Origin: Actinocatenispora comari | GTDB taxonomy: Bacteria > Actinomycetota > Actinomycetes > Mycobacteriales > Micromonosporaceae | NCBI RefSeq assembly: GCF_017312725.1 | Contig: NZ_BOPO01000147.1 | Location: forward strand, 1 to 64,000 | Length of the DNA stretch: 64,000 nt | Reading direction: 5' to 3' | Shown here: one piece after another, positions 1 through 64,000 of the stretch | Layout of the letters: the number at the start of each line of letters is the position of its first letter | Numbering within the stretch: the first letter of the stretch is position 1 | Translations under genes and position numbers: made by a program | Notes under the pieces: model-generated | What the model was told of the DNA's origin: nothing | Seen by the model: the letters and a program-made list of their open reading frames with translations, nothing else | Databases searched by the model: none

Positions 1-58
1 CCCATCGTCGGCGGGCCCGTCGGTGCCGCCTCGCGGTCGGCGCCGAGGCGGATGACGG

Positions 59-421
59 TCAGTGGCTGAGGTGTTCGTGCCGTACCTGCCAGCCGTCGTC
101 GCCGCGGACGAGGATCGCCGTACCCCGGCCCGCGCCGCTGGCCGCGCGGCCGTCGACGGTGCCGGACCAGCGGAACCGGTACCGGCACGCCGCCTGGTCG
201 TCGCCGCGGTAGAGCCAGGTCACGTCCTCGATCCGGTAGGTCTCGTCGGTGATGGTGGCGAACGTGCGGCCGATCGCGGCGAGGACCGCGTCCCGCCCGT
301 GGTGCGAGCCGTCGGTGAACCAGTAGCTCGCGTCGGCCGCGATCAGCGGCGCCAGCCGGGCCGGATCGTGGCTGTTGGTGGCCTGCTCGTACCGACGCAG
401 AAAGGTTGCCGGATCGTCCAT
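59..421 (-). CDS. SnoaL-like / DUF4440 (NTF2-fold) protein
   Basis: A 120-residue protein of the nuclear-transport-factor-2 fold, the small cone-shaped barrel used by SnoaL-like cyclases, ketosteroid isomerase and many proteins of unknown role. Typical features are the N-terminal helix (FLRRYEQATNSHDP), a central YWFTDGSHHGRDAV segment where these folds form a pocket, and alternating strands to the C-terminal WQVRHEHLSH. I start it at ATG 421 because the family begins just before this helix; the open frame continues upstream but turns into Pro/Ser/Arg-rich shadow sequence. Length fits single-domain members. Substrate cannot be inferred and no catalytic residues are obvious. It is divergent from the acetyltransferase gene at 642. 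Confidence 0.8.
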   Translation of the reverse strand: MDDPATFLRRYEQATNSHDPARLAPLIAADASYWFTDGSHHGRDAVLAAIGRTFATITDETYRIEDVTWLYRGDDQAACRYRFRWSGTVDGRAASGAGRGTAILVRGDDGWQVRHEHLSH

Positions 422-641
422 CCCGCGGTGTCTACCAGTCGGGTACGACAGGCCCGGCGGAAACCCGATTGCCGCCGTCGGACCGGTCCCGTAGCGTGCG
501 CGCGGTGTGCGCCGGCGACCGGCCGGCGATCGGACGAGAAGGGAGGCACCGGTGATGTCCAGTGGATTCTCGGCGCTTCCGGGGCGGGCCGGCAGCAGGT
601 CCTGACCGTACGGCGGCGCCTTCGGCAGGGAAGGCACCAAC

Positions 642-1577
642 GTGTTGTTTCGTAGTGTGGTCGAGGCGGATCTCGACCGGGTGGCGGCGCTGTTCGAGCC
701 GGACCCGGTGTGCTGGCTCGGCGGCGACAGGTTCGGCGCGGAGCTGGCCGCGGGCCAGTACCGACCGGAGTGGGTCTGGATCGCCGAGGACGCCGGCACG
801 CCGGTGGCGTCGGCGGTGTGGTGGTCTCGTGCGGGGGAGGCCAAGCCGGTCGCGCTGGATCATCTGTGGGTGGCGGGCTCGGTCGGTGACCGGGTCGCGG
901 TGGCGGCCGAGTTGCTCGCCGCGGCGCACCGGGCGTTCCGCGCGACGCCGGAGTTCCACCTGCGGCTTCCGGTCGGCTGGCGGGACCAGCCGGACGCGGT
1001 GGCCGCGTTCACCTGGCGGCGGCAGGCCGCGGCTCGTGCCGGGCTGGTCGAGGAGCTGGAACGGCTGCAGTACCGGTGGGCGCCGGAGTCCGGACTGCCG
1101 CCGGCGGGGGAGCGGCTGGTGTTCCGGCCGGAGCCGGACGACGAGGCGTTCCTCGACGTGTTCCGCCGGGTGGCGGTCGGCTCGCTGGACACGACGAGCT
1201 GCCGGCACGTGGCGGCGCTCGGTGTCGATGCGGCGGCGCGGGAAGACCTGAACTTCTACGCCAGCGTGCCGGAGACGCGCGGCTGGTGGCGGCTGGCGTA
1301 CACCCGGGACGGGACGCTGGCCGGGTTCGGCATCCCGTGGCGCAACCCGTACGGGCGCAACGTCGGCTACCTGGGCGTGCTGCCGGAGCTGCGCGGCAAC
1401 GGGTACATCGACGAGGTGCTGGCGGACATCACCCGGTTCCACGCGGCGGCCGGGGCGGAGCGGATCAGCGCCACCACGGACCTGGTCAACGTGCCGATGC
1501 AACGCGCGTTCGAGCGCGGCGGGTACCGCAACGTCGAGGTCCGGTTCGTGCTGTCGGCGCCGGTGGGGGCCGCCTGA
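642..1577 (+). CDS. GNAT family N-acetyltransferase
   Basis: A 311-residue protein with a GNAT acetyl-CoA-binding core in its C-terminal half: strand NVGYLGVLPELRG followed by NGYIDEVLADITRFH, matching the R/Q-x-x-G-x-G/A pyrophosphate loop of motif A. The N-terminal half (MLFRSVVEADLDRVAALF) also looks like the start of a GNAT fold, so the protein may contain two tandem GNAT units, only the second with a clear loop. GTG 642 is chosen because an AGGGAAGG Shine-Dalgarno lies about 6 nt upstream. Acceptor substrate is unknown. A very strong inverted repeat follows the stop and separates it from pgi. Confidence 0.82.
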   Translation: MLFRSVVEADLDRVAALFEPDPVCWLGGDRFGAELAAGQYRPEWVWIAEDAGTPVASAVWWSRAGEAKPVALDHLWVAGSVGDRVAVAAELLAAAHRAFRATPEFHLRLPVGWRDQPDAVAAFTWRRQAAARAGLVEELERLQYRWAPESGLPPAGERLVFRPEPDDEAFLDVFRRVAVGSLDTTSCRHVAALGVDAAAREDLNFYASVPETRGWWRLAYTRDGTLAGFGIPWRNPYGRNVGYLGVLPELRGNGYIDEVLADITRFHAAAGAERISATTDLVNVPMQRAFERGGYRNVEVRFVLSAPVGAA

Positions 1578-1673
1578 CCCCGGTGCGTCCGGGCCGCGGT
1601 GTCGATGAGGCATGATCGGAACGTTGCGGTACCGATCGCGTTGCGGCCCGGGGGTGGCGACCAGTCGTTTCCG

Positions 1674-1733
1674 TCCCTCGCTCCGCGCACCGGCGCGCGC
1701 CGGCCAGCGCTGCGCCGGGCGCGGAGCGAGGGA
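1674..1733. other. Long perfect inverted repeat upstream of pgi
   Basis: Two perfect 15-nt arms (1674-1688 and 1719-1733) are separated by a 30-nt G/C-only spacer that can itself fold (CCGGCGCGCGCCGG). The element starts 97 nt after the acetyltransferase stop and ends 50 nt before the pgi start. No T-tract follows on the plus strand, so it could be an actinobacterial U-less terminator, a mRNA-end stabiliser, or a structured pgi leader. Confidence 0.6.
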
Positions 1734-1783
1734 TCGTGGTGCGAGGTGCCGGGGGAGCGGTCGATGAGATCTTGGAGCGATCG

Positions 1784-3406
1784 ATGAGCACGGACATCAC
1801 CACGACCGACGAGTGGCGTGCCCTCGCGGCGCATGCCGACCAGGCGCGGGCGCTGCGGCTGCGGGCCGAGTTCGAGCGGGATCCGAAGCGCGCGGAGCGG
1901 CTCTCCGCGCAGGCCGGCGACCTGTTCGTGGACTACAGCAAGAACCTGGTCACGGACGAGACGATCGGGCTGCTGACGGCGCTGGCGCGGCGGGTCGGGC
2001 TGACCGACCGGATCGCGGCGATGTTCGCCGGCGAGCACGTCAACACCTCCGAGGACCGGGCGGTGCTGCACACCGCGCTGCGGCTGCCGCGCTCGGCGGA
2101 GCTGGTGGTGGACGGTCAGGACGTGGTCGCCGACGTGCACGCGGTACTGGACCGGATGGGCGATTTCGCCGAGCGGGTCCGGTCCGGTGACTGGCGCGGG
2201 CACACCGGTGACCCGATCCGTACCGTGGTGAACATCGGCATCGGCGGCTCCGACCTGGGGCCGGTGATGGCGTACGAGGCGCTCGCGCCCTGGCGCGACG
2301 CGGGTATCGCGTGCCGGTTCATCTCCAACATCGACCCGACCGACCTGAGCCTGACGCTGGCCGACCTGGACCCGGCGTCGACGCTGTTCGTGGTCGCGTC
2401 GAAGACGTTCTCCACGCTGGAGACGCTGACCAACGCGCGGCAGGCGCGGGCCTGGCTGCTGTCCGGGCTGGGCGACGACCCGGCGGCGGTGGCGAAGCAC
2501 TTCGTCGCGGTGAGCACGAACGCGAAGCTGGTCGGCGAGTTCGGTATCGACACCGACAACATGTTCGGCTTCTGGGACTGGGTCGGCGGGCGCTACTCGT
2601 TCGACTCGGCGGTGGGGCTGTCGCTGATGCTCGCGATCGGGCGGGACGCGTTCGGCGAGATGCTGGCCGGCTTCCACGTGGTCGACGAGCACTTCCGGAC
2701 CACCCCGATCGAGCGGAACGTGCCGGCGCTGCTCGGGCTGCTCAACGTCTGGTACAACAACTTCCTCGGCGCGCAGACGCATGCGGTGCTGCCGTACTCG
2801 CAGCTGCTGCACCGGTTCCCGGCGTACCTGCAGCAGCTGACGATGGAGTCCAACGGCAAGTCGGTGACCCGCGACGGCGTGTCGGTGACGTACCAGACCG
2901 GCGAGGTGTTCTGGGGTGAGCCGGGCACGAACGGGCAGCACGCGTTCTACCAGCTGATCCACCAGGGCACGAAGATCATCCCGGCCGACTTCATCGGGTT
3001 CGCGGAGCCGAACTACGAGGTCGACGAGATGCACGACGCGTTCATGGCGAACTTCTTCGCACAGACCGCGGCGCTCGCCTTCGGCCGTACCGCGGCGGAG
3101 GTCGAGACCACCGGGGTCGCCGCGGACGTGGTGCCGCACAAGGTGATGCCGGGAAACCACCCGACGACCTCGATCCTGGCGCCGAAGCTGACGCCGGCGA
3201 CGCTGGGCCAGCTGGTCGCGCTGTACGAGCACGTCACGTTCACCGAGGGCACCGTCTGGGGCATCGACTCGTTCGACCAGTGGGGTGTGGAGCTGGGCAA
3301 GGAGATGGCCAAGCAGCTGGCGCCGCTGCTGGCCGGTGAGCCCGGCGACGCCGACCCGTCGACGGCGGCGTTGATCGCCCGCTACCGCACCCAGCGCGGC
3401 CGGTAG
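1784..3406 (+). CDS. pgi: Glucose-6-phosphate isomerase
   Basis: Interconverts glucose-6-phosphate and fructose-6-phosphate in the cytosol. The 540-residue length is right for a full Pgi. Both family signatures are visible: [13 protein letters not shown] (signature 1, sugar-phosphate binding) and the C-terminal [14 protein letters not shown] (signature 2, with the active-site lysine). [11 protein letters not shown] and the [14 protein letters not shown] stretch with its conserved histidine are also family hallmarks. ATG 1784 gives the normal N-terminus; the frame opens 48 nt earlier at a GTG that lacks homologous sequence. It appears monocistronic, with a large hairpin on the 5' side and a strong stem-loop about 30 nt after the stop. 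Confidence 0.97.
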
Positions 3407-3430
3407 GCCGGGCCTCGACCCGCGGGTGCG

Positions 3431-3459
3431 AAAAGGCGCCCGGCTGGCTGCCGGGCGCC
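3431..3459 (-). terminator. Intrinsic terminator (minus strand); also a hairpin after pgi
   Basis: A perfect 10-bp stem (3435-3444 with 3450-3459, 5-nt loop) is followed on the minus strand by TTTT (3434-3431), the classical intrinsic-terminator form. On the plus strand the same stem lies 28 nt after the pgi stop without a T-tract, so it may also stop pgi transcription. The arms are nearly identical to those of the hairpin at 3675-3701. Confidence 0.75.
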
Positions 3460-3674
3460 CAACCACCTCCGACCGATGGCCCTCGACCGAGGTGTGGGTA
3501 GACGTGCGGAGCGCGACTCCGCCCGTCTGGCTCGACGTTACGTCGCGGTTGCCGGTGTTGCCGGGGATTTCCGCAACATCCACTGGACGTTTGCCCAGGC
3601 TGGTGGGCCGGCTCGGTCGAGCGGTGGAGCCGGCAGGCGGGTACGTCGAGGTATGGAGCTGCGACGGATGCGTC

Positions 3675-3701
3675 GGGCGCCCGGCTGGTGGCCGGGCGCC
3701 C
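3675..3701 (-). promoter_or_regulatory. Hairpin just downstream of the Trp-rich leader peptide
   Basis: A perfect 11-bp GC stem (3675-3685 with 3691-3701) and 5-nt loop lies 25 nt after the stop of the minus-strand peptide ORF and has no T-tract. Position and geometry suit an attenuation element that a ribosome stalled on the Trp codons could affect. Its arms match those of the terminator at 3431-3459, so cross-pairing between the two hairpins is possible. Confidence 0.5.
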
Positions 3702-3725
3702 GGTGCGCTGCGGTGCCGGAGCGGC

Positions 3726-3785
3726 CTACCACCACCAGCAGTGGCTGATGATGACGGCCAGACCATCGGTGAAGATCGCCAGCAT
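3726..3785 (-). CDS. Small ORF: 19-residue peptide ending Cys-Trp-Trp-Trp (leader-peptide-like)
   Basis: Reads MLAIFTDGLAVIISHCWWW then TAG. An AAGGAG Shine-Dalgarno (3792-3797) sits 6 nt from the ATG, among the best ribosome-binding sites in the window. Three consecutive TGG codons directly before the stop are the hallmark of a tryptophan-sensing leader peptide; known actinobacterial trp leaders carry an internal WWW. A hairpin follows 25 nt later and a terminator about 290 nt later on the same strand. No amino-acid biosynthesis gene lies downstream; the next real gene there, pgi, is on the opposite strand. A 65-codon frame of biased composition opens at the GTG inside the TGG run (3735 down to 3538), but it does not look like a conserved protein. 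A weak promoter can be proposed (TAGGTT near 3843-3838). Confidence 0.6.
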   Translation of the reverse strand: MLAIFTDGLAVIISHCWWW

Positions 3786-3955
3786 GATCGTCTCCTTGAG
3801 AGAGGTGTACCGCGGTAGGTCACCGTCGGTATTCATGAACCTACTCTAAGTGAAGATCGATGTCGGTCATTTCGTGATTTGCCGCCATGCTGTTTCCCGA
3901 CAGCGGGAACGGCCGCCGGGCGGTACGGCACTCGGACCGCACCGCCCGATGGCGC

Positions 3956-5749
3956 TCAGCCGGTGATCTGGACCGGCTGGCCGTTCGCGACGAGCTTCCA
4001 GTCGTCCGCCGAGAACTGCGCCGGATCGATGGTGCCCGCCTGCTGGACCCAGTCGATCAGCGACTCGCGGATCGCGACCTGCTGGTCGTACACCACCGGC
4101 GCGGTGGTGACGCCGGGGAAGTTCCCGCCGCCGGACTGCCGGTAGTTGTTGATCGCCAGCACGAACTGCTGGTCGTCGGTGACCGGCTTCCCGTCGTACG
4201 ACAGGTTCTCGATCCGGCTGCCCGGCGCCTTCGCGATGTCGATGTCGTAGCTGACGCCGGACAGCACGTCGTACAGGTAGTCCGGGGTGCCGTTCGGGGA
4301 GTCGGTGGTCGGCGCGTTCGTCACGTCGTCGGCCGGGTACGGTCCGGTGCCGGACACCTGCTGGAAGTACTCCGCCGACTTCTCCAGGTACGCCTTGACC
4401 TGCGCGCCGGTCAGCCTGATGCCGAGCAGCGTGTTGTCGAACTCGTAGATGCCGGCGATGTCGCGTACCGTCACGTCGCCCGCGGTGATCCCGCCGTCGC
4501 GGTTGAACGGCGCCGCCGCCGACAGCACCGGCAGCTTCGCGTCGTCACCGGTGAGCGCCTTGCGTACCGTCTCGGTCTGCACCTGGTTGATGAAATCCAG
4601 TGCGGCACAGTCGGACCAGCGGCACGGGCCGGCCGGCATGTCCGCAGTGGACTGTCCGATCACCGAGTTGACGTAGGACACCGTGGTGTCGTGCTGCGTC
4701 CTCGTCGCCGCGACCACCTTCGGGTCCGGCTGCGCGCTGTTGGGGTTCAGCAGCGACGAGCTGGCGCCCGCCACCTGGTAGTGGCCGCGTACCAGCCGGA
4801 GCTTCAGGTCGAAGCGGGACACCCGCTCGCCCCACAGGCCGGGCTGCGAGATGACCACCTTGCGGCCGGTCTGCTTGTTGGTGACGTCCACCTCGGGGTT
4901 GTTCAGGTGGGTGTGGCCGGACAGGATCGCGTCGATGCCCGGTACCTGTTCGGCGACCTGGCGCATGTCGTTCTCCGGCCAGGGCAGCGCGTCACCGTAG
5001 GACGAGCTGGTCTCGATGCCGGAGTGCGCCAGCACGACGACCACGTCGGCGCCGGCGGCCCGGACCCGGGGCACCCAGCGCTTCGCCGACTCCAGTACGC
5101 CGGTGAAGTCGAGGCGGTCGGCCACCCGCGGCTTGTCCCAGATCGCCGAGCCGGGTGTGGTCAGGCCGAGGAAGCCGACGTGCACCGGCTTGCCGCCGTG
5201 CGCGGGCTTGACGGTACGGATCACGTACGGCTCGAACGCCCGCGCACCGGTGCGGTGGTCGGTGACGTTCGCGGCGAGCAGCGGGAAGTTCAGCTGCTTG
5301 CGGTACGCGCCGAGGTAGTCGACGCCGTAGTTGAACTCGTGGTTGCCGACCGCACCGGCCACGTAACCCATCTGGTTCATCGCCGCGGCCATCGGGTGCG
5401 TGGCGCCGGTCTTCGTGATCGGCTCGACCGTCGCGTAGTACGAGTCGAGCGGGGTGCCCTGGATGACGTCACCGTCATCGACCAGCAGGGTGTTCGGGTT
5501 CTCCCGGCGCACCTGGTCGACCACGGTGGACACCTGCGCCAGGCCGACCGAGTTGCCGGCCGCGTCGGAGTACGGCTTGTCCTTGTAGTAGTCCCAGTCG
5601 AGCGCGTGGCCGTGCACGTCACTGGTGCCGAGCACGGTGAGCGTGACGTCCTTCGGCGCGGCCGCCGCCGGCGCGGCCACGGCGCTCAGCACGGCTCCGG
5701 TCAGGCAACATGCCGTGGCGAGCGCCGCGACCGTTCGTCGATGTCCCAT
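3956..5749 (-). CDS. Secreted bifunctional metallophosphatase / 5'-nucleotidase
   Basis: A 597-residue exported enzyme of the UshA/CpdB type, expected to dephosphorylate extracellular nucleotides. Residues 1-31 are a signal peptide ending AAPAAAA. The calcineurin-like dimetal domain follows: TSDVHGH (about 42-48), DDGDVIQGTP (91-100), GNHEFNYG (135-142), LAHSGIE and ILSGHTHL. The C-terminal 5'-nucleotidase substrate domain starts near residue 390 and includes the NNYRQSGGGNFPG segment. An AAGGA motif precedes ATG 5749. Whether it prefers 5'-nucleotides, 2',3'-cyclic nucleotides or sugar nucleotides cannot be read from sequence. It may serve phosphate scavenging; no pho-box was looked for beyond inspection. 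Confidence 0.92.
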   Translation of the reverse strand: MGHRRTVAALATACCLTGAVLSAVAAPAAAAPKDVTLTVLGTSDVHGHALDWDYYKDKPYSDAAGNSVGLAQVSTVVDQVRRENPNTLLVDDGDVIQGTPLDSYYATVEPITKTGATHPMAAAMNQMGYVAGAVGNHEFNYGVDYLGAYRKQLNFPLLAANVTDHRTGARAFEPYVIRTVKPAHGGKPVHVGFLGLTTPGSAIWDKPRVADRLDFTGVLESAKRWVPRVRAAGADVVVVLAHSGIETSSSYGDALPWPENDMRQVAEQVPGIDAILSGHTHLNNPEVDVTNKQTGRKVVISQPGLWGERVSRFDLKLRLVRGHYQVAGASSSLLNPNSAQPDPKVVAATRTQHDTTVSYVNSVIGQSTADMPAGPCRWSDCAALDFINQVQTETVRKALTGDDAKLPVLSAAAPFNRDGGITAGDVTVRDIAGIYEFDNTLLGIRLTGAQVKAYLEKSAEYFQQVSGTGPYPADDVTNAPTTDSPNGTPDYLYDVLSGVSYDIDIAKAPGSRIENLSYDGKPVTDDQQFVLAINNYRQSGGGNFPGVTTAPVVYDQQVAIRESLIDWVQQAGTIDPAQFSADDWKLVANGQPVQITG

Positions 5750-5809
5750 CCTTCAAGTCCTCCCGCGATGTGGGCAACAGGGCAGACTATCGCCCCTCGC
5801 GGGAGCCAG

Positions 5810-6559
5810 TCAGCGGACGGGCATCGGCCGGCGGGGCCCGGCCGCCGCGACGGCCCGGGCCGGCCTGGTCGTACCGGCGGGTCGGCTGCCGACGGGTCGG
5901 CGGGTCGCCGGCAGCCGCGGCACCAGCCGGTCCAGCAGCCGGTACACGCCGTCGGTGGCGGACACGCTGAGTACGCCGAGGGTGCCGGTGGCGCGGGCCT
6001 GCGTGGGCACCCCGAGCACCTGGGCGGAGCGCACCGCGAGCGCGAGCAGTTCGGTGTCGCGGATCCGCAGCCGCAGATCGGCGGTGTTGCGGACCGGTGC
6101 GGTGGTGAGCAGCAGGGCGCGCCAGATCGCCGCGGCGGTGGCCGGCCCGGTGCGTACCTCGGTGGCGATGCCGCCGACCGGGGCGGCGGCGACCGCGGCC
6201 CGCGCGGCGTGCCAACCGGTGCCGAGCGCCGCGAGTACCGCGTCCTGCTCGGACGGCGCCACCCGGACGAAGTGCATCTCGTGCCGGTGCCGGATGCCGA
6301 GGGTACGGCTGTCGATCTCGACGGCGACGCCGGTCGCGGCGTGCAGCGTACCGGCGAAGCGGGCGGCCGCGGCCACCGTGTCGAACGAGGTGAGGGTGTC
6401 GGCCTCGGTCAGCAGGCCGACACTGCTGGTGCTGCGGCGGGTGGCCGGAGCCGGTACGGTCACCGCACGGTGCAGCACGGCCGCCTCGGCGCCCGCGGTA
6501 CGGTGATCGATCGGTCCGAGCTGCAGTCGTCGTCGCAACGCTGTCAGATCCGGAAGCAT
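5810..6559 (-). CDS. WhiA-like LAGLIDADG-fold protein lacking the C-terminal HTH
   Basis: A 249-residue protein. By recall it aligns with the N-terminal and LAGLIDADG-like parts of the sporulation regulator WhiA: ARFAGTLHAATGVAVEID resembles WhiA RFAGGLHLVSGRIVIEAE, and the stretch from AAIWRALLLTTAPVRN to GVYRLLDRL resembles WhiA EAAWRGAFLAHGSLTE up to GALLTRLGA in order and spacing. WhiA is about 320 residues and ends in a DNA-binding HTH; here the equivalent region is absent and the protein ends in a Pro/Arg-rich tail (last 35 residues). GGGAGG precedes ATG 6559. It is divergent from a two-component operon, with a 174-bp shared intergenic region. WhiA is normally in the rapZ-yvcK-whiA cluster, so this would be a paralogue. 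The family call is from memory and uncertain. Confidence 0.6.
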   Translation of the reverse strand: MLPDLTALRRRLQLGPIDHRTAGAEAAVLHRAVTVPAPATRRSTSSVGLLTEADTLTSFDTVAAAARFAGTLHAATGVAVEIDSRTLGIRHRHEMHFVRVAPSEQDAVLAALGTGWHAARAAVAAAPVGGIATEVRTGPATAAAIWRALLLTTAPVRNTADLRLRIRDTELLALAVRSAQVLGVPTQARATGTLGVLSVSATDGVYRLLDRLVPRLPATRRPVGSRPAGTTRPARAVAAAGPRRPMPVR

Positions 6560-6733
6560 GGTGTCCTCCCTTTCCTGGCCGCGTGGTGGGTCGCCCGGTC
6601 CCCGCCGCATCGCGCAGGCCCGGTGTGCGTGACGATAGGGCGGTCTGGACTGCTCGGCGCCGCTCGGCGAGGATCGTTGAGCAAACATTGAGGAGCCGGC
6701 GAGCACGGTGATTGCACACGGACGGAGGGTGAC

Positions 6734-7390
6734 GTGGAGATCCTCGTCGTGGAGGACGATGCCCGCCTCGCCGACGCGTTGTGCGTGGCGCTGCACCGCC
6801 GCGGCTACGGAGTGACCCACGTCGGTACCGGCGAACAGGCGCTCGCCGCGCCGGACTGCGACCTGGTGCTGCTCGACCTCGGGCTGCCCGACATGGACGG
6901 CCTGGCGGTGTGCAAGCAGTTGCAGGAGCGCTCCGACGTGGCCGTCATCGTGCTCACCGCCCGCGGCGAGGAACGCGACCGGGTGCTCGGGCTGCGCACC
7001 GGCGCGGACGACTACCTGGTGAAGCCGTTCAGCATGGCGGAGCTGACCGCGCGGATCGAGGCGGTGTTGCGGCGGCACCGGCCCCGGCCCGCCGGCCCGG
7101 TCACCGTCGGTACGCTGCGGATCGACACCGAGGCACGGCAGGTGCACATCGGCGCCGAGCCGGTTGCCTTGCGCCCCAAGGAGTACGAGCTGCTCGTGGT
7201 GCTCGCGCGGCAGGCCGGAGCGGTGGTGCCGCGGCAGCGGCTGATCATGGAGGTCTGGCGCTCCACCTGGCCCGGCGCGGCCCGTACGTTGGAGGTGCAC
7301 GTGGGGTCGCTGCGGGGCAAGATCGCCGCGGCCGGCCGGATCGAGGCGGTCCACGGCGTCGGCTACCGCTACGACGTGCGGGACGCATAG
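6734..7390 (+). CDS. Response regulator, OmpR/PhoB class
   Basis: A 218-residue two-domain regulator. The receiver (about 1-115) has the acidic pair E7/D8/D9, phospho-acceptor D48 in LVLLDLGLPDMDG, T75 in VIVLTARGE and K97 in DDYLVKPFS. The C-terminal winged helix includes LRPKEYELLVVLARQAG and the recognition region ending GVGYRYDV. GTG 6734 has GGAGGGTGAC directly upstream. It is the first gene of an operon with the sensor kinase and a TAXI lipoprotein. Its TAG stop overlaps the GTG of the first unit of a 29-bp tandem repeat. It presumably responds to the partner kinase; target genes are unknown, and the divergent WhiA-like gene is one candidate. Confidence 0.95.
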   Translation: MEILVVEDDARLADALCVALHRRGYGVTHVGTGEQALAAPDCDLVLLDLGLPDMDGLAVCKQLQERSDVAVIVLTARGEERDRVLGLRTGADDYLVKPFSMAELTARIEAVLRRHRPRPAGPVTVGTLRIDTEARQVHIGAEPVALRPKEYELLVVLARQAGAVVPRQRLIMEVWRSTWPGAARTLEVHVGSLRGKIAAAGRIEAVHGVGYRYDVRDA

Positions 7391-7472
7391 TGCGTCGCTT
7401 CGACGCGGGGGAGGCATAGTGCGTCGTTTCGACGCGGGGGAGGCATAGTGCGTCGTTTCGACGCGGGGGAGG
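7386..7472 (+). repeat. Three tandem 29-bp units carrying RBS, GTG start and overlapping TAG stop
   Basis: Units at 7386-7414, 7415-7443 and 7444-7472 differ only by C/T at one position. Each holds CATAGTG, the palindrome GCGTCG-TTT-CGACGC (CTT in unit 1) and GGGGGAGG. The first two units encode the minigene MRRFDAGEA, whose TAG overlaps the next GTG (TAGTG); the third runs on 15 codons to 7495. The last GGGGGAGG is the Shine-Dalgarno of the kinase gene. Confidence 0.9.
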
Positions 7473-7476
7473 CAGA

Positions 7477-8874
7477 GTGCGCCGGCGGCTGCTGATCACC
7501 TACCTGTCGCTGCTGGGCGTGGCGGTGGTGGCGTTCCTGCTGCCGCTGTCGGTGACCATCGCGTCCCGGGAGAACCAGGGCATGTTCATCGACCGGGTGG
7601 ACGACACGACCCGGTTCGCCACCGTCGCCGGCACCTGGCTGCGCGGCGGCCGGCTGTCCACCCTGCAGAGCGAGATCGCCGAGTACGACCGGCTGTACGG
7701 GATCGGCGTGGCGGTGGTGTTGCCCGACGGCGTGGTACGCATCGCCTCCCGCGCCGGCATCGACCCGGACGAACCGCTGCTGCGCGACGAGATCCGCGCG
7801 GCGCTGTCCGGCTCCCGGGCCCAACCGGCCGGGGTGATCTGGCCGTGGCAGCACCGGCCGATGGTGGTGGCCGAACCGATCGGCAACTCCGGCGCGATCG
7901 ACGGCGCGGTGGTCACGGTGTCGCCGACCGACGGGCTGCGTACCTCGATCGGCCAGCAGTGGGCGGTGCTGGCGGCGATCGGGTTGATGCTGCTCGCCGT
8001 CGGCGCGGCGCTGGCGATCCCGATCGGGCGCTGGTTCGCCCGCCCGCTCAACGAACTGGACGAGGTGACCCACGCGATCAGCCGCGGCGAGCTGACCGAG
8101 CGGGTGCACGACGACGTGGGACCGCCGGAGCTGCGCCGGCTGGCCAGTTCGTTCAACACGATGGCGGCGCGGCTGTCCGCGCTGATCGACCGGCAACGCG
8201 GCTTCATCTCGTACGCCAGCCACCAGCTGCGCACGCCGCTCGCGTCGGTACGGCTGCGGGTGGAGAACCTCGCCGACGCGGCACCGCCGGCCGACGCCGC
8301 CGAGTACCGGCTGGTGGTCGACGAGGTGGACCGGCTGTCCGCGATCTTCGAGGCGGTGCTGACGTTCGCCCGCGCGGACACCGAATCGGCCGAGCTGACC
8401 GACATCGACGCCGGCGCGATCGCCGACGACCGGGTGGTGGCGTGGCAGGCGATGGCGGACGCGGCCGGGGTCCGGCTGACCCGGGCGGGCGTCGACACCG
8501 CCGCCGCCCGGGCCGCCGCGCAGACCCTCGACCAGGTGCTGGACGTGTTGGTACACAACGCGATCAAGAACTGTGGCCCCGGCGCGACGGTGCAGGTGGT
8601 GGTCGACCGGGATGCCGACGGGGTGCGCGTCGCGGTCTGCGACGACGGGCCTGGCATGACCGACGACCAGATGGCACAGGCGATGCGGCCGTTCTGGCGG
8701 CAACCGGACCGCGGCCAGGCGGGCGCCGGCCTCGGCCTCGCCATCGCGAACGCGTTGGTCACCGCGTCCGGCGGCATGCTGCACCTGCGCCGCTCCGCCG
8801 CCGGTGGCCTGGACGCCGGGGTGCGGCTGGCCGCGGCACCGGCCCCGGCCCGCGTCACGGAGCCGGTCGAATGA
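7477..8874 (+). CDS. Membrane sensor histidine kinase
   Basis: A 465-residue kinase. It has TM1 (about 5-28), an extracellular sensor region of about 135 residues, TM2 (about 166-188), a HAMP linker, a HisKA domain with phospho-acceptor H249 in YASHQLRTPL, and a HATPase domain with N-box VLVHNAIKNC, G1 CDDGPGM and G2 GAGLGLAIANAL. GTG 7477 is set by the GGGGGAGG Shine-Dalgarno at the end of the repeat array. It partners the upstream response regulator and overlaps the downstream TAXI lipoprotein start by 4 nt (ATGA), so the three proteins are probably made in fixed proportion. The extracellular domain may read a TAXI-bound ligand. Confidence 0.94.
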   Translation: MRRRLLITYLSLLGVAVVAFLLPLSVTIASRENQGMFIDRVDDTTRFATVAGTWLRGGRLSTLQSEIAEYDRLYGIGVAVVLPDGVVRIASRAGIDPDEPLLRDEIRAALSGSRAQPAGVIWPWQHRPMVVAEPIGNSGAIDGAVVTVSPTDGLRTSIGQQWAVLAAIGLMLLAVGAALAIPIGRWFARPLNELDEVTHAISRGELTERVHDDVGPPELRRLASSFNTMAARLSALIDRQRGFISYASHQLRTPLASVRLRVENLADAAPPADAAEYRLVVDEVDRLSAIFEAVLTFARADTESAELTDIDAGAIADDRVVAWQAMADAAGVRLTRAGVDTAAARAAAQTLDQVLDVLVHNAIKNCGPGATVQVVVDRDADGVRVAVCDDGPGMTDDQMAQAMRPFWRQPDRGQAGAGLGLAIANALVTASGGMLHLRRSAAGGLDAGVRLAAAPAPARVTEPVE

Positions 8875-9827
8875 GGCGCCGCAGCATCCTCACCGCGCTC
8901 ACCGGCGCCGCCCTGACCGGCGTCACGCCACTGCTCGCCGGCTGCACCGAGGATCCCGGCCCGCGACCGCGGCTGGCCCTGGCGACCGGCGAGAACGGCG
9001 GCGTCTACCAGCCGCTCGGCCGGGCGCTCGGGACGACCCTCGACTCCCGCTGGCGGGTCGAGGCGGCTCCGACGGCCGGCTCGGTGGAGAACCTGGAACG
9101 GCTGCGCTCCGGTCGCGCGCAGGTCGCGTTCACCAGCGTCGACGTCGCCGCGCAGGACCTGGAGGGGCTCGGCTCGTTCGGCTCCAAGTACCAGCTGCGG
9201 GCGCTCGCCGAGCTCTACGCCGACCACGTGCACCTGGTCACCGCGCTGGAACGCGGCGCGTTCGGGGTGGACGGGCTCGCCGGCCGGCCGGTGTCCACCG
9301 GCGCCGCCGGGTCCGGTACCGAGGTGGCGGCGACCCGGCTGCTCGCCGCCGGTGGGATCACCCTGCGCGGCTTCGAACAGCACAAGCTGGGGCTGCGCGA
9401 CTCGATCGCGGCGCTGCGCGCCGGCATCATCGACGCGTTCTTCTTCTCCAGCGGCCTGCCCTGCACCGCGATCGCCGAGCTGGTCGCCTCCGGCGACCTG
9501 GAGGTCGGCCTGACCGACCTGAGCTGGTACGTGCCGACCCTGCAGAGCCAGTACGGCGAGGTCTACAGCACCGGCTGGATCCCGAACTCGATCTACAACC
9601 TCACCTCGGTCAGCACCGTGGCGGTCGCGAACGTCCTCGCGGTACCGGCGGCGATGAGCGAGTCCGCGGCATACCAGCTGACCCGGCTGCTGTTCGTCGC
9701 CAAGCCCCGGCTGTCCGCCGCACACCCGGAGGGCCGGCAGCTCGATCCGCGCTCGGCCCTCGGCACCTACCCCGTCCCGCTGCATCCCGGCGCCGAACGC
9801 TTCTACCGGGAGCAGAAGGCCCCGTAG
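8871..9827 (+). CDS. TAXI-family solute-binding lipoprotein
   Basis: A 318-residue substrate-binding protein of the TRAP-associated extracytoplasmic immunogenic (TAXI) family. The signal peptide ends in lipobox LLAGC, so it should be anchored to the outer face of the membrane. Family features are LATGENGGVYQPLGRALG at the start of the mature protein, VAFTSVDVAAQ, STGAAGSGTEVAATRLL, and the aromatic-rich ligand region around GWIPNSIYNLTSVSTVAVANVL. TAXI proteins normally feed a fused TRAP permease. None is present here; instead the gene is translationally coupled to a two-component system, suggesting that it presents ligand to the kinase. It converges on the lysozyme-like gene with a 24-bp gap. 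Confidence 0.85.
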   Translation: MRRRSILTALTGAALTGVTPLLAGCTEDPGPRPRLALATGENGGVYQPLGRALGTTLDSRWRVEAAPTAGSVENLERLRSGRAQVAFTSVDVAAQDLEGLGSFGSKYQLRALAELYADHVHLVTALERGAFGVDGLAGRPVSTGAAGSGTEVAATRLLAAGGITLRGFEQHKLGLRDSIAALRAGIIDAFFFSSGLPCTAIAELVASGDLEVGLTDLSWYVPTLQSQYGEVYSTGWIPNSIYNLTSVSTVAVANVLAVPAAMSESAAYQLTRLLFVAKPRLSAAHPEGRQLDPRSALGTYPVPLHPGAERFYREQKAP

Positions 9828-9851
9828 GGCAGGTGCCGCACCGGTCCGCGC

Positions 9852-10457
9852 TCAGCCGGCGTAGGCGTTGTAGGCGGCGTAGGCGAAGTTGATCCGGTTG
9901 GTGCTGTTGCACGCGCCGCAGATCTCGTACTTGTCCTGGAAGGCGATGACGGCGTCGTCGATCGTGCCCGCCGCCTGCAGGTCGCCGAGCCCGTAGCCGG
10001 GGAAGCTGGTCAGCTCGAACCAGATGAAGTCCAGCTGCAGCGTCAGGTCGTAGACGTTGCCGCCGTTGGCGAACGCGGCCACGTTGTCGCCCGGGTCGGT
10101 GTCCCACCGGCCGCCGGCGCTCCACTGCGCGATGCCCCGGCCGGGGCCACCGCCGTACTGCCAGATCGTCGGGTCCATCCCGGACTCCTGGTCGAGGTTG
10201 CCGATGACGCCGGCCGACTGCTGCGCGGTCAGGCCCTTGGCGACGAAGTAGTTGAACGCGGCCTGCTCGTTCTGGGTGATCACCGACGGGGCGATCGGCG
10301 AGTTGTTGGGGCTCATCCCGCCGTGGCTGGCGGCGCTCGCGGCGGCCGCCGAGGTCTGGGGCGACGCCTGCGCGGGTGCGGTGGTACCGGCCAGCGTGAG
10401 GGCGCCGGCGACCGTCGCGGTGAGGATGGCGATGCGTGCTTTGCCGGATCTGAACAC
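9852..10457 (-). CDS. Secreted phage-tail-tip-lysozyme-like protein
   Basis: A 201-residue secreted protein: signal peptide (about 1-31, ending APAQA), a short Ala/Ser linker, then a lysozyme-like domain of the phage tail-tip type. The hallmark is NYFVAKGLTAQQSAGVIGNLDQESGMDP, with the glutamate in QESG as the likely catalytic acid, then YGGGPGRGIAQWSAGGRW. CGAC near the C-terminus provides a possible disulfide. GTG 10457 is used; a GGAGAG lies 4 nt upstream. It probably cleaves or remodels peptidoglycan. The upstream region is an unusually A/T-rich patch with promoter-like hexamers. Confidence 0.8.
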   Translation of the reverse strand: MFRSGKARIAILTATVAGALTLAGTTAPAQASPQTSAAAASAASHGGMSPNNSPIAPSVITQNEQAAFNYFVAKGLTAQQSAGVIGNLDQESGMDPTIWQYGGGPGRGIAQWSAGGRWDTDPGDNVAAFANGGNVYDLTLQLDFIWFELTSFPGYGLGDLQAAGTIDDAVIAFQDKYEICGACNSTNRINFAYAAYNAYAG

Positions 10458-10540
10458 GGCACACTCTCCGTTCTTCGCCGGTGTGGCTGCTGGGACCGGC
10501 GCTGGTAGGGGATCCCCGCGAACGAACCAGGGACACGCAG

Positions 10541-10606
10541 GTAGGTTACGTCCCGTAATAAAGATAAAAAAGACCGTATTAGCCAGAATATGACTAGATT
10601 GGTCAG
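10541..10606 (-). promoter_or_regulatory. A/T-rich promoter island upstream of the lysozyme-like gene
   Basis: About 65 bp with very low GC for this genome, including AATAAAGATAAAAAAGACC. On the minus strand CTGACC (10606-10601) and TAATAC (10581-10576) are separated by 19 bp, a plausible housekeeping-sigma promoter about 120 bp before the GTG. A TTTTTTATCTTTATTA run lies in the predicted leader. Confidence 0.45.
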
Positions 10607-10660
10607 TGGAGGCGGCCCCGCCACCAGGCCACCGGTGGGCTCACGTGCCAGTCGGCCGGG

Positions 10661-11290
10661 TCAGCGGCGGGCGAAGAGGATCGCGCCCGGTCGGTCGGTG
10701 TCCAGGTTGAACTCCCACTGCGCCGCTACCGTGAACCCGGCCTCACGCAGCCAGCCGGCAACCCGCTCCGCGCGGCGCCGGTGCACGGGAGCGTCCCCGC
10801 TGCTGCCCGGCGGTACCGGTCGGGCCGGGTCACCGACGTGGAAGCCGACTTGCAGCGGCCCGCCGGGGCGCAGCACCCGGTGGAACTGCCGCAGCACGGC
10901 GGGCACCGTGTCGTCCGGCACGTGGATCAGCGACCACCAGGCGAGCAGCCCGCCCACCGAGGCCGCCGGCAGGTGCAACTCGGTCATCGAGCCCACCTCG
11001 AACCGCAGCCCCGGATGGTTCGACCGGGCGACCTCGATCATCCCCGGGGCCAGGTCGATGCCGAACGCCTCGACGCCGAGGCCGTGCAGGTGCGCGGTGA
11101 CGTGCCCGGGACCGCATCCGACGTCGGCGACCGGACCGCCACCGGCCGCCCGTACCTGACCGGCGAACACGTCCAGCGCCGCGTTCAGGTACGGCAGCCG
11201 GCCGCCCAGGATGTCTCGCACCACCTCGGCGTAACCGGCCGCCTCCGCGTCGTACGACGCCCGCGTCCGCGCCAGCCAGTCGTCACCCAT
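10661..11290 (-). CDS. Class I SAM-dependent methyltransferase
   Basis: A 209-residue methyltransferase. The glycine-rich SAM loop VADVGCGPGHVT is followed by an acidic strand end (GIDLAPGMIEVARS), then a motif II/III-like GGLLAWWSLIHVPDD and LRQFHRVLRPGGPLQVGFHVGD. This order is typical of the Methyltransf_11/25 type acting on small molecules. It starts at ATG 11290, divergent from hrpA 85 bp away. Substrate is unknown. It ends close to the A/T-rich island but is probably not co-transcribed with the lysozyme-like gene. Confidence 0.88.
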   Translation of the reverse strand: MGDDWLARTRASYDAEAAGYAEVVRDILGGRLPYLNAALDVFAGQVRAAGGGPVADVGCGPGHVTAHLHGLGVEAFGIDLAPGMIEVARSNHPGLRFEVGSMTELHLPAASVGGLLAWWSLIHVPDDTVPAVLRQFHRVLRPGGPLQVGFHVGDPARPVPPGSSGDAPVHRRRAERVAGWLREAGFTVAAQWEFNLDTDRPGAILFARR

Positions 11291-11374
11291 CCCCGCACGC
11301 TAACCGACCGCTGGTGGCGGGCCCGGGCCGCGACGCCCGCTGGCCGGAAACCGGGAGGCGGGTCGGGCGGGGGC

Positions 11375-14300
11375 ATGCCTATCCTGGTGCGCGAGATGGA
11401 TACGCCGCCCGCCACCGACCGCACCGTGCCCGCGGGTGGAGACTCCCCGCATTCGGCCCCGACGTCCGATTCCGCCGCCGCACCGGGATCCCCGGGGACA
11501 CCGGGTGGTCGGTCGGCGGCTCGTGGGTCGTCCGGCCGCGGCCAGCGACGTCGTGGGCCGCGGCGACCCGACGGGGCCGGCACCGAGGTGGCGCGGGGGC
11601 CGGCCGAGCGCGGGTTGCGGGCACGGATCGGCACGCTGAGCGTGCTCGACCGGTACCGGCTGGGTCGCCGGCTGGACCAGGCGCGCGGCGCGGCCGACGC
11701 GGCGGAGCTGGACCGGCTGGCCGAGCAGGTCACGGCGGCCGAGCAGCGGATCGCGAACCGGCGGGCCACGGTGCCGGTGCTGAAGTACCCGCCGGAGCTG
11801 CCGGTCAGCGAGCACCGGGACGAGATCGCCGCGGCGATCCGGGACCACCAGGTGGTGATCGTCGCCGGCGAGACCGGGTCGGGCAAGACCACCCAGATCC
11901 CGAAGATCTGCCTGGAGCTGGGGCGCGGCATCCACGGCACGATCGGGCACACCCAGCCGCGCCGGATCGCCGCCCGTACCGTCGCCGAACGCATCGCCGA
12001 GGAGCTCGACTCGCCGCTGGGCGGGGCGGTCGGCTACCAGGTCCGGTTCACCGACCAGGTGGGGCCGAACACGCTGGTCAAGCTGATGACCGACGGCATC
12101 CTGCTGGCCGAGATCCAGCGCGACCGGATGCTCCGACGGTACGACACGATCATCATCGACGAGGCGCACGAGCGCAGCCTCAACATCGACTTCCTGCTCG
12201 GGTACCTGAAGCGGTTGCTGCCGCGCCGGCCCGACCTGAAGGTGATCATCACCTCGGCCACCATCGAGACCGAACGGTTCTCCCGCCACTTCGGCACCGC
12301 GGAGCAGCCCGCGCCGGTGATCGAGGTGTCCGGCCGGACCTACCCGGTCGAGGTGCGGTACCGGCCGATCACCGCCGAGGATCCGGACCGCGACCAGGTG
12401 ACCGCGATCGGCGCGGCGGTCGACGAGTTGCGCGCCGAGGGCGGCGGCGACATCCTGGTGTTCCTGTCCGGCGAGCGGGAGATCAGGGACGCGGCGGACG
12501 CGCTGGCCAAGCGCGAGCAGCAGCGGGGCGGCCGGCCGGGTACCGAGACGCTGGAGATCCTGCCGCTGTACGCCCGGCTGTCGTCCGCCGAGCAGCACCG
12601 GGTGTTCCAGCCGCACCGCGGTCGCCGGGTGGTGCTCGCGACCAACGTCGCGGAGACCTCGCTGACGGTGCCGGGCATCCGGTACGTGATCGACACCGGT
12701 ACGGCACGCATCTCCCGCTACAGCCACCGGTTGAAGGTGCAGCGGTTGCCGATCGAGCCGGTCTCCCAGGCGTCGGCGAACCAGCGGATGGGCCGCTGCG
12801 GCCGTACCTCCGACGGCATCTGCATCCGGCTCTACGACGAGGACGACTTCGCGTCCCGGCCCGAGTACACCGAGCCGGAGATCCTGCGTACCAACCTGGC
12901 GTCGGTGCTGCTGCAGATGGCGGCCGCGCGGTTGGGCGACATCGCGGAGTTCCCGTTCGTCGACCCGCCGGACTCCCGCCAGGTACGGGCCGGCGTGCAG
13001 TTGCTGGAGGAGCTGAGCGCGCTCGGCCCGGGCGGCGAGCTGACGAAGCTCGGCCGCCGCATCGCCGAGCTGCCGATCGATCCGCGGCTGGCTCGGATGG
13101 TCCTCGAAGCGGACTCGAACGACTGCGTGCGCGAGATCCTGGTCATCACCGCCGCACTGTCCATTCAGGACCCGCGGGAGCGGCCGGCCGACGCGCAGCA
13201 GCAGGCATCGGCGTCGCACGCCCGGTTCGCCGACAAGGAGTCCGACTTCCTCGCCTACCTGAACCTGTGGAAGTACCTGCGGGACAAGCAGCAGGAGCTG
13301 TCCGGCAACCAGTTCCGCAAGTTGTGCCGGTCGGAATACCTGAACTACCTCCGGGTACGGGAGTGGCAGGACCTGCATGCCCAGCTGCGCCAGGTGATCC
13401 GCGGGATGGGCATCAACCGCAACACGCTCGACGCGCCGGCCGACCGGGTGCACACCGCGCTGCTGTCCGGGCTGCTGTCGCACATCGGCCTGAAGGACAC
13501 CGAACGCAAGAAGCAGCAGAAGGCGCGCGGCCCGGTGGAGTACCTGGGCGCGCGCGGCGCGCAGTTCGCCATTTTCCCCGGGTCGGCGCTGGCGCGCAAG
13601 CAGCCGCAGTTCGTGATGGCCGCCGAGCTGGTGGAGACCTCCCGGCTGTGGGCCCGGGTGGTCGCCGGCATCGATCCGGCCATGGTGGAGGCGCTGGCCG
13701 CGCACCTGGTCAAGCGCACCTACTCCGAACCGCACTGGGAGAAGCGCCAGGCCGCGGTCGTCGGGTACGAGAAGGTCACCCTCTACGGGGTGCCGATCGT
13801 GCCGCGGCGCAAGGTGAACTACGGCCGAATCGATCCGGAGATCGCCCGCGACCTGTTCATCCGGCACGCGCTGGTGGACGGCGACTGGGAGACGCACCAC
13901 CAGTTCTTCGCCGACAACCAGCGGTTGCGGTCCGATGTGGAGGACCTGGAGAACCGGTCCCGGCGGCGGGACATCGTGGTCGACGACGACACCCTGTACG
14001 AGTTCTACGACGCCCGGATCCCCGCCGACGTGGTCAGCGGCCGGCACTTCGACGCGTGGTGGAAGAAGATCCGGCGCGAGCAGCCCGAGCTGCTGACGTT
14101 CACCCCGGACATGCTCGTCACCGACGCGGCCGGTGCGGTCAGCGCCGAGCAGTACCCGGACGAGTGGCACTCCGACGGTCTGCGGCTGCCGCTGTCGTAC
14201 GCGTTCGAGCCCGGTACCGCCGACGACGGGGTCACCGTGCACGTGCCGCTCGCGGTACTCGGTCAGGTGCGCGGCGAGCAGCTCGACTGGCAGGTACCGG

Positions 14301-15493
14301 GGCTGCGCGAGGAGCTGGTCACCGCGCTGCTCAAGGGTCTGCCCAAGCAGCTGCGCCGCTCCCTGGTGCCGGTACCCGACACCGCCCGCGCCCTGCTCGC
14401 CCGCATCTCGCCGGCCGACGGACCGCTGCTGACCGCGATCGAACGCGGCCTGCGCGACCTGCTCGGCGTGCACGTGCCGCGCGACGCCTGGCAGCTCGAC
14501 GCGCTGCCGGCGCACCTGCGGCCGCACTACGTCGTCGAGGACGGCGCCGGCGATCCGGTCGCCACCGGCCGCGACCTGGGCGCCCTGAAGGACCAGCTCG
14601 CCGAGCAGGCCCGCACCGCGCTGACCGCCTCGGTACGCGGGATCGAACGCACCGGGTTGACCGACTGGACGATCGGTGAACTGCCCCAGCTCTACGAGCA
14701 GAGCGTCGGCGGCCAGCACGTGCGCGCCTACCCGACGCTGCACGACGACGGCGACTCGGTGTCCGTACGGTTGGCGGAAAGCCCTGCCGCGCAACGGGAA
14801 CAGCTGTGGCGCGGCACCCGGCGGCTGATCCTGCTGTCGATTCCGTCGCCGGCGAAGTACGTGCTGGCCAACCTGTCGAACACCAGCAAGCTGGCGCTGT
14901 CCACCAACCCGGACGGCAGCGTCGCCGCGCTGCTCGCCGACTGTACCGACTGCGCCGCCGACAAGCTGATCGCCGACGCCGGCGGCCCGGTGTACGACGA
15001 GGCCGGGTTCCGCCGGCTGCGCGACGCGGTGCGCGCCAACCTGAACCCGATGGTGCTCGGCGCGTTGACCGCGGTGGAGAAGATCCTCGCCGCGCACCGC
15101 CGGGTGCTCGCCCGGGTGTCCAACACCGGCAACGTGCTGCTGGTCGCGGCGCTCGCCGACATCAAGCAGCAGCTGGCCGGGCTGGTACATGCCGGGTTCG
15201 TGGCCGAGACCGGCTGGCAGCGGCTCGCCGACCTGCCGCGGTACCTGTCCGCTGTGGACAAACGGTTGGACCGGCTGCCCGGCAACCCGCAGCGCGACCG
15301 GGAACAGATGACCCGGGTGCGCGAGCTGGCCGCCGAGTACGAGGACGCCCGCGCGCAACGGCCGCCGAGCCCCGAGCTGACCGCGATCCGGTGGATGCTG
15401 GAGGAGCTGCGCGTCTCCTACTTCGCGCAGAGCCTCGGCACCCCGTACCCGATCTCCGACCGCCGGATCGAACGCGCCCTCGACGCCCTCTGA
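11375..15493 (+). CDS. hrpA: ATP-dependent RNA helicase HrpA (DEAH box)
   Basis: A 1372-residue DEAH-box helicase close in size to E. coli HrpA (1300). Motifs in order: GETGSGKTT (165-173), QPRRIAARTVAERIA, DEAH (262-265), SAT (motif III), FLSGEREIRD, ATNVAETSLTVPGIRYVIDTG (motif V) and QRMGRCGR (motif VI). The helicase-associated and OB regions follow, then the long C-terminal domain characteristic of bacterial HrpA (DUF3418). HrpA acts on mRNA and stalled ribosomes in E. coli. ATG 11375 has GGGCGGGGG just upstream; ATG 11396 is an alternative without a good site. The first about 80 residues are disordered and rich in Pro, Gly, Ser and Arg. The frame continues upstream through the antisense of the methyltransferase, which I reject. 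Confidence 0.95.
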   Translation: MPILVREMDTPPATDRTVPAGGDSPHSAPTSDSAAAPGSPGTPGGRSAARGSSGRGQRRRGPRRPDGAGTEVARGPAERGLRARIGTLSVLDRYRLGRRLDQARGAADAAELDRLAEQVTAAEQRIANRRATVPVLKYPPELPVSEHRDEIAAAIRDHQVVIVAGETGSGKTTQIPKICLELGRGIHGTIGHTQPRRIAARTVAERIAEELDSPLGGAVGYQVRFTDQVGPNTLVKLMTDGILLAEIQRDRMLRRYDTIIIDEAHERSLNIDFLLGYLKRLLPRRPDLKVIITSATIETERFSRHFGTAEQPAPVIEVSGRTYPVEVRYRPITAEDPDRDQVTAIGAAVDELRAEGGGDILVFLSGEREIRDAADALAKREQQRGGRPGTETLEILPLYARLSSAEQHRVFQPHRGRRVVLATNVAETSLTVPGIRYVIDTGTARISRYSHRLKVQRLPIEPVSQASANQRMGRCGRTSDGICIRLYDEDDFASRPEYTEPEILRTNLASVLLQMAAARLGDIAEFPFVDPPDSRQVRAGVQLLEELSALGPGGELTKLGRRIAELPIDPRLARMVLEADSNDCVREILVITAALSIQDPRERPADAQQQASASHARFADKESDFLAYLNLWKYLRDKQQELSGNQFRKLCRSEYLNYLRVREWQDLHAQLRQVIRGMGINRNTLDAPADRVHTALLSGLLSHIGLKDTERKKQQKARGPVEYLGARGAQFAIFPGSALARKQPQFVMAAELVETSRLWARVVAGIDPAMVEALAAHLVKRTYSEPHWEKRQAAVVGYEKVTLYGVPIVPRRKVNYGRIDPEIARDLFIRHALVDGDWETHHQFFADNQRLRSDVEDLENRSRRRDIVVDDDTLYEFYDARIPADVVSGRHFDAWWKKIRREQPELLTFTPDMLVTDAAGAVSAEQYPDEWHSDGLRLPLSYAFEPGTADDGVTVHVPLAVLGQVRGEQLDWQVPGLREELVTALLKGLPKQLRRSLVPVPDTARALLARISPADGPLLTAIERGLRDLLGVHVPRDAWQLDALPAHLRPHYVVEDGAGDPVATGRDLGALKDQLAEQARTALTASVRGIERTGLTDWTIGELPQLYEQSVGGQHVRAYPTLHDDGDSVSVRLAESPAAQREQLWRGTRRLILLSIPSPAKYVLANLSNTSKLALSTNPDGSVAALLADCTDCAADKLIADAGGPVYDEAGFRRLRDAVRANLNPMVLGALTAVEKILAAHRRVLARVSNTGNVLLVAALADIKQQLAGLVHAGFVAETGWQRLADLPRYLSAVDKRLDRLPGNPQRDREQMTRVRELAAEYEDARAQRPPSPELTAIRWMLEELRVSYFAQSLGTPYPISDRRIERALDAL

Positions 15494-15548
15494 CCCCCGT
15501 CGGCCAGGGCGGTCGGTGGCCCGGGCGCTCGTCGCGTCCGCGGGCGCC

Positions 15549-16148
15549 TCAGCCCACGTCGAGCCGGCGGTCGTCGCGGTGCGCGCCGTAGAACTCGACC
15601 TGTCGCGCCATCACCGACCGCATCGACGTGTCGCGATCGGTGCCGTACACGGTGCCGGCGAAGTCGAGTCCGCGCTGGATCTCCCACAGCTCGCCGTGCC
15701 GGTCGGGCGGGAACAGCTGCGCCGGGTCGCCGACCGCGATCCAGCCGATCGGCAGCACCGCGTCGGCCGCCAACCGGGAGTTGACGTGCAGCACGCTGTT
15801 GATCCGCAGCTCCGACCGGGCCCCGGCGATGGCCCCGGGGAACATCGACACCCCGGTGGCGGCGAACACCTCGTCCTCGATGCGCGCCCCGTTCACGTGC
15901 GCGTGCGGCCCGACCAGCACCGCGTCGCCGATCGTGGCCGGGTGCCCGGCCCGGCCGCGGACCAGCGCGTTCTCCATCACCACGACGTCCGATCCGACCC
16001 GCACCGCGCCGTCCTCGGCGGTCAGCACCGCGCCGTGCAGAATCCGGGCCCGCTCGCCCAGCACCACGTCACCGCACAGCACCGCACTCGGCGCCACGTA
16101 GGCCGAGTCCGGCACGACGGGCCGCGCTCCTCGATGCTCCAACAACAT
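15549..16148 (-). CDS. Gamma-carbonic-anhydrase-like hexapeptide-repeat protein
   Basis: A 199-residue left-handed beta-helix protein. Imperfect hexapeptide repeats run from about residue 17 to 115 (VVPDSAYVAPSAVLCGDVVLGERARILHGAVL and on). The set H-x(n)-H of the gamma-carbonic anhydrase/YrdA family is partly present (LVGPHAHVNG, VLHVNSRL). The C-terminal third, beginning PIGWIAVGDPAQLFPPDRH, differs from plain YrdA and resembles actinobacterial acetyltransferase-like members. Carbonic anhydrase activity is uncertain because not all zinc histidines can be confirmed by eye. ATG 16148 is preceded by GGTGG. Confidence 0.78.
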   Translation of the reverse strand: MLLEHRGARPVVPDSAYVAPSAVLCGDVVLGERARILHGAVLTAEDGAVRVGSDVVVMENALVRGRAGHPATIGDAVLVGPHAHVNGARIEDEVFAATGVSMFPGAIAGARSELRINSVLHVNSRLAADAVLPIGWIAVGDPAQLFPPDRHGELWEIQRGLDFAGTVYGTDRDTSMRSVMARQVEFYGAHRDDRRLDVG

Positions 16149-16198
16149 CCACCGAGCCTACGACCGCCCTCGCCGCACGCTGAGTTTGATGTGTTCTT

Positions 16199-16846
16199 TC
16201 AGCTGGCCGAGGATGTATCGACCTTGTCCTCGGGGAAGACGCGGGCGGAGACGGTGGCGTGCGCGGCGCGGCGCAGCGCGGCGAACAGCGCCTCGCCGAG
16301 CACCGAGCCGATGATCATGGATTCGGCCAGGTTGTCGCGGTCCTCGATGGCGGTCAGGGTGGCGAGGTCGGTCTCGGCGATCTGCAGTGCGAGGTCGGCG
16401 TAGTGATCGACGATGCCGACGAGTTCCGGTCGGCCCAGCCGGTGCAGCATCGCCAGCACGTCCGCGATCATCCGTACGTGCACCGAGTCGGTGCGGGTGT
16501 AGCCGTGCCGCTGGAGTAGGGCCGCCGTCTCGGCGAGTTCCTGCTCGTCGGCATGCGCGCCGGGCGACCGCGACGCGACCAGCGCGCCGGACAGCCGGCC
16601 GAGCATGCTGTCGGTCGGCCGCTCGGCCGAGTCGACCTCGGCGAGCATGGTGCGGACCGTGCCGATGGGCAGCTCGCCGACCTGGACCATGGCGCGGATC
16701 AGCCGCAGGCGCTGGGCGTGCTCGGCGGTGTACGAGACCTGGTTGGCGTGGGTGCGTTCGCCCGCCGGCAGCAGCCCCTCCCGCAGGTAGTACTTGATGG
16801 TCGGCACCGGGATCCCGGTGGCCTTGCTGAGTTCTCCGATCCGCAC
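16199..16846 (-). CDS. MerR-family transcriptional regulator
   Basis: The N-terminal winged HTH starts RIGELSKATGIPVPTIKYYLREGLLP, the classic MerR opening, followed by the wing (RTHANQVSYTAEHAQRLRLI), the dimerisation coiled coil and a 100-residue effector domain without metal-binding cysteines. I place the start at GTG 16846, where the family's first residues fall and GAAGGA lies just upstream; the frame also has ATG at 16864 and GTG at 16882. It is divergent from a DUF2306 membrane protein, and nested palindromes lie between them, so it probably regulates both genes. Inducer unknown. Confidence 0.88.
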   Translation of the reverse strand: MRIGELSKATGIPVPTIKYYLREGLLPAGERTHANQVSYTAEHAQRLRLIRAMVQVGELPIGTVRTMLAEVDSAERPTDSMLGRLSGALVASRSPGAHADEQELAETAALLQRHGYTRTDSVHVRMIADVLAMLHRLGRPELVGIVDHYADLALQIAETDLATLTAIEDRDNLAESMIIGSVLGEALFAALRRAAHATVSARVFPEDKVDTSSAS

Positions 16847-16883
16847 GGGTCCTTCATACCGCATCCGCGACTGGGTTGACACG

Positions 16884-16924
16884 GCAGCTATCGATACTCA
16901 CACTATCCGCTATGGATAGCTGCG
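16884..16924. promoter_or_regulatory. Nested palindromes between the MerR and DUF2306 genes
   Basis: An outer inverted repeat, GCAGCTAT (16884-16891) and ATAGCTGC (16915-16922), encloses an inner one, CTATCC-GCTAT-GGATAG (16903-16919). A further CTATCGATATAG-like palindrome follows at 16925-16935. These are good candidates for a MerR operator controlling the divergent promoters. Confidence 0.55.
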
Positions 16925-16964
16925 CTATCGATATAGTTGGTGTCGACAACGGGAGACGAACTTC

Positions 16965-17651
16965 ATGACCTCCGTGGTGACTCCCGCCCCGCCGATCAGC
17001 CCGCCGCGCCGATCGCACCGCGTCCGGTTCGCGCTGATCGCGCTGTTCAGCGCCGGTATCGTGCTCTCCTTCGTGCCGCGCTACCTCGGTTTCGACGCGT
17101 CCGAGGCGCGCGTCGGCATCCGTGCCGACGTCCCGTTCCACTACCCGGTGCTCGCGGTGCACGCGATCACCGCCGGCCTCGCACTGCTGCTCGGGCCGCT
17201 GCAGTTCAGCGCCCGGCTGCGTCGCCGCGCGCCCCGGGTGCACCGGGTCGTTGGCCTCGTCTACGTACCGGCCGTGCTGGTCGCCGGGCTGGCCGGGATG
17301 GTGGTGGCGGTGCTGACGACCTCCGGCCCGATCGCGGCGACGTCCTTCGTCCTGCTCGACGTGTACTGGCTGGGCACCACCATCGCCGGCTACCGGGCCG
17401 CGCGGGCGCACCGGTTCCGCTCGCACGAGCGCTGGATGCGACGCAGCTTCGCCGGCACGTTCTCCGCCGTCACGCTGCGGCTGTGGCTGGGCATCCTGAT
17501 CGCGGTGCAGCTTCCGCTGCTCGGCCCGCTCTACCACGGGTCGTTCGGGCACCTGTTCAGCACCGCGTACGTGGCGTCCAGCGTCCTCGCCTGGATCCCG
17601 AACGTGCTGGTCATGGAGCTGTACCTGCGCCGGCACCGGCCTGGCCGCTGA
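16965..17651 (+). CDS. DUF2306-type integral membrane protein
   Basis: A 228-residue hydrophobic protein with about six predicted membrane segments (first near 24-42, then around 62-80, 97-118, 120-140, 155-180 and 195-215). The arrangement of histidines, HAITAGLALLLGPLQFSARLR then HRVVGLVYVPAVL, and SHERWMRRSFAGTFSAVTLRLW is typical of DUF2306 (cytochrome-like membrane proteins of unknown function). GGGAGACG precedes ATG 16965. It is divergent from the MerR regulator and probably controlled by it. No enzymatic role can be assigned. Confidence 0.82.
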   Translation: MTSVVTPAPPISPPRRSHRVRFALIALFSAGIVLSFVPRYLGFDASEARVGIRADVPFHYPVLAVHAITAGLALLLGPLQFSARLRRRAPRVHRVVGLVYVPAVLVAGLAGMVVAVLTTSGPIAATSFVLLDVYWLGTTIAGYRAARAHRFRSHERWMRRSFAGTFSAVTLRLWLGILIAVQLPLLGPLYHGSFGHLFSTAYVASSVLAWIPNVLVMELYLRRHRPGR

Positions 17652-17661
17652 CCCGGCCCCG

Positions 17662-19326
17662 TCAGCGCGCCGCGAGGGCGGCGGCGAGCAGCGCCACGCC
17701 GGCGTCGATCTCGCCGGCGGTACGCGCCGCGTAGCCGAGGACGAAGCCGGGCTCGCCCGGGGTCTGGCGATGCCACGAGAGCGGGTGCACCTTCACGCCG
17801 GCGTCGAGTGCCGCGGCGGCGACCTCGGTGTCCGGCCGGTCGAGCGGGAGCGTGACGGTCAGGTGCAGGCCGGCGGCCGCGCCGCCGACCGTCGCGGCCG
17901 GCAGTCGGGCCGCGATCACGGCGATCATCGCGTCGCGACGGCGCCGGTGCCGGGCCCGCAGCGTGCGCAGCTGCCGTTCCAGCCCGCCGTCCGCCATCAG
18001 CCGCGCCAACACCAACTGCGGCAGGGTGGCGTTGCCCAGGTCGGCGTACCGCTTGGCCTCGATCACCGCGCTCCGGTAGGCGGGCGGCACGAGGATCCAG
18101 CCGATCCGCAGCGCGGGCGCGAGCGTCTTGGAACCGCTGCCCAGATAGATCACCCGGTCCGGCGCCATCGCGTGCAGTGCCGGCGCGGGCGCGCGGTCGT
18201 AGCGGTGTTCGGAGTCGTAGTCGTCCTCGATCACGAGCCCGCCGCCGGCGGCCCAAGCGGCGAGCGCCCGGCGCCGCGCGCCGGACAGTACGACGCCGGT
18301 CGGGAACTGGTGCGCCGGCGTCACCAGGACCGCCGGGGCGCCTGTCGCCGCCAACCGGTCGACGACCAGGCCCTCCGCGTCCACCGGTACCGGCTCGGTC
18401 GCGAGCCCCGCGGCGGCCAGGTGCTGCCGGGTGCCCAGCGAGCCCGGATCCTCCACCGCGATGCGCCCCGCGCCGCCGCCGGCGAGGATGCGGCCGAGCA
18501 GGGTGAGCGACTGCGCGGTACCGGCGACCACGACCAGGTCGGCCGGGTCCGCCCGGATCCCGCGGTACCGGGCGAGCCAGTCGACGATCGCCGCCCGCAG
18601 CGCGGGCATGCCGCGCGGATCGCCGTACCCGAGCCGATCGCTCGCGAGGTCGGCCAGCACGGCCCGTTCGGCGCGCAGCCACGCGGCCCGCGGGAACGCG
18701 GTCAGGTCCGGTACGCCTGGTGTCAGGTCGATCCGTGCCGGCGCGGCGCGCAGCCGGTCGAAGACGTCCGGGCCGGGCACGGCGGCGAACAGCGACCCAG
18801 CCGGGGTCGGTGCCGGGGCGGCGGGTTCGGACCGGGCCGGCGCCGGGACGCCGACCACGACGGTGCCCGCCCGGCCGCGACCGACGAGGTGTCCCTCGTC
18901 GGCGAGTCGCTGGTAGGCGCCGGTCACCACGCCGCGGGAGACGTGCAGGTCGGCGGCGAGGGTGCGGCCGGCCGGCAGCCGGGCGCCGACCGGCAACCGG
19001 CCGTCGCCGATCGCGGCCCTGATCCGATCGGTCAGCCAGTCGGTGACCCGGCCGCCCGGTGCCGTGCCCGGGTCCAGCCCCAGAAAGTCGGCGCCCTCGC
19101 CCGGGGCGGCCTTGCCCGGGGCGGCTTCGCTCGGGGCGGCTTCGCTCAGGGCGGCGTCGCTCGGGGCGGCCCGAGCCAGGGCGGCGTCGCTCGGGGCGGC
19201 TTCGCTCAGGGCGGCGTCGCTCGGGGTGGCCCCGGCCGACGCGGGCGTTGTGGGCGCGGGGGTCGTCCGGGGCGGTCCGGCGGCGGTTATGGACCGCTGA
19301 TCCTGCTCGTCATTGGACCTGTGCAC
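17662..19326 (-). CDS. MocR/PdxR-type regulator (GntR HTH fused to aminotransferase fold)
   Basis: An N-terminal GntR winged helix (TDWLTDRIRAAIGDGRLPVGARLPAGRTLAADLHVSRGVVTGAYQRL) is joined to a fold-type I aminotransferase domain with IEDDYDSEHRYDRAPAPAL and YLGSGSKTLAPALRIGW, where SGSK holds the PLP lysine. Total about 554 residues from GTG 19326. MocR proteins use PLP or amino-acid/amine ligands to control genes nearby. The first about 100 residues are an unusual low-complexity extension of pentapeptide repeats (see 19091-19235). The start is uncertain: GTG 19326 lies inside a palindrome, and GTG 19365 is also possible. The divergent methyltransferase is a likely target. Confidence 0.88.
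   Translation of the reverse strand: MHRSNDEQDQRSITAAGPPRTTPAPTTPASAGATPSDAALSEAAPSDAALARAAPSDAALSEAAPSEAAPGKAAPGEGADFLGLDPGTAPGGRVTDWLTDRIRAAIGDGRLPVGARLPAGRTLAADLHVSRGVVTGAYQRLADEGHLVGRGRAGTVVVGVPAPARSEPAAPAPTPAGSLFAAVPGPDVFDRLRAAPARIDLTPGVPDLTAFPRAAWLRAERAVLADLASDRLGYGDPRGMPALRAAIVDWLARYRGIRADPADLVVVAGTAQSLTLLGRILAGGGAGRIAVEDPGSLGTRQHLAAAGLATEPVPVDAEGLVVDRLAATGAPAVLVTPAHQFPTGVVLSGARRRALAAWAAGGGLVIEDDYDSEHRYDRAPAPALHAMAPDRVIYLGSGSKTLAPALRIGWILVPPAYRSAVIEAKRYADLGNATLPQLVLARLMADGGLERQLRTLRARHRRRRDAMIAVIAARLPAATVGGAAAGLHLTVTLPLDRPDTEVAAAALDAGVKVHPLSWHRQTPGEPGFVLGYAARTAGEIDAGVALLAAALAAR
19091..19235. repeat. 15-bp tandem repeats coding pentapeptides in the MocR N-terminus
   Basis: About nine degenerate copies of a 15-bp unit (plus strand GGGGCGGCTTCGCTC and variants) encode alternating APSDA, ALSEA, ALARA and APGKA pentapeptides between the start and the HTH of the MocR gene. 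Because the unit is a multiple of three, copy-number change would only alter linker length. Confidence 0.85.
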
Positions 19327-19333
19327 CGGTCCA
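19314..19333. promoter_or_regulatory. Palindrome at the MocR/methyltransferase divergent promoter
   Basis: TGGACC (19314-19319) and GGTCCA (19328-19333) are perfect inverted arms with GTGCAC at the centre. The site lies between the divergent MocR and methyltransferase genes and overlaps the MocR start region. It suits a MocR autoregulatory operator, which is an inference. Confidence 0.5.
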
Positions 19334-19382
19334 TTGTCCGCCCAGGCTGGAGGTCGTCGAGGCACCGGCGAGAGGGAGAACG

Positions 19383-20207
19383 ATGACGACCGGCTACGTG
19401 CACGGATACTCCGGCCGTGAGGCGACGCGGCTCGGCGACCAGGCCGACACGCTGGCGGAGTTGCTGCACGCCGACGTGCGGTACCCGCCGGGCACCCGGG
19501 TGTTGGAGGCCGGGTGCGGGGTCGGGGCGCAGACGGTGCACCTGCTGGCGAACAACCCCGGCATCGAGCTGACCGCGGTGGACCGGTCGGCGGAGTCGGT
19601 GTCCCGGGCCCGCTCCCGGGTGGCCGTGGCCGTCCCGTCCGGTGACGTCAGCTGGTTGTGCGCCGACCTGGCCGACCTGCCGTACCCGGCCGGCCGGTTC
19701 GATGCGCTGTTCGTGTGTTTCGTGTTGGAGCATCTGCCCGACCCGGTCGGTGTGCTGCGTGGGCTGCGCCGGCTGGTACGGCCTGGCGGCGCGGTCACGG
19801 TGATCGAGGGCGACCACGGTACGGCGGTGTTCCATCCGCGCGGTCGGTACGCCCAGGCGGTGGTCGACGCGCAGGTCGCGGTGCAGGCGGCGGCCGGCGG
19901 CGACGCGCTGATCGGGCGCCGGCTGCGTCCGTTGCTGACCGCGGCCGGCTGCACCGAGGTTCGGGTGTGGCCGCGCACCGTCTATGCCGACGCGGGTCGG
20001 CCGGGCCTGATGGACGGGTTCACCCGCCGTACCTTCACCGCGATGATGGCCGCCGCCCGTGCGGACGTGCTGGCCGCCGGGTTGCTGTCGGCGGCCGACT
20101 GGCGCCGCGGGATGACGGAGCTGGCCGCCACGGCGGTGGGGGAGGGGACGTTCCACTACACGTTCTTCGTCGGCCACGGCTCGGTGCCGGCGGCGGAAGT
20201 CGAGTGA
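19383..20207 (+). CDS. SAM-dependent methyltransferase (UbiE/Methyltransf_25-like)
   Basis: A 274-residue methyltransferase. SAM motif I is VLEAGCGVGAQTVHLLA, followed by TAVDRSAESVSRAR, then LADLPYPAGRFDALFVCFVLEHLPDP and LRRLVRPGGAVTVIEGDHG. The opening YVHGYSGREATRLGDQADTL, and the long C-terminal helical part, resemble actinobacterial methyltransferases often next to regulators. AGAGGGAGA precedes ATG 19383. It is divergent from the MocR regulator with a likely operator between. Substrate unknown. Confidence 0.87.
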   Translation: MTTGYVHGYSGREATRLGDQADTLAELLHADVRYPPGTRVLEAGCGVGAQTVHLLANNPGIELTAVDRSAESVSRARSRVAVAVPSGDVSWLCADLADLPYPAGRFDALFVCFVLEHLPDPVGVLRGLRRLVRPGGAVTVIEGDHGTAVFHPRGRYAQAVVDAQVAVQAAAGGDALIGRRLRPLLTAAGCTEVRVWPRTVYADAGRPGLMDGFTRRTFTAMMAAARADVLAAGLLSAADWRRGMTELAATAVGEGTFHYTFFVGHGSVPAAEVE

Positions 20208-20295
20208 TTTGCCGGGTGGCGCGGCGCGGTGGGCGGCAATATTCTTCCGTCAGATCCGACATTTCTGCAAACTCTTGCCTACGTGTGGAGGCGGT

Positions 20296-21471
20296 ATGTC
20301 GCACGACCGAGCCGAGCTGGATCGCCGGACGCTGCTGAAGGCCACCCTGGGTACCGCGACCGTCGCGGTGGTCGGCGGCGGGCTGGGCCTGGCCGGTGCG
20401 GCCGCCGCGGGTGCCGATCCGGCGTCGAGGCGCCGGACGAGTGCGGCGGTGATCCGGCCGAACAGCGAGCTGGACACGATCATCGGCTGCGACGAGTGGG
20501 GGGCGCGCCCGCCGTCCAGCGCGATCCAGCTCAGCGGCAACGTCACCAACAAGATCATCGTGCACCACATGGCGTTCCCGAACAGCACCGACTACTCCAA
20601 GGCGCACGCCGAGCAGCTCGCCCGGGACTGCCAGGACCTGCACATGGACACCAACGGCTGGGCCGACACCGGCCAGCACTTCACCGTCAGCCGCGGCGGG
20701 TACGTGCTGGAGGGTCGGCACCGCAGCCTGGAGACGCTGACCGCCGGCCAGCAGCAGGTGGTCGCGGCGCACTGCCCGGGCGAGAACGGCAACGCGATCG
20801 GCATCGAGAACGAGGGCACGTACGTGACCGCCACCCCGCCGGCGGCGCTCGTCACCTCGCTGACCGCGCTGTGCGTCACCGTCTGCCAGCAGTACGGGCT
20901 GCACGCGTACGACATCTTCGGGCACTGGGACTTCCGGGACACCGACTGCCCCGGCATCGCGTTCTACCGGATGTTCCCCGGCATCCGCCGCTCGGTGCAG
21001 GCCGGGCTGGGCGAGACCGCGTCGTCGGCGCCCGCCCGGCGCTGGCCGGACATCTGGAAGTTCGTCGGCGGGCCGGTCGTCAAGCTGGCCCAGCACCTGC
21101 TCAACGCGCGCGGCTACCAGCTCGGCGCGGACGGCGTCTTCGGCGCCGACACGGTGAGCGCGGTACAGGACTGGCAGGCGAAGAACTCGCTGCCGGTCGA
21201 CCAGGACGCCACGCTGACCACCAAGACGTGGGAGACGCTCGTCGCGCCGCTGGCGCCCGGCGACACCGGCGAGCGGGTCCTCGGGGTGCAGCAGTTGCTG
21301 CAGCACAAGGGGTACGACCAGGTGTCGGCGAGCGGGACGTACGACTCCGCCACCGCGGCGGCGATCGCGAACCTGCAGGGGCTGCACCACGTGACGGTGA
21401 ACGGGTTGGTCGGGCCGGAAACCTGGTGCGCGCTGTCCGGTGGCATCGTCCGCACCGCGCTGATGGCCTGA
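20296..21471 (+). CDS. Tat-exported N-acetylmuramoyl-L-alanine amidase with two peptidoglycan-binding domains
   Basis: A 391-residue cell-wall hydrolase. The N-terminus carries a twin-arginine signal (DRRTLLKATLG, then a hydrophobic Ala/Gly stretch to about residue 40). An Amidase_2/PGRP domain follows, with zinc-ligand candidates KIIVHHMAFP and DIFGHWDFRDTDCPG and the substrate region GWADTGQHFTVSRGG. Two PG_binding_1 repeats make up the C-terminus (VVKLAQHLLNARGYQLGADGVFG and RVLGVQQLLQHKGY). It should cleave the MurNAc-L-Ala bond outside the membrane. GGAGGCGGT precedes ATG 20296. A 16-bp-stem hairpin follows the stop. Confidence 0.93.
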   Translation: MSHDRAELDRRTLLKATLGTATVAVVGGGLGLAGAAAAGADPASRRRTSAAVIRPNSELDTIIGCDEWGARPPSSAIQLSGNVTNKIIVHHMAFPNSTDYSKAHAEQLARDCQDLHMDTNGWADTGQHFTVSRGGYVLEGRHRSLETLTAGQQQVVAAHCPGENGNAIGIENEGTYVTATPPAALVTSLTALCVTVCQQYGLHAYDIFGHWDFRDTDCPGIAFYRMFPGIRRSVQAGLGETASSAPARRWPDIWKFVGGPVVKLAQHLLNARGYQLGADGVFGADTVSAVQDWQAKNSLPVDQDATLTTKTWETLVAPLAPGDTGERVLGVQQLLQHKGYDQVSASGTYDSATAAAIANLQGLHHVTVNGLVGPETWCALSGGIVRTALMA

Positions 21472-21476
21472 CGACC

Positions 21477-21518
21477 GGTGCCGCGGCCGGCCCACCCCTC
21501 CCGGCCGGCCGCGGCACC
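21477..21518. terminator. Bidirectional terminator hairpin (16-bp stem)
   Basis: Perfect 16-bp arms (21477-21492 and 21503-21518) with a 10-nt loop lie 5 nt after the amidase stop and 42 nt before the stop of the convergent SDR gene. No T-tract is present. Position between convergent genes supports a shared terminator. Confidence 0.75.
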
Positions 21519-21560
21519 ACTCCGGTGTCCCGCCCCGGAAGACGGACGTCGAGACAGCTC

Positions 21561-22433
21561 CTAGCGGTCCGCGGCGCTGCGGGGACCGAACGAGCGGCCC
21601 AGCGCGCGTACCTCCGCCTCCAGCTCGGGCACCATGGTGCGGGCGCCGCGGGCCAGTACCGCGCCGGCGATCGGACCGGTGTAGAGCGTGCGCAGCGCCT
21701 GCACGGCGGCGAGCGAGCGCGGCGCGTACACCTTGCGGGCCCGGCGTTCGATGCCGTCCACGATGGCGAGTGCGCAGCGTTCGACGGTGATCGTGGTGTT
21801 GAGCGGGTAGGGCAGTTTGCGCACCACGGCGCGAAACGTCCGCAGGTCCTGCTGCTGGTCGCGGACCAGGTCGGTGTCCACCCAGATCGGGTGCGCGGTG
21901 CCGACCGCCACGCCGCGGTGCGCCACCTCCAACCGCAGCGCGTTGCCGAACTGCTCGACGCCGGCCTTCGACGCGCAGTACGCCGCCATCCCCGGCAGCA
22001 CGGTGAACGCGGCGGCGGAGGAGACCAGCAGCGCGTAGCCGCGGCTGTCCAGTAGCGCCGGCAGGGTGGCCGAGGCGGTCCGCATCGCCCCGATCAGGTT
22101 CACCTCGACGGTACGGGCGAGCGCGTCCGCCGGGTTGACCGCGACCGTGCCGTTGTTGGCGATGCCGGCGTTCGCGACGACGACGTCGATCCGGCCGTAC
22201 CGCTCGATCGTGCCGGCCACCGCGGCGTCCAGCTCGGCCTGGTTCGTCACGTCGCAGCCGAACCAGCAGTGCTCGCCGTCGAGGTCGGCGGCGAGGGCGG
22301 CGAGCCGGTCGGTCTCCAGCCCGACCAGTGCCAGCCTGGCGCCGCGGGCGGCGGCGAGGCGGGCGACGCGTTCGCCGATGCCGCGGGCCGGCCCGGTGAC
22401 GAACACGACCGCGTCACGCAGGGATCGACGCAT
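21561..22433 (-). CDS. Short-chain dehydrogenase/reductase
   Basis: A 290-residue classical SDR. The cofactor loop is VTGPARGIGERVA (TGxxxGxG), NAG occurs in VVVANAGIANNG, the catalytic serine is in LLVSSAAAF and the Tyr-Lys pair in YCASKAG. A C-terminal extension of about 60 residues is typical of SDRs found beside Baeyer-Villiger monooxygenases. Glycine/acid pattern after strand 2 (VGLETDRL) leaves NAD or NADP preference unclear. ATG 22433 has GGAAGGGAG upstream. It is the last gene of the monooxygenase/hydrolase set, but a 166-bp gap containing a palindromic element separates it from the hydrolase, so it may have its own promoter. It could oxidise the released alcohol. Confidence 0.9.
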   Translation of the reverse strand: MRRSLRDAVVFVTGPARGIGERVARLAAARGARLALVGLETDRLAALAADLDGEHCWFGCDVTNQAELDAAVAGTIERYGRIDVVVANAGIANNGTVAVNPADALARTVEVNLIGAMRTASATLPALLDSRGYALLVSSAAAFTVLPGMAAYCASKAGVEQFGNALRLEVAHRGVAVGTAHPIWVDTDLVRDQQQDLRTFRAVVRKLPYPLNTTITVERCALAIVDGIERRARKVYAPRSLAAVQALRTLYTGPIAGAVLARGARTMVPELEAEVRALGRSFGPRSAADR

Positions 22434-22460
22434 CCCGGTCTCCCTTCCGTTTCGGTGCCG

Positions 22461-22622
22461 GAGGCTGTTGGGGAACCTTCGATCGTGCGAGGCGGAGTCC
22501 ATTCGTCTGCTCGCAAGGCGGAGGTGCGAGTGCATACCGGTGTCGTATGCGCTCGTGCCGACAACGCGGCGAGCGGGCGAATGGGCCCGGCGCAGCCGAT
22601 CATGAGGTTCCCCAACAGCCTC
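22461..22622. repeat. 162-bp palindromic element with perfect 18-bp termini (MITE-like)
   Basis: Terminal 18-nt arms (22461-22478 and 22605-22622) are perfect inverted repeats. Inside, 22500-22514 pairs with 22569-22583 (13 of 15), and GCATAC/GTATGC (22532-22537, 22545-22550) sits at the exact centre, so the whole element is one symmetric imperfect palindrome. It has no ORF. Its right end supplies the last codons and stop of the hydrolase gene. No target-site duplication was recognised. Confidence 0.7.
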
Positions 22623-23493
22623 TCAGCGCGACGATGCTGCGGGCGAGCAGTTGCGGGCACTCCAGGGTGAGCATGTGCCCGCAGTGCGGCAGCACCGTCA
22701 GGCGCGCGCCGTCGATGTGTTCGGCCAGGTACCGGGCGTGCCGCGGGGGCGTGAGCCGGTCGTGCCGACCGACCATGACGTGCACCGGGACGGCGGCGAG
22801 CGGATCGAGGTCGGCCAGCTTGTCGTGCTCCCGCAAGGCGGGCACGAACTCGACCACGGTACGCATCCGGCAGCCGAGGATCAGCTCGGTGCCGACCCGG
22901 ACCACCTCCGGTGCCGCGACCGGCCCGAACAGCAACGGACCCAGCGCCCGCCGGTACGCGGGCAGGACCGGTGCGGCGAACCGGCGCGCACCGTCCACGA
23001 TGGACGAGCAGGCGGCCAGCACGGTGCCGACCGGGCCGCCGAACACCGTCAGCAGCCCGCCCCGGTCGGCGGCCAGCTCGCCGGCGGAGGTACCGACCAG
23101 CAGCACCCCGTCGACCCGGTCGGTGAACAGCTCGGGCCGGACGGCGGCGAGCGCCATCACCGTCATGCCGCCCATCGAGTGACCGCCGAGCAGCAGCCGG
23201 CCGCGCGGCGCCAGCTGGTCGACGACCGCGCCGAGGTCGGCGCCGAGCAGGTCGATCGACAGCGTCGTGTCGCCGCGGCCGGAGTCGCCGTGGTGCCGCT
23301 GGTCGTACGCGACGACGCGCAGCTCCGGTGCGATCCGGTGCAGCTGGGCGATCACCGGCCGCCAGGCGGCGGAGGAGAGGGTCCAACCGTGCGCGAGCAC
23401 CAGCGTGGTGTCCGCGTCCTCGGGGCCGCTGACGTGCGCGGCGAGCCGGGTCCCGTCGGCCGCGATCACGGTACGGGGGTCTGCGGTGGGCAC
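22600..23493 (-). CDS. Alpha/beta hydrolase
   Basis: A 297-residue hydrolase with oxyanion segment LVLAHGWTLSS, nucleophile elbow GGHSMGGM, acid in VHVMVGRHDRLTPP and catalytic histidine in LPHCGHMLTLE. GTG 23493 follows AGGAGG at 10 nt and lies inside the monooxygenase 3' end (28-nt overlap), so translation is probably coupled. Following a Baeyer-Villiger enzyme, its likely role is cleavage of the ester or lactone product. The final residues (RGCWGTS) fall within the 162-bp palindromic element, suggesting that the original C-terminus was replaced; the catalytic residues are unaffected. Confidence 0.9.
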   Translation of the reverse strand: MPTADPRTVIAADGTRLAAHVSGPEDADTTLVLAHGWTLSSAAWRPVIAQLHRIAPELRVVAYDQRHHGDSGRGDTTLSIDLLGADLGAVVDQLAPRGRLLLGGHSMGGMTVMALAAVRPELFTDRVDGVLLVGTSAGELAADRGGLLTVFGGPVGTVLAACSSIVDGARRFAAPVLPAYRRALGPLLFGPVAAPEVVRVGTELILGCRMRTVVEFVPALREHDKLADLDPLAAVPVHVMVGRHDRLTPPRHARYLAEHIDGARLTVLPHCGHMLTLECPQLLARSIVALRGCWGTS

Positions 23494-24968
23494 GCGGTCG
23501 TCACCTCCTGCCGGGTGCGCAGGTGGTAGCCGCGCGGGTCGAACCGCCGGGTCAGCCGCCGGAACCGCCAGGTGAACGACGGCCACAGGGTCGTGTTGCG
23601 CCCGTGGGCATCCAGGTACCAGCTGGCGCAGCCACCGGTGTTCCACACGGTGCCGTCGAGCCGCCGCTGCAGCCCCTCGTTGTACGCGTGCTGCGCGCCG
23701 GCGTCGACCTCCACCGCGACGATGTCGTGTTCGTCCATCTTGGACAGTGCGGTGACCAGGTAGTTCAGCTGCGACTCGATGATGTAGATCATCGAGGTGT
23801 GGCCGAGGCCGGTGTTCGGCCCGATGAGCAGGAACAGGTTGGGAAAGCCGGTCACCGTGGTGCCCCGGTAGGCGGTCATCCCGTCTGCCCAGGCGTCCGC
23901 GAGCCGCGCCCCGTCGCGGCCGACGACGGCGTCGGCGACCGGCGGCCGGGTCGCCTCGAAGCCGGTGCCGAACACGATCGTCTCGACCGGGTGCTCGACC
24001 CCGCCCGCGGTCCGCACCGCGTGCGGCTCGATCCGGTCGATCGGGTCGGTGACCAGCTCGACGTTGTCGCGGGACAGCGCCGGGTAGAAGTCGTTGGACA
24101 GCAGGATGCGCTTGCAGCCGATCCGGTAGTCGGGCAGCAGCCGCTCGCGCAGCGCCGGGTCGGCGACCTGCCGGTGCAGGTGCCCGCGGGCCATCGCGGC
24201 GACCGCGTCGAGCAGCCGGGGTCGCCAGGTCATCCCGACCGCGAGCGTCTCCCGGGCGGTGTAGATCCCGGCGCGGGCGGCCAGCCGGGTCGGCGGCAGG
24301 TGCTCGTACAGCCAGTGTTCCAGGCCGCTGATCGGCCGGTCGTTGCGCGGGATGATCCACGGCGGGGTGCGCTGGAAGACGGTCAGCCGCTCGACCTGCT
24401 CGGCGATGCGCGGGACGAACTGGATGGCGGATGCGCCGGTGCCGATCACCGCGACCCGCCGCCCGGTCAGGTCGTGGTCGTGTCGCCAGCGGGCGGAGTG
24501 GAACGCGGTACCGGCGAAGTCGTCGAGGCCGTCGATCGCCGGCAGTTTCGGCGCCGACAGCGGCCCGGTGCCGATCACGAGCACCCGCCCGGTGAAGCTG
24601 CCCCGCCCGGTACGCACCCGCCAGCGCGCGGCGGTGTCGTCCCACCGTGCCTCGACCAGCTCGTGCCCGAGCCGCAGGTGCGGGGCCAGGTCGTAGCGCG
24701 TCACCAGGCCCCGCAGGTACTCCTGGATCTCCGGTTGCGGGGAGAACGAGCGGCTCCAGCGCGGGTTCGGTGCGAACGACAGCGAGTAGAGGTGTGACGG
24801 CACGTCGCAGGCGGCGCCGGGGTAGTCGTTGTCCCGCCAGGTGCCGCCGACGTCGTCGGCGCGCTCCAGGATGACGAAGTCGTGCCGGCCGGCCTGGCGC
24901 AGCCGGACCGCGGCGCCGAGGCCGGAGAACCCGGCGCCGACGATGAGCACGTCGTGGTGTTCGTCCAT
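23466..24968 (-). CDS. Flavin-containing (Baeyer-Villiger type) monooxygenase
   Basis: A 500-residue FAD/NADPH enzyme. The FAD dinucleotide motif is VLIVGAGFSGLGAAVRL; ERADDVGGTWRDNDYPGAACDVPSHLYSLSF is the highly conserved BVMO stretch; FAGTAFHSARW matches the fingerprint FxGxxxHxxxW; VIGTGASAIQ binds NADPH. It inserts oxygen next to a ketone carbonyl to give an ester or lactone. It is the first gene of an operon with an alpha/beta hydrolase and probably the SDR. The start ATG 24968 lies 20 bp from a palindromic operator shared with the divergent TetR gene. Natural substrate (cyclic, linear or steroid ketone) is not predictable. Confidence 0.93.
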   Translation of the reverse strand: MDEHHDVLIVGAGFSGLGAAVRLRQAGRHDFVILERADDVGGTWRDNDYPGAACDVPSHLYSLSFAPNPRWSRSFSPQPEIQEYLRGLVTRYDLAPHLRLGHELVEARWDDTAARWRVRTGRGSFTGRVLVIGTGPLSAPKLPAIDGLDDFAGTAFHSARWRHDHDLTGRRVAVIGTGASAIQFVPRIAEQVERLTVFQRTPPWIIPRNDRPISGLEHWLYEHLPPTRLAARAGIYTARETLAVGMTWRPRLLDAVAAMARGHLHRQVADPALRERLLPDYRIGCKRILLSNDFYPALSRDNVELVTDPIDRIEPHAVRTAGGVEHPVETIVFGTGFEATRPPVADAVVGRDGARLADAWADGMTAYRGTTVTGFPNLFLLIGPNTGLGHTSMIYIIESQLNYLVTALSKMDEHDIVAVEVDAGAQHAYNEGLQRRLDGTVWNTGGCASWYLDAHGRNTTLWPSFTWRFRRLTRRFDPRGYHLRTRQEVTTACPPQTPVP

Positions 24969-24987
24969 GGGGGCCTACGCTTCCCGC

Positions 24988-25006
24988 TATTGACCGTTAG
25001 TCAATA
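24988..25006. promoter_or_regulatory. TetR operator candidate, TATTGAC-N5-GTCAATA
   Basis: A perfect 7-bp inverted repeat with 5-bp spacer, A/T-rich against its surroundings, between the divergent monooxygenase and TetR genes. This is the size and placement expected for a TetR-family operator controlling both promoters. Confidence 0.7.
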
Positions 25007-25129
25007 AGCTATGCTGGCGCTGCCGCGACGTCAAGGGCGAACGGGTCCGATTTGCCCGCTCGTCCGGCCCGACGTCAGCTTGAGCCCTGGCGCCCGGCGA
25101 GCCCTGGCGCCCGGGAGAGGAGATACGCC

Positions 25130-25714
25130 GTGACCGCGCCCCGCCGTACCCGGCTCGACCCGGACGCGCGCCGCGCCCAGCTGGTCGAGCTGGGCGTGCG
25201 AGCGCTGTCGAAGGCCAGCCTGTACGACGTCAACCTGGACGAGATCGCCGCCGCGGCGGGCATCTCCCGGTCGCTGCTGTTCCACTACTTCGGCTCCAAA
25301 CGGCGCTTCCAGCTCGCCGTGGTGCAGGCCGCGGCCGCCGGGCTGCTGCAGGGCACCGACCCCGACCCGGCGCTGCCGGCAGCGCAGCAGCTGCGCGCCT
25401 CGATCGAGGACTCGGTCGACTACGTCTCGTCCCGCCGCGATCTCTACCTGTCCCTGGTCCGCGGCGCGGCCAGCGGCGACGCGGCGATGCAGGAGATCTT
25501 CGACCGCACCCGCGCCGCGCTGGTCGACCGGATCATGGACGGCATCGCCGAGCTCGGCGGCGACCCCGGCGACCCGCTGCTGCCCATCGCGGTGCGGGCC
25601 TGGCTGGCGTTCACCGAGGAGGCCATCATCTCCTGGACCCCCGGCGGCCCGGTACCGCGGGAGCGGCTCACCGAGTTCCTGGAGTCGTCGTTCTACCGCG
25701 CCGTGCTGGCCTGA
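25130..25714 (+). CDS. TetR-family transcriptional regulator
   Basis: A 194-residue regulator. The HTH is in LVELGVRALSKASLYDVNLDEIAAAAGISRSLLFHYFGSKRRF, with recognition helix SRSLLFHYF; the helical ligand-binding domain follows with YVSSRRDLYLSLVRGAA and WLAFTEEAIISW. GTG 25130 follows GGGAGAGGAGA. A tandem 17-bp duplication (25082-25098, 25099-25115) lies in its leader. It is divergent from the monooxygenase operon, with the palindrome at 24988-25006 between, and most likely represses that operon until the ketone substrate or a product is present. Confidence 0.92.
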   Translation: MTAPRRTRLDPDARRAQLVELGVRALSKASLYDVNLDEIAAAAGISRSLLFHYFGSKRRFQLAVVQAAAAGLLQGTDPDPALPAAQQLRASIEDSVDYVSSRRDLYLSLVRGAASGDAAMQEIFDRTRAALVDRIMDGIAELGGDPGDPLLPIAVRAWLAFTEEAIISWTPGGPVPRERLTEFLESSFYRAVLA

Positions 25715-25777
25715 CCCGGTCCGCCGCGTCGCACCCGGCGGCGCCGGCGCACCGCTCGGCACGCCGCGGCGTCGCGG

Positions 25778-27181
25778 TCAGCGGGCGTCGACGGTGGCGC
25801 CGCGCAGCAGCGGTCCCCACAGCAGGTCGGTGATGTCGCCGAGGTCGGTGACGTTGCGGGCGGTGGCCGCGGCGACGAGTGGGTTGACCACCGCGCGCTC
25901 CTCGGCGGTACCGGCGTAGCCCATCTCGACGCTGCCGGTGCCGCCGCCCTGGCCGAACGAGTCCGGCGGCACGTCCTTGCCCGGCACGATCGGTACCTGC
26001 GGCAGCCCGCTCACCACGCCACCGTGGTTCGCGCCCCGGTCGTACCCGTCGTCAATGGGTGCCTCCGGGGCCGGCACCGGCGGGTGGTCGGGCAGCCCCC
26101 AGCACTTCGGGCCGAGGTCGGCCCCGGAGACCGGCTCGTCGCCCGGCAGGTACTTGCCCGAGTCCCGGGTGATCTCCAGCGTGATGTGCAGCCGGCCGGT
26201 GTCGAACGCCCCCTCGATGTTCTTCTGCAGCTTCACCGCCGCGGCGGTCAGGCACGGGTACTCGGGTGAGTACTCGGCGAGCACCGACAGCAGCGGCCGG
26301 CTGACCTGGCCGAGCTGGATCAGTCGGCCCTCGTGCCGCTGCAGGAACGGCGTCGCGGTGTCGGCCAGCCCGGTGGTCTCGGACCAGAACTCCGCCAGCG
26401 CGGCCCGCTGCTCGGACACGGTCGACGCGGTCACGGTCAGGTTCGCCAGGATCGCCATCAGGTCCGGCAACGCACCCGTGTAGGTGTCGAGCACGCCGGC
26501 GAGCTTGCGCACGTCGGCGCGGATCGCCGGCATGTTCGCGTTCAGCGTCTTCAGGTACCGGTCCAGGGTGACCAGCGTGTCGCCGAGCTGGTCGCCGCGC
26601 CCGCGCAGTGCCGCCGCCAGCGCGGTCAGCGTGGCCGAGACCTTCTCCGGCGGTACCGCCTTGAGCAGCGGCAACGCGCGATCCAGCACCCGCTCCAGCT
26701 CGACCGCCCGCGCCGACCGGTCCTGGTGCACGACCGCGCCGGCGGCGATCGGCGTGCCGGCCGGGTGCGCCGGCGGCGTGAGGGACACGTACTTCTCCCC
26801 GAACAGCGTCTTCGGCAGCATCGACGCCGACACGTTGGCCGGAATCCGCGGTACCGAACCGGGGTCCAGCGCGACGGTGAGCCGGGCGGTGCGGCCGTCC
26901 GCGCTGATGTCGCGGACCTGACCGACCACCACGCCGCGCAGCTTCACGTCGGCGTTGCGGTCGAGCTGCAGGCCGGTGTGGTCGGTCAGCACGGTGACCG
27001 TGACGGCCGGTGTGAACACGTGCCGGTACGCACCGACCGAGACCGCGAGCAGCGCCACGACCAGCAGGACGAAGCACAGCCCGAGGAACGCGCGGCCACC
27101 CGAGCCCCACGGTTTCGCCGCCGGCCACACGGTCACCCGCGTCTCGCCGACCAGATCGCCTTCCGGTTGCCTCGGGTCCAC
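25778..27181 (-). CDS. MCE (mammalian cell entry / MlaD) family protein
   Basis: A 467-residue protein with one N-terminal membrane helix (LGLCFVLLVVALLAVSVGAY, about 34-53), an MCE/MlaD domain (VTVTVLTDHTGLQLDRNADVKLRGVVVGQV to TLFGEKYVSL) and the long helical region and Pro-rich tail seen in actinobacterial Mce proteins. Mce proteins form outer parts of lipid or sterol importers. Complete mce operons encode two YrbE permeases and six Mce proteins; here a single mce gene stands alone as the last gene of a thiolase/acyl-CoA ligase operon. GTG 27181 starts 20 nt after the ligase stop codon begins. Confidence 0.88.
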   Translation of the reverse strand: MDPRQPEGDLVGETRVTVWPAAKPWGSGGRAFLGLCFVLLVVALLAVSVGAYRHVFTPAVTVTVLTDHTGLQLDRNADVKLRGVVVGQVRDISADGRTARLTVALDPGSVPRIPANVSASMLPKTLFGEKYVSLTPPAHPAGTPIAAGAVVHQDRSARAVELERVLDRALPLLKAVPPEKVSATLTALAAALRGRGDQLGDTLVTLDRYLKTLNANMPAIRADVRKLAGVLDTYTGALPDLMAILANLTVTASTVSEQRAALAEFWSETTGLADTATPFLQRHEGRLIQLGQVSRPLLSVLAEYSPEYPCLTAAAVKLQKNIEGAFDTGRLHITLEITRDSGKYLPGDEPVSGADLGPKCWGLPDHPPVPAPEAPIDDGYDRGANHGGVVSGLPQVPIVPGKDVPPDSFGQGGGTGSVEMGYAGTAEERAVVNPLVAAATARNVTDLGDITDLLWGPLLRGATVDAR

Positions 27182-27200
27182 GCCGGACCACCACCCTGTC

Positions 27201-29165
27201 TCAGGTGCGCAGTTCCTCGTCGGTCGATGTGCTCGCGTCGACCGGATCCCGCGGTGTGGCAACGGAACCGGCCCGTGGTGCGTACAGTTCGTCCAGCTGC
27301 TGCGGGTACGCCGCGAGGATGCGGTCCCGGCGCAGCTTCAGCGACGGGGTGAGCAGCCCGTTCTGCTCGGTGAAGTCGTCGTCGAGTAATCGGAACCGGC
27401 GGATCGACTCGGCCCGGGACACCGTCTCGTTGGCCCTCTCGACCGCCCGCCGCACCGCCGCCTCGACGTCGCCGCCGCGGTCGCGGAACCGTTGCGCCGC
27501 TTCGGCATCCAGCGTCACCAGCGCCGCCACGTACGGTCGGCCGTCGCCGACCACCAGGCACTGGCTGACCAGCGGGTCGGCCCGTACCGCGTCCTCCAGC
27601 GGGCCCGGCGCGACGTTCTTGCCGCCGGTGGTGACGAGGATTTCCTTGGCCCGCCCGGTGATCGTCAGGTACCCGTCGGCGTCCAGGGCACCGAGATCCC
27701 CGGTGGCGAGGAACCCGTCGGTGGTCACCGGCTCGTCGCTGCCCCAGTACCGCTGGAACACCTGCGGGCCGCGCACCAGCACCTCGCCGTGCTCGTCGAT
27801 GCGCACGGTGGTACCGGGCAGCGGCCGGCCGACGCTGCCGAACCGCGGTGCGAGCGGCGGGTTGACGGTCGCGGCCGCGGTCGTCTCGGTCAGCCCGTAG
27901 CCCTCGTACACCACGATGCCGGCGCCGGCGAAGAACAGCGCCAGCCGGCGGCCGAGCATCGCCCCGCCGCTGATCGCGTACCGCACCCGGCCGCCCAGCG
28001 CCGCCCGCACCCGCCGGTACACGAGCAGGTCGTAGAGCGCGTGCGCGGCCCGTAACCGGAGCCCGGGTCCGCGCCCGGTGCCGTTGACCCGCCGCTCCAG
28101 CGCCGCACCGTACGCGGTGGCGACGCGCGCGGCGCGGTCGAACGAGGCGGCCCGGCCGATGTCCTCCGCGGTCGCCCGGGCGGTGTGGAACACCTTCTCG
28201 AACACGTACGGCACGGCCAGCAGGAAGGTGGGCCGGAACGACGCCAGGTCGGGCAGCAGGTCGGCCGGCTTCACGCTGGGGGAGTGGCCGACGCACACCT
28301 CGGCGCGCACGCAGCCGACCTGGATCACCCGGCCGAACACGTGCGCCAGCGGCAGGAACAGCACGGTGCTCGCGGGCCGCCTGGACACCGCCCGGAACAC
28401 CGGGTACAGCAGCGCGGTGGCGTTGTCCGCCTCGGCCATCAGGTTCGCGTGGCTGAGCACGCACCCCTTGGGCCGTCCGGTGGTGCCGGAGGTGTAGATG
28501 ATGGTCGCCGGATCGTCCGGGCCCACCGCCGCCCGCCGCTCGTCCACTGTGGACGCGTCGGTCCCGGCGCCGTGCCGGCGCAGCTCGTCCAGCCCACCCG
28601 AGTCCAGCTCGAACCGGTGCACCAGCGCCGGCAACCCACCCCCGGCGGCGGCATCGCTGCGGTCGCCCTCGGCGGCCGGAGCCCCGCCCGCATCGGGGCT
28701 GGTCGTACGCTCCGCGGCGCTGGCCGACTCGCCCGCATCGGGGCTGGTCGTACGCTCGGCGGCGGTGAGTGTCGCGGTGTGCCCGGCGGTCTCGGTGACG
28801 CAGCAGACCGCGCCGGAGTCACGCAGGATCCAGGCCACCTGAGTGGCCGACGAGGTCGGGTAGATCGGCACGCTGACGGCCGCCACCGAGGCGATCGCGT
28901 AGTCGAGCACCGCCCATTCGTACCGGTTGCGCGACATCAGCGCGACCCGGTCGCCGGGCCGCACGCCGATCGCGACGAGGCCGGCGGCGACCGCCCGTAC
29001 CTCGTCGCGGAACTGCACGGCGGTCACGTCGGCCCAGCCGGCGCCGGTACGGCGGCGAAACAGCACCAGCCGCGGGGAGCGGGCGGCGGTGGCGTACACG
29101 CTGTCGGCGAGGCCGCCCGCGCTCGGCGGCTCGACCAGTGCGGGGACGCTGCACTCCGCCGCCAT
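27201..29165 (-). CDS. Long-chain fatty-acid CoA ligase (FadD/AMP-binding)
   Basis: A 654-residue acyl-activating enzyme of the FadD15/FACL type. It forms an acyl-adenylate, then the CoA thioester. Core motifs are TIIYTSGTTGRPKGCVLSHANL (P-loop), YEGYGLTET (A5), the FLATGDLGALDADGYLTITGRAKE stretch (A7-A8) and the C-terminal TPSLKLRRDRIL. A linker of about 50 residues between the substrate strand and the P-loop domain contains a duplicated AERTTSPDAG. AGGAGGTGGC precedes GTG 29168 and ATG 29165. Middle gene of the thiolase-ligase-MCE operon, 9 nt after the thiolase. Confidence 0.92.
   Translation of the reverse strand: MAAECSVPALVEPPSAGGLADSVYATAARSPRLVLFRRRTGAGWADVTAVQFRDEVRAVAAGLVAIGVRPGDRVALMSRNRYEWAVLDYAIASVAAVSVPIYPTSSATQVAWILRDSGAVCCVTETAGHTATLTAAERTTSPDAGESASAAERTTSPDAGGAPAAEGDRSDAAAGGGLPALVHRFELDSGGLDELRRHGAGTDASTVDERRAAVGPDDPATIIYTSGTTGRPKGCVLSHANLMAEADNATALLYPVFRAVSRRPASTVLFLPLAHVFGRVIQVGCVRAEVCVGHSPSVKPADLLPDLASFRPTFLLAVPYVFEKVFHTARATAEDIGRAASFDRAARVATAYGAALERRVNGTGRGPGLRLRAAHALYDLLVYRRVRAALGGRVRYAISGGAMLGRRLALFFAGAGIVVYEGYGLTETTAAATVNPPLAPRFGSVGRPLPGTTVRIDEHGEVLVRGPQVFQRYWGSDEPVTTDGFLATGDLGALDADGYLTITGRAKEILVTTGGKNVAPGPLEDAVRADPLVSQCLVVGDGRPYVAALVTLDAEAAQRFRDRGGDVEAAVRRAVERANETVSRAESIRRFRLLDDDFTEQNGLLTPSLKLRRDRILAAYPQQLDELYAPRAGSVATPRDPVDASTSTDEELRT
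28686..28756. repeat. 26-bp direct repeat within the acyl-CoA ligase gene
   Basis: Two copies of GCCCGCATCGGGGCTGGTCG-type sequence (28686-28711, 28731-28756), 45 bp apart, encode the duplicated AERTTSPDAG segment. The 45-bp offset preserves frame. The segment falls in a poorly conserved surface linker. Confidence 0.8.
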
Positions 29166-29176
29166 CACGCCACCTC

Positions 29177-30490
29177 CTAGCGCGCCGCCGGGCGAGCGGT
29201 CCGACGCTTGCGGGCCGGTGCGGGCCGTTCCAGCAGCGCCACCACCCCCTGACCACCGGCGGCACAGATCGAGACCAGGCCGCGTCTGGCGCCCCGCTCG
29301 TGCAGCAGCCGGGCCGTGGTGGCCACGATCCGGGCACCGGTGGCGGCGAACGGGTGGCCGGTGGCGAGCGAGGACCCGGCCACGTTGAGCCGATCGCGAT
29401 CCAGCTCGCCGAACGCGCCGTCGAGCCCGAGCCGCTCGGCGCCGAACTCCGGGTCGCGCCAGGCCGCCAGGGTGGCCAGCACCTGCGAGGCGAACGCCTC
29501 GTGAATCTCGAACAGGTCGATGTCGTCGAGCGTCAACCCGTTGCGGGCCAGCAGCTTCGGCACCAGGTACACCGGTGCGGTGAGCAGCCCGTCGGCGCCG
29601 TGCACGAAGTCGACCGCGCCGCTGGCCGCGTCGACCAGGTGTGCCAGCACCGGGATGCGGTGCGCCTTCGCCCAGTCGTCGGAGGCGAGCAGCACCGCGG
29701 CGGCTCCGTCGGACAGCGGGGTGGAGTTGCCGGCGGTCATCGTCTCGGAACCGAAGACGGTACGCAGCCCCGCCAGCGTCTCGACGTTGGTCTCCGGCCG
29801 CAGGATCTCGTCCCGCCGCAGCCCGAGGTAGGGCGTCACCTCGTGGTCGAACAGCCCCGAGTCGTACGCCGCGGCCAGGTTGCGGTGGCTCGCGGCGGCC
29901 AGCTCGTCCTGCTCGGTACGGCCGATCCGCCAGTGCTGCGCGGTGCGCGCGGCGTGCTCGCCCATCGACAGCCCGGTACGCGGTTCGGCGTTGCGCGGGA
30001 TCGCCGGGACGACCTGCCCGGGCCGCAGCCCGGTGAACGCCCGCGCCTTGCCCAGCACCCCGCGGGCCCGGTTCGCGGCCAGCAGCACCGCGCGCAGGTC
30101 GTCGTGCAGCTCGATCGGTACGTTCGAGGTGGTGTCGGTGCCGCAGGCGATGCCGGCCGCCGCCTGGCCCAGCTCGATCTTGTTGGCCACCGCGACGGCC
30201 GCCTCCAGGCTCGTCGTGCAGGCCCGTTGCAGGTCGTACGCGGGCGTCGTCGGGTCCAGGCGGGACCCGAGCACCGCCTCCCGGGTCAGGTTGAAGTCGC
30301 GGCTGTGCTTGAGCACCGCGCCGCCGACCACCTCGTCGAGCCGCTCGCCGGCCAGCCCGAGCCGGGCCACCAGCCCGTCCAGCGCGGCGGTGAGCATGTC
30401 CTGGTTGGTGGCGGTGGCATAGTGCCCGTTCGCCTTCGCGAACGGGATGCGGTTGCCGCCGAGCACGCCGACCTTCACGGCGCAGACCAT
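29177..30490 (-). CDS. Acetyl-CoA acyltransferase (thiolase), FadA2/FadI type
   Basis: A 437-residue thiolase for the final step of fatty-acid beta-oxidation. The acylated cysteine is in LQRACTTSLEAA, the substrate histidine in FEIHEAFA, GHPFAATGAR carries the second histidine, and the C-terminal catalytic cysteine is in SICAAGGQG. It starts at ATG 30490, only 14 bp from a palindromic operator, so the mRNA may be nearly leaderless. Divergence from an SDR/MaoC pair reproduces the M. tuberculosis fadA2 (Rv0243) versus fabG4-htdX (Rv0242c-Rv0241c) arrangement, which strengthens the call. Confidence 0.93.
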   Translation of the reverse strand: MVCAVKVGVLGGNRIPFAKANGHYATATNQDMLTAALDGLVARLGLAGERLDEVVGGAVLKHSRDFNLTREAVLGSRLDPTTPAYDLQRACTTSLEAAVAVANKIELGQAAAGIACGTDTTSNVPIELHDDLRAVLLAANRARGVLGKARAFTGLRPGQVVPAIPRNAEPRTGLSMGEHAARTAQHWRIGRTEQDELAAASHRNLAAAYDSGLFDHEVTPYLGLRRDEILRPETNVETLAGLRTVFGSETMTAGNSTPLSDGAAAVLLASDDWAKAHRIPVLAHLVDAASGAVDFVHGADGLLTAPVYLVPKLLARNGLTLDDIDLFEIHEAFASQVLATLAAWRDPEFGAERLGLDGAFGELDRDRLNVAGSSLATGHPFAATGARIVATTARLLHERGARRGLVSICAAGGQGVVALLERPAPARKRRTARPAAR

Positions 30491-30503
30491 ACTTGCGGGT
30501 AGA

Positions 30504-30519
30504 CTTACTCGCAAGTAAG
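30504..30519. promoter_or_regulatory. Operator candidate CTTACT-CGCA-AGTAAG (thiolase/SDR promoter)
   Basis: A perfect 6-bp inverted repeat with 4-bp spacer between the divergent thiolase and SDR starts. Two related copies occur at 33671-33702 in front of the TetR/SCP2 pair, so all three are probably bound by the TetR encoded at 32972-33640. Confidence 0.7.
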
Positions 30520-30529
30520 GATGTTCCGC

Positions 30530-32086
30530 ATGGTCGACCGATACCAGCGCCTCACCTCCGCCGGCCCCGGCCGGGCGATCGCCCGGCGCCTCGGCCTGCC
30601 GCGCCCCGCGGTGCTGCCCCGCCGCGACCCCGCGCAGCCGGCCGCGGTGCCGGGCCCGATCGTGCTCGCCGGCCTCACCGCCCCCAGCGGGAACCGCCCC
30701 CAGAGCAGCGACGGCGACACCAGCACCGGCACCGGCTCCGCGAGCGGCGACACCGGCACCGCGAGTGGCGACCGCGATATCGGCACCGATCCCGGCACCG
30801 CGAGCGGCGACACCGGTGCCGGTGCCGAGGGTGCGGCGCGCGACCCCGGTGCCGACGGCGCCGTCACCGTCACGGCCGGTGGCGAGCTGGCCGACGCGGT
30901 GCGAGCGGCGCTCGCCGCTACCGGCGTCGAGTTCGTCGCCGCCGCCGAACATCCCGCCGCCCTGGTGTACGACGCGTCCGGGCTCACCGACGCCGCCCAG
31001 CTCGGCGGCCTGCGGGAGTTCCTCGGGCCCCGGGTGCGGTCGCTGCGCACCGGTGGCCGGGTGCTGGTGCTGGCCCGGCCGCCCGCCGAGGCGCCGGACG
31101 TGGCCGCGCACGTGGCCCGCCGCGCGCTCACCGGGTTCGTCCGGTCGCTGGGCAAGGAGGTCGGCCGCGGCGCCACCGTCTCGCTGCTGCGCGTCGCCAC
31201 CGGCGGCGAGTCGTCGCTGGGCAGTACGCTGCGGTTCCTGCTGTCGCCCCGCTCCGCCTACGTCTCCGGCCAGGTCGTCGACGTCGCTCCGGCACCGGCC
31301 GGCGGCCCCGGCCGAGCCGGCTCCGCCGACGGGGCGGCTGCCGAGCGGCCGCTGGCCGGGCGCACCGCGCTGGTCACCGGCGCGGCGCAGGGGATCGGCG
31401 CCGCGATCGCCGCGACGCTCGCCGCCGACGGCGCCACCGTGGTGTGCCTGGACGTACCGGCACAGGGCGAGGCGCTGGCGGCGGTCGCGAACCGGGTCGG
31501 CGGCAGCTCGCTGCACCTGGACATCACCGCGCCGACCGCGCCGCGCGAGCTCGTCGAGTACCTGACCCAGCGGTACGACGGGGTCGACATCGTGGTGCAC
31601 AACGCCGGCGTGCTGCGGGACCGGACGCTGGCGAAGATGACCGAGGCGGAGTGGGACACCGTACTGTCGGTCAACCTGATCGCGCCGCAGCGGCTCACCG
31701 CGGCGCTGGTCGACGACCCGACGGCGCTGCGGCCCGGCGCCCGGATCGTCTGCCTGTCGTCGCTCAACGGCATCGCCGGCGCGGCCGGCCAGACCAACTA
31801 CGCGGCCAGCAAGGCCGGCGTGATCGGCCTGGTCGAGGCGTACGCCCCCGTGCTCGCGCAGCGTGGCGTCACCATCAACGCGGTTGCGCCGGGCTTCATC
31901 GAGACCCGGATGACCGCGAGCATGCCGCTGACCGTGCGGGAGGTGGGCCGGCGGGCGAACAGTCTCGCCCAGGGTGGCCTGCCGGTCGACGTCGCCGAGG
32001 CCGTCAGCTGGCTCGCCGCGCCGGACTCCGGCGGTATCACCGGCCAGACCGTCCGGGTCTGCGGCCAGAGCCTGCTCGGCGCCTGA
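30530..32086 (+). CDS. High-molecular-weight SDR, FabG4-like 3-oxoacyl reductase
   Basis: A 518-residue two-domain SDR. The N-terminal flavodoxin-like half lacks catalytic residues (VVDVAPAPAG ends it). The C-terminal Rossmann domain has VTGAAQGIGAAIA, VVHNAGVLRDRTL, catalytic serine in LSSLNG and YAASKAG. This architecture is that of M. tuberculosis FabG4 (454 residues), a 3-oxoacyl-CoA/ACP reductase. The extra length here is a Gly/Ser/Thr/Asp repeat linker of about 50 residues near 58-110, coded by degenerate repeats (about 30705-30860). ATG 30530 has AAGGA at 8 nt; ATG 30521 is in frame but lies within that site. The MaoC gene follows in the same operon. Confidence 0.92.
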   Translation: MVDRYQRLTSAGPGRAIARRLGLPRPAVLPRRDPAQPAAVPGPIVLAGLTAPSGNRPQSSDGDTSTGTGSASGDTGTASGDRDIGTDPGTASGDTGAGAEGAARDPGADGAVTVTAGGELADAVRAALAATGVEFVAAAEHPAALVYDASGLTDAAQLGGLREFLGPRVRSLRTGGRVLVLARPPAEAPDVAAHVARRALTGFVRSLGKEVGRGATVSLLRVATGGESSLGSTLRFLLSPRSAYVSGQVVDVAPAPAGGPGRAGSADGAAAERPLAGRTALVTGAAQGIGAAIAATLAADGATVVCLDVPAQGEALAAVANRVGGSSLHLDITAPTAPRELVEYLTQRYDGVDIVVHNAGVLRDRTLAKMTEAEWDTVLSVNLIAPQRLTAALVDDPTALRPGARIVCLSSLNGIAGAAGQTNYAASKAGVIGLVEAYAPVLAQRGVTINAVAPGFIETRMTASMPLTVREVGRRANSLAQGGLPVDVAEAVSWLAAPDSGGITGQTVRVCGQSLLGA

Positions 32087-32143
32087 CCGGCTGCCGGCGC
32101 CGGGTCGCGCCGCTCGACCGCTTGCTGGAGAAGGGAACGCGCG

Positions 32144-32962
32144 ATGGGAGTTGCCGCCTCGTACCTGCGCGGGCTGCTGCCGCGGCCGGCCGCCACGAGC
32201 GTGCCGAGCACGGTGGTGCGCCGCGACGACGTCCGGATCGACCCGGCGCACCTGCTGCGCTACGCCCGGGTCTGCGGTTGCACCCTGACCGGGCCGCTGC
32301 CGCCGGCCTACCCGCACCTGCTCGGCTTCGCCCCCGCGCTGACGCTGATGGCCGGCGGCGACTTCCCGTTCCGGCTGCCGGGGCTGGTGCACACCCGCCA
32401 GGTGCTCACCTGGTACCGCCCGGTCGAGGTCGACGAGGCGCTCGACGTCGAGGTGTCCGCGGCGAACCTGGCCGCCCACCACCGCGGCGCCACCATCGAC
32501 GTACTCACCCGGGTACGTGCCGGCGGCGACGAGGTCTGGGTCGGCCGCTCCACCTACCTGAGCCGTTCCGTGCGCCTCCCGTCCACCGGGGACGGTCCGG
32601 CCGAGCCGGACCCCGAGCCGTTGCCGGCGGATGCCTGGTGGCGGCTGCCGGCCGGGCTGGGCCGGCGCTACGCCGCGGTGTCCGGGGACCGCAACCCGAT
32701 CCACCTGTCCGCGCTGACCGCCCGGCCGTTCGGCTTCCGTACCGCGATCGCGCACGGGATGTGGTCGGCGGCGCGCTGCCTGGCGGCGCTGGAGGGACGG
32801 CTGCCCGAGCGCGGCGAGGCCACCGTGTCGTTCCGCCGTCCGGTACGCCTGCCCGGCCGGGTGGGCTTCGGCGCCCGGATCGACGACGCTGCCATCACGT
32901 TCGCCGTGACCGATCCGGCCGACCGGCTGCTGGTCTCCGGCCGGGTCGCGCCCCGGGACTGA
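32144..32962 (+). CDS. MaoC-like (R)-enoyl-CoA hydratase, HtdX-like
   Basis: A 272-residue double-hotdog hydratase/dehydratase. The second half contains the hydratase-2 motif: YAAVSGDRNPIHLSALTARPFGF followed by AIAHGMWSA, with the D and H as catalytic residues. The first half is a hotdog without the motif, as in HtdX (Rv0241c). It hydrates trans-2-enoyl thioesters to (R)-3-hydroxyacyl thioesters, matching the upstream FabG4-like reductase. GAAGGGAA precedes ATG 32144, 58 bp after that gene. Confidence 0.9.
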   Translation: MGVAASYLRGLLPRPAATSVPSTVVRRDDVRIDPAHLLRYARVCGCTLTGPLPPAYPHLLGFAPALTLMAGGDFPFRLPGLVHTRQVLTWYRPVEVDEALDVEVSAANLAAHHRGATIDVLTRVRAGGDEVWVGRSTYLSRSVRLPSTGDGPAEPDPEPLPADAWWRLPAGLGRRYAAVSGDRNPIHLSALTARPFGFRTAIAHGMWSAARCLAALEGRLPERGEATVSFRRPVRLPGRVGFGARIDDAAITFAVTDPADRLLVSGRVAPRD

Positions 32963-32971
32963 CCGCGCCGC

Positions 32972-33640
32972 TCAGCGGGGGCGGGGCCAGTGGGTACCGC
33001 GCAGCAGGTTGTCCAGGCCGAGCCAGGCGAAGTTCATCAGCCGGGCACTGGTGACCTCCGGGTCCTCGTCCGGCCGGGTGACCGACCAGTCGGCGAGCGC
33101 CTCGCAGGCGCCGATCAGGCTGTGTGCCAGCGCCCCGAGGTCGTCGGTGGTGGGCCGGCGCCGGCCGCGCGGGTGGCGCTCGGCGACGGCCCGCTCGATC
33201 AGTACCGTGACGAACTCGACGATGGCCGACCGCAGCGCGGCGACCTCGCCGGCGAACGGTTCGCCGTGCGCCGGTGCCTGCTGGTGCAGCACCCGCCAGG
33301 CGTCCCGGTGCCGCGCGACGACGGCGAAGAACGCGCTCAGCCCGTACCACAGGGCGCGGTCGGGTGGCAGGTCGGCGCCGTGCTCGTCGTCGAGCGCCGA
33401 GACGATCGCGGTGCGCACCCGGTCGGCCTCGCGCTTGATGCAGGCCAGGAACAGCTCTTCCTTGCTGCCCAGGTAGAGGTAGAGCATCGGCTTGGAGATG
33501 CCGGCCCGCTCGGCCACCTCGTCCATCGACGCGGCGTGGAAGCCCTGCCGGGCGAACACGGTCACCGCCGCGTCCATCATCTGCTGCTCGCGCACCGCCC
33601 GCGGCAGCCGCTTGCGTCTGGTGGTCGCCTCCCCGCTCAC
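32972..33640 (-). CDS. TetR-family regulator of the lipid-oxidation island
   Basis: A 222-residue TetR protein. The HTH covers MMDAAVTVFARQGFHAASMDEVAERAGISKPMLYLYLGSKEELF, with recognition helix SKPMLYLYL. The ligand domain is helical with a GLSAFFAVVARHRDAWRVLHQQAP core. GTG 33640 is used although no clear Shine-Dalgarno precedes it; the flanking promoter is crowded by two operator copies. It is divergent from the SCP2/acyl-CoA dehydrogenase genes and convergent with the MaoC gene (9-bp gap). Shared operators at 30504, 33671 and 33687 suggest one acyl-CoA-responsive repressor for the whole island. Confidence 0.92.
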   Translation of the reverse strand: MSGEATTRRKRLPRAVREQQMMDAAVTVFARQGFHAASMDEVAERAGISKPMLYLYLGSKEELFLACIKREADRVRTAIVSALDDEHGADLPPDRALWYGLSAFFAVVARHRDAWRVLHQQAPAHGEPFAGEVAALRSAIVEFVTVLIERAVAERHPRGRRRPTTDDLGALAHSLIGACEALADWSVTRPDEDPEVTSARLMNFAWLGLDNLLRGTHWPRPR

Positions 33641-33670
33641 TCTTGCGAGCTTAGCGGTCCGACCACTAAC

Positions 33671-33702
33671 CTTACTCCGAAGTAGGGTTACTTGTGAGTA
33701 AG
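33671..33702. promoter_or_regulatory. Two adjacent operator copies, TetR/SCP2 promoter
   Basis: CTTACT-CCGA-AGTAGG (33671-33686) and GTTACT-TGTG-AGTAAG (33687-33702) abut with a 16-bp centre-to-centre spacing. Each differs from the perfect palindrome at 30504-30519 by one or two positions in the arms. They lie immediately before the SCP2 Shine-Dalgarno. Confidence 0.7.
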
Positions 33703-33715
33703 TAGGGAGAGATCG

Positions 33716-34162
33716 ATGGTGCTGGATCTGTCCACGGTGGACTTCAGCGGCCTGACCCCGGACGAGTTCGCCCGGATGGTCAAGCAGGCGTCCAAGGGCG
33801 AGCTGGAGGCCGCGATGAGCGGGCCGCACCGGCGCGCGGTGCTCGACGAGGTGTTCGGCCGGATGTCCAGCCGGTTGCGCGCCGAGCGGGCCGGCACGCT
33901 GTCGGCGGTGATCCGGTGGACCATCACCGGCGACCCCGCCGACGAGTACGAGCAGGTCATCGACAACGGCACCTGCACCGTCGGCGCACCCACCGCCGCG
34001 AAGCCCCGGCTGTCCATCACCACCGACCCGGTCTCGTTCCTGAAGCTGGTGTCGGGCAACGCGTCCGGCCCGGCACTGTTCATGACCCGCAAGCTCAAGC
34101 TGGCCGGCGACCTCGCCCTCGGTGCCGGCCTGACCAGCTACTTCGACATCCCGAAGGCCTGA
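33716..34162 (+). CDS. SCP2 sterol-binding-domain protein
   Basis: A 148-residue single-domain protein. The SCP2 fold is indicated by LDEVFGRMSSRLRAERAGTLSAVIRWTITG, VIDNGTCTVGAPTAAKPRLSITTDPVSFLKLVSGN and FMTRKLKLAGDLALGAGLTSYF. SCP2 domains bind sterols, fatty acyl-CoAs or other lipids in the cytosol. AGGGAGAG precedes ATG 33716. The acyl-CoA dehydrogenase gene starts 7 bp after its stop, so they are co-transcribed and the protein may deliver substrate. Confidence 0.92.
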   Translation: MVLDLSTVDFSGLTPDEFARMVKQASKGELEAAMSGPHRRAVLDEVFGRMSSRLRAERAGTLSAVIRWTITGDPADEYEQVIDNGTCTVGAPTAAKPRLSITTDPVSFLKLVSGNASGPALFMTRKLKLAGDLALGAGLTSYFDIPKA

Positions 34163-34169
34163 GGCAGCC

Positions 34170-35378
34170 ATGTTCTCGATGGAGCTGACCGAGGAACAGC
34201 GCGACCTGCGCGACTGGGTGCACGGGTTCGCCGCCGAGGTGGTGCGGCCCGCCGCCGCCGAGTGGGACGAGCGCGAAGAGACCCCGTGGGAGATCATCCG
34301 CGAGGCGGCGAAGATCGGCCTGTACGGGTTCGAGACGATCGCCGAGCTGTGGGCCGACCCGACCGGGCTGTCCATGCCGATCGCCAACGAGGAACTGTTC
34401 TGGGGCGACGGCGGCATCGGCATGTCCATCTTCGGTACCACCCTGGCGGTCGCCGGCATCTTCACCGCCGGCACCCCCGACCAGCTCGCCGAGTGGGTGC
34501 CGGACTGCTTCGGCGACGCCGACGACCCGAAGCTCGCCGCGTACTGCGTGTCCGAACCCGAGGCGGGCAGCGACGTGGGCGCGATGCGTACCCGGGCGCG
34601 CTACGACGAGGCCAGCGACGAGTGGGTGATCAGCGGCCAGAAGGCGTGGATCACCAACGGCGGCATTGCCAACGTGCACGTCGTGATGGCATCGGTCGAC
34701 CCGGAGCTCGGCAGCCGCGGCCAGGCCGCCTTCGTGGTACCGCCGGGCACCGCCGGCGTGGTCTCCACCCGCAAGATCCGCAAGCACGGGCTGCACGCCT
34801 CGCACACCGCCGACGTGTTCTTCGACGACGTCCGGGTGCCGGGCCGGTGCGTACTGGGCGGCAAGGAGAAGCTCGACGCCCGGCTGGCTCGGGCCCGCGA
34901 GGCGCGGGGTGGTCGCGGGCACGCGGCGTTCGGGACGTTCGAGATGAGCCGGCCGACCGTCGGCGCCCAGGCGATCGGCATCGCCCGCGCCGCCTACGAG
35001 TACGCGCTGGACTACGCCGGCACCCGCGAGCAGTTCGGCCGGCCCATCGTCGACAACCAGGCGATCGCCTTCACCCTGGCCGATCTGCGTACCGAGATCG
35101 ACGCGGCCCGGCTGCTGGTGTGGCGGGCCGCCTGGATGGGCCGCAACGACAAGACGTTCGACGCCGCGCAGGGCTCGATGTCCAAGCTGAAGGCCGGGGA
35201 CGTCGCGGTCTGGGCCACCGAACGCGCGATCCAGATCCTCGGTGGCGCCGGCTACAGCCGCGAACACCCGGTCGAACGCATGCACCGGGACGCCAAGATC
35301 TACCAGATCTTCGAAGGCACCGCGGAGATCCAACGCCTGGTCATCGCCCGAGCCCTCACCGGCCGCCACCTCCGCTGA
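34170..35378 (+). CDS. Acyl-CoA dehydrogenase
   Basis: A 402-residue flavoenzyme for the first oxidation step of acyl-CoA. It has the FAD/substrate signature YCVSEPEAGSDVGAM, ITNGGIANVHVVMAS, the C-terminal helical domain with QIALGAGYSREHPVE-like sequence (QILGGAGYSREHPVER) and the catalytic glutamate in FEGTAEIQRLVIARAL. Length is normal for medium/short-chain-type enzymes and shorter than FadE5 (about 611), which accompanies fadA2-fabG4-htdX in mycobacteria. It is co-transcribed with the SCP2 gene. Chain length or sterol side-chain specificity is unknown. Confidence 0.94.
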   Translation: MFSMELTEEQRDLRDWVHGFAAEVVRPAAAEWDEREETPWEIIREAAKIGLYGFETIAELWADPTGLSMPIANEELFWGDGGIGMSIFGTTLAVAGIFTAGTPDQLAEWVPDCFGDADDPKLAAYCVSEPEAGSDVGAMRTRARYDEASDEWVISGQKAWITNGGIANVHVVMASVDPELGSRGQAAFVVPPGTAGVVSTRKIRKHGLHASHTADVFFDDVRVPGRCVLGGKEKLDARLARAREARGGRGHAAFGTFEMSRPTVGAQAIGIARAAYEYALDYAGTREQFGRPIVDNQAIAFTLADLRTEIDAARLLVWRAAWMGRNDKTFDAAQGSMSKLKAGDVAVWATERAIQILGGAGYSREHPVERMHRDAKIYQIFEGTAEIQRLVIARALTGRHLR

Positions 35379-35406
35379 CCCGGGGACTGCGAACGACGGC
35401 GCCGTG

Positions 35407-35442
35407 CGGCGGCCCGGTGCGACGGTGCGCACCGGGCCGCCG
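35407..35442. terminator. Bidirectional terminator hairpin (14-bp stem)
   Basis: Perfect arms 35407-35420 and 35429-35442 with an 8-nt loop lie between the convergent acyl-CoA dehydrogenase and LPVTG protein genes. No T-tract follows. Confidence 0.75.
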
Positions 35443-35454
35443 GTGCCGGGCCGG

Positions 35455-36369
35455 TCAGGACTGGGTGCGCCGCCGCCGGGTCAGGACCAGCACCGCGGCA
35501 CCGCCGCCGAGCAGGGCGAGCGCACCGCCGGCGATCAGGCCCAGCGACGTACCGGTCACCGGCAGGCTGCCGGAGCCGCCGCCGTTGCCGGCCGGGGTGA
35601 GCGACGGCTGCGCCGAGGCGGACGACGACGGCGCGGCGCTGCCGGACTGCGACGGCGACGCGGACGGCGACGTCGGCCCGCCGCTCGGCGACTGCGAGGG
35701 CGACCCGGACGGCGAGCTGCTGGGCGAGGTCGACGGCGGGCACGGCTTGCAGCCGGTGATGTCGCCCGCGTCCGCGTCGGTACCGTCACCGTTGGTCGAC
35801 GCGTCGGTCCAGGTCTGCCCGCCGCAGCTGGCGGTGTGGTACGTCCACTGGTAGGCGCCGCCGGTGATCTGCGCGTCGGGGCCGAAGTAGAGCTTCGGCC
35901 AGTCCGATGTCGACGCCGGCATGCCGGGGCAGTCGGTACCGCGGTCGCCGGTGCCGTGCACGTCGCAGGCGTAGTCGTACCGGTTGCCGACGTTCTTGGT
36001 CGACGGCGGCGTCGCGCTGTCGACGGTCAGCGTGTAGTCGCCGGTCACGGTGCCCTTCACGCCGCGCACCCGGTTGCCCTCGCGCGGCGAGTTCGCCGTC
36101 CCGCCGATGGTCGCGAAGGTGCCCTGGTCGTGCAGCCGCACGGTCCAGGAGCCGTCGGTGTCGCCGGGGGTGATGGTGACCGACCGGTGCAGGTTCAGGC
36201 GCGCCCAGTAGCCGTGGTGGCCACTGTCGACGTCGTTGACGATGTGGACGGTGTCCTTGACGCTGCCGCCGGGGACGCTGCCGCTGGTGTCGGCCAGCGC
36301 GGGCGCCGCGGCGGCGAGGGCGAGCGCGCCCCCCGCGAGCGCGCCGACGGTCAGGGTTCGAATCTTCAA
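35455..36369 (-). CDS. LPVTG cell-wall-anchored surface protein
   Basis: A 304-residue exported protein. Signal peptide KIRTLTVGALAGGALALAAAAPALA is followed by a beta-rich domain of about 190 residues with paired cysteines, a Ser/Pro/Gly stalk, and a C-terminal sorting signal: LPVTG, hydrophobic helix, RRRRTQS. Sortase should link it to peptidoglycan. I use TTG 36369 because AAAGGGAG lies 4 nt upstream and the resulting N-terminus matches that of the LPVTG protein at 62512-63264; an in-frame ATG at 36408 would add 13 charged residues. The ectodomain family was not recognised. Confidence 0.85.
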   Translation of the reverse strand: MKIRTLTVGALAGGALALAAAAPALADTSGSVPGGSVKDTVHIVNDVDSGHHGYWARLNLHRSVTITPGDTDGSWTVRLHDQGTFATIGGTANSPREGNRVRGVKGTVTGDYTLTVDSATPPSTKNVGNRYDYACDVHGTGDRGTDCPGMPASTSDWPKLYFGPDAQITGGAYQWTYHTASCGGQTWTDASTNGDGTDADAGDITGCKPCPPSTSPSSSPSGSPSQSPSGGPTSPSASPSQSGSAAPSSSASAQPSLTPAGNGGGSGSLPVTGTSLGLIAGGALALLGGGAAVLVLTRRRRTQS

Positions 36370-36549
36370 CGGACTCCCTTTCTGGTGAGAGTGCTTCACG
36401 GTCTGCATCGGGCTGGCCAGCTGCGCCGTATCAGCTACCAGGGAGTAGTGGCCGGTCGTCGGTGCCGGCCGCCGATCGGGCCACCGGCGCCATCCGATCG
36501 GAGGAGAAGACCCCGCGGTGGCGTTCGGTGCCGGGCGTCCGGCCCGGGT

Positions 36550-37149
36550 TCAGCGGTGGGCCGGCCAGGCGTGCAGGGCGAGGGCGGCGACGTGGTCGAG
36601 CTGGGTGCGGGGCACGCCGTCGCGCGCCGCCTGGGCGAGGCCGTTGAGCGTGGTCAGCAGGTACCGGGCGAGGGCGGTCGTGTCGGTGTCGGCGGGCAGC
36701 CGGCCGGCGGCGACGTCGGCCCGGATCTTCACCGCGAACGCGGCGCACTTCGCGTTGCGCAGCCGCCGCAACAGCTCGTGCACCTCGGCGTTGCTGGTGT
36801 TCGCGTCGCCGCTGACGACCAGGCAGCCGGCCGGCAGGCCGCGCCGGGTGTACCGGGCCGGACCCTCGCGCAGCACCCGTGCGGCGGCGTCGCGGGCGGT
36901 GGGTTCCTCGGCCAGCGCCCGGTCGATGAAGTCCCCGTACCGGGTGTCGTAGCGGCGCAGCGCCTCGACGAACAGCTGCTGCTTGTCGCCGAAGGCGTGG
37001 TACAGGCTGGGCGCGCCGATGCCGAGCTCGGTGGTCAGATCGCGCATCGAGGTCGCCTCGTAGCCGCGGCGCCAGAACAGCCGGACCGCCTTGTCCAGCG
37101 CGGCGTCCCGGTCGAACGAGCGCGGTCGCCCGCGTGCTGCTGTCGCCAT
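36550..37149 (-). CDS. TetR-family transcriptional regulator
   Basis: A 199-residue regulator with HTH DAALDKAVRLFWRRGYEATSMRDLTTELGIGAPSLYHAFGDKQQLF, the AcrR-like subgroup often next to SDR oxidoreductases. The C-terminal domain includes the PAGCLVVSGD segment frequent in this group. ATG 37149 is preferred; GTG 37155 is two codons upstream. It is divergent from the SDR gene at 37226, and two related palindromes lie between, so it probably represses both. Confidence 0.92.
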   Translation of the reverse strand: MATAARGRPRSFDRDAALDKAVRLFWRRGYEATSMRDLTTELGIGAPSLYHAFGDKQQLFVEALRRYDTRYGDFIDRALAEEPTARDAAARVLREGPARYTRRGLPAGCLVVSGDANTSNAEVHELLRRLRNAKCAAFAVKIRADVAAGRLPADTDTTALARYLLTTLNGLAQAARDGVPRTQLDHVAALALHAWPAHR

Positions 37150-37161
37150 GCCCACATTCTA

Positions 37162-37210
37162 TAGCGAACGTTAGACAATGTGCTACGGTCCTCATCTGTA
37201 ACGACCGTTA
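37162..37210. promoter_or_regulatory. Paired TetR operator candidates
   Basis: TAGCG-AA-CGTTA (37162-37173) and TAACG-AC-CGTTA (37199-37210) are palindromes with 2-bp spacers, 37 bp apart, flanking the divergent TetR and SDR promoters. The second is perfect. Confidence 0.6.
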
Positions 37211-37225
37211 GAGAAAGGGCGGGCC

Positions 37226-37978
37226 ATGGGCAGGCTGGCAGGGCGCACGGCGCTGGTGACCGGGGCGGGCCGGGGGATCGGCCGGGCGATCGCGCGGCGC
37301 CTGGCCGCCGACGGCGCCCGGGTCGGCGTGCACTACGGGACGAGCGCCGACGGGGCGGCGCAGACGGTCGCGGCGATCGAGGCGGCCGGCGGCGAGGCGT
37401 TCCGGTTCGGTGCCGAACTCGGCGTGCCCGGAGACGTCGCGGCGCTGTGGTCGGCGTACGACCGGCACGCGGACGCGGTGGACATACTCGTCAACAACGC
37501 CGGCGTGCTGGGCGGGCGCACGCCGTACGAGCTCCTCGACGCCGCGACCTACGACCACGTCTTCGCGGTGAACACCAGGGCGCCGTTCTTCCTGATCCAG
37601 CAGGGGTTGTCGCGGCTGCGCGACGGCGGCCGGATCGTCAACGTGTCCACCCGGTTCACTCACGGCGCGCGCAACCCGGACCTGCTCGCGTACTCGATGT
37701 CGAAGGCGGCGCTCGACGCGCTCACCGCCACCCTGGCCAAGCAGCTCGGCGGCCGTGGCATCACCGTCAACGCGGTCGGCCCCGGCGCCACCGACACCGA
37801 CATGAACGCGGCCCGGCTGGGTACCGCCGAGGGGCGTGCCGCGATCGCCGCGCTCTCCCCACTGGACCGCGTCGCGGCGCCGGCCGACATCGCCGACGTC
37901 GTGGCGTTCCTGGCCTCCCCGGATGCCCGCTGGGTCACCGGACAGTGGATCGACGCGAGCGGCGGCTCGCTGCTCTGA
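37226..37978 (+). CDS. Short-chain dehydrogenase/reductase
   Basis: A 250-residue classical [19 protein letters not shown] cofactor loop, VNNAGVLGG, catalytic Ser in VNVSTRF and YSMSKAAL with the Tyr-x3-Lys pair, and the common C-terminal [12 protein letters not shown]. The residues after strand 2 ([10 protein letters not shown]) suggest NADP preference, which is weak evidence. GAGAAAGGGCGGGCC precedes ATG 37226. Divergent TetR and paired operators suggest induction by an unknown carbonyl or alcohol compound. Confidence 0.92.
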
Positions 37979-38101
37979 CCCGTACGGGGTGATCGCTGCT
38001 CTGACCGGCACGGTGTGATCGGCCCGACCCGGACCGTGAGGGGGTGGTGCTTCGGGCGGGTCGCGGGGATGGCCCGGCCGGTGGTACGGAAGCATGTCGG
38101 C

Positions 38102-38998
38102 GTGTCGACACAGCAGACGACCCCTCGCCGCGCCGCCCTCCTCGTCGCCGTCGTGCTCGCACTGGCCGGCGCCGGATGCGGACCGACCGCCTCCGGCGCC
38201 GATCCCGGCGCGACCAGCTCGTCGAACGCGGAAGCGTTGGCGCAGTTGGCGAAGCTCACCGTCCGCGCGCCGGCGAGCATGGCCGAGTACCGTCGCGACC
38301 GGTTCGGGCCGGCCTGGGCCGACGTGGACGACAACGGCTGCGACACCCGCGACGACGTACTGGCCCGGGACCTGACCGGGGTGCGCCGGGACTCCGACGG
38401 CTGCACCGTGCTGTCCGGCAGCCTGCACGACCCGTACACCGGCCGTACCATCGCGTTCCGGCGCGGCGTGCGCACCTCGGCGGCGGTGCAGATCGACCAC
38501 CTGGTACCGCTGGCGAACGCGTGGCGCACCGGCGCCCGGAGCTGGACCGCCGACAAGCGGCAGCGACTCGCCAACGACCCGGCGAACCTGCTCGCGGTCG
38601 ACGGTCCGGCGAACGAGTCCAAGGGCGACCAGGACGCCTCCACCTGGCTGCCGCCGGCCGCCGGCTACCACTGCGCGTACGTGGTGGCCCAGGTGCGGGT
38701 GAAGTCCACCTACGGACTGTGGGTGACACGGGCGGAACACGACGCGATCGCCCGCGTTCTGCACGGCTGCGGCGCCGGGTCGCAACCCGGCGCATCGGCT
38801 CCCGGTTCGCCGTCCCCGGGCTCGACGGCTCCGGGTGCGTCGGCGCCGGGTTCGACCGCTCCGGGTTCGGCGGCGCCGACCGTGCATCCCGGGTCCTGGT
38901 GCGGCACACCGGATGCGCGTGGCCGGACCGCCGGCGGTACCGCGATGGTGTGCACCGGCCCGGCCGGTGAGCGACCCCGCTGGCGCACCCCGAACTGA
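38102..38998 (+). CDS. Secreted HNH endonuclease (GmrSD-C/DUF1524-like) lipoprotein
   Basis: A 298-residue exported nuclease-like protein. N-terminal hydrophobic signal RAALLVAVVLALAGAGC could be a lipoprotein signal, though the lipobox is imperfect. The catalytic part has VQIDHLVPLANAWRTGA, then NDPANLLAVDGPANESKGDQD, the D-H and N/K pattern of the DUF1524/HNH fold, with paired cysteines (GCDTRDD, SDGCTVLSG). A Pro/Ser/Gly/Ala linker of PGS-type repeats leads to a short C-terminal module with two cysteines (WCGTPDARGRT, MVCTG). GTG 38102 is chosen for the normal signal-peptide length; ATG 38069 is in frame. Confidence 0.8.
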   Translation: MSTQQTTPRRAALLVAVVLALAGAGCGPTASGADPGATSSSNAEALAQLAKLTVRAPASMAEYRRDRFGPAWADVDDNGCDTRDDVLARDLTGVRRDSDGCTVLSGSLHDPYTGRTIAFRRGVRTSAAVQIDHLVPLANAWRTGARSWTADKRQRLANDPANLLAVDGPANESKGDQDASTWLPPAAGYHCAYVVAQVRVKSTYGLWVTRAEHDAIARVLHGCGAGSQPGASAPGSPSPGSTAPGASAPGSTAPGSAAPTVHPGSWCGTPDARGRTAGGTAMVCTGPAGERPRWRTPN

Positions 38999-39151
38999 GC
39001 GGTCCCCGCCCGGCCGACACCGGTTGTTCCGGGCGTCGCCGCAGGTCGATGCCGGCTTCGCGGTTCTGTCGTACCGGCCGGTTATCGTGACGCGGCAGGC
39101 AAGCACGGCACCGGATCGGTGTCGGGTCGACAGGGAGGGCACACCGCGTCG

Positions 39152-39673
39152 ATGGACGAAACAGAGCCGATTGCGGTCGGCGGGCAGACCGGTGCCGACC
39201 CGGTGCGACGCAGCGGCGCCGTGCTGGTCCGGCCGGTGCCGGTGCGCAAGCTGGCGAAGGTCCCGTTCGTGGAGCTGGCCGACGGGCGGGTGCAGGGCGT
39301 GGTGTCCAGCGGCTCGGACATCGCCCGGGTGTACGTGTCGTCGGTGACGGCGGTCGGGCACGGCCTGAGCTGCAGCACCAACAACAACCGGCCGTGCGGC
39401 GCGCTGCACGGACCGTACCCGTGCAAGCATCTCCGCCTGCTGCTCTCCGAGGCCACCCTGCAGTACGGCCTGCCGCGGGTCGCGCGCTACCTGCGGGTCG
39501 AGGTCGAGCCGGACGGTGACCTGGAGTCCGCGCTCGACCCGCACCACGAGCCGACCCCGGCCGCCACCGTCTTCAGCCGGTTCCTGCGCCACCTGTCCTA
39601 CCTGGAGCTGCCCGAGGTCGCCGAGCCGATGCCGGAACTGCACTGGTTCGGCGGGACGAGGGCGGTCGACTGA
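39152..39673 (+). CDS. SWIM-like zinc-finger protein (MoxR/vWA operon)
   Basis: A 173-residue protein whose core is LSCSTNNNRPCGALHGPYPCKHLRLLL: C-x7-C-x8-C-x-H, a variant of the SWIM pattern CxCx(n)CxH. Around it are basic strands (VRKLAKVPFVELADGRVQG) and a helical tail. SWIM modules bind nucleic acid or protein. CAGGGAGGGC precedes ATG 39152. Its stop overlaps the next start (TGATG at 39671-39675). It is the first gene of a five-gene operon with vWA, MoxR and DUF5682-like proteins, the company kept by SWIM proteins such as YehQ in E. coli. Its small size suggests that the next gene may supply the rest of a split YehQ-like protein, an inference. Confidence 0.72.
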   Translation: MDETEPIAVGGQTGADPVRRSGAVLVRPVPVRKLAKVPFVELADGRVQGVVSSGSDIARVYVSSVTAVGHGLSCSTNNNRPCGALHGPYPCKHLRLLLSEATLQYGLPRVARYLRVEVEPDGDLESALDPHHEPTPAATVFSRFLRHLSYLELPEVAEPMPELHWFGGTRAVD

Positions 39674-41043
39674 TGCTGGCCACGCAACTGGGCACGTTGC
39701 TCGCCGGCGAGGTCGCCGGCCTCGACCCGGCCCTCGACGTCGCGGACGGGCTGGACGACGCGCTGGCCCACGGGTTGGGCCGGCTGGGCGATCCGGAGCG
39801 CGCGGCGCTGACGGCACTGGCCGCCGCGGTCGGCGGCTCGCCACTTTCCACCCCGGTCGGCGAGGCGGTCGCGAAGCTCGCCGCGGGCACCGTGGCGGAC
39901 GAGTACCTGGCGGCGCTCGCGGGCGCCCGCACGGCGCTGTTCGGCGCCGCGCACGACGCCCTGCTGGCCCGGCTCGACGACGCGCTCGGCCGGCAGCGCG
40001 CCGAGTGGGCGGGTGCCGGCACCGACGCCGCGGCCGTGCCGCTGGCGGCGGCCCGCTCCTGGCTCACCGAGCTGGCCGTGACCGGCTGGCGCGGCGTCGA
40101 CGAGGACCTGGTCGCGGCGTCCGCCCCGGTGGTCGCCGCGCTGCTGGTGGAGCCGCGCACCCGGCGGCTCGCGGTGCTGCTCGACGGGTTCGGCGCCGAG
40201 CTGCGCGCCTGCGCTCCGGTCGCCACGATGGAGCTGCTGCCGGTGCGCCGCTGGGGCGACCTGTGGTCGCGGGCCGTTCTGCTCGCGCAGGACACCTGGC
40301 CTGGGCCGGCCGAGCCGGTTCCGGTCTCCGGCCGGCTGTTGCCGCTCGGCGTCGACGTGCACGAGCACGCCACCGCGGTGCAGGTGCAGGTGCACGGCGT
40401 GCTGGAGAGCGCGGAGGGCGTCCGGTCGGTGCGCGCCTCCCTGGTCGCGGCGAAGGTCGACACGATCGTCGGTCCCGCGGTGTGGAGCCTGTTCGACGCG
40501 CCGGTGCTGCTCGGTGCGCTCGCCGAGCACCGCGCGCTGGAACTGGCCGACATGCCCCTGCTGCCCGGCGGTGACCTGCGCTGGCGGGAGAGCGCGGCGC
40601 GACTCGGCGAGCCGGCCGACCCGTTCACCACCGCCCGGCTGGTCCTGCCGACCGCGACCGCCGTGGCACCGCCGCCGCTGGACCGGCATCCGGCCCGGCT
40701 GGCCGAGCCGGTGCTGGTGGAGGACTACCAGACGGTCGACGGTGCGGCCGTGCTCGACGGGCACCGGCTGCGGTTCGATCTCGACCGGCTGCCCGGCTGC
40801 GGCCCGCTGACCCCGGCGCTGGTGGCCGGCTCGACCGGCTGCATCGGCTTGCTGCGCTGGGACGCCGGCGAGTGGCTGCTGCAGCCGCTCGCGGTGCGGG
40901 CCACGGTGAAGCGCAAGCCGGTCGTGGCGGCCACCGGTGACTGGGCGCTCGGCCCGACCGATGCCAAGGTGGCCAAGGCAGAGGCGAAGAACGACGCGGT
41001 TTCCGTGCTGCGGGAGCGCGCGGGACGGCTGCTGCGCTCATGA
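39673..41043 (+). CDS. Uncharacterised protein of the MoxR/vWA operon
   Basis: A 456-residue soluble protein that I do not recognise. The first about 200 residues look all-helical and Ala/Leu/Asp-rich (possible HEAT-like or four-helix elements). The second half has mixed strands, including VHEHATAVQVQVHGVL, FTTARLVLPT and LLRWDAGEWLLQPLAVRATVKRK. No membrane segment or signal is seen. It overlaps the genes on both sides by 1 and 4 nt, so it is probably made stoichiometrically with the SWIM and vWA proteins. In related actinobacterial operons this position is held by a DUF5691-type protein, but I cannot confirm that family here. Confidence 0.75.
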   Translation: MLATQLGTLLAGEVAGLDPALDVADGLDDALAHGLGRLGDPERAALTALAAAVGGSPLSTPVGEAVAKLAAGTVADEYLAALAGARTALFGAAHDALLARLDDALGRQRAEWAGAGTDAAAVPLAAARSWLTELAVTGWRGVDEDLVAASAPVVAALLVEPRTRRLAVLLDGFGAELRACAPVATMELLPVRRWGDLWSRAVLLAQDTWPGPAEPVPVSGRLLPLGVDVHEHATAVQVQVHGVLESAEGVRSVRASLVAAKVDTIVGPAVWSLFDAPVLLGALAEHRALELADMPLLPGGDLRWRESAARLGEPADPFTTARLVLPTATAVAPPPLDRHPARLAEPVLVEDYQTVDGAAVLDGHRLRFDLDRLPGCGPLTPALVAGSTGCIGLLRWDAGEWLLQPLAVRATVKRKPVVAATGDWALGPTDAKVAKAEAKNDAVSVLRERAGRLLRS

Positions 41044-42455
41044 CCGACGACGAGCGGGACGCCACCGGCCCCGATTCCGCATCCGGCCACGACGATCGGG
41101 CGCTCGGCGCCGACCGCGAAACCGGGTCGGTCGACGACGATCGCGCGGCGGACGCCGATCGCGATGCCGCGCGACGCCAGGTGCTCTACTGGCGGCTGCT
41201 GTCGCGGGTGTTCGGCGCGGACGAGCAGCCCAACCTGGAGACGACCAGCGTGCAGATCGTCGACGAGCTCGGGCTGCCACCGGCACTGGCCGACCCGTCG
41301 GTCAGCGTCGACACCGTGGTGCAACGGTTCCCGGAGCTGGCGGCGGAGTTCGACGATCTGTTCCGGCCCACGCCAGGAGAGCGCGACACCGCCGCAGAGG
41401 TGCGCCGGGCCGCGCTCGCCGGCAAGCTGCTGCTCAACGTGTTCGCCACCGGCAGCGGCAACGTCAGCGCCACCCAGCTCGCCGGCTGGCAGGCAGACGC
41501 CGGCTGGTTCGAACGCGCGCTCGGCTGCGAGCCGGGGCAGCTGCGCGGCTCGCCCCACGGCAACGAGCTGGGCGGGGTGCTCGCCGGCATCGAGGGTGAC
41601 CTGGTCAACCGGATGCGGCTGCGTGAGGTGCTGGCCGACCCGGTGCTGGCCCGGCAGCTGACGCCGAGCATGTCGCTGATCGAGCAACTGCTGCGGGACA
41701 AGTCGAACCTGTCCGGCGTCGCGCTGGCCAACGCCAAGGCGCTGATCCGGCGGTACGTCGACGAGGTCGCGCAGGTGCTGCGCACCCAGGTGGAGAAGAC
41801 CAGCGCCGGCACCATCGACCGGTCGGTGCCGCCCAAGCGGGTGTTCCGCAACCTCGACATCGACCGCACCATCTGGCAGAACCTGACCAACTGGAACCCG
41901 GAGGACGAGCGGCTCTACGTCGACCGGCTATTCTACCGGCACACCGCGCGGCGTACCACCCCGGCGCGGATGATCGTGGTCGTCGACCAGTCCGGTTCGA
42001 TGGTCGACTCGATGGTGAACTGCACGATCCTCGCGTCGATCTTCGCCGGGCTGCCCAAGGTCGACGTGCACCTGATCGCGTACGACACCCGCTCGCTCGA
42101 CCTGACGCCGTGGGTGCACGACCCGTTCGAGGTGCTGCTGCGCACCAACCTCGGTGGTGGCAACGACGGGCCGGTCGCGCTGGCCATGGCCCAGCCCAAG
42201 ATCGCCGACCCGCGCAACACGGTGCTGGTGTGGATCTCCGACTTCTACGAGTTCGACCGGTCCCAGCCGCTGTTCGACGGGCTGCAGGCGGCGCACCGTT
42301 CGGGGGTGCGGCTGATCCCGGTCGGCTCGGTGACCAGTTCCGGCCGGCAGGAGGTCAATCCGTGGTTCCGGCAGAAGTTCAAGGACCTGGGCACCCCGGT
42401 GATCTCGGGCCACATCCGCAAGCTCGTGACCGAACTCAAGAACTTCCTCGGCTAA
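41040..42455 (+). CDS. von Willebrand factor A domain protein (MoxR partner)
   Basis: A 471-residue protein. After an acidic, disordered N-terminus (about 1-40) and a helical region, the C-terminal vWA domain carries a full MIDAS: MIVVVDQSGSMVDSM (DxSxS), the threonine in LLRTNLGGGNDG and the aspartate in VLVWISDFYEF. MoxR AAA+ ATPases nearly always work with such vWA proteins, which present metal-dependent binding sites to clients. Closest known architecture is YehP-like. The start overlaps the preceding stop (ATGA); the MoxR gene begins 16 nt after its stop. No signal peptide is visible, so it is probably cytosolic. Confidence 0.88.
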   Translation: MTDDERDATGPDSASGHDDRALGADRETGSVDDDRAADADRDAARRQVLYWRLLSRVFGADEQPNLETTSVQIVDELGLPPALADPSVSVDTVVQRFPELAAEFDDLFRPTPGERDTAAEVRRAALAGKLLLNVFATGSGNVSATQLAGWQADAGWFERALGCEPGQLRGSPHGNELGGVLAGIEGDLVNRMRLREVLADPVLARQLTPSMSLIEQLLRDKSNLSGVALANAKALIRRYVDEVAQVLRTQVEKTSAGTIDRSVPPKRVFRNLDIDRTIWQNLTNWNPEDERLYVDRLFYRHTARRTTPARMIVVVDQSGSMVDSMVNCTILASIFAGLPKVDVHLIAYDTRSLDLTPWVHDPFEVLLRTNLGGGNDGPVALAMAQPKIADPRNTVLVWISDFYEFDRSQPLFDGLQAAHRSGVRLIPVGSVTSSGRQEVNPWFRQKFKDLGTPVISGHIRKLVTELKNFLG

Positions 42456-42471
42456 GGCTAGGAGACACATC

Positions 42472-43587
42472 GTGACCGACGACCTGCTGCGCGCGCCCGC
42501 CGAGGTCAAGTACGCCGACGAGCTGAACTGGCTGGAGTCGGTGGACGACGGGCCCAAGCCGTTCTCGTGGCGGCTGTCGCCGAAGATGGTGCGGCTGTTC
42601 ATCCTCGGCTCCGAGCGCGCCGACGGGCTGGAGCGCGAGATACCGCAGAAGTGGTTCGGTGATCGCAGCTTCGTCGAACGCGCGATCGTCACCCTCGCCT
42701 CCGACCGCGGTCTGCTGCTGATCGGCGACCCCGGGACCGGCAAGAGCTGGCTCGCCGAGCTGCTGTCGGCGGCGATCTGCCGCAACTCGACGCTGGTCGT
42801 GCAGGGCACCGCCGGTACCACCGAGGACCACATCAAGTACTCGTGGAACGTGTCGATGGTGATCGCGAAGGGGCAGTCGCGCGAGTCGATGATCCCGTCG
42901 CCGATCATGACCGCGATGGAGCGCGGCGTGATCGGCCGGTTCGAGGAGCTGACCCGCTCCACCAGCGACGTGCAGGACGCGCTGATCTCGATCCTGTCCG
43001 AGAAGTACGTGTCGATCCCGGAGCTGGACGACGACAACATCGTGTTCGCCCAGCCCGGCTTCTCCATCATCGCCACCGCCAACAGCCGGGACCGGGGCGT
43101 CAACGACCTGTCGTCGGCGTTGAAGCGGCGGTTCAACTTCGTCCGCATTCCGGTGGTGACGAACAAGAAGAGCGAGACCGAGATCGTCCGGTTCCGCACC
43201 GAGGAGCTGCTGAAGCGGCACGCGATCGAGCTGGACGTGCCGCCGTCGCTGCTGTCGATCCTGCTGCAGAGCTTCGCCGACCTGCGCGCGGCGGCGCAGT
43301 CGGCGGCCAGCGACGACGAGAAGCTGGAGTCGGCGCTGTCCACCGCCGAGCAGATCGGCGTGCTGGAGGACGCGATCCTGTCCAGCCACTTCTTCGGCGA
43401 CCGCACCCTGACCGCGCAGCGGCTCGCCTCCTCGCTGGTCGGTTCGCTGGCCCGGCGCAGCCCGGAGGACCTGGCGATCCTCAACAAGTACTGGCACGGG
43501 GTGGTCGAGCCGCGCAGCAAGGCCGAGGGCGGCGAGTGGCCGGCGTTCCTGGACGGTGGTCGCGACACCATCGCGACGCTGTCATGA
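42472..43587 (+). CDS. MoxR-family AAA+ ATPase (YehL-like)
   Basis: A 371-residue AAA+ protein. Walker A is LLLIGDPGTGKSWLAEL; the Walker B region reads VIGRFEELTRSTSDVQDALISILSE, in which FEEL replaces the usual hydrophobic-D-E; sensor 1 is SIIATANSRDRGVNDL and the arginine-finger region SSALKRRFNFV. MoxR ATPases form hexamers and remodel partner proteins with a vWA cofactor. Local sequence and neighbours fit the YehL subgroup better than canonical MoxR. GTG 42472 follows AGGAGACACATC. The DUF5682-like start overlaps the stop (ATGA). Confidence 0.9.
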   Translation: MTDDLLRAPAEVKYADELNWLESVDDGPKPFSWRLSPKMVRLFILGSERADGLEREIPQKWFGDRSFVERAIVTLASDRGLLLIGDPGTGKSWLAELLSAAICRNSTLVVQGTAGTTEDHIKYSWNVSMVIAKGQSRESMIPSPIMTAMERGVIGRFEELTRSTSDVQDALISILSEKYVSIPELDDDNIVFAQPGFSIIATANSRDRGVNDLSSALKRRFNFVRIPVVTNKKSETEIVRFRTEELLKRHAIELDVPPSLLSILLQSFADLRAAAQSAASDDEKLESALSTAEQIGVLEDAILSSHFFGDRTLTAQRLASSLVGSLARRSPEDLAILNKYWHGVVEPRSKAEGGEWPAFLDGGRDTIATLS

Positions 43588-46397
43588 CCGGCGCTGCCGG
43601 GAGCGGGATGCCGGCCGAAGCGCCGTTCGCGGCGCTGCGCGGCCAGCTTCACGACGCCGCCGGTAAGTTCGGCGGTGGCGAGGTCGCGGCCGAGATCCTG
43701 ACCGGGCTGGTCGACGACGTCGACCGGGCGCTGCGCGAGGCGCTGGAGATCTTCCCGGTCTGCCACCACTCGCCGGCGTCCGCGGTGGCGATGGCCCGGC
43801 GGTTGCGCGCGAAGCAGCCCAAGGTGATCTACCTGGAGCTGTGCGAGGATCTGCAGCCGTTGCTGGGCGAGCTGGCCAACTGCACCCTGCCGGTCGCGCT
43901 GCAGGCGTACGCATCGGAGCTCGACGGGTTCCCCGCCGAGTGGGGCCCGCTGTCGGTGATCGCACCGATCACCGAGGCGTCCGCCGAGTACCAGGCGATC
44001 TCCTACGCGCTGACCACGCCCGGGGTCGAGCTGGTCTGCGTGGACCACTCGGCCGACCACGTGTTCCAGCAGAAGCCGCCCGAGCGCTCCACGGCCGAGC
44101 CGCCCGAGCGTTCCGCGGCGGAGCCATCCGAGCCGGCGTCGGCCGAGCCGGCGCTGCACGGTGACGCGGTCGGCGTGCAGCTCGGTGACCTGCGCCCACG
44201 GTTCGCCGAGCTGGAGGCGTTCCTGCTGCACCACGGCAAGGTGCGGCACTGGTCGGAGTGGTGGGACCAGTACGTCGAGCAGCCGCTCGTCGGTGCCGAC
44301 CACGAGACGTACCGGCAGGTCATGGTGCTGATCGGCAGCCTGTTCCGGCGGCTGACCCCGGACCCCGGCCGGCTGGCCGAGGACGAGGCGCGCGAGCGGT
44401 ACATGTGGACCCGGATCCGGGCGCACCACTCACAGTCCACTGTGGACATCGGCGACTGCCTGTACGTGTGCGGCGCGTTCCACGCGGCGACCCGGGTCGA
44501 CCAGTTCGGCGTCGACTCGACCGCGGCGTACGAGATCGGGCCGCGCACCGAGACGAGCTGGCTCTACGGGCTGATCCCGTCCAGCCACTCGGCGATCGAG
44601 GCGCAGTTCGGGCTCGCACCCGGCTCGGTGTCGATCGCCGCGGCCACCTGGTCCCGCGCCACCAGCGGCCGCGGGGCAGTCCGGCCGTACCGGCTGAGTT
44701 CGGCGAAGTCCGGCAAGACGGCGAAGGCTTCCACGCCACGGGTGACCACGGCGACGGCGCCGGCCGAGCCGGGCGGCGACATGCTGTCCGAGTTCCTGTC
44801 CGCGCCGTCCCGGCCCGGCGGGCTGGACGACGACGAGCTGCGCGGCTGGTGCGTCGACCTGGTCCGGCTGGCCCGCCGCAACGGATACCTGGCCAGTACC
44901 GCCGATGCGATCGCGGTGTTCGAGACCTCGATGCTGCTCGCCGGCATCCGCGGCCGGCACCGACCCACCCCGTACGACTTCTCCGACGCGGCCGTCACCT
45001 GCATCGAGAAGGACACCGTGCCCGGCCGTCGCGACGTCGCGACGCTGTGCGGGATCCTGCTCGGCGGCGACCGGATCGGCCGCGTCGGCTACGACGCGCT
45101 GCCGCCACTGGCCCGCGACGTGTACGACCGGCTCACCCCGCTCGGCCTCGACCTGACCGCCCGCACCCAGAAGCGCGCGCTGCTCGACCTGGCCGCGCAG
45201 CCCGAGCTGCGGCCCTGCTCGGACCTGCTGTGGCTGCTGCGCCGGCTGCTGCCGGACGGCACCGTCCGGCCGATCATGGGCGAGCGCACGCTCGGCGAGA
45301 GCTCGGTGCAGGAGAGCTGGGACCTGGCGCTGGGCCGCAACCAGCGCTCGCTGATCGAGCTCGGCTACGACGGGGTCACCGTCGAGCAGGTGCTCGAACA
45401 GCGGCTGCGCCGCGCTGCCTGGGACCCCACCGCCACCGCCGGTACCGCGCTCGCCGCCGTCGAGGACTCGATCCTGTTCCTGGCCAACCGCCGGTTCACC
45501 GAGGAGCTCGGCGCCCGCGCGGTCAGCCTGCTCGCCGCCGAACGCACCGTCGCCGGCGCCCCCGACGTGCTGCGCCGCATCCGCCGGCTCCTCACCTACT
45601 ACCGGGGCGTCGCGCCGACGCTGCCGGGCTGGGTGCAGGAGTTCGTCACCGCCGGCTACGCGCACTACTGCACGCTGCTGCCGGTCGCCACCGTCGACGA
45701 GGAGACCTCGGTCCGGCAGGTCGCCGCCATGCTGGGCTTCCTGTTCAGCATGGAGAGCCTGGCGCTGTCGCTCGGCTGCGACCGGGCCCAGCTGGAGCTG
45801 GCGGTGGCGCAGTCGCACCCGGAGACGCCCGCCACGATCGCGCTGCTCTGGGCCGCGCGGTACCAACTCGGCCTGCTCACCCTGGCCGACCTGCGGTCCC
45901 GCTGCGACGAACTGCTCGGCAACCCGCTGACGGTGCCGTCCTTCCCGGCGTACCTGAGCGGGTTCGTGCAGGCGCTCGACCCGGCGCCCGGGCTGACCGG
46001 GTTCGTGGTCGAGGCGCTGTCCGGCGCGTTCGCCCGGCTGCCCGACGAGGTGCTGCTGCCCTGGCTGCCGACCCTGCTGACCACGCTGCGGGCCGAGGCG
46101 GCCGAGCTGATGCCGCTGCTGGTGCGCGAGGCGGGTCGTACCTTCCCCGGCTCGCTGCGCGCCCTCGACACCTGGACCCCGCCGTGGGCCGAGACGCCGC
46201 CGGCGCCGATCCCAGCGGTACCGGCGGTTGCGGGGCCGGCGGTCGAGCTGCTGGCCGAGCGGCCGGACAGCTGCGACGCCGTCGCCGCCCTGCTGGGCAG
46301 CACCGATCCCTGGCACGGCACCGTATCCGTGCCACCGGCCGGGCTGCTCACCGAGCATCCCGCCACCGCCACCGCGGTCGCGGCCCTGCTCGACTGA
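43584..46397 (+). CDS. DUF5682-like large protein of the MoxR/vWA operon
   Basis: A 937-residue cytosolic protein, last of the operon. The N-terminal IFPVCHHSPASAVAMARRL, IYLELCEDLQPL and later LIPSSHSAIE are typical of DUF5682 (YehM-like), whose His/Glu arrangement recalls the ChaN/TIKI or erythromycin-esterase group; enzymatic activity is unproven. A disordered insertion of ERSTAEPPERSAAEP-type repeats occurs near residues 168-190, and a basic Ser/Thr/Lys linker near 370-400. The C-terminal 500 residues are helical. A 12-bp-stem hairpin follows the stop. Function is unknown; its constant company with MoxR and vWA suggests that it is the effector or client. Confidence 0.82.
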   Translation: MTGAAGSGMPAEAPFAALRGQLHDAAGKFGGGEVAAEILTGLVDDVDRALREALEIFPVCHHSPASAVAMARRLRAKQPKVIYLELCEDLQPLLGELANCTLPVALQAYASELDGFPAEWGPLSVIAPITEASAEYQAISYALTTPGVELVCVDHSADHVFQQKPPERSTAEPPERSAAEPSEPASAEPALHGDAVGVQLGDLRPRFAELEAFLLHHGKVRHWSEWWDQYVEQPLVGADHETYRQVMVLIGSLFRRLTPDPGRLAEDEARERYMWTRIRAHHSQSTVDIGDCLYVCGAFHAATRVDQFGVDSTAAYEIGPRTETSWLYGLIPSSHSAIEAQFGLAPGSVSIAAATWSRATSGRGAVRPYRLSSAKSGKTAKASTPRVTTATAPAEPGGDMLSEFLSAPSRPGGLDDDELRGWCVDLVRLARRNGYLASTADAIAVFETSMLLAGIRGRHRPTPYDFSDAAVTCIEKDTVPGRRDVATLCGILLGGDRIGRVGYDALPPLARDVYDRLTPLGLDLTARTQKRALLDLAAQPELRPCSDLLWLLRRLLPDGTVRPIMGERTLGESSVQESWDLALGRNQRSLIELGYDGVTVEQVLEQRLRRAAWDPTATAGTALAAVEDSILFLANRRFTEELGARAVSLLAAERTVAGAPDVLRRIRRLLTYYRGVAPTLPGWVQEFVTAGYAHYCTLLPVATVDEETSVRQVAAMLGFLFSMESLALSLGCDRAQLELAVAQSHPETPATIALLWAARYQLGLLTLADLRSRCDELLGNPLTVPSFPAYLSGFVQALDPAPGLTGFVVEALSGAFARLPDEVLLPWLPTLLTTLRAEAAELMPLLVREAGRTFPGSLRALDTWTPPWAETPPAPIPAVPAVAGPAVELLAERPDSCDAVAALLGSTDPWHGTVSVPPAGLLTEHPATATAVAALLD

Positions 46398-46401
46398 GCC
46401 G

Positions 46402-46430
46402 CCCACCGACCGGGGCCCCCGGCCGGTGGG
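46402..46430. terminator. Terminator-like hairpin after the MoxR/vWA operon
   Basis: Arms 46402-46413 and 46419-46430 pair with one mismatch in 12 and a 5-nt loop, starting 5 nt after the DUF5682-like stop. No T-tract. Confidence 0.6.
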
Positions 46431-46532
46431 GTCTCCGGCCGGGCTCGCCGCCGCCGTCGGGCTCCGATGGGCCCGGCGGGTTGGCGGCTTCGGCCTGCCT
46501 CACCGCCGCCCTCGGGCTTCGGCGGGTGGTGG

Positions 46533-46606
46533 CTCCGGCGGGGGTGCCGCCGCCAACGGACCTCGCGTGCTCCGGCGGGGGTGCCGCCGCCGACGGACCT
46601 TGCGTG
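46533..46606. repeat. Two tandem 37-bp units in a gene-free region (46398-46889)
   Basis: Units 46533-46569 and 46570-46606 differ at two positions; each holds the self-complementary GGCGGGGGTGCCGCC. The surrounding 490 bp between the operon and the protease gene contains only Pro/Arg/Gly-biased frames in every phase and no recognisable gene. Confidence 0.8.
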
Positions 46607-46889
46607 CCTCGGCGGACTGGCGGCTCCGGCCGGGCGCGCCGGTGCTGCCAGAGCTCGCCGGACTCCGGCAGGCAGGCGGCAGCGGCCCGGCTCGCCGCCG
46701 AGCCGTCCGCGACGACCGTCGGGGCGGACGGCGCGACCGGGGGCCGGGCCGGACCACGCTCTGTCCACAACGGACGGTGTCATGGTCGGGGATGACGCCT
46801 GCGGGTACACCCGTACGCCGGGCGGTGGACCGGAGTTCGCTCGCTGGTTCGATGCGCGCGGCCGGGTCCGGCTCCTAGGGTCGGTCCCC

Positions 46890-47996
46890 ATGAGGAAACG
46901 ACGGATGCCGGCCGTGGCGGCCGGTGCGGTCGCGGTGGCGACGGTGTTGGTGGCAGGCCCGGCGGCGGCCATGTCCGGAGGGCAACCGGTGCCGGCACCG
47001 GATCCGGCCCCGTGGGTCGCCACCCTCGCGCTCGCCGGGGACGGTTCGTTGCTGCAGCGGGCCGGCTGCGGGGGCGCGCTGATCGCGCCGGACCGGGTGG
47101 TCACCGCGGCGCACTGCGTGGACCAGGTGGATCCCAGCGGGCAGGAGGTGCACGTCGGCGCGCGGGTGCTGTCCACCGACCCGGGGGAGACGCGCCGCAT
47201 CCGCGGTGTCAGCGTCCGGCCCGGTTACCGGATCATCCCGTCGCCGGCGAACCCGGACGACCCGAACGACTCCACCGCCGCCGACGACCTCGCCGTGATC
47301 CTGCTCGACCGCCCGGTCACCGACATCGCGCCGTTGCCGGTGGCCGACCGTCGACCCGCAGCCGGTACCGAGGTGTCGCTGTTCGCGCACGGCACCACCG
47401 GGCACGCCGGGGCGGACTTCCGCGACGACGTGCTGCACCGCGGTGACCTGACCACGTTGCGCCCCAACGACTGTACGGCGGGGACGCCCGGCACGGTCGA
47501 CACGCCGTCGGTGTGGTGCGCGCAGGACACCGCGGGTACCGGCGTCACCGGCTGCTTCCAGGACAGTGGCAGCCCGCTGGTGGCCTGGACGGAGGGCCGG
47601 CCCCGGCTGGTCGGGCTGTTCAGCTTCGGCGGCGAGACCGCGGGCAAGGCCTGCGGTACACCGTCGGCGCAGTACGCCGCGGACACCACCGGCCTGCGGC
47701 GGTGGCTGTTCGCGCCGCGCCTTCCGCTCGAACCGTACCCGGCGGGTGCGCCCGAGGTGACCGGATCGGCGACGGTGGGCGGCACGCTGCACTGCGCGCC
47801 ACCGGTGTGGAGCCGCTCCCGGGGCGACCGGCCCGAGTCGATCGGGTACGGCTGGGCGACGGTGACGCGGGCCGGGCCGTTCGAGCTGCCCACACCGATC
47901 GGGGGCGCCGACGCCGACACGCTCACCCTGGGCGCGGACCTGGCCGGTCAGCGGGTCGCCTGCGTGGTGACGGCCGCAACCCGGCCGGTGCCGTGA
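46890..47996 (+). CDS. Secreted trypsin-like (S1) serine protease
   Basis: A 368-residue exported protease. Signal peptide about 1-29 (VAAGAVAVATVLVAGPAAAMS). The catalytic triad is visible: VVTAAHCVD (His), DDLAVILLD (Asp) and GCFQDSGSPLVAW (Ser; DSGSP instead of the usual DSGGP). Six or more cysteines suggest disulfides. A C-terminal segment of about 100 residues after RRWLF resembles an Ig-like or carbohydrate-binding add-on. ATG 46890 fits the signal-peptide length; the frame is open upstream through the repeat region, which I reject. Specificity is not determined. Confidence 0.88.
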   Translation: MRKRRMPAVAAGAVAVATVLVAGPAAAMSGGQPVPAPDPAPWVATLALAGDGSLLQRAGCGGALIAPDRVVTAAHCVDQVDPSGQEVHVGARVLSTDPGETRRIRGVSVRPGYRIIPSPANPDDPNDSTAADDLAVILLDRPVTDIAPLPVADRRPAAGTEVSLFAHGTTGHAGADFRDDVLHRGDLTTLRPNDCTAGTPGTVDTPSVWCAQDTAGTGVTGCFQDSGSPLVAWTEGRPRLVGLFSFGGETAGKACGTPSAQYAADTTGLRRWLFAPRLPLEPYPAGAPEVTGSATVGGTLHCAPPVWSRSRGDRPESIGYGWATVTRAGPFELPTPIGGADADTLTLGADLAGQRVACVVTAATRPVP

Positions 47997-48040
47997 CCGC
48001 CCTGTCCACGCCGCTGCCGGTCGCGTCGTAGGGTGTGTCG

Positions 48041-48478
48041 ATGATCGAGGTGTCGGCGGCCCGCGAGGTGCCGGTGCCGGCCGAACGGGCCTGGGCGGTG
48101 GTGGCCGACTACGGCCACGACCCGCGGTGGCGCCACGGCGTGTCGACGATGGCGCCGCAGCCATCCGGCCCGGTCACCGTCGGTACCACCACGGCGGAGG
48201 TGCTGCGGTTCGCCGGCCGCACCTACCGCAGTGGCGGGCTGGTCACCGAGGTCGACGAGGGGCGCGGCTTCGCCTGGCGTACCACCTCGGGCCTGGTCGC
48301 GCACGGCGGTCGGACGGTGCGGCCGCTCGGCGCGCGGTCGGCGCGGGTGACGCTGCGCGCCACGGTACGGCCGGTCGGCGCGCAGCGGCTGCTCGCGCCG
48401 GTGCTGCGGCCGCTGCTCGCCCGTACGCTGCGCCGCGACCTCGACCGCCTCGCGGCCCTGCTGGCCACCGACCACTGA
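48041..48478 (+). CDS. SRPBCC (polyketide cyclase/START-like) protein
   Basis: A 145-residue protein of the START-like helix-grip fold. IEVSAAREVPVPAERAWAVVADYGHDPRW is the classic first strand and helix, followed by antiparallel strands (GPVTVGTTTAEVLRF, YRSGGLVTEVDEGRGFAWRT) and the long C-terminal helix (LLARTLRRDLDRLAALL). Such proteins bind hydrophobic ligands. TAGGG lies 7 nt before ATG 48041; GTG 48035 is in frame. A G/C-rich tandem repeat tract begins right at its stop. Confidence 0.85.
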   Translation: MIEVSAAREVPVPAERAWAVVADYGHDPRWRHGVSTMAPQPSGPVTVGTTTAEVLRFAGRTYRSGGLVTEVDEGRGFAWRTTSGLVAHGGRTVRPLGARSARVTLRATVRPVGAQRLLAPVLRPLLARTLRRDLDRLAALLATDH

Positions 48479-48635
48479 ACCGTCCGACCGCCGAACCGGC
48501 CGCGCATCGGCCCGGCCGACCACTGAACCGACCACCGCTGAACCGGCCGACCACCGGCCCGGCCGACCACTGAACCGGCCGACCACCGGCCCGGCCGACC
48601 GCTGAACCGGCCGACGACCGGCCCGGCTGGTCACC
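48479..48635. repeat. Degenerate tandem repeats of a CCGGCCGACCACTGAA-type unit
   Basis: About 155 bp made of variants of GGCCGACCACCGGCCCGGCC and CCGACCACTGAACC, with a best-conserved period of 32 bp (48546-48609). It fills the gap between the SRPBCC gene and the convergent reductase gene. No coding function is apparent. Confidence 0.8.
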
Positions 48636-48673
48636 GGATCACGCCGGCCGCGGCTCGGTGCTTCGTATCGAGT

Positions 48674-49258
48674 TCAGCGGCGGCGGTAGTGCGCGATGAT
48701 CACACCGGTACCGGTGGTCACGCTGCCGGTCAGCTCCAGCTCGGTGAGCGGCGCGGGACCGTCGAACAGCCGCATCCCGCTGCCCAGCGTGAGCGGATGG
48801 ATCAGCAGGGTGTAGCGGTCGATCAGGCCGGCCGCGTGCAGGCTGCGGACCAGCGACGCACTGCCGTTGATGCTCAGGTCCCTGCCGGGCCGCGCCTTCA
48901 GCTCGGCGACCGTGTCGACCGCCTCGCCGCGCAGCAGGATCGAGTTCTGCCAGGCGTTCGCGTCCGGCAGCGTGCGGGACACCACGTACTTGGTGGCCGC
49001 GTTCATGTGCGTGCTGAACGGGTTGCCATCGGTCGCCCGCCCCCACGCGGTGGTGAAGTCCTGCCAGGTACGGCGGCCGAACAGCATGTCGCCGGGCCGC
49101 GCCATGCCCTTGCCGAGCTCCCGGCTCATCACCTCGTCGGTGTACCGGGGCCCCCAGCCCCCGTGCGTGAACCCGCCGCGGGTGTCCTCGTCCGGCCGGC
49201 CGAGGCCCTGCACGACCCCGTCCAGGCTGATGAACATCGTGGCGCTGATCGAACGCAT
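48674..49258 (-). CDS. Dihydrofolate-reductase-family protein (RibD C-terminal domain)
   Basis: A 194-residue single-domain protein like YyaP/YwjB. Typical features are MFISLDGVVQGLGRPDED at the N-terminus, MLFGRRTWQDF, YVVSRTLPD, the NADPH-region INGSASLVRSLHAAGLID and the C-terminal LLIHPLTLGSGMRLF. The family binds NADPH and reduces pterin- or ribitylaminopyrimidine-like compounds; these stand-alone copies have no established role. GGGAGG lies 4 nt from ATG 49258. Confidence 0.9.
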   Translation of the reverse strand: MRSISATMFISLDGVVQGLGRPDEDTRGGFTHGGWGPRYTDEVMSRELGKGMARPGDMLFGRRTWQDFTTAWGRATDGNPFSTHMNAATKYVVSRTLPDANAWQNSILLRGEAVDTVAELKARPGRDLSINGSASLVRSLHAAGLIDRYTLLIHPLTLGSGMRLFDGPAPLTELELTGSVTTGTGVIIAHYRRR

Positions 49259-49331
49259 GGTTCCTCCCGAAACTCGCGGCCGGCCGTCACCCGGCGGGTG
49301 CCTCCGAACAGACGACCGGTGTCGGCGGAAC

Positions 49332-49670
49332 TCATCGGCCCGCACCGTCCGGTGGGCCGGTGCGCACCGTCCACGCGAACCGGCGCGCACCGTCCGGGCG
49401 GGCGGGGCGCGGCGACCACCGCTCGGGCGGGCCGGGCTCGGTGGCGAACCGGCCCGGGTGCGGCGAGATGCCCAGCTGCGCCGTGCGGTCGTCGTCGTAC
49501 CGCTCGGCGTGCAGGATCGCGACGTCCGGCTCGCGTCGGGTGCGCAGCCCGACCTCAGCACCACGCGGCACGCCCGCTTCCTGCCGACCGCGCCACCCAT
49601 CGGTGCCGAATTCGCCCAGTCGCGCCGAGGTCCGACCGATGGCGGCGATATGTCGACCCTCAGTAACCAT
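49332..49670 (-). pseudogene. Possible remnant of a Uma2-family gene
   Basis: A 112-codon frame in the gap 49259-49724 contains GLRTRREPDVAILHAERYDDDRT, which resembles the core of Uma2-type (DUF820) putative endonucleases, where the REPDVAVV segment carries an acidic active-site residue. The rest of the frame is Pro/Arg-rich and lacks the usual domain, so if real it is a decayed fragment. Apart from this and the promoter of the next gene, nothing else is seen in this gap. Confidence 0.3.
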
Positions 49671-49724
49671 AGCGGGATCGATTCGTTGCGTTCGGTGAGA
49701 TCAAGGGCCCGATCAAGGAGAAGC

Positions 49725-50192
49725 ATGCGTACGTCCCGCGCGCTGGCGGTGGCCGCACTGGCCACCGGTACCGTCCTCGCACTGGGGTCGCCCGCCGCCG
49801 GCCATGCGAGTCCGTCACCGACCTGCGCCAGCGGCGGCTACGGTCGGTCGTCCTGCACGCCGACGCCCGGTGGGTACGGTTCGCCGAGTCCGTCGGCGCC
49901 CGGCTCGGTCAGCCCGTCCGCGCCCGGCGGGTACGGGTCGCCGAGCCCCTCGCCGTCGACCACCAGCGCGAGCCCGTCGCCGAGCGGCAGTGCGTCGCCC
50001 AGCGGCAGTGCTTCGGCCAGTGGCAGTGCGTCGCCGTCGGCGTCGGTCAGCACGCCGGTGACGTCGACCAGCCCGTCGACGCCCACGTTGCCGGTCACCG
50101 GGGGCGGCGTCGGGGTGCTCGTCGCGGTGGCCGTGGCGCTGCTCGCCGCGGGCGGCTGCGTCTGGTTGCTGGCCCGCCGTCGCCGCGCCTGA
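49725..50192 (+). CDS. Short LPVTG surface protein with Ser/Pro stalk
   Basis: A 155-residue protein made of a signal peptide (RALAVAALATGTVLALGSPAAGHA), a small Gly/Tyr/Cys segment with two cysteines, a low-complexity Ser/Pro/Gly/Ala stalk of about 80 residues including repeated PGGYGSPSPS, and a sorting signal LPVTG, hydrophobic helix and ARRRRA. There is no globular ectodomain, so it may be a spacer or coat protein. AAGGAG lies 4 nt before ATG 49725. It shares sorting-signal style with the proteins at 35455-36369 and 62512-63264. Confidence 0.85.
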   Translation: MRTSRALAVAALATGTVLALGSPAAGHASPSPTCASGGYGRSSCTPTPGGYGSPSPSAPGSVSPSAPGGYGSPSPSPSTTSASPSPSGSASPSGSASASGSASPSASVSTPVTSTSPSTPTLPVTGGGVGVLVAVAVALLAAGGCVWLLARRRRA

Positions 50193-50246
50193 CCGTACCC
50201 TGACGGTAGGGCGCCTGACGCGCCCGAGCCGGTGAGGGGGCACGGG

Positions 50247-51251
50247 ATGGCGCGACGGCGCGGCGCCGACACCGACCGGCCGATGCGGGAGTACCGGCGG
50301 CGTCGCGACCCGGCCCGCACGCCGGAGCCGATGCCCACCGCGACACCCGCCAGCGGGCACGACGACACGTTCGTGATCCAGCAGCACGACGCCACCAGCC
50401 TGCACTGGGACCTGCGGTTGGAGCGGGACGGCGTGCTGGTGTCCTGGGCGGTGCCGCGCGGGCTGCCGGCCGAGCCGGGGGTCAACCGGCTCGCCGTGCA
50501 CACCGAGGACCACCCGCTGGAGTACTCGACGTTCGAGGGCACGATCCCGGCCGGCGAGTACGGCGGCGGCACGATGACGGTCTGGGACGCCGGGACGTAC
50601 CAGACCGAGGAGTGGCGCGCCGACAAGGTCACCGTGACGCTGGCCGGCAGCCGGGTGCGCGGCCGGTACGCGCTGTTCGCCACCGACGGCAGGAACTGGC
50701 TGATCCGCCGGCTCGACCCGCCGCAGGACCCGGACCGGGTGCCGATGCCCGACACGGTCGAGCCGATGCAGCCGGTCCGGCAGGCCAACCCGCCGCGGGA
50801 TCGGGACCGGTACTCCTACGAGTTCGACTGGGGTGGCGAGCGCGCGATCGCGTTCGTGTCCGGCGGGCGGATCCGGCTGCACGCCGCGGACGGCAGCGAG
50901 ATCCGGGCACCGGCCGGCCTGCCCCGCGCGGCCCGCCGGATGGGCGCGCGCCCGGCGGTACTGGACGGGGAACTGGTCACGCTCGCGGCCGACCCGGTGT
51001 TCGTCGGCTTCGACCTGCTGTACGACGACGGGGTCGACCTGACCGGGTGGCCGCAGCAGCAGCGGTGGGACCGGCTCGACGCGTTGCCCTGGTGGGGTGG
51101 CAGCTGCCAGCTCGCACCCCGGTTCGACGACCCGGCCGCGGTGCGCGCGACGGCCCGGGAACGCGGCCTGCCCGGCATCGTCGCCAAGCGCCGCGACGCC
51201 CCGTACCGGCCGGGCACGACCTCGGCCGCCTGGAAGCGCATCTCCGCATAG
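50247..51251 (+). CDS. LigD-like protein: 3'-phosphoesterase domain plus ligase-type domain lacking the catalytic Lys
   Basis: A 334-residue protein. Residues about 30-160 form a LigD 3'-phosphoesterase (PE) domain: FVIQQHDATSLHWDLRLERDGVLVSWAVPRG and HTEDHPLEYSTFEGTIPAGEYGGG hold the metal-binding His/Asp/Glu set. The C-terminal half aligns with the adenylation domain of ATP-dependent DNA ligases (LDGELV, FVGFDLLYDDG, GIVAKRRDAPYRPG, WKRI), but motif I, E-x-K-W-D-G-x-R in LigD, reads E-F-D-W-G-G-E-R: the lysine that accepts AMP is Asp. There is no OB domain and no polymerase domain. Probably a DNA-end 3' processing protein rather than a ligase. ATG 50247 follows GAGGGGG; GTG 50232 is in frame. 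Confidence 0.85.
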   Translation: MARRRGADTDRPMREYRRRRDPARTPEPMPTATPASGHDDTFVIQQHDATSLHWDLRLERDGVLVSWAVPRGLPAEPGVNRLAVHTEDHPLEYSTFEGTIPAGEYGGGTMTVWDAGTYQTEEWRADKVTVTLAGSRVRGRYALFATDGRNWLIRRLDPPQDPDRVPMPDTVEPMQPVRQANPPRDRDRYSYEFDWGGERAIAFVSGGRIRLHAADGSEIRAPAGLPRAARRMGARPAVLDGELVTLAADPVFVGFDLLYDDGVDLTGWPQQQRWDRLDALPWWGGSCQLAPRFDDPAAVRATARERGLPGIVAKRRDAPYRPGTTSAAWKRISA

Positions 51252-51526
51252 CACTGCCTTCCCGGCCCGACCCAGCTCGGCCCCGCCCGACCATGGCCCG
51301 GCCATGGCCCGGCCCGACCATGTCCCGGCCCGGCCCGGCCCGGCCCGGCCCGACTCGACTCAGCTCGGCTCAACCCGGCCGGCTCAGCCCTGCCCGGGCC
51401 AACTCCGACTCGGCCCAGCTCGGCCGGTCCCGGCCCAGCTCGGCGCGGCCCGACTCGGCTCGGGCGACTCGGTCGGGCGGCGGCTGGAACGCATCCCGGG
51501 CGGCGCGACGCCGGTACGGTGTCGGG
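51252..51526. repeat. Low-complexity CCGGC-type repeat tract
   Basis: The 275-bp gap is dominated by pentanucleotide-like repeats (GGCCC, CGGCC, CTCGG), including a run of about six CGGCC units near 51328-51352 and repeated CCCGACCATGG. No gene is visible. The promoter of the amino-acid-oxidase gene should lie near the 3' end. Confidence 0.7.
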
Positions 51527-52501
51527 ATGACAGCCGTACCGGAGCAGATGGTCGTGGTCGGCGCCGGGGTCAGTGGGCTGACCACGGCGATCTGCCTGGC
51601 CGAGGCGGGCCATCCGGTCCGCGTGTGGGCGGCGGAGTCGCCGCCCGACACGACCTCCGCGGTCGCCGGGGCGCTGTGGGGCCCGGTGTTCACCGAGCCG
51701 GTCGCCGAGACGCTGGCCTGGACCGGGGACTCGCTGCGGGTCTTCCGCGAGCTGGCGCGCGATCCGGCCACCGGGGTGCGGCTGGCTCCCGCGCTGACCG
51801 TGGGTGCGCTGCCACCCGCCGGCGAACTGCCGCCGCAGGTCGGGCTGATACCGGAGCTGCGCCCGGCGGACCCGGCCGAGCTGCCGGGCGGGTTCGCCGC
51901 CGGCATCCGGGCCACGATGCCGCTGATCGACATGCCGCGCTACCTGGGCTACCTCACGCAACGGCTCGCCGCGGCCGGCGGCCGGATCGAACGGCGCCGG
52001 GTCGACTCGCTGGCCGAGGCCGCGGCGGTGGCCCCGGTGGTACTCGACTGCGCCGGTCTCGGTGCCCGCGAGCTGGCCGCCGACCGGCAGTTGCGGCCGG
52101 TGTTCGGCCAGCACGTGGTGCTGACCAACCCGGGCCTGGACGAGCTGTTCCTGGAGCTCGCCACCGGCACCGAGTGGACCAGTTTCTTCCCGCATCCGCA
52201 CCGGATCGTGTGCGGCGGCGTCAGCATCCCGGACCGCTGGGACACCACGCCGGACCCCGAGCTCGGCGCGCGGATCCTGCGCCGGTGCCGGGCGATCGAG
52301 CCGCGGCTGCACGACGCCGAGGTGATCGAGACGGTCACCGGCCTTCGCCCCGACCGGCCCGCGGTACGGGTCGAGGCGGAGTCGCTCGGCGCGGCACGCT
52401 GCGTGCACAACTACGGCCACGGTGGCAACGGGGTGGCGCTGTCGTGGGGCTGCGCCCGCGCCGCCGCCCGGCTCGCCACCGCTGCCCGCCCCGGTACCTG
52501 A
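51527..52501 (+). CDS. D-amino-acid oxidase family FAD protein
   Basis: A 324-residue flavoprotein. FAD motif VVVGAGVSGLTTAICLAEAG is followed by TTSAVAGALWGPVF. The C-terminus has the DAAO signatures TGLRPDRPAVRVE and HNYGHGGNGVALSWGCA. The family deaminates D-amino acids to oxo-acids, ammonia and hydrogen peroxide. It starts at ATG 51527. Length is normal for bacterial DAAO. Substrate range (D-Ala, D-Pro, glycine-like) is not predictable, and a few members act on other substrates. No partner genes. Confidence 0.88.
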   Translation: MTAVPEQMVVVGAGVSGLTTAICLAEAGHPVRVWAAESPPDTTSAVAGALWGPVFTEPVAETLAWTGDSLRVFRELARDPATGVRLAPALTVGALPPAGELPPQVGLIPELRPADPAELPGGFAAGIRATMPLIDMPRYLGYLTQRLAAAGGRIERRRVDSLAEAAAVAPVVLDCAGLGARELAADRQLRPVFGQHVVLTNPGLDELFLELATGTEWTSFFPHPHRIVCGGVSIPDRWDTTPDPELGARILRRCRAIEPRLHDAEVIETVTGLRPDRPAVRVEAESLGAARCVHNYGHGGNGVALSWGCARAAARLATAARPGT

Positions 52502-52791
52502 CGCCACCCGCCCGCGGGCGGCACCTTCCGCGCGGAAGCTGCCGCCGCACCCCCCAACCGCCCGCACCCGCGAACCGCCGCCCCCGCGAACGCCTCGGGA
52601 CCGCGAAGCGCCGCCGGGCCCGCGCGCAGGCGGCGCTCGCCGGGGAGCCGACATCATCCGCCGGCGCGCTGGCTCCCGGCGGATGGGAGGCGGCGCCACC
52701 CGCCGGGGAGCCGCCGGGCGCTCGCCGTGCCGGCGCCGGTGCAACAGTACGGCGGGCTGTCGCGTCCTGGTGACGGGAGGGAGGTGGCCGA

Positions 52792-53391
52792 ATGAGCGCA
52801 GATCGCGCCGCGCCGGGCGACCGCGGTGAACCGGGCGACGGCGTACCGGACCGCGCCGCCCCGGCGGGCCCCGGCGCCGACGAGCCCGACGACGCGTACG
52901 AGGACTTCTACCGGCGCCGCTCGCAGGCGTTGCTGCGGTACGGCTACGTACTGGCGGGCAACCCGCACGACGCGGCCGACCTGGTTCAGGAGGCGTTCGC
53001 CCGGCTGCGGGTGTCCTGGCGCCGGGTGCGGCGCCGCACCGACCCGGAGGCGTACGTGCGGACCACGATGGTACGGCTGCACATCAGCCGATGGCGGCGG
53101 CTGCGCCGGGAGCGCGTGGTGGCCGAGCCGCCCGAGCCGGTCGAGGAGGACGTGGCGCTGCGCCGGGTCGCCGACGACCGCGGCCTGTGGGCCCAGCTCG
53201 CGGTGTTGCCGCCGCGGCAGCGTGCGGTGCTGGTGCTGCGCTACCACGACGACCGGTCGGACGACGAGATCGCGGACATCCTGGGCGTCGCCCGGGTCAC
53301 GGTCCGCACCCAGGCGCATCGCGCGCTGGCCAAGCTGCGGGCAGCGTGGGCCCCGGCCGCCGAGCCGCAGAAGGTGGTGGAGGGACGATGA
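52792..53391 (+). CDS. ECF RNA polymerase sigma factor (SigE family)
   Basis: A 199-residue sigma-70 family protein. Region 2 is FYRRRSQALLRYGYVLAGNPHDAADLVQEAFARL. Region 4 is LPPRQRAVLVLRYHDDRSDDEIADILGVARVTVRTQAHRALAKL, with the HTH. A charged disordered stretch precedes region 2. The group is the SigE-like ECFs of actinobacteria. ATG 52792 follows GGGAGGGAGG. The next gene starts within its stop codon (ATGA), coding for a membrane protein that is probably its regulator. The upstream 290 bp holds no other gene. Confidence 0.93.
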   Translation: MSADRAAPGDRGEPGDGVPDRAAPAGPGADEPDDAYEDFYRRRSQALLRYGYVLAGNPHDAADLVQEAFARLRVSWRRVRRRTDPEAYVRTTMVRLHISRWRRLRRERVVAEPPEPVEEDVALRRVADDRGLWAQLAVLPPRQRAVLVLRYHDDRSDDEIADILGVARVTVRTQAHRALAKLRAAWAPAAEPQKVVEGR

Positions 53392-54620
53392 GCGACCTGC
53401 TGGAACGCGACCTGATCCGGACGCTGCGCCGGCATGGCGACGTCACGATCGAGGTACCGGCCGGGATGTGGGAACGGATCGAAGGGCGGGTGCGCCGCCG
53501 CCGGCGAACCCGGCGCGCGGCGCTGTCCGGCGGGCTCGCCCTGGCGGTACTGGCGGTACTGGCGGTGCTGGTGGGTGGCTGGCAGCTCGCGCGGCCCGCC
53601 GCTCGCGATCGCGGGCTGCCACCGGCGACCGTGGTGGCCACTCCGACACCGGCACGGATCGTCGCGCCGATCGCGCCGCCGGCGACACCGACCGTACGGT
53701 CGGTGCAGCGGACCTGGCCGGCGGCGATCGAGCGGATGCCGGCGACGGCGCCGGGCGGCGCGAAGGTGCTGCCGGTCGGCGTGCTTGGTGCCGACCAGCT
53801 TCTCGTCGCCGAGTCCGGTGGCGGAGAGCGGACCAGCGCGTTGCTGCGCTACGACCTGCGGAACGAGACGTTCTCCGCCGTCGCCGACCTGGCACCGGTC
53901 GGCCGGCTCAGCGGGTACTTCCCGCAGGGCTTCGCCACCGACGACCGCACGGTGGCCTGGAACGCCGAGGGCACCGACGCCCGCGGCAGGAAGGTCACCG
54001 AGTTCGTCGCGGCCGACCTGGCCGGCGGCCACGAGCGGCTGCTCGCCACCGTGCCGGGCGAGCTCGGGATCACCGAGCTGAACCTGGTGGACCATCGCTG
54101 GCTGGTCTACACCGGCACCGACGGCGTGCGGCGGATCCCGTTGTCCGGCAACGGAGCGTCGGAGCCCGTTCCGGGTGGCCGCGGTCTGCACCTGACCTCC
54201 TGGCCGTGGGCGAGCAACCTGACCGACCCCGGCGGATCGCGGCACGCGGTGGTGTCGACGAACCTGGTGACCGGCGCGCGGCGTACCTTCTCCGCGGCCG
54301 GCATGTGGACTCGCGACTGCGTGCCGGACTGGTGCATCGGAAACCTCCGTGACCGCGCGACGCTGCTCGGGCCCGAACCGGTGGGGCGCACGGTCTCGGC
54401 ACCGAGGTATCTGGTCGCCAGCGGCCGGTTCGGCGGCGGCCGGTTCGTCGACGCGATGTACGGCGACCGGAACGTGTTGTGGGACATCAAGACCGGGCGG
54501 CTGGCCGGCTACGACGCCCGGTCGACGGTGCTGCTGAATCACGAGACCTGCCTGGTCGCCTGGCCCGACCCGGCGAACCGGGACAGCCTGCTGGTCTTCG
54601 ACGGCGCGGCGGTCCGCTGA
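53388..54620 (+). CDS. Membrane protein coupled to the ECF sigma, putative anti-sigma with beta-propeller-like exterior
   Basis: A 410-residue protein with a cytosolic N-terminus of about 43 residues (LLERDLIRTLRRHGDVTIEVPAGMWERIEGRVRRRRR), one membrane helix (about 48-66), and a 330-residue exterior region of repeated strand motifs (LLRYDLRNETFSAVADL, VAADLAGGHERLLATV, WDIKTGRLAGYDARS), as in propellers. Two cysteines (CVPDWC) lie late in the exterior. Four-nt overlap with the sigma gene implies coupled synthesis, the usual arrangement for sigma/anti-sigma pairs, but no zinc anti-sigma motif is present, so the role is an inference. Confidence 0.8.
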   Translation: MSDLLERDLIRTLRRHGDVTIEVPAGMWERIEGRVRRRRRTRRAALSGGLALAVLAVLAVLVGGWQLARPAARDRGLPPATVVATPTPARIVAPIAPPATPTVRSVQRTWPAAIERMPATAPGGAKVLPVGVLGADQLLVAESGGGERTSALLRYDLRNETFSAVADLAPVGRLSGYFPQGFATDDRTVAWNAEGTDARGRKVTEFVAADLAGGHERLLATVPGELGITELNLVDHRWLVYTGTDGVRRIPLSGNGASEPVPGGRGLHLTSWPWASNLTDPGGSRHAVVSTNLVTGARRTFSAAGMWTRDCVPDWCIGNLRDRATLLGPEPVGRTVSAPRYLVASGRFGGGRFVDAMYGDRNVLWDIKTGRLAGYDARSTVLLNHETCLVAWPDPANRDSLLVFDGAAVR

Positions 54621-54645
54621 CCCCGCCCGGATCCGGCCACCGCCC

Positions 54646-54693
54646 GCGCCGGCGGCGGCCGCCGCATCCGCGCCGGCGGCGGCCGCCGCACCC
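54646..54693. repeat. Tandem 24-bp duplication of a palindromic unit in a gene-free gap
   Basis: Two copies (54646-54669, 54670-54693) each contain GGCGGCGGCCGCC, which can fold on itself. They lie 25 nt after the sigma-partner stop and may terminate transcription. The whole gap 54621-54927 is GC-only in style and contains no recognised gene. Confidence 0.65.
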
Positions 54694-54927
54694 GCCCGGC
54701 GTCGGAACCGGGGCCGCCCGGGCCGTCCGGCGCCGGAACTGGCCGCCCGAGCCGCCCGGCAGCGGCCGCCGGTCCGCCACGGCGCCGGCAGCGGTCGCTG
54801 TCCCGCGCCCGCTGCCGGTCGTACCGGTGCCGGGTGCGGGACCGCGCGCACCGGTGTGGCGGCGCACGGGCTACCGTCGGTACGGTGACTGCTCGGTCAC
54901 CGTGGTCGGGCACGACGGAGGCGGACG

Positions 54928-55728
54928 ATGAGCGGACAGGGCTCCGACTGGACGCCGGACGGGGTGGACGACTCCCGCCCGAACGCGGCCCGGATGTACG
55001 ACTACTTTCTCGGCGGCGCGCACAACTTCGAACCGGACCGGCAGCTGGCGGACACGCTGCTGAGCATCGCGCCGGAGATCCGCGACATCGCCCGGGCCAA
55101 CCGGGCGTTCCTGCAGCGCGCGGTGCGGTGGCTGGCGGCGGCCGGCATCGACCAGTTCCTCGACCTCGGCTCCGGCATCCCGACCGCCGGCAACGTGCAC
55201 GAGATCGCGCAGCGGCTGGACCCGAACAGCCGGGTGGTGTACGTGGACACCGAGCCGGTCGCGGTCGCGCACAGCGAGCTGCTGCTGGCCGACGCGCCGC
55301 GGGTCGCGGTGCTGCAGGCGGACCTGCTCGACCCGGCGGCGGTGCTCGGCTCGCCGGAGGTGACCGGGCTGCTCGACCTCGACCGGCCCATCGCCCTGCT
55401 GCTCGTGTCGGTGCTGCACTTCTTCGCCGACGAGCAGCGGCCCGGTGCGCTCGTCGCCGACTACCTGTCCCGTACCGTGCCGGGCTCGTACCTGGCGATC
55501 TCGCACGTGACGCCGAACGAGCACAGCGAGCAGGTCCGGTCGCTCTACCAGCACACCAGTGATCGGCTGTACCCGCGGTCGAAGGCGGAGATCGCCGCGC
55601 TGCTGGACGGGTTCCCGCTGGTACCGCCGGGCCTGGTGCGGCTGGGCGACTGGCATCCCGACACGATCGCCGACGGGACCGAGGCCGACCGGTCCGCCTC
55701 GTACGCCGCGATCGCCGCGCGCCGCTGA
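54928..55728 (+). CDS. S-adenosyl methyltransferase family protein (PF04672-like)
   Basis: A 266-residue protein of the actinobacterial SAM-dependent family formerly called DUF574. Its opening, PNAARMYDYFLGGAHNFEPDRQLAD, is diagnostic, followed by FLQRAVRWLAAAGIDQFLDLGSGIPTAGNVHEIA (SAM loop), VVYVDTEPVAVAHSELLL and SVLHFFADEQRPG. Many copies occur per genome in this phylum and none has a well-established substrate. GGAGGCGGACG precedes ATG 54928. Confidence 0.93.
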   Translation: MSGQGSDWTPDGVDDSRPNAARMYDYFLGGAHNFEPDRQLADTLLSIAPEIRDIARANRAFLQRAVRWLAAAGIDQFLDLGSGIPTAGNVHEIAQRLDPNSRVVYVDTEPVAVAHSELLLADAPRVAVLQADLLDPAAVLGSPEVTGLLDLDRPIALLLVSVLHFFADEQRPGALVADYLSRTVPGSYLAISHVTPNEHSEQVRSLYQHTSDRLYPRSKAEIAALLDGFPLVPPGLVRLGDWHPDTIADGTEADRSASYAAIAARR

Positions 55729-55876
55729 CCGGCGGCGGCCCGCCCCGGCCCCGCGGACCACGGCGGCCTGGCCTCAACGCCGTGGACGCCGCGAATCCGG
55801 CGGTCCGGCCGGTCGTCGTTCGCCGGGGCCGGCTCGGCGGCGCCGGGCTGCGCGGGCCGGGCGCCGCCGGGCGGGG

Positions 55877-57070
55877 TCAGCCGAAGGCGGTGAGGGTCAG
55901 GTGCAGGGCGGTCGGCGCGCCGTCCTCGATGTACGAGGCGAAGCCGGCGACGTCGTCGAACGGGAACCCGTACGCCTTGCCGTCGGTCATGTGCGCGTGC
56001 ATGACCCGCGCGTAGTGGTTGGTCGGGTCGGTGGCGTAGAAGCCGGCCGGGTCGTCGGTCGGCTGGCTGGCGGAGGCCAGCAGGGTGGAGCGGTTGAAGC
56101 CGGCGCCGAGCGCCGCGGCCACCGGGCCGGTCAGCCCGTCGTTGGGTGCGGCCAGCGCGCCGGCGCAGAAGAACACGTCGGAGGTGCTCGGCTTGGAGAT
56201 GGGTGCGACGCCGCCGTCGAAGGTGAACACGCCGCCGGAGACCCGGCCGGTGCGGTCGGCGCTGCCGGTGTGCACGGTGAGCGTCTCGCCGGTGTACTTC
56301 GACCAGACGTCGTTGATGTAGCCGTCGAAGTAGTCGCCGGCGAACCGGCCGACCTCGATGCCGTGTCCGGGCGCGATCACGCGCAGGTCGTCGAGCACCA
56401 GCGAGCCGAACCCGGCCTGACCGGACAGGTCGGCGAAGATCGCGCCGCGGCCACCAGCCGCCAGCGTCCCGGTGGTCTGGTCGGACGCGCCGACCAGGTG
56501 CACCGACGACGGCACGCTGAACATGTCGACCTGGGTGTTGTTGCAGTGCATCCCGGAACCGTCGTAGGTGAACTCGAAGAAGTCGTGCAGCACCGGGTAG
56601 TTCGGATCCGACTCGACCCAGCCGGCCGGGTACGCCAGCGCGGGGTTGCCGTTGCCGTCCGGCACCGCCTTGAACTTCAGCGGCTCGCCCAGCGCGAAGT
56701 AGATCCGGCCGGACATGTGCGGCAGCGCGATCGTCGTGTCACCGCTGCCGGACAGCGGGATCGAGTAGTCGGTGTAGCCGTCGGATCCGTTGTCGGACAA
56801 CGACACCGGGATCAGGTTGCCGTTCGCGTCGGCGTGTGCCTGGGCGCCGGTGGCCAGGTCGGTGCCCACCACGTACAGCTTGATCGCGTCGTTGCCGGCC
56901 TTGCCGGACTCGTTGGTGACGGTGACCGGCAGGGTGCCGTCCGCGAACCGTCGCCGGGTACCGGCGGCGGCCACCGACGGCGCGCCGAACGCGGCGACCA
57001 GCGGTGCGCCGACCGCGCCGAGCGCGAGGCCGCGCAGCAGCGACCGGCGGGGTACGGGGGTGTCGGACAT
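55877..57070 (-). CDS. GH64 beta-1,3-glucanase, Tat-exported
   Basis: A 397-residue secreted enzyme. A twin-arginine signal (VPRRSLLRGLALGAVGAPLVAAFGAPSVAAA) precedes a thaumatin-like/GH64 domain: LPVTVTNESG, VGTDLATGAQAHAD, LPHMSGRIYFALGEPL, FFEFTYDGSGMHCNNTQVDMFSVP and a C-terminal FNRSTLLAS, YATDPTNHYARVMHAH. GH64 enzymes cleave laminarin into pentasaccharides; the acid pair falls in the FEFTYDG/NTQVDMF area. AAAGGAGC precedes ATG 57070. A LacI-type regulator lies just upstream on the same strand and probably controls it. Confidence 0.88.
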   Translation of the reverse strand: MSDTPVPRRSLLRGLALGAVGAPLVAAFGAPSVAAAGTRRRFADGTLPVTVTNESGKAGNDAIKLYVVGTDLATGAQAHADANGNLIPVSLSDNGSDGYTDYSIPLSGSGDTTIALPHMSGRIYFALGEPLKFKAVPDGNGNPALAYPAGWVESDPNYPVLHDFFEFTYDGSGMHCNNTQVDMFSVPSSVHLVGASDQTTGTLAAGGRGAIFADLSGQAGFGSLVLDDLRVIAPGHGIEVGRFAGDYFDGYINDVWSKYTGETLTVHTGSADRTGRVSGGVFTFDGGVAPISKPSTSDVFFCAGALAAPNDGLTGPVAAALGAGFNRSTLLASASQPTDDPAGFYATDPTNHYARVMHAHMTDGKAYGFPFDDVAGFASYIEDGAPTALHLTLTAFG

Positions 57071-57108
57071 GGCCCGCTCCTTTCGCTTGATTGTCCACAA
57101 GGGACCTG

Positions 57109-58146
57109 TCAGATTGCCGTGCTGCCACTGGATTCGCGGACCACCAGCCGGGTCGGCAGCAGTACCGAGCGGGGCTCGTCGGTGGTCGGCGCGGCGGCGA
57201 GCTCGGCCAGTACCGCGGCCGCGGTGGTGCCGAAGCGCCGGTAGTCCTGGGCGATCGTGGTCAGGCCGGGCCGGACCATCGCGGCGGCGTCGATGTCGTC
57301 GAAGCCGACCACCGCGACGTCGCCCGGCACCGTACGGCCGGTGTCGGTCGCGGCCTGCATCGCCGCGACCGCCATCGCGTCACCGGCCACGAACACCGCG
57401 GTCGGTGGGCTGGGCAGGTCGAGCAGCCGGCGCATCCCGGCCGCGCCTGACGCGGCGAAGAAGTCGCCGGCCACCTCGTACTCGGGCCGACGGCGCAGCC
57501 GCCGCCGGGCCAGCTCGGCCCGGTAGCCGGCCAGCCGTTCCGCCGCCGGCCACAGGTCCAGCGGGCCGGTGATGGTGGCGATGCGGCGGTGCCCCAACGC
57601 ATGCAGGTGCGCCACCGCGTCGGCCGCGGCGGTCCGGTTGTCCGACCCGACGCTCGCGGTACGCGGACCGTCCAGCGCCAGGTCGAGCCCGACGCACGGG
57701 ATCGGCGTCGCCAGCAGGGCGCGTACCTGCGGGGTGTGCTGGTCGACCCCCATCATCACGATGCCGTCCAGCGTGTACTGCCGGGCCAGCCGGACGTAGC
57801 CGGCCTCGTCGTCGGGTGGCACGATCGGCAGCAGGATGAGCCCCTGGCCACGGTCGCTGAGCGCCGCCTTGAGCCCGATCAGCACCTCCTGCAGGAACGG
57901 GTGCTGCCGCCCGCCGCTGCGGTAGTCGGTGTCCCACAGCAGGCCGATCAGCTCGGACCGGCGGCTGGCCAGGGTGCGCGCCGACGCGTTCGGGCGGTAG
58001 CCGAGTTCGGCGGCGAGTGCGACGATGCGGGCCCGGGTCGCGGCGCTGACCTCGGGACGGCCGTTGAGCGCGCGCGACACGGTCGCGGCCGAGACGCCGC
58101 TGCGGCGGGCCAACTCGTCGATGTCCACAGTACGCACTCCCGACAT
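57109..58146 (-). CDS. LacI-family transcriptional regulator
   Basis: A 345-residue regulator: N-terminal HTH (TVDIDELARRSGVSAATVSRALNGRPEVSAATRARIVALAAELGYRPN) with hinge helix, then a periplasmic-binding-protein-like effector domain (LIGLLWDTDY, GIVMMGVDQ, VFVAGDAMAVAAMQ, VPGDVAVVGFDDIDAAAMVRPGLTT). Effector is probably a sugar or beta-glucan oligomer, given the GH64 gene 39 bp downstream on the same strand. It starts at ATG 58146, next to an AAGCGCTT operator that suggests autoregulation. Confidence 0.94.
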   Translation of the reverse strand: MSGVRTVDIDELARRSGVSAATVSRALNGRPEVSAATRARIVALAAELGYRPNASARTLASRRSELIGLLWDTDYRSGGRQHPFLQEVLIGLKAALSDRGQGLILLPIVPPDDEAGYVRLARQYTLDGIVMMGVDQHTPQVRALLATPIPCVGLDLALDGPRTASVGSDNRTAAADAVAHLHALGHRRIATITGPLDLWPAAERLAGYRAELARRRLRRRPEYEVAGDFFAASGAAGMRRLLDLPSPPTAVFVAGDAMAVAAMQAATDTGRTVPGDVAVVGFDDIDAAAMVRPGLTTIAQDYRRFGTTAAAVLAELAAAPTTDEPRSVLLPTRLVVRESSGSTAI

Positions 58147-58153
58147 AACCGAC

Positions 58154-58165
58154 GTAAGCGCTTCC
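58154..58165. promoter_or_regulatory. LacI-type operator GTAAGCGCTTCC
   Basis: The AAGCGCTT core (58156-58163) is the central palindrome of many LacI/CcpA-family operators. It lies 10 bp before the LacI-type gene's ATG, in its promoter. The rest of the gap 58147-58355 holds no gene. Confidence 0.65.
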
Positions 58166-58355
58166 GGCCCAGTAAAGAACCCTTACCGAACCGTGTCAAC
58201 CCCTACCCGGCCCCGATCGTGCGCCGTGCACCGGGCCCATCCGTCGCGGTGACTCCGCCGGGCGCCGGCAACCGACGCCAGGCATGGCTGCACGACGCGC
58301 GGGTCGCGGTGACGCGTCGGCCGCTCGACGCCGGTTCGTCGTTCGCGCCGACCGG

Positions 58356-58706
58356 CTACTCGGGCCGCAGGTACCGGCGGAGCACGTCGGCCTCGGCGCG
58401 CAGCCGGTCGGCCGCGTCCTGCCGCCCGCTCCGGGCGTACCCGGTCGCGGCGTCGACCCGCTCCGCCACCTCGGCGGCGACGATGGCGTGCAGGTCGTCG
58501 GGCGTCAGCTCCCGGCGCGCCGCCTCGGCCGACCCGACGCCGACGGCCGCGCCCGCCACGTGCTCGCTGCTGGACATCCGCGCGTCCGGCGCCGGTACCG
58601 CCTCGGCGTTGTCGATCGCGGCCAGGGCCGACCGCAGCGCCGAGACGGCGACCCGGTCCCGGGCCTTGAGTGCGGTGGTCAGGTCGCGGCGCATGGTGGT
58701 TCGCAT
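58356..58706 (-). CDS. GatB/YqeY-domain protein
   Basis: A 116-residue protein. RRDLTTALKARDRVAVSALRSALAAIDNAEAV matches the YqeY opening, and LTPDDLHAIVAAEVAERVDAATGYARSGRQDAADRLRAEADVLRRYL the C-terminal helical half. The domain also forms the tail of GatB, where it contacts tRNA; stand-alone copies may do the same, but their function is not established. It is shorter than typical YqeY (about 150), lacking the final helices. Start ATG 58706 gives MRTTMRRDL. Confidence 0.85.
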   Translation of the reverse strand: MRTTMRRDLTTALKARDRVAVSALRSALAAIDNAEAVPAPDARMSSSEHVAGAAVGVGSAEAARRELTPDDLHAIVAAEVAERVDAATGYARSGRQDAADRLRAEADVLRRYLRPE

Positions 58707-58827
58707 GAGCCGGGACGCTAACCGCGGTCCCCGCCTCCGGGCAACGACATTCCGGCGGTACCGCGGGCGCCGGCCGCGCGCCCCGTTCGGTCGGTGGGGC
58801 TCGGCCGGGCGTTCGGGCTGAGGGCGC

Positions 58828-60045
58828 TCAGGCCCCGACCCGGCACGGGTCGCGGTCCGGTGTCGCCGCGCCGGAAGCGGCGGCGAGCGGTCGGCGGGTC
58901 CGGCGGGACAGCAGGTGGCCGGCCAGGGCCGCCGCGATGCCGGCGAGGCCCGCCACCGCGAAGCCGGCCGCCGGTACCGAGGCGTCGACCGCCCACCCGA
59001 CGACCGGGGCGCCGAGCGCGACGCCGGCGCTCATCGCGGACGCCTGCAACCCGGTCGCCTCGCCGCGGACCCCGGCCGGGGCCAGCCGGCTCACCGCGTC
59101 CGACACGGTGGACAGTGTCGGCGCGGTGAGCAGGCCGGTACCGACGACCGCGAGGCACAGCCAGGGCCAACCGTGGGCGAGCCCGGCCAGTACGGTCGCG
59201 ACGCCGAGCAGGCCGAGCAGCAACCGGCCGGGCAGCGGCCGGCTCAGCGCGCCGTAGCAGAGTCCGCCGGTGACCGAGGCGAGGCCGCAGACGGCGACCA
59301 CCAGCGACGCCCAGGAGACCTGACCGGCCTGCTGCAGGGTGGCGACGATGGCGAGGTCGATGCCGCCGAGCAGCAGGGCGGTACCGAACGCCAGTACCAG
59401 GACGGCGACCATCCCGCGCCCGAGCCACTCCCGCCGGCGCGGTGGGGCAGTGCCGGCGGGTGCCTCGTCGGGGGCGCGCAACGGCGGGTCGAGCGCGGCG
59501 ATCGCGACGCCGCCGACCACGATGGCGCCGCCGACTCCCCACGCCATCGTGGCGGGCGACAGCGTCGCCGCGGCGAGGATCACCGCCGCCGGCCCCACCA
59601 GGTACGACAGCTCGCCCTGCACCGACTCCAGCGCGAACGCCGGCCGGCGCTGCGGGCCGGCGGTCAGCGCGGCGATCGCCTGCCTGGTCACCGCCTGCGC
59701 CGGCACCATCAGCAGGCCGGCGACGAACGCGGCGCCCAGCAGCACCGGGTACCGCAGGACCGGTACGGCAAGCCAGAACCCGGCCTGCAGGACCACGGTG
59801 GCCAGCAGCGCGGTACGCAGGCCGCGCCGGTCGATCAGCCGGCCGAGCAGCGGACCACCCAGCGCCAGGCCGGCGGTGAGCGCCGCGGGGACGGCGCCGG
59901 CGGCCGCATAGCCGAGGTGCAGCCCGAGCACCACGTACAGGGTCAGCGCCATCCCGGCCGCCGTGATCGCCATCCGGGCGAGCAGCGAGACGGCCAGCAG
60001 CGGTGCCAGGCCCGGCACCGCGAGCACCTGTCGGTATCCGGTCAC
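58828..60045 (-). CDS. MFS transporter
   Basis: A 405-residue membrane protein with about 12 hydrophobic segments. The loop between helices 2 and 3 carries GRLIDRRGLRTALLATV, the MFS motif A (G-x3-D-R-x-G-R/L-R). A longer charged loop (LRAPDEAPAGTAPPRRREW) marks the middle of the protein, giving two six-helix halves. Substrate unknown; layout resembles drug or metabolite exporters. GTG 60045. It is divergent from a LysR regulator, which probably controls it. Confidence 0.9.
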   Translation of the reverse strand: MTGYRQVLAVPGLAPLLAVSLLARMAITAAGMALTLYVVLGLHLGYAAAGAVPAALTAGLALGGPLLGRLIDRRGLRTALLATVVLQAGFWLAVPVLRYPVLLGAAFVAGLLMVPAQAVTRQAIAALTAGPQRRPAFALESVQGELSYLVGPAAVILAAATLSPATMAWGVGGAIVVGGVAIAALDPPLRAPDEAPAGTAPPRRREWLGRGMVAVLVLAFGTALLLGGIDLAIVATLQQAGQVSWASLVVAVCGLASVTGGLCYGALSRPLPGRLLLGLLGVATVLAGLAHGWPWLCLAVVGTGLLTAPTLSTVSDAVSRLAPAGVRGEATGLQASAMSAGVALGAPVVGWAVDASVPAAGFAVAGLAGIAAALAGHLLSRRTRRPLAAASGAATPDRDPCRVGA

Positions 60046-60075
60046 GTACGCGACGCTAGATCAGCTCGGTGCTCA

Positions 60076-60117
60076 AAGGAACTGGTGATTTGGTTGGGCG
60101 TGGTATAACTGTTCCTT
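60076..60117. promoter_or_regulatory. Inverted repeat AAGGAAC/GTTCCTT at the LysR/MFS promoter
   Basis: Perfect 7-nt arms (60076-60082, 60111-60117) separated by 28 bp, between the divergent MFS and LysR genes. The right arm directly precedes the LysR ATG and doubles as its 5' leader. Suits a LysR-type binding region. Confidence 0.5.
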
Positions 60118-60960
60118 ATGGCGCGAGAGTTGGAGACGGCGCTGCTGCGTTCGTTCGTCACCTCGGTCCGGGCCGGCAGCATCAGCCGCGCCGCGACCCT
60201 GCTCGGCCAGACCCAACCCGCGCTCAGCCAGCAGTTGCGCAGGCTCGAACGCACCGTGGGCCATCCGCTGCTGCACCGCTCGCCGGCGGGCGTCGCGCCC
60301 ACCCGCGCCGGCGAGGAACTCCTGCCGTACGCGGAGCGCATCCTGGCGCTCGCCACCCAGGCGCTCGCCGAGACCGGGCACGCGCTCAGCGGCCACTGCG
60401 GCATCGGGCTGCTGGAGGACCTGGCCGCCTCGCACCTGCCGCAGGCGCTCGCCGACCTCGCCCGGCTGCACCCGGCCGCCACGCTGGAGGTGCTCAGCCT
60501 GTCCAGCGCCACCATGCGCGAGGCGTACGACGCGGGCCGGGTCCAGCTCGTCCTGGACGAGCTGCCCTACCTGCCGGGCCCACCGCGGTGGACCGTGCGT
60601 CGCCCGCTCGCCTGGGCGGTCGGGCACGGCGTCGAGCTGACCGCCGATCCGCTGCCGGTGGTGCTGTTCTCCGGCACCTGCACCTGGCGTACCTCGGTGC
60701 TGGAGGCGCTGTCGCAGGTCGATCGGCGCTGGCGGGTCGCGTTCGAGAGCGACAGCCTGGTCGGGGTGCTCGCCGCGCTGCGGGCCGGGCTCGGCGTCTC
60801 GGCGTTGCTGCCGGCCAACCTGGAACCGGGCATGGTCTGCCACGACCCGCTCGCCCTGCCGGCACTGCCCGACGTGGAGCTCGGCCTGACCCGGCATCCG
60901 GGCACCGACGGCGATCCGCTGATCGATGCGGTGGCGACGGTGTTGCGCCGGATGATCTGA
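60118..60960 (+). CDS. LysR-family transcriptional regulator
   Basis: A 280-residue LTTR. The N-terminal winged HTH is LLRSFVTSVRAGSISRAATLLGQTQPALSQQLRRLERTVGHPLLHR, followed by the linker helix and a periplasmic-binding-like co-inducer domain (CGIGLLEDLAASHLPQALADLARLHPAATLEVL). The second subdomain (LVGVLAALRAGLGVSALLP) is normal. ATG 60118 has no clear Shine-Dalgarno, and the transcript may be leaderless. Divergent from the MFS gene. A 15-bp tandem repeat begins just after its stop. Confidence 0.94.
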   Translation: MARELETALLRSFVTSVRAGSISRAATLLGQTQPALSQQLRRLERTVGHPLLHRSPAGVAPTRAGEELLPYAERILALATQALAETGHALSGHCGIGLLEDLAASHLPQALADLARLHPAATLEVLSLSSATMREAYDAGRVQLVLDELPYLPGPPRWTVRRPLAWAVGHGVELTADPLPVVLFSGTCTWRTSVLEALSQVDRRWRVAFESDSLVGVLAALRAGLGVSALLPANLEPGMVCHDPLALPALPDVELGLTRHPGTDGDPLIDAVATVLRRMI

Positions 60961-60962
60961 GC

Positions 60963-61037
60963 CGAACGACCGAGCACCGAACGACCGAGCACCGAGCGAC
61001 CGAGCACCGAGCGACCGAGCACCGAACGACCGAGCAC
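60963..61037. repeat. Five tandem 15-bp units between convergent genes
   Basis: CCGAACGACCGAGCA repeats at 60963, 60978, 60993, 61008 and 61023, with A/G as the only variable base, followed by decaying CCGAGCGG copies to about 61100. It lies between the stops of the LysR and glycosyltransferase genes. Not CRISPR: no spacers. Confidence 0.9.
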
Positions 61038-61147
61038 CGAACGGCGAGCGGCCGAGCGGCGAGCGGCGGGTGGTCCGAGCGGCTGGCGGTCCGAGCGGCG
61101 GGCGGTCCGGGTGCGGACCGGCTGAAGCCCGCGCCACCGCGGGCCGG

Positions 61148-62380
61148 CTACCTGGTGGCGAGCAGGGTCTGGATCGCCTCGACGGCGGCGGCGAGGCCGT
61201 CCTCGGCGCGCATCGCCGCGCCGACGGTCGCGGCCCGGTCCCGGTACCTCGCGGTACGGGCGGCGGCGATCGCACGGGCCAGCCCGGCGGCGGTGATCCG
61301 GCGGATGCCGCTCGCGCCGGGCGCGGTACCCAGCCGTTGCAGTTGCCGTGCCCAGAAGAACTGGTCGGCGGCGAACGGCAGCACCACCGACGGCACCCCG
61401 GCCCGCGCCGCCGAGTGCGCGGTGCCGGAGCCGCCGTGGTGCACCACCAGCGCGGTACGGGGAAACAGCCAGTCGTGCGGGACGTCCCCGACGACGCAGA
61501 AGTTCGCCGGCAGCTCCAGCGCCTCGGCGCCGCTCCAGCCCGGCGCGAACACCACCCGTTCGCCGGCCGCGGCGGTGACCACGACGTCGAGCAGGGCACG
61601 CTGGTCGAACCCGGCCATGCTGCCGAACCCGACGTAGATCGGCGCGTCGCCGGCGGCGAGGAACTCGGCCAGCGCGGTCGGCGGCGACCACTCGCCGGCG
61701 GGCCGGATCCACTGCCCGCACAGCCGGGCGTCGGCCGGCCAGTCCGCCGGGCGCGGCAGCAACGTCGGCGAGATCCCGTACAACATGGGATGGCCGGCCC
61801 ACGGCTTGCGTGCCGGCCCCAGGCCGACCGATGCGCGCGCGGCGTCGGTGGCGCCGCGAAACGACCGCCACAGCACGGCCTCGACCAGGCGGTAACTGGC
61901 CCGGTTGAGCCGGCCGGGCAGCCGCCGCGGCGGCAGGAACGGCGACGGGAACGCCGCGGTGGCGGTCAGCGGGATCATCCCGGCGCCGACCGCCGGCAGG
62001 CCGAGCCTCTCCGCGGCGGAGAACCCCACGTACGCGGCGAGACCGGCGACGATCAGCGCGTCGCAGCCCGCCGCGGTGGCGAGCACCTGGTCCAGCCAGG
62101 CGCCGGTGTTGTCGTTGGCGAGCCGGGCCAGCGCCCTGGTGGTGGACTGCAGGCCATTGCGCCGGGCCACCGCGGTGGCCACGTCGCTGCCCGGCCGCAG
62201 TACGGCGCGGATGTCGCCGGCCAACGGCCCGCACGGCACGCCGAGCTCCTGGGCGCTGCGCAACGTCCCGCCGTCGGCGAGCAGCGTCACGTCGTGGCCG
62301 GCGTCGCGCAGCGCGGCGCAGAGCGCGGCGACCGGCCGGGTGTCGCCCTCGGTGCCGTACGTCGCCGCCACCAGCCTCAT
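61148..62380 (-). CDS. GT1-family glycosyltransferase (macrolide/sterol type)
   Basis: A 410-residue GT-B enzyme. MRLVAATYGTEGDTRPVAALCAALRDAGHDVTLL is the typical opening of bacterial macrolide and sterol 3-beta glucosyltransferases. The sugar-nucleotide site is IYVGFGSMAGFD and the C-terminal VVHHGGSGTAHSAARAGVPSVVLPFAADQFFWA motif, with conserved H, G and Q/D. Acceptor is unknown: natural product, sterol or antibiotic. The start region is duplicated (17-bp unit), so a six-codon upstream frame ends inside this start (ATGA). Downstream is a 15-bp repeat array. Confidence 0.92.
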   Translation of the reverse strand: MRLVAATYGTEGDTRPVAALCAALRDAGHDVTLLADGGTLRSAQELGVPCGPLAGDIRAVLRPGSDVATAVARRNGLQSTTRALARLANDNTGAWLDQVLATAAGCDALIVAGLAAYVGFSAAERLGLPAVGAGMIPLTATAAFPSPFLPPRRLPGRLNRASYRLVEAVLWRSFRGATDAARASVGLGPARKPWAGHPMLYGISPTLLPRPADWPADARLCGQWIRPAGEWSPPTALAEFLAAGDAPIYVGFGSMAGFDQRALLDVVVTAAAGERVVFAPGWSGAEALELPANFCVVGDVPHDWLFPRTALVVHHGGSGTAHSAARAGVPSVVLPFAADQFFWARQLQRLGTAPGASGIRRITAAGLARAIAAARTARYRDRAATVGAAMRAEDGLAAAVEAIQTLLATR

Positions 62381-62397
62381 GCCGCCACCAGCCTCAT
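62364..62397 (-). repeat. 17-bp tandem duplication of the glycosyltransferase start, creating a six-codon uORF
   Basis: Copies 62364-62380 and 62381-62397 are identical. The upstream copy begins with its own ATG (62397) and reads MRLVAA then TGA, with the TGA overlapping the true ATG (ATGA at 62380-62377). The uORF could couple or reduce translation of the glycosyltransferase. Confidence 0.85.
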
Positions 62398-62460
62398 GCC
62401 GCCATCGCTTCCCACGATCTGCCGCACCGTACCGCGCGGCCGGCTGCCGGCCGGACGTGG

Positions 62461-62499
62461 CACGGCCCCGGCACCGGGGGTCCGGGTACCGGGGCCGTG
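62461..62499 (-). terminator. Terminator-like hairpin after the third LPVTG gene
   Basis: Arms 62461-62475 and 62485-62499 pair in 14 of 15 positions with a 9-nt loop, 12 bp beyond the LPVTG gene's stop on the minus strand. It separates that gene from the glycosyltransferase. No T-tract. Confidence 0.7.
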
Positions 62500-62511
62500 C
62501 GGCTGCGGGCG

Positions 62512-63264
62512 TCAGGAGTGGCTGCGGCGGCGCCGGGCCGCCACGGTGAGCACCGCACCGGCGGCCAGCAGTACCGCCGCGGCACCGCCGATCAGGCCGA
62601 GCGAGGCACCGGTCACCGGCAGCCCGCCGCTGCCACCGGCGGCCAGCGTGACGCTGGGCTCGGTGGACGGCGACTCGGACGCCGAGCCGGACGGCGACGC
62701 CGACGCCGACGGCGACTGCGAGGTCGGTTCGTCGCTCGGCGAGGCGGACGGCGAGTCCGAGGCCGACTCCGACGGCGAGGGCGACGGGGGGACGTCGACG
62801 CAGGTGTTCAGCGCCGCGGTGGTGCGCGCGAACTGGGTGCCGGAACTCGCCTTCACCTGCATCCTGGCCACCACGTTGTGCTGCAACGGCCCGGCCACGG
62901 TGAACGTGAACGTGTCGGTGACGAGCAGCCGGTCGGTCGTCTCCGGGCAGTACACGTACGAGGCGTTGGCCTTGCAGGTGCCGTCGTTGCCGTGCCCGGT
63001 GAAGCTGATCGGACCCGTCCAGTACAGCGCGAAGCTGCCGGCCGCGTTCGCGGTGGAGGACTGGCGCGAGGTGACGGTCAGGGTCACCGTGTCGCCGGCG
63101 TAGGCCACCTTCGTGTCGAACGCGGCGGACACCGCGATCGTGCCGTTCGGTGCCGGGCTCGCGCTGGGACTGGGGCTGGGGTCGTCCGCGAGCGCCGGCG
63201 CCGCCGCGGTGAGCGCCAGCGCGGCGCCGGACAGCGCGGCGACGGCGAAGTTACGAAGCTTCAT
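62512..63264 (-). CDS. LPVTG cell-wall-anchored surface protein
   Basis: A 250-residue exported protein: signal peptide (KLRNFAVAALSGAALALTAAAPALA), beta-rich domain of about 130 residues with VAYAGDTVTLTVTSRQSS and two or three cysteines (possible Ig-like fold), Ser/Pro/Glu/Asp stalk, and sorting signal LPVTG, hydrophobic helix and RRRRSHS. The signal and sorting parts are close to those of the protein at 35455-36369, so the two may be paralogues, while the ectodomains differ. GAAAGG lies 7 nt before ATG 63264. Confidence 0.87.
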   Translation of the reverse strand: MKLRNFAVAALSGAALALTAAAPALADDPSPSPSASPAPNGTIAVSAAFDTKVAYAGDTVTLTVTSRQSSTANAAGSFALYWTGPISFTGHGNDGTCKANASYVYCPETTDRLLVTDTFTFTVAGPLQHNVVARMQVKASSGTQFARTTAALNTCVDVPPSPSPSESASDSPSASPSDEPTSQSPSASASPSGSASESPSTEPSVTLAAGGSGGLPVTGASLGLIGGAAAVLLAAGAVLTVAARRRRSHS

Positions 63265-63375
63265 CGGGTGCCTTTCGGGGTGGTCGAGGCGATCGCGCCA
63301 TCGACTGACGCACCCGTTACACGCCCGGCGCCGATCGTCGGTGGCGCGCCGGCTCGCCCGTACCGCCGCCGGCGC

Positions 63376-64000
63376 TCACTCCGTCGGGCGGCCGAGAACG
63401 AGCAGGTCGCTGTCGCTGACCACCGGGCGCGGGGTGAGCTCCCGCTCGGCCGCGGCCTCGATGGCGGCGAAGCCGGCCGCGATCTCGGGCTCGGTCAGGT
63501 GCTCGAAGGTGGAACTCGCCCGGTGCCGCAACCGCTCCACGTAGCCGCGGAAGCTGGCGTCGTGACACTCCGGTACCTGCTCGAACGCGACCGGCGCGAG
63601 CCCTGCCGCGGCGAAGTCGTCGATGGTCTCGCGCAGCGACGGGAACATCGCCTGCTCGACCTCGCGCGCCCGCGGGAAGTAGTGGTGCCACGGCTTGTCC
63701 GGCAGCCGGTCGGCGAAGCTGCTGCGCAGCAGCACCCGGCCGCCCGGCGCCAGCACCCGGGCGATCTCCCGCGCGGCCGCGGGCCGGTCCTCGACGTGGT
63801 GGTACGACAGGAACAACAGCACCAGGTCGCAGCTGGCGGCCGGCAGCGGGACGGCCTCCGCGGACCCGGGCCGGTACGACACGCCGGCCGGGGCAGCGTC
63901 CCGCTCCGCCACCTGCCGCATCCGGTCGGACGGCTCCACGCCGTACACCGGGCCGCCGAACGTGGCGGCGAGCGCCGGGGTGAACCGGCCGGTACCCGAG
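63376..64000 (-). CDS. SAM-dependent methyltransferase, N-terminus beyond window
   Basis: The frame is open to the window edge, so the gene starts outside. The first visible residues, SGTGRFTPALAATFGGPVYGVEPSDRM, are SAM motif I and the acidic end of strand 2. Then come VPLPAASCDLVLLFLSYHHVEDRP and IARVLAPGGRVLLRSSF, the order of the Methyltransf_11 type. The C-terminal 90 residues are helical with AAGLAPVAFEQVPE. Substrate unknown. An internal ATG at 63948 is not the true start because motif I lies upstream of it. Confidence 0.88.
   Translation of the reverse strand, partial: SGTGRFTPALAATFGGPVYGVEPSDRMRQVAERDAAPAGVSYRPGSAEAVPLPAASCDLVLLFLSYHHVEDRPAAAREIARVLAPGGRVLLRSSFADRLPDKPWHHYFPRAREVEQAMFPSLRETIDDFAAAGLAPVAFEQVPECHDASFRGYVERLRHRASSTFEHLTEPEIAAGFAAIEAAAERELTPRPVVSDSDLLVLGRPTE

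Follow-up and report, generated by a model that had tools for sequence, protein, structure and literature searches.

A putative genus-restricted micro-gene for a hydrophobic, Trp-ended peptide beside pgi in Actinocatenispora

The window analyzed here, a stretch of 64,000 nt from Actinocatenispora comari, carries on its minus strand a short element convergent with pgi. On balance, we favor the reading that this element is a stand-alone, genus-restricted micro-gene for a hydrophobic micropeptide, with its own promoter, 5′ hairpin, Shine–Dalgarno (SD) sequence, and 3′ hairpin, and is not a leader. A dedicated promoter would give rise to a short mRNA with a 5′ stem–loop, a strong SD, and a single ORF of 19 codons (18 in A. 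rupis). The product would most likely be a hydrophobic, Trp-ended peptide anchored in or at the cell membrane by its hydrophobic portion, its Trp cluster lying at the interface, and a first hairpin (hairpin 1) would terminate or protect the mRNA. For three of the species compared, out of four, the transcript could also run through a variable spacer into a further conserved, structured segment (module B) and a second hairpin (hairpin 2) with its T run, so that a longer, RNA-tailed form would exist. The analysis itself shows the conserved unit, the diverged peptide homologue, the hairpins, the lack of a gene downstream and, computationally, the lack of a switch under ribosome control. Transcription and translation of the micro-ORF, the membrane location, and any cellular effect are what we infer.

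If this reading is correct, the locus is a peptide gene far below the usual limits of annotation, which resembles a failed attenuator and yet is kept by selection. It would also mean that a comparison of few close genomes can tell a peptide gene apart from a regulatory leader, and it would provide a defined candidate for studying the role of an 18–19 residue, Trp-ended peptide in actinobacteria. Should the RNA tail be functional as well, the transcript would be a compact dual-function RNA.

Organization of the element

As read from the sequence, the ORF (3785–3726, minus strand; ATG at 3785, stop codon TAG at 3728–3726) consists of 19 codons and encodes MLAIFTDGLAVIISHCWWW. The SD motif GGAG, inside AAGGAG (3795–3792, minus strand; likewise read from the sequence), lies 6 nt 5′ of the ATG, and its context, CTCTC..rGGAG, is common to all four Actinocatenispora genomes. 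The first-pass annotation had described a 19-codon ORF with a strong SD, two nearly identical hairpins, and TTTT; both its coordinates and this description are correct on rereading, with spacings of 23 and 214 nt. Hydrophobic residues occupy 14 of the 19 positions of the window peptide and 13 of the 18 of the A. rupis peptide (mean hydropathy 1.31 and 1.21, respectively). Searches against Pfam, NCBIfam, and PHROGs returned 0 families at E values up to 10; the query was a 36-aa in-frame stretch containing the peptide, as the 19-aa peptide alone is shorter than the profile-search minimum. With no family found in these collections, the membrane location of the peptide is read from its composition alone. 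No Rfam match reached the gathering score across the 64-kb window, and the one match in 3400–3950 at E values up to 1, sR1, is on the opposite strand and scores 13.7 bits versus a threshold of 45.

A 36-aa form with an N-terminal extension, starting from the in-frame ATG at 3836, was considered and rejected. This start is present in the window species and in G002 and missing in G003; the A. rupis frame upstream of the micro-ORF is open far back, but is not similar to the extension. The ATG at 3836 (3836–3786, minus strand) also coincides with the predicted transcription start, from which a 36-aa leaderless form would be made in the window species and G002.

The candidate promoter (3870–3843, minus strand) comprises a −35 hexamer, ATGACC (3870–3865), a 16-nt spacer, and a −10 hexamer, TAGAGT (3848–3843). 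This arrangement, nTGACn-16-TAnnnT, follows the promoter consensus of the Streptomyces kind, nTGACn / TAnnnT, as given in the excerpt of PMC8079986. Only three matches of this kind occur over the 128 kb of strand in the window, the pair being one of them, and its hexamers are the same in G002 and G003; in A. rupis, no nTGACn-TAnnnT pair was found. A generic sigma-70 scan gave 0 matches, and so did a terminator scan, hairpin 1 included. In the 5′ UTR, a hairpin of the form TACCG-A-CGGT...ACCG-CGGTA (3831–3808, minus strand; fold z −1.96 for 3838–3786) may protect the 5′ end of the mRNA. By eye, this hairpin with its unpaired A also folds in A. rupis (L068, 1310–1331), where one inner pair is C-G for T-A.

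Hairpin 1 (3702–3674, minus strand) starts 23 nt past the ORF stop and has 12 bp, a 5-nt loop, and no T run. It has an energy of −30.3 kcal/mol (31-nt stretch) and a fold z of −5.43 versus shuffles (37-nt stretch), and probably signals where the peptide transcript ends. Hairpin 2 (3459–3435, minus strand), 214 nt beyond hairpin 1, has 10 bp and is followed by TTTT (3434–3431); together they probably form an intrinsic terminator. A 26-nt direct repeat, identical at 24 of the 26 positions (2 mismatches), is common to hairpins 1 and 2. This likeness was weighed as that of a terminator common across the genome, an explanation that was rejected: the core pattern GGGCGCCCGG-N4..10-CCGGGCGCC is restricted to these two sites in the 7.96-Mb assembly, the third of the three matches counted being hairpin 1 read from the other strand. 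The view that the hairpins are alternating partners was also rejected, as the whole-transcript fold forms each of them independently. The likeness reads better as a duplication.

Conservation in Actinocatenispora

The comparison set consists of the window species and three other Actinocatenispora genomes (G002, G003, and A. rupis). A DNA search recovers the locus in three of the four; A. rupis gives no BLAST match. Across the three-species alignment, none of the 60 columns of the ORF (3785–3726) is variable, versus 69 of the 198 ungapped columns of the comparators, which were assumed to be unconstrained: the upstream intergenic region, the spacer, and the stretch past the terminator. Variation is also sparse in the other parts of the unit: 1 of 35 columns in the promoter region (3870–3836), 5 of 50 in the 5′ UTR, 1 of 23 between the stop codon and hairpin 1, 1 of 29 in hairpin 1 itself, 6 of 86 in module B (5 of 85 ungapped), and 0 of 29 in hairpin 2 with TTTT (3459–3431). 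One-sided Fisher tests against the comparators gave p values from 1e-3 to 4e-10 (4e-10 for the ORF), values to be read with the sites non-independent and the region borders set after the alignment was seen.

The 4-fold sites of pgi differ from those of the window by 11.4% (G002) and 19.2% (G003); therefore, zero silent changes in 19 codons are not significant alone. What stands out from these alignments is how sharply conservation begins and ends at the borders of the unit, rather than the identity of the 19 codons alone. Identity of the ORF among three species cannot separate a constraint on the peptide from one on the RNA, and the case for selection at the peptide level depends on one diverged homologue, that of A. 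rupis.

This homologue, MIAIFSHGFAFFLRSWWL, has 18 codons and is located beside pgi at the same position, starting from an ATG preceded by GGGAG. A. rupis is the most diverged of the four species, its pgi being 83% identical. The residues kept in its peptide are M, AIF, G, A, and WW (MxAIFxxGxA...WW), and the other changes are largely among hydrophobic or small residues. The similarity between the window and A. rupis peptides was equalled in 6 of 20000 composition-kept shuffles. The Trp run itself varies, from WWW in three species to WWL in A. rupis, in which the third Trp is a Leu, while the peptide retains its hydrophobic pattern. Thus, the invariant ORF set against variable flanks and spacer, together with the diverged A. 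rupis peptide in the corresponding position, shows that the unit is under selection. It is this conservation, not the pattern, that rules out chance: SD-ATG-WWW-TRR matches in 63 of 354 family genomes, of which just 3 contain this micro-ORF.

Hairpin 1 is found in all four genomes. The A. rupis hairpin shares a 10-bp core with it and also has no T run; 10 of the 12 pairs are identical, and 2 are changed on both sides. These two-sided changes are matched by no slid version, and by 42 of 500 shuffles, the comparison resting on a single diverged sequence. The distance from stop codon to hairpin is 23 and 24 nt in the two lineages. The window species, G003, and G002 have both hairpins, hairpin 1 of G002 carrying a single change in its loop; A. 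rupis has one hairpin. The possibility, raised at the outset, that neither peptide nor hairpins would be conserved in relatives is thus answered by the peptide in four of four genus genomes and by both hairpins in three of four.

In A. rupis, about 35 nt separate the hairpin from the pgi stop, and the spacer and module B are absent. Its upstream neighbor is an ADP-ribosylglycohydrolase, unlike the 5′-nucleotidase (PF02872, PF00149) that precedes the element in the window; given this difference, the element travels with pgi. A separate hairpin (GTCCACATCGGAC...GTCCGATGTGGAC) lies right at the pgi stop in A. rupis (L068, 1471–1497), and no comparable hairpin was seen at the pgi stop of the window species. 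There, the two convergent transcripts may both make use of hairpin 2.

Spacer, module B, and distribution

Between hairpin 1 and module B lies a variable spacer (3673–3546, minus strand), in which no conserved element was recognised; 62 of its 128 columns are variable, including 36 with gaps. Module B (3545–3460, minus strand) is confined to the window species, G002, and G003. Its three stems are predicted from the consensus of three sequences, with a fold z of −1.88 and 9 of 200 shuffles equally good. A covariance model of module B scored strongly in 3 of 354 family genomes, all genus members, and picked up 4 more only weakly, at E values of 0.002–0.006. In the simplest history, the common ancestor of the three species duplicated the hairpin and gained the spacer, module B, and hairpin 2 behind it, or A. 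rupis lost these parts.

Several other identities for module B were examined and rejected. As a mobile or wider element, it had no phage match and one plasmid match (28% coverage, E 0.3). Coding on the plus strand was dismissed by eye, with no frame open across the locus and spacer alike in all species. A 65-nt match of 79% identity in G067, one of 121 genomes searched, has a different fold and scores 14.0 bits, below the 18.1 bits of a match elsewhere in the window. In G067 (L098, 1501–1760), two adjacent stretches carry GCGCCAGACrGGC and GGTCGCGCCGCGCAC words, which are near the words of module B; as module B homologues, these stretches are unsupported by fold or model score.

A GTG frame (3735–3538, minus strand) opens in the TGG run and stays open for 65, 64, and 53 codons across the window species, G002, and G003. 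Both of its ends are alike among the three species, and its middle is unrelated, shifted by indels of 1 and 2 nt (or 35 nt). In G002 and G003, it runs open to nearly the same point, as the spacer indels sum to multiples of three. The A. rupis counterpart stops after 7 codons, by eye. This frame had been suggested as a frameshift or coupled product; with an unrelated middle in three species and a short counterpart in A. rupis, it was not counted as conserved, although a slender chance of a second product from it may persist.

Beyond the genus, a DNA search of 200 family genomes revealed no convincing homologue among the matches listed. Some match at E values up to 0.1 was returned in 197 of the 200; among those listed, the non-genus matches are short, start at query position 100 or beyond (from the ORF end to the hairpin), and were dismissed as GC-rich likeness. 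Likewise, 394 genomes of the class contained no convincing homologue outside the genus, with two matches of 28–31 nt (G563 and G401). The peptide pattern gave 21 rows in 354 family genomes, 6 of which represent this locus in the four genomes; the 15 others were rejected, L074 lying inside a 695-aa ORF, L086 being antisense to a 395-aa transposase-like ORF, and the rest being judged by their letters. A pattern search over 84,980 species yielded 12 matches, of which 11 are from other phyla and only that in A. rupis is relevant; viral contigs gave 0 matches. These patterns require an SD and an MxAIF-like start, and those for family genomes also consecutive Trp codons, so that more diverged relatives would be missed. 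A pgi search matched 5 of 10 genomes, and downstream of pgi in G004 and G006, which belong to other genera, no such element was seen by eye. One copy of the element was recognised per genome. As far as these searches reach, a genus-restricted micro-gene would be the best reading of the distribution. Among the papers listed, judged by titles and abstract openings, no account of such an element in Actinocatenispora was found.

Trp codons and competing explanations

In the partial texts of PMC1262725 and PMC8079986, actinobacterial trp attenuators have a trp gene and, besides double or triple UGG codons, both an antiterminator and a GC-rich terminator followed by poly-U; in Streptomyces, trpL1 (MFAHSTRNWWWTAHPAAH) lies upstream of trpE. 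Like trpL1, the element has UGG codons in a row within a short ORF and a GC-rich hairpin behind it. At least two consecutive Trp codons are indeed present throughout (WWW in three species and WW in A. rupis). The remaining attenuator features differ. No same-strand gene follows the element in any of the four genomes; pgi (PF00342, plus strand, ending at 3406 in the window) is directly next and convergent. In folds computed with the ribosome at successive positions, an equilibrium rather than a kinetic model, no competing antiterminator that displaces a terminator upon Trp stalling was found in either the window lineage or A. rupis. Hairpin 1 dominated throughout, with a mean pair probability of 0.957–0.999 in both lineages for the free RNA and for a ribosome on the first Trp codon, the second Trp codon, or the stop codon. 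Moreover, hairpin 1 has no T run, and TTTT follows hairpin 2 only. In the window, the pairing partners of the Trp codons are codons upstream of them, and in A. rupis they lie in downstream sequence; because these partners differ between the lineages, no shared 1:2 / 2:3 scheme was seen. Unlike trpL1, which has a leaderless start, the ORF has an SD, its Trp codons stand directly before the stop codon, and its hydrophobic part is conserved.

These results bear on several earlier proposals. The absence of a target gene, as first reported, was confirmed in all four genomes. The form of a Trp-codon attenuator, by comparison, was not borne out by the folds, and the loss of a structural gene finds no support at the locus, with pgi convergent directly after the element in each genome and a gap of just ~35 nt in A. 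rupis. The suggestion of a role in trans was retained as a possibility, with the trpL products of Sinorhizobium meliloti as its best precedent in the excerpted PMC7298713.

Such an orphan Trp attenuator, whose short RNA and/or leader peptide would act in trans in amounts set by the Trp supply, is nonetheless rather unlikely. Two or three C-terminal Trp codons are kept in all four species, and Trp could still be sensed through the two conserved terminal codons. Also in its favor, seven matches to trpE-type domains were found in the four genomes, and the six small ORFs (WW or three W) within 1.5 kb upstream of them, at three loci, were taken for stray reading frames within the preceding genes; the Streptomyces-type pattern [NHSR]WWWxxH matched once (G003), inside a 529-aa ORF. 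In S. meliloti, the trpL products rnTrpL and peTrpL act in trans, the RNA arising from the attenuator before trpE(G) (PMC7298713, in part); compared by description, they too represent a tiny consecutive-Trp peptide on a short RNA ending at a hairpin. Yet, the present element has no operon and no adjacent trp gene, its Trp-codon pairing differs by lineage, its third Trp is replaced in A. rupis, and hairpin 1 is undisplaced at every ribosome position tested. The last point also weighs against a ribosome-arrest peptide, whose stalling would sense a small molecule or the state of the membrane. In its favor, the C terminus, which abuts the stop codon, is conserved and rich in Trp, and arrest peptides such as TnaC exist, but, to our knowledge, known arrest leaders regulate a neighbor on the same transcript, which is lacking here, and this explanation is very improbable. 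Unlikely too, though clearly less so than arrest, is an RNA as the main product in the three-species clade, a regulatory sRNA formed by module B and hairpin 2 with the ORF as its 5′ part, perhaps with a dual function. The near-invariance of both modules beyond a freely varying spacer and the three consensus stems argue for it; against it, searches did not turn up module B in A. rupis, a species that retains the peptide part, the fold of module B is only modestly better than those of shuffles, no double compensatory change was seen by eye, and no nTGACn-15..19-TAnnnT promoter is present within the spacer.

The hydrophobicity and length of the peptide also fit a type I toxin–antitoxin toxin, a very short peptide of IbsC size silenced by an antisense RNA; like such toxins, it is shorter than 60 aa. 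IbsC has 19 aa, and 15 aa with 10 hydrophobic residues suffice, as stated in the part of PMC8309996 consulted; like it, the peptide here has ~19 mostly hydrophobic residues and is the single short ORF of a structured mRNA; folding also predicts a weak hairpin that would mask the SD (−3.3 and −1.4 kcal/mol). Unlike for IbsC, no antisense RNA was found at the locus: no antisense nTGACn-TAnnnT promoter lies over it in any of the four genomes, and pairing of the 3′ part with the region of the ribosome-binding site, searched within the locus only, was no better than in shuffles for three species. The single copy recognised per genome and the strong SD also speak against a toxin, which we consider improbable. 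A combined picture, in which a leader-peptide-like gene without an operon gives one transcript that encodes a membrane peptide with a Trp tail and, in three of the species, also carries a separately conserved structured RNA, is unlikely as a whole; peptide and RNA would both act in trans (a dual-function RNA), and the second module would have joined the gene through duplication of the hairpin in front of it. It is unlikely, if less so than any of the above alternatives. The stand-alone micro-gene for a membrane peptide, which we favor, has counterparts in AcrZ and SpoVM, which are membrane-associated. Both appear among the small bacterial proteins in the excerpt of PMC7298713, and the likeness lies in a very short product of a stand-alone gene; the peptide here is shorter and, as far as searched, confined to one genus.

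At the trpE-type loci (L111–L117), no credible consecutive-Trp leader was seen within 1.5 kb upstream, unlike at Streptomyces trpE. Further along the window, a two-component system is encoded on the plus strand (6734–8874), with a regulator (PF00072/PF00486) and a kinase (PF02518/PF00672/PF00512), followed at ~8850–9827 (plus strand) by what we take, from its look, to be a TAXI-type substrate-binding lipoprotein.
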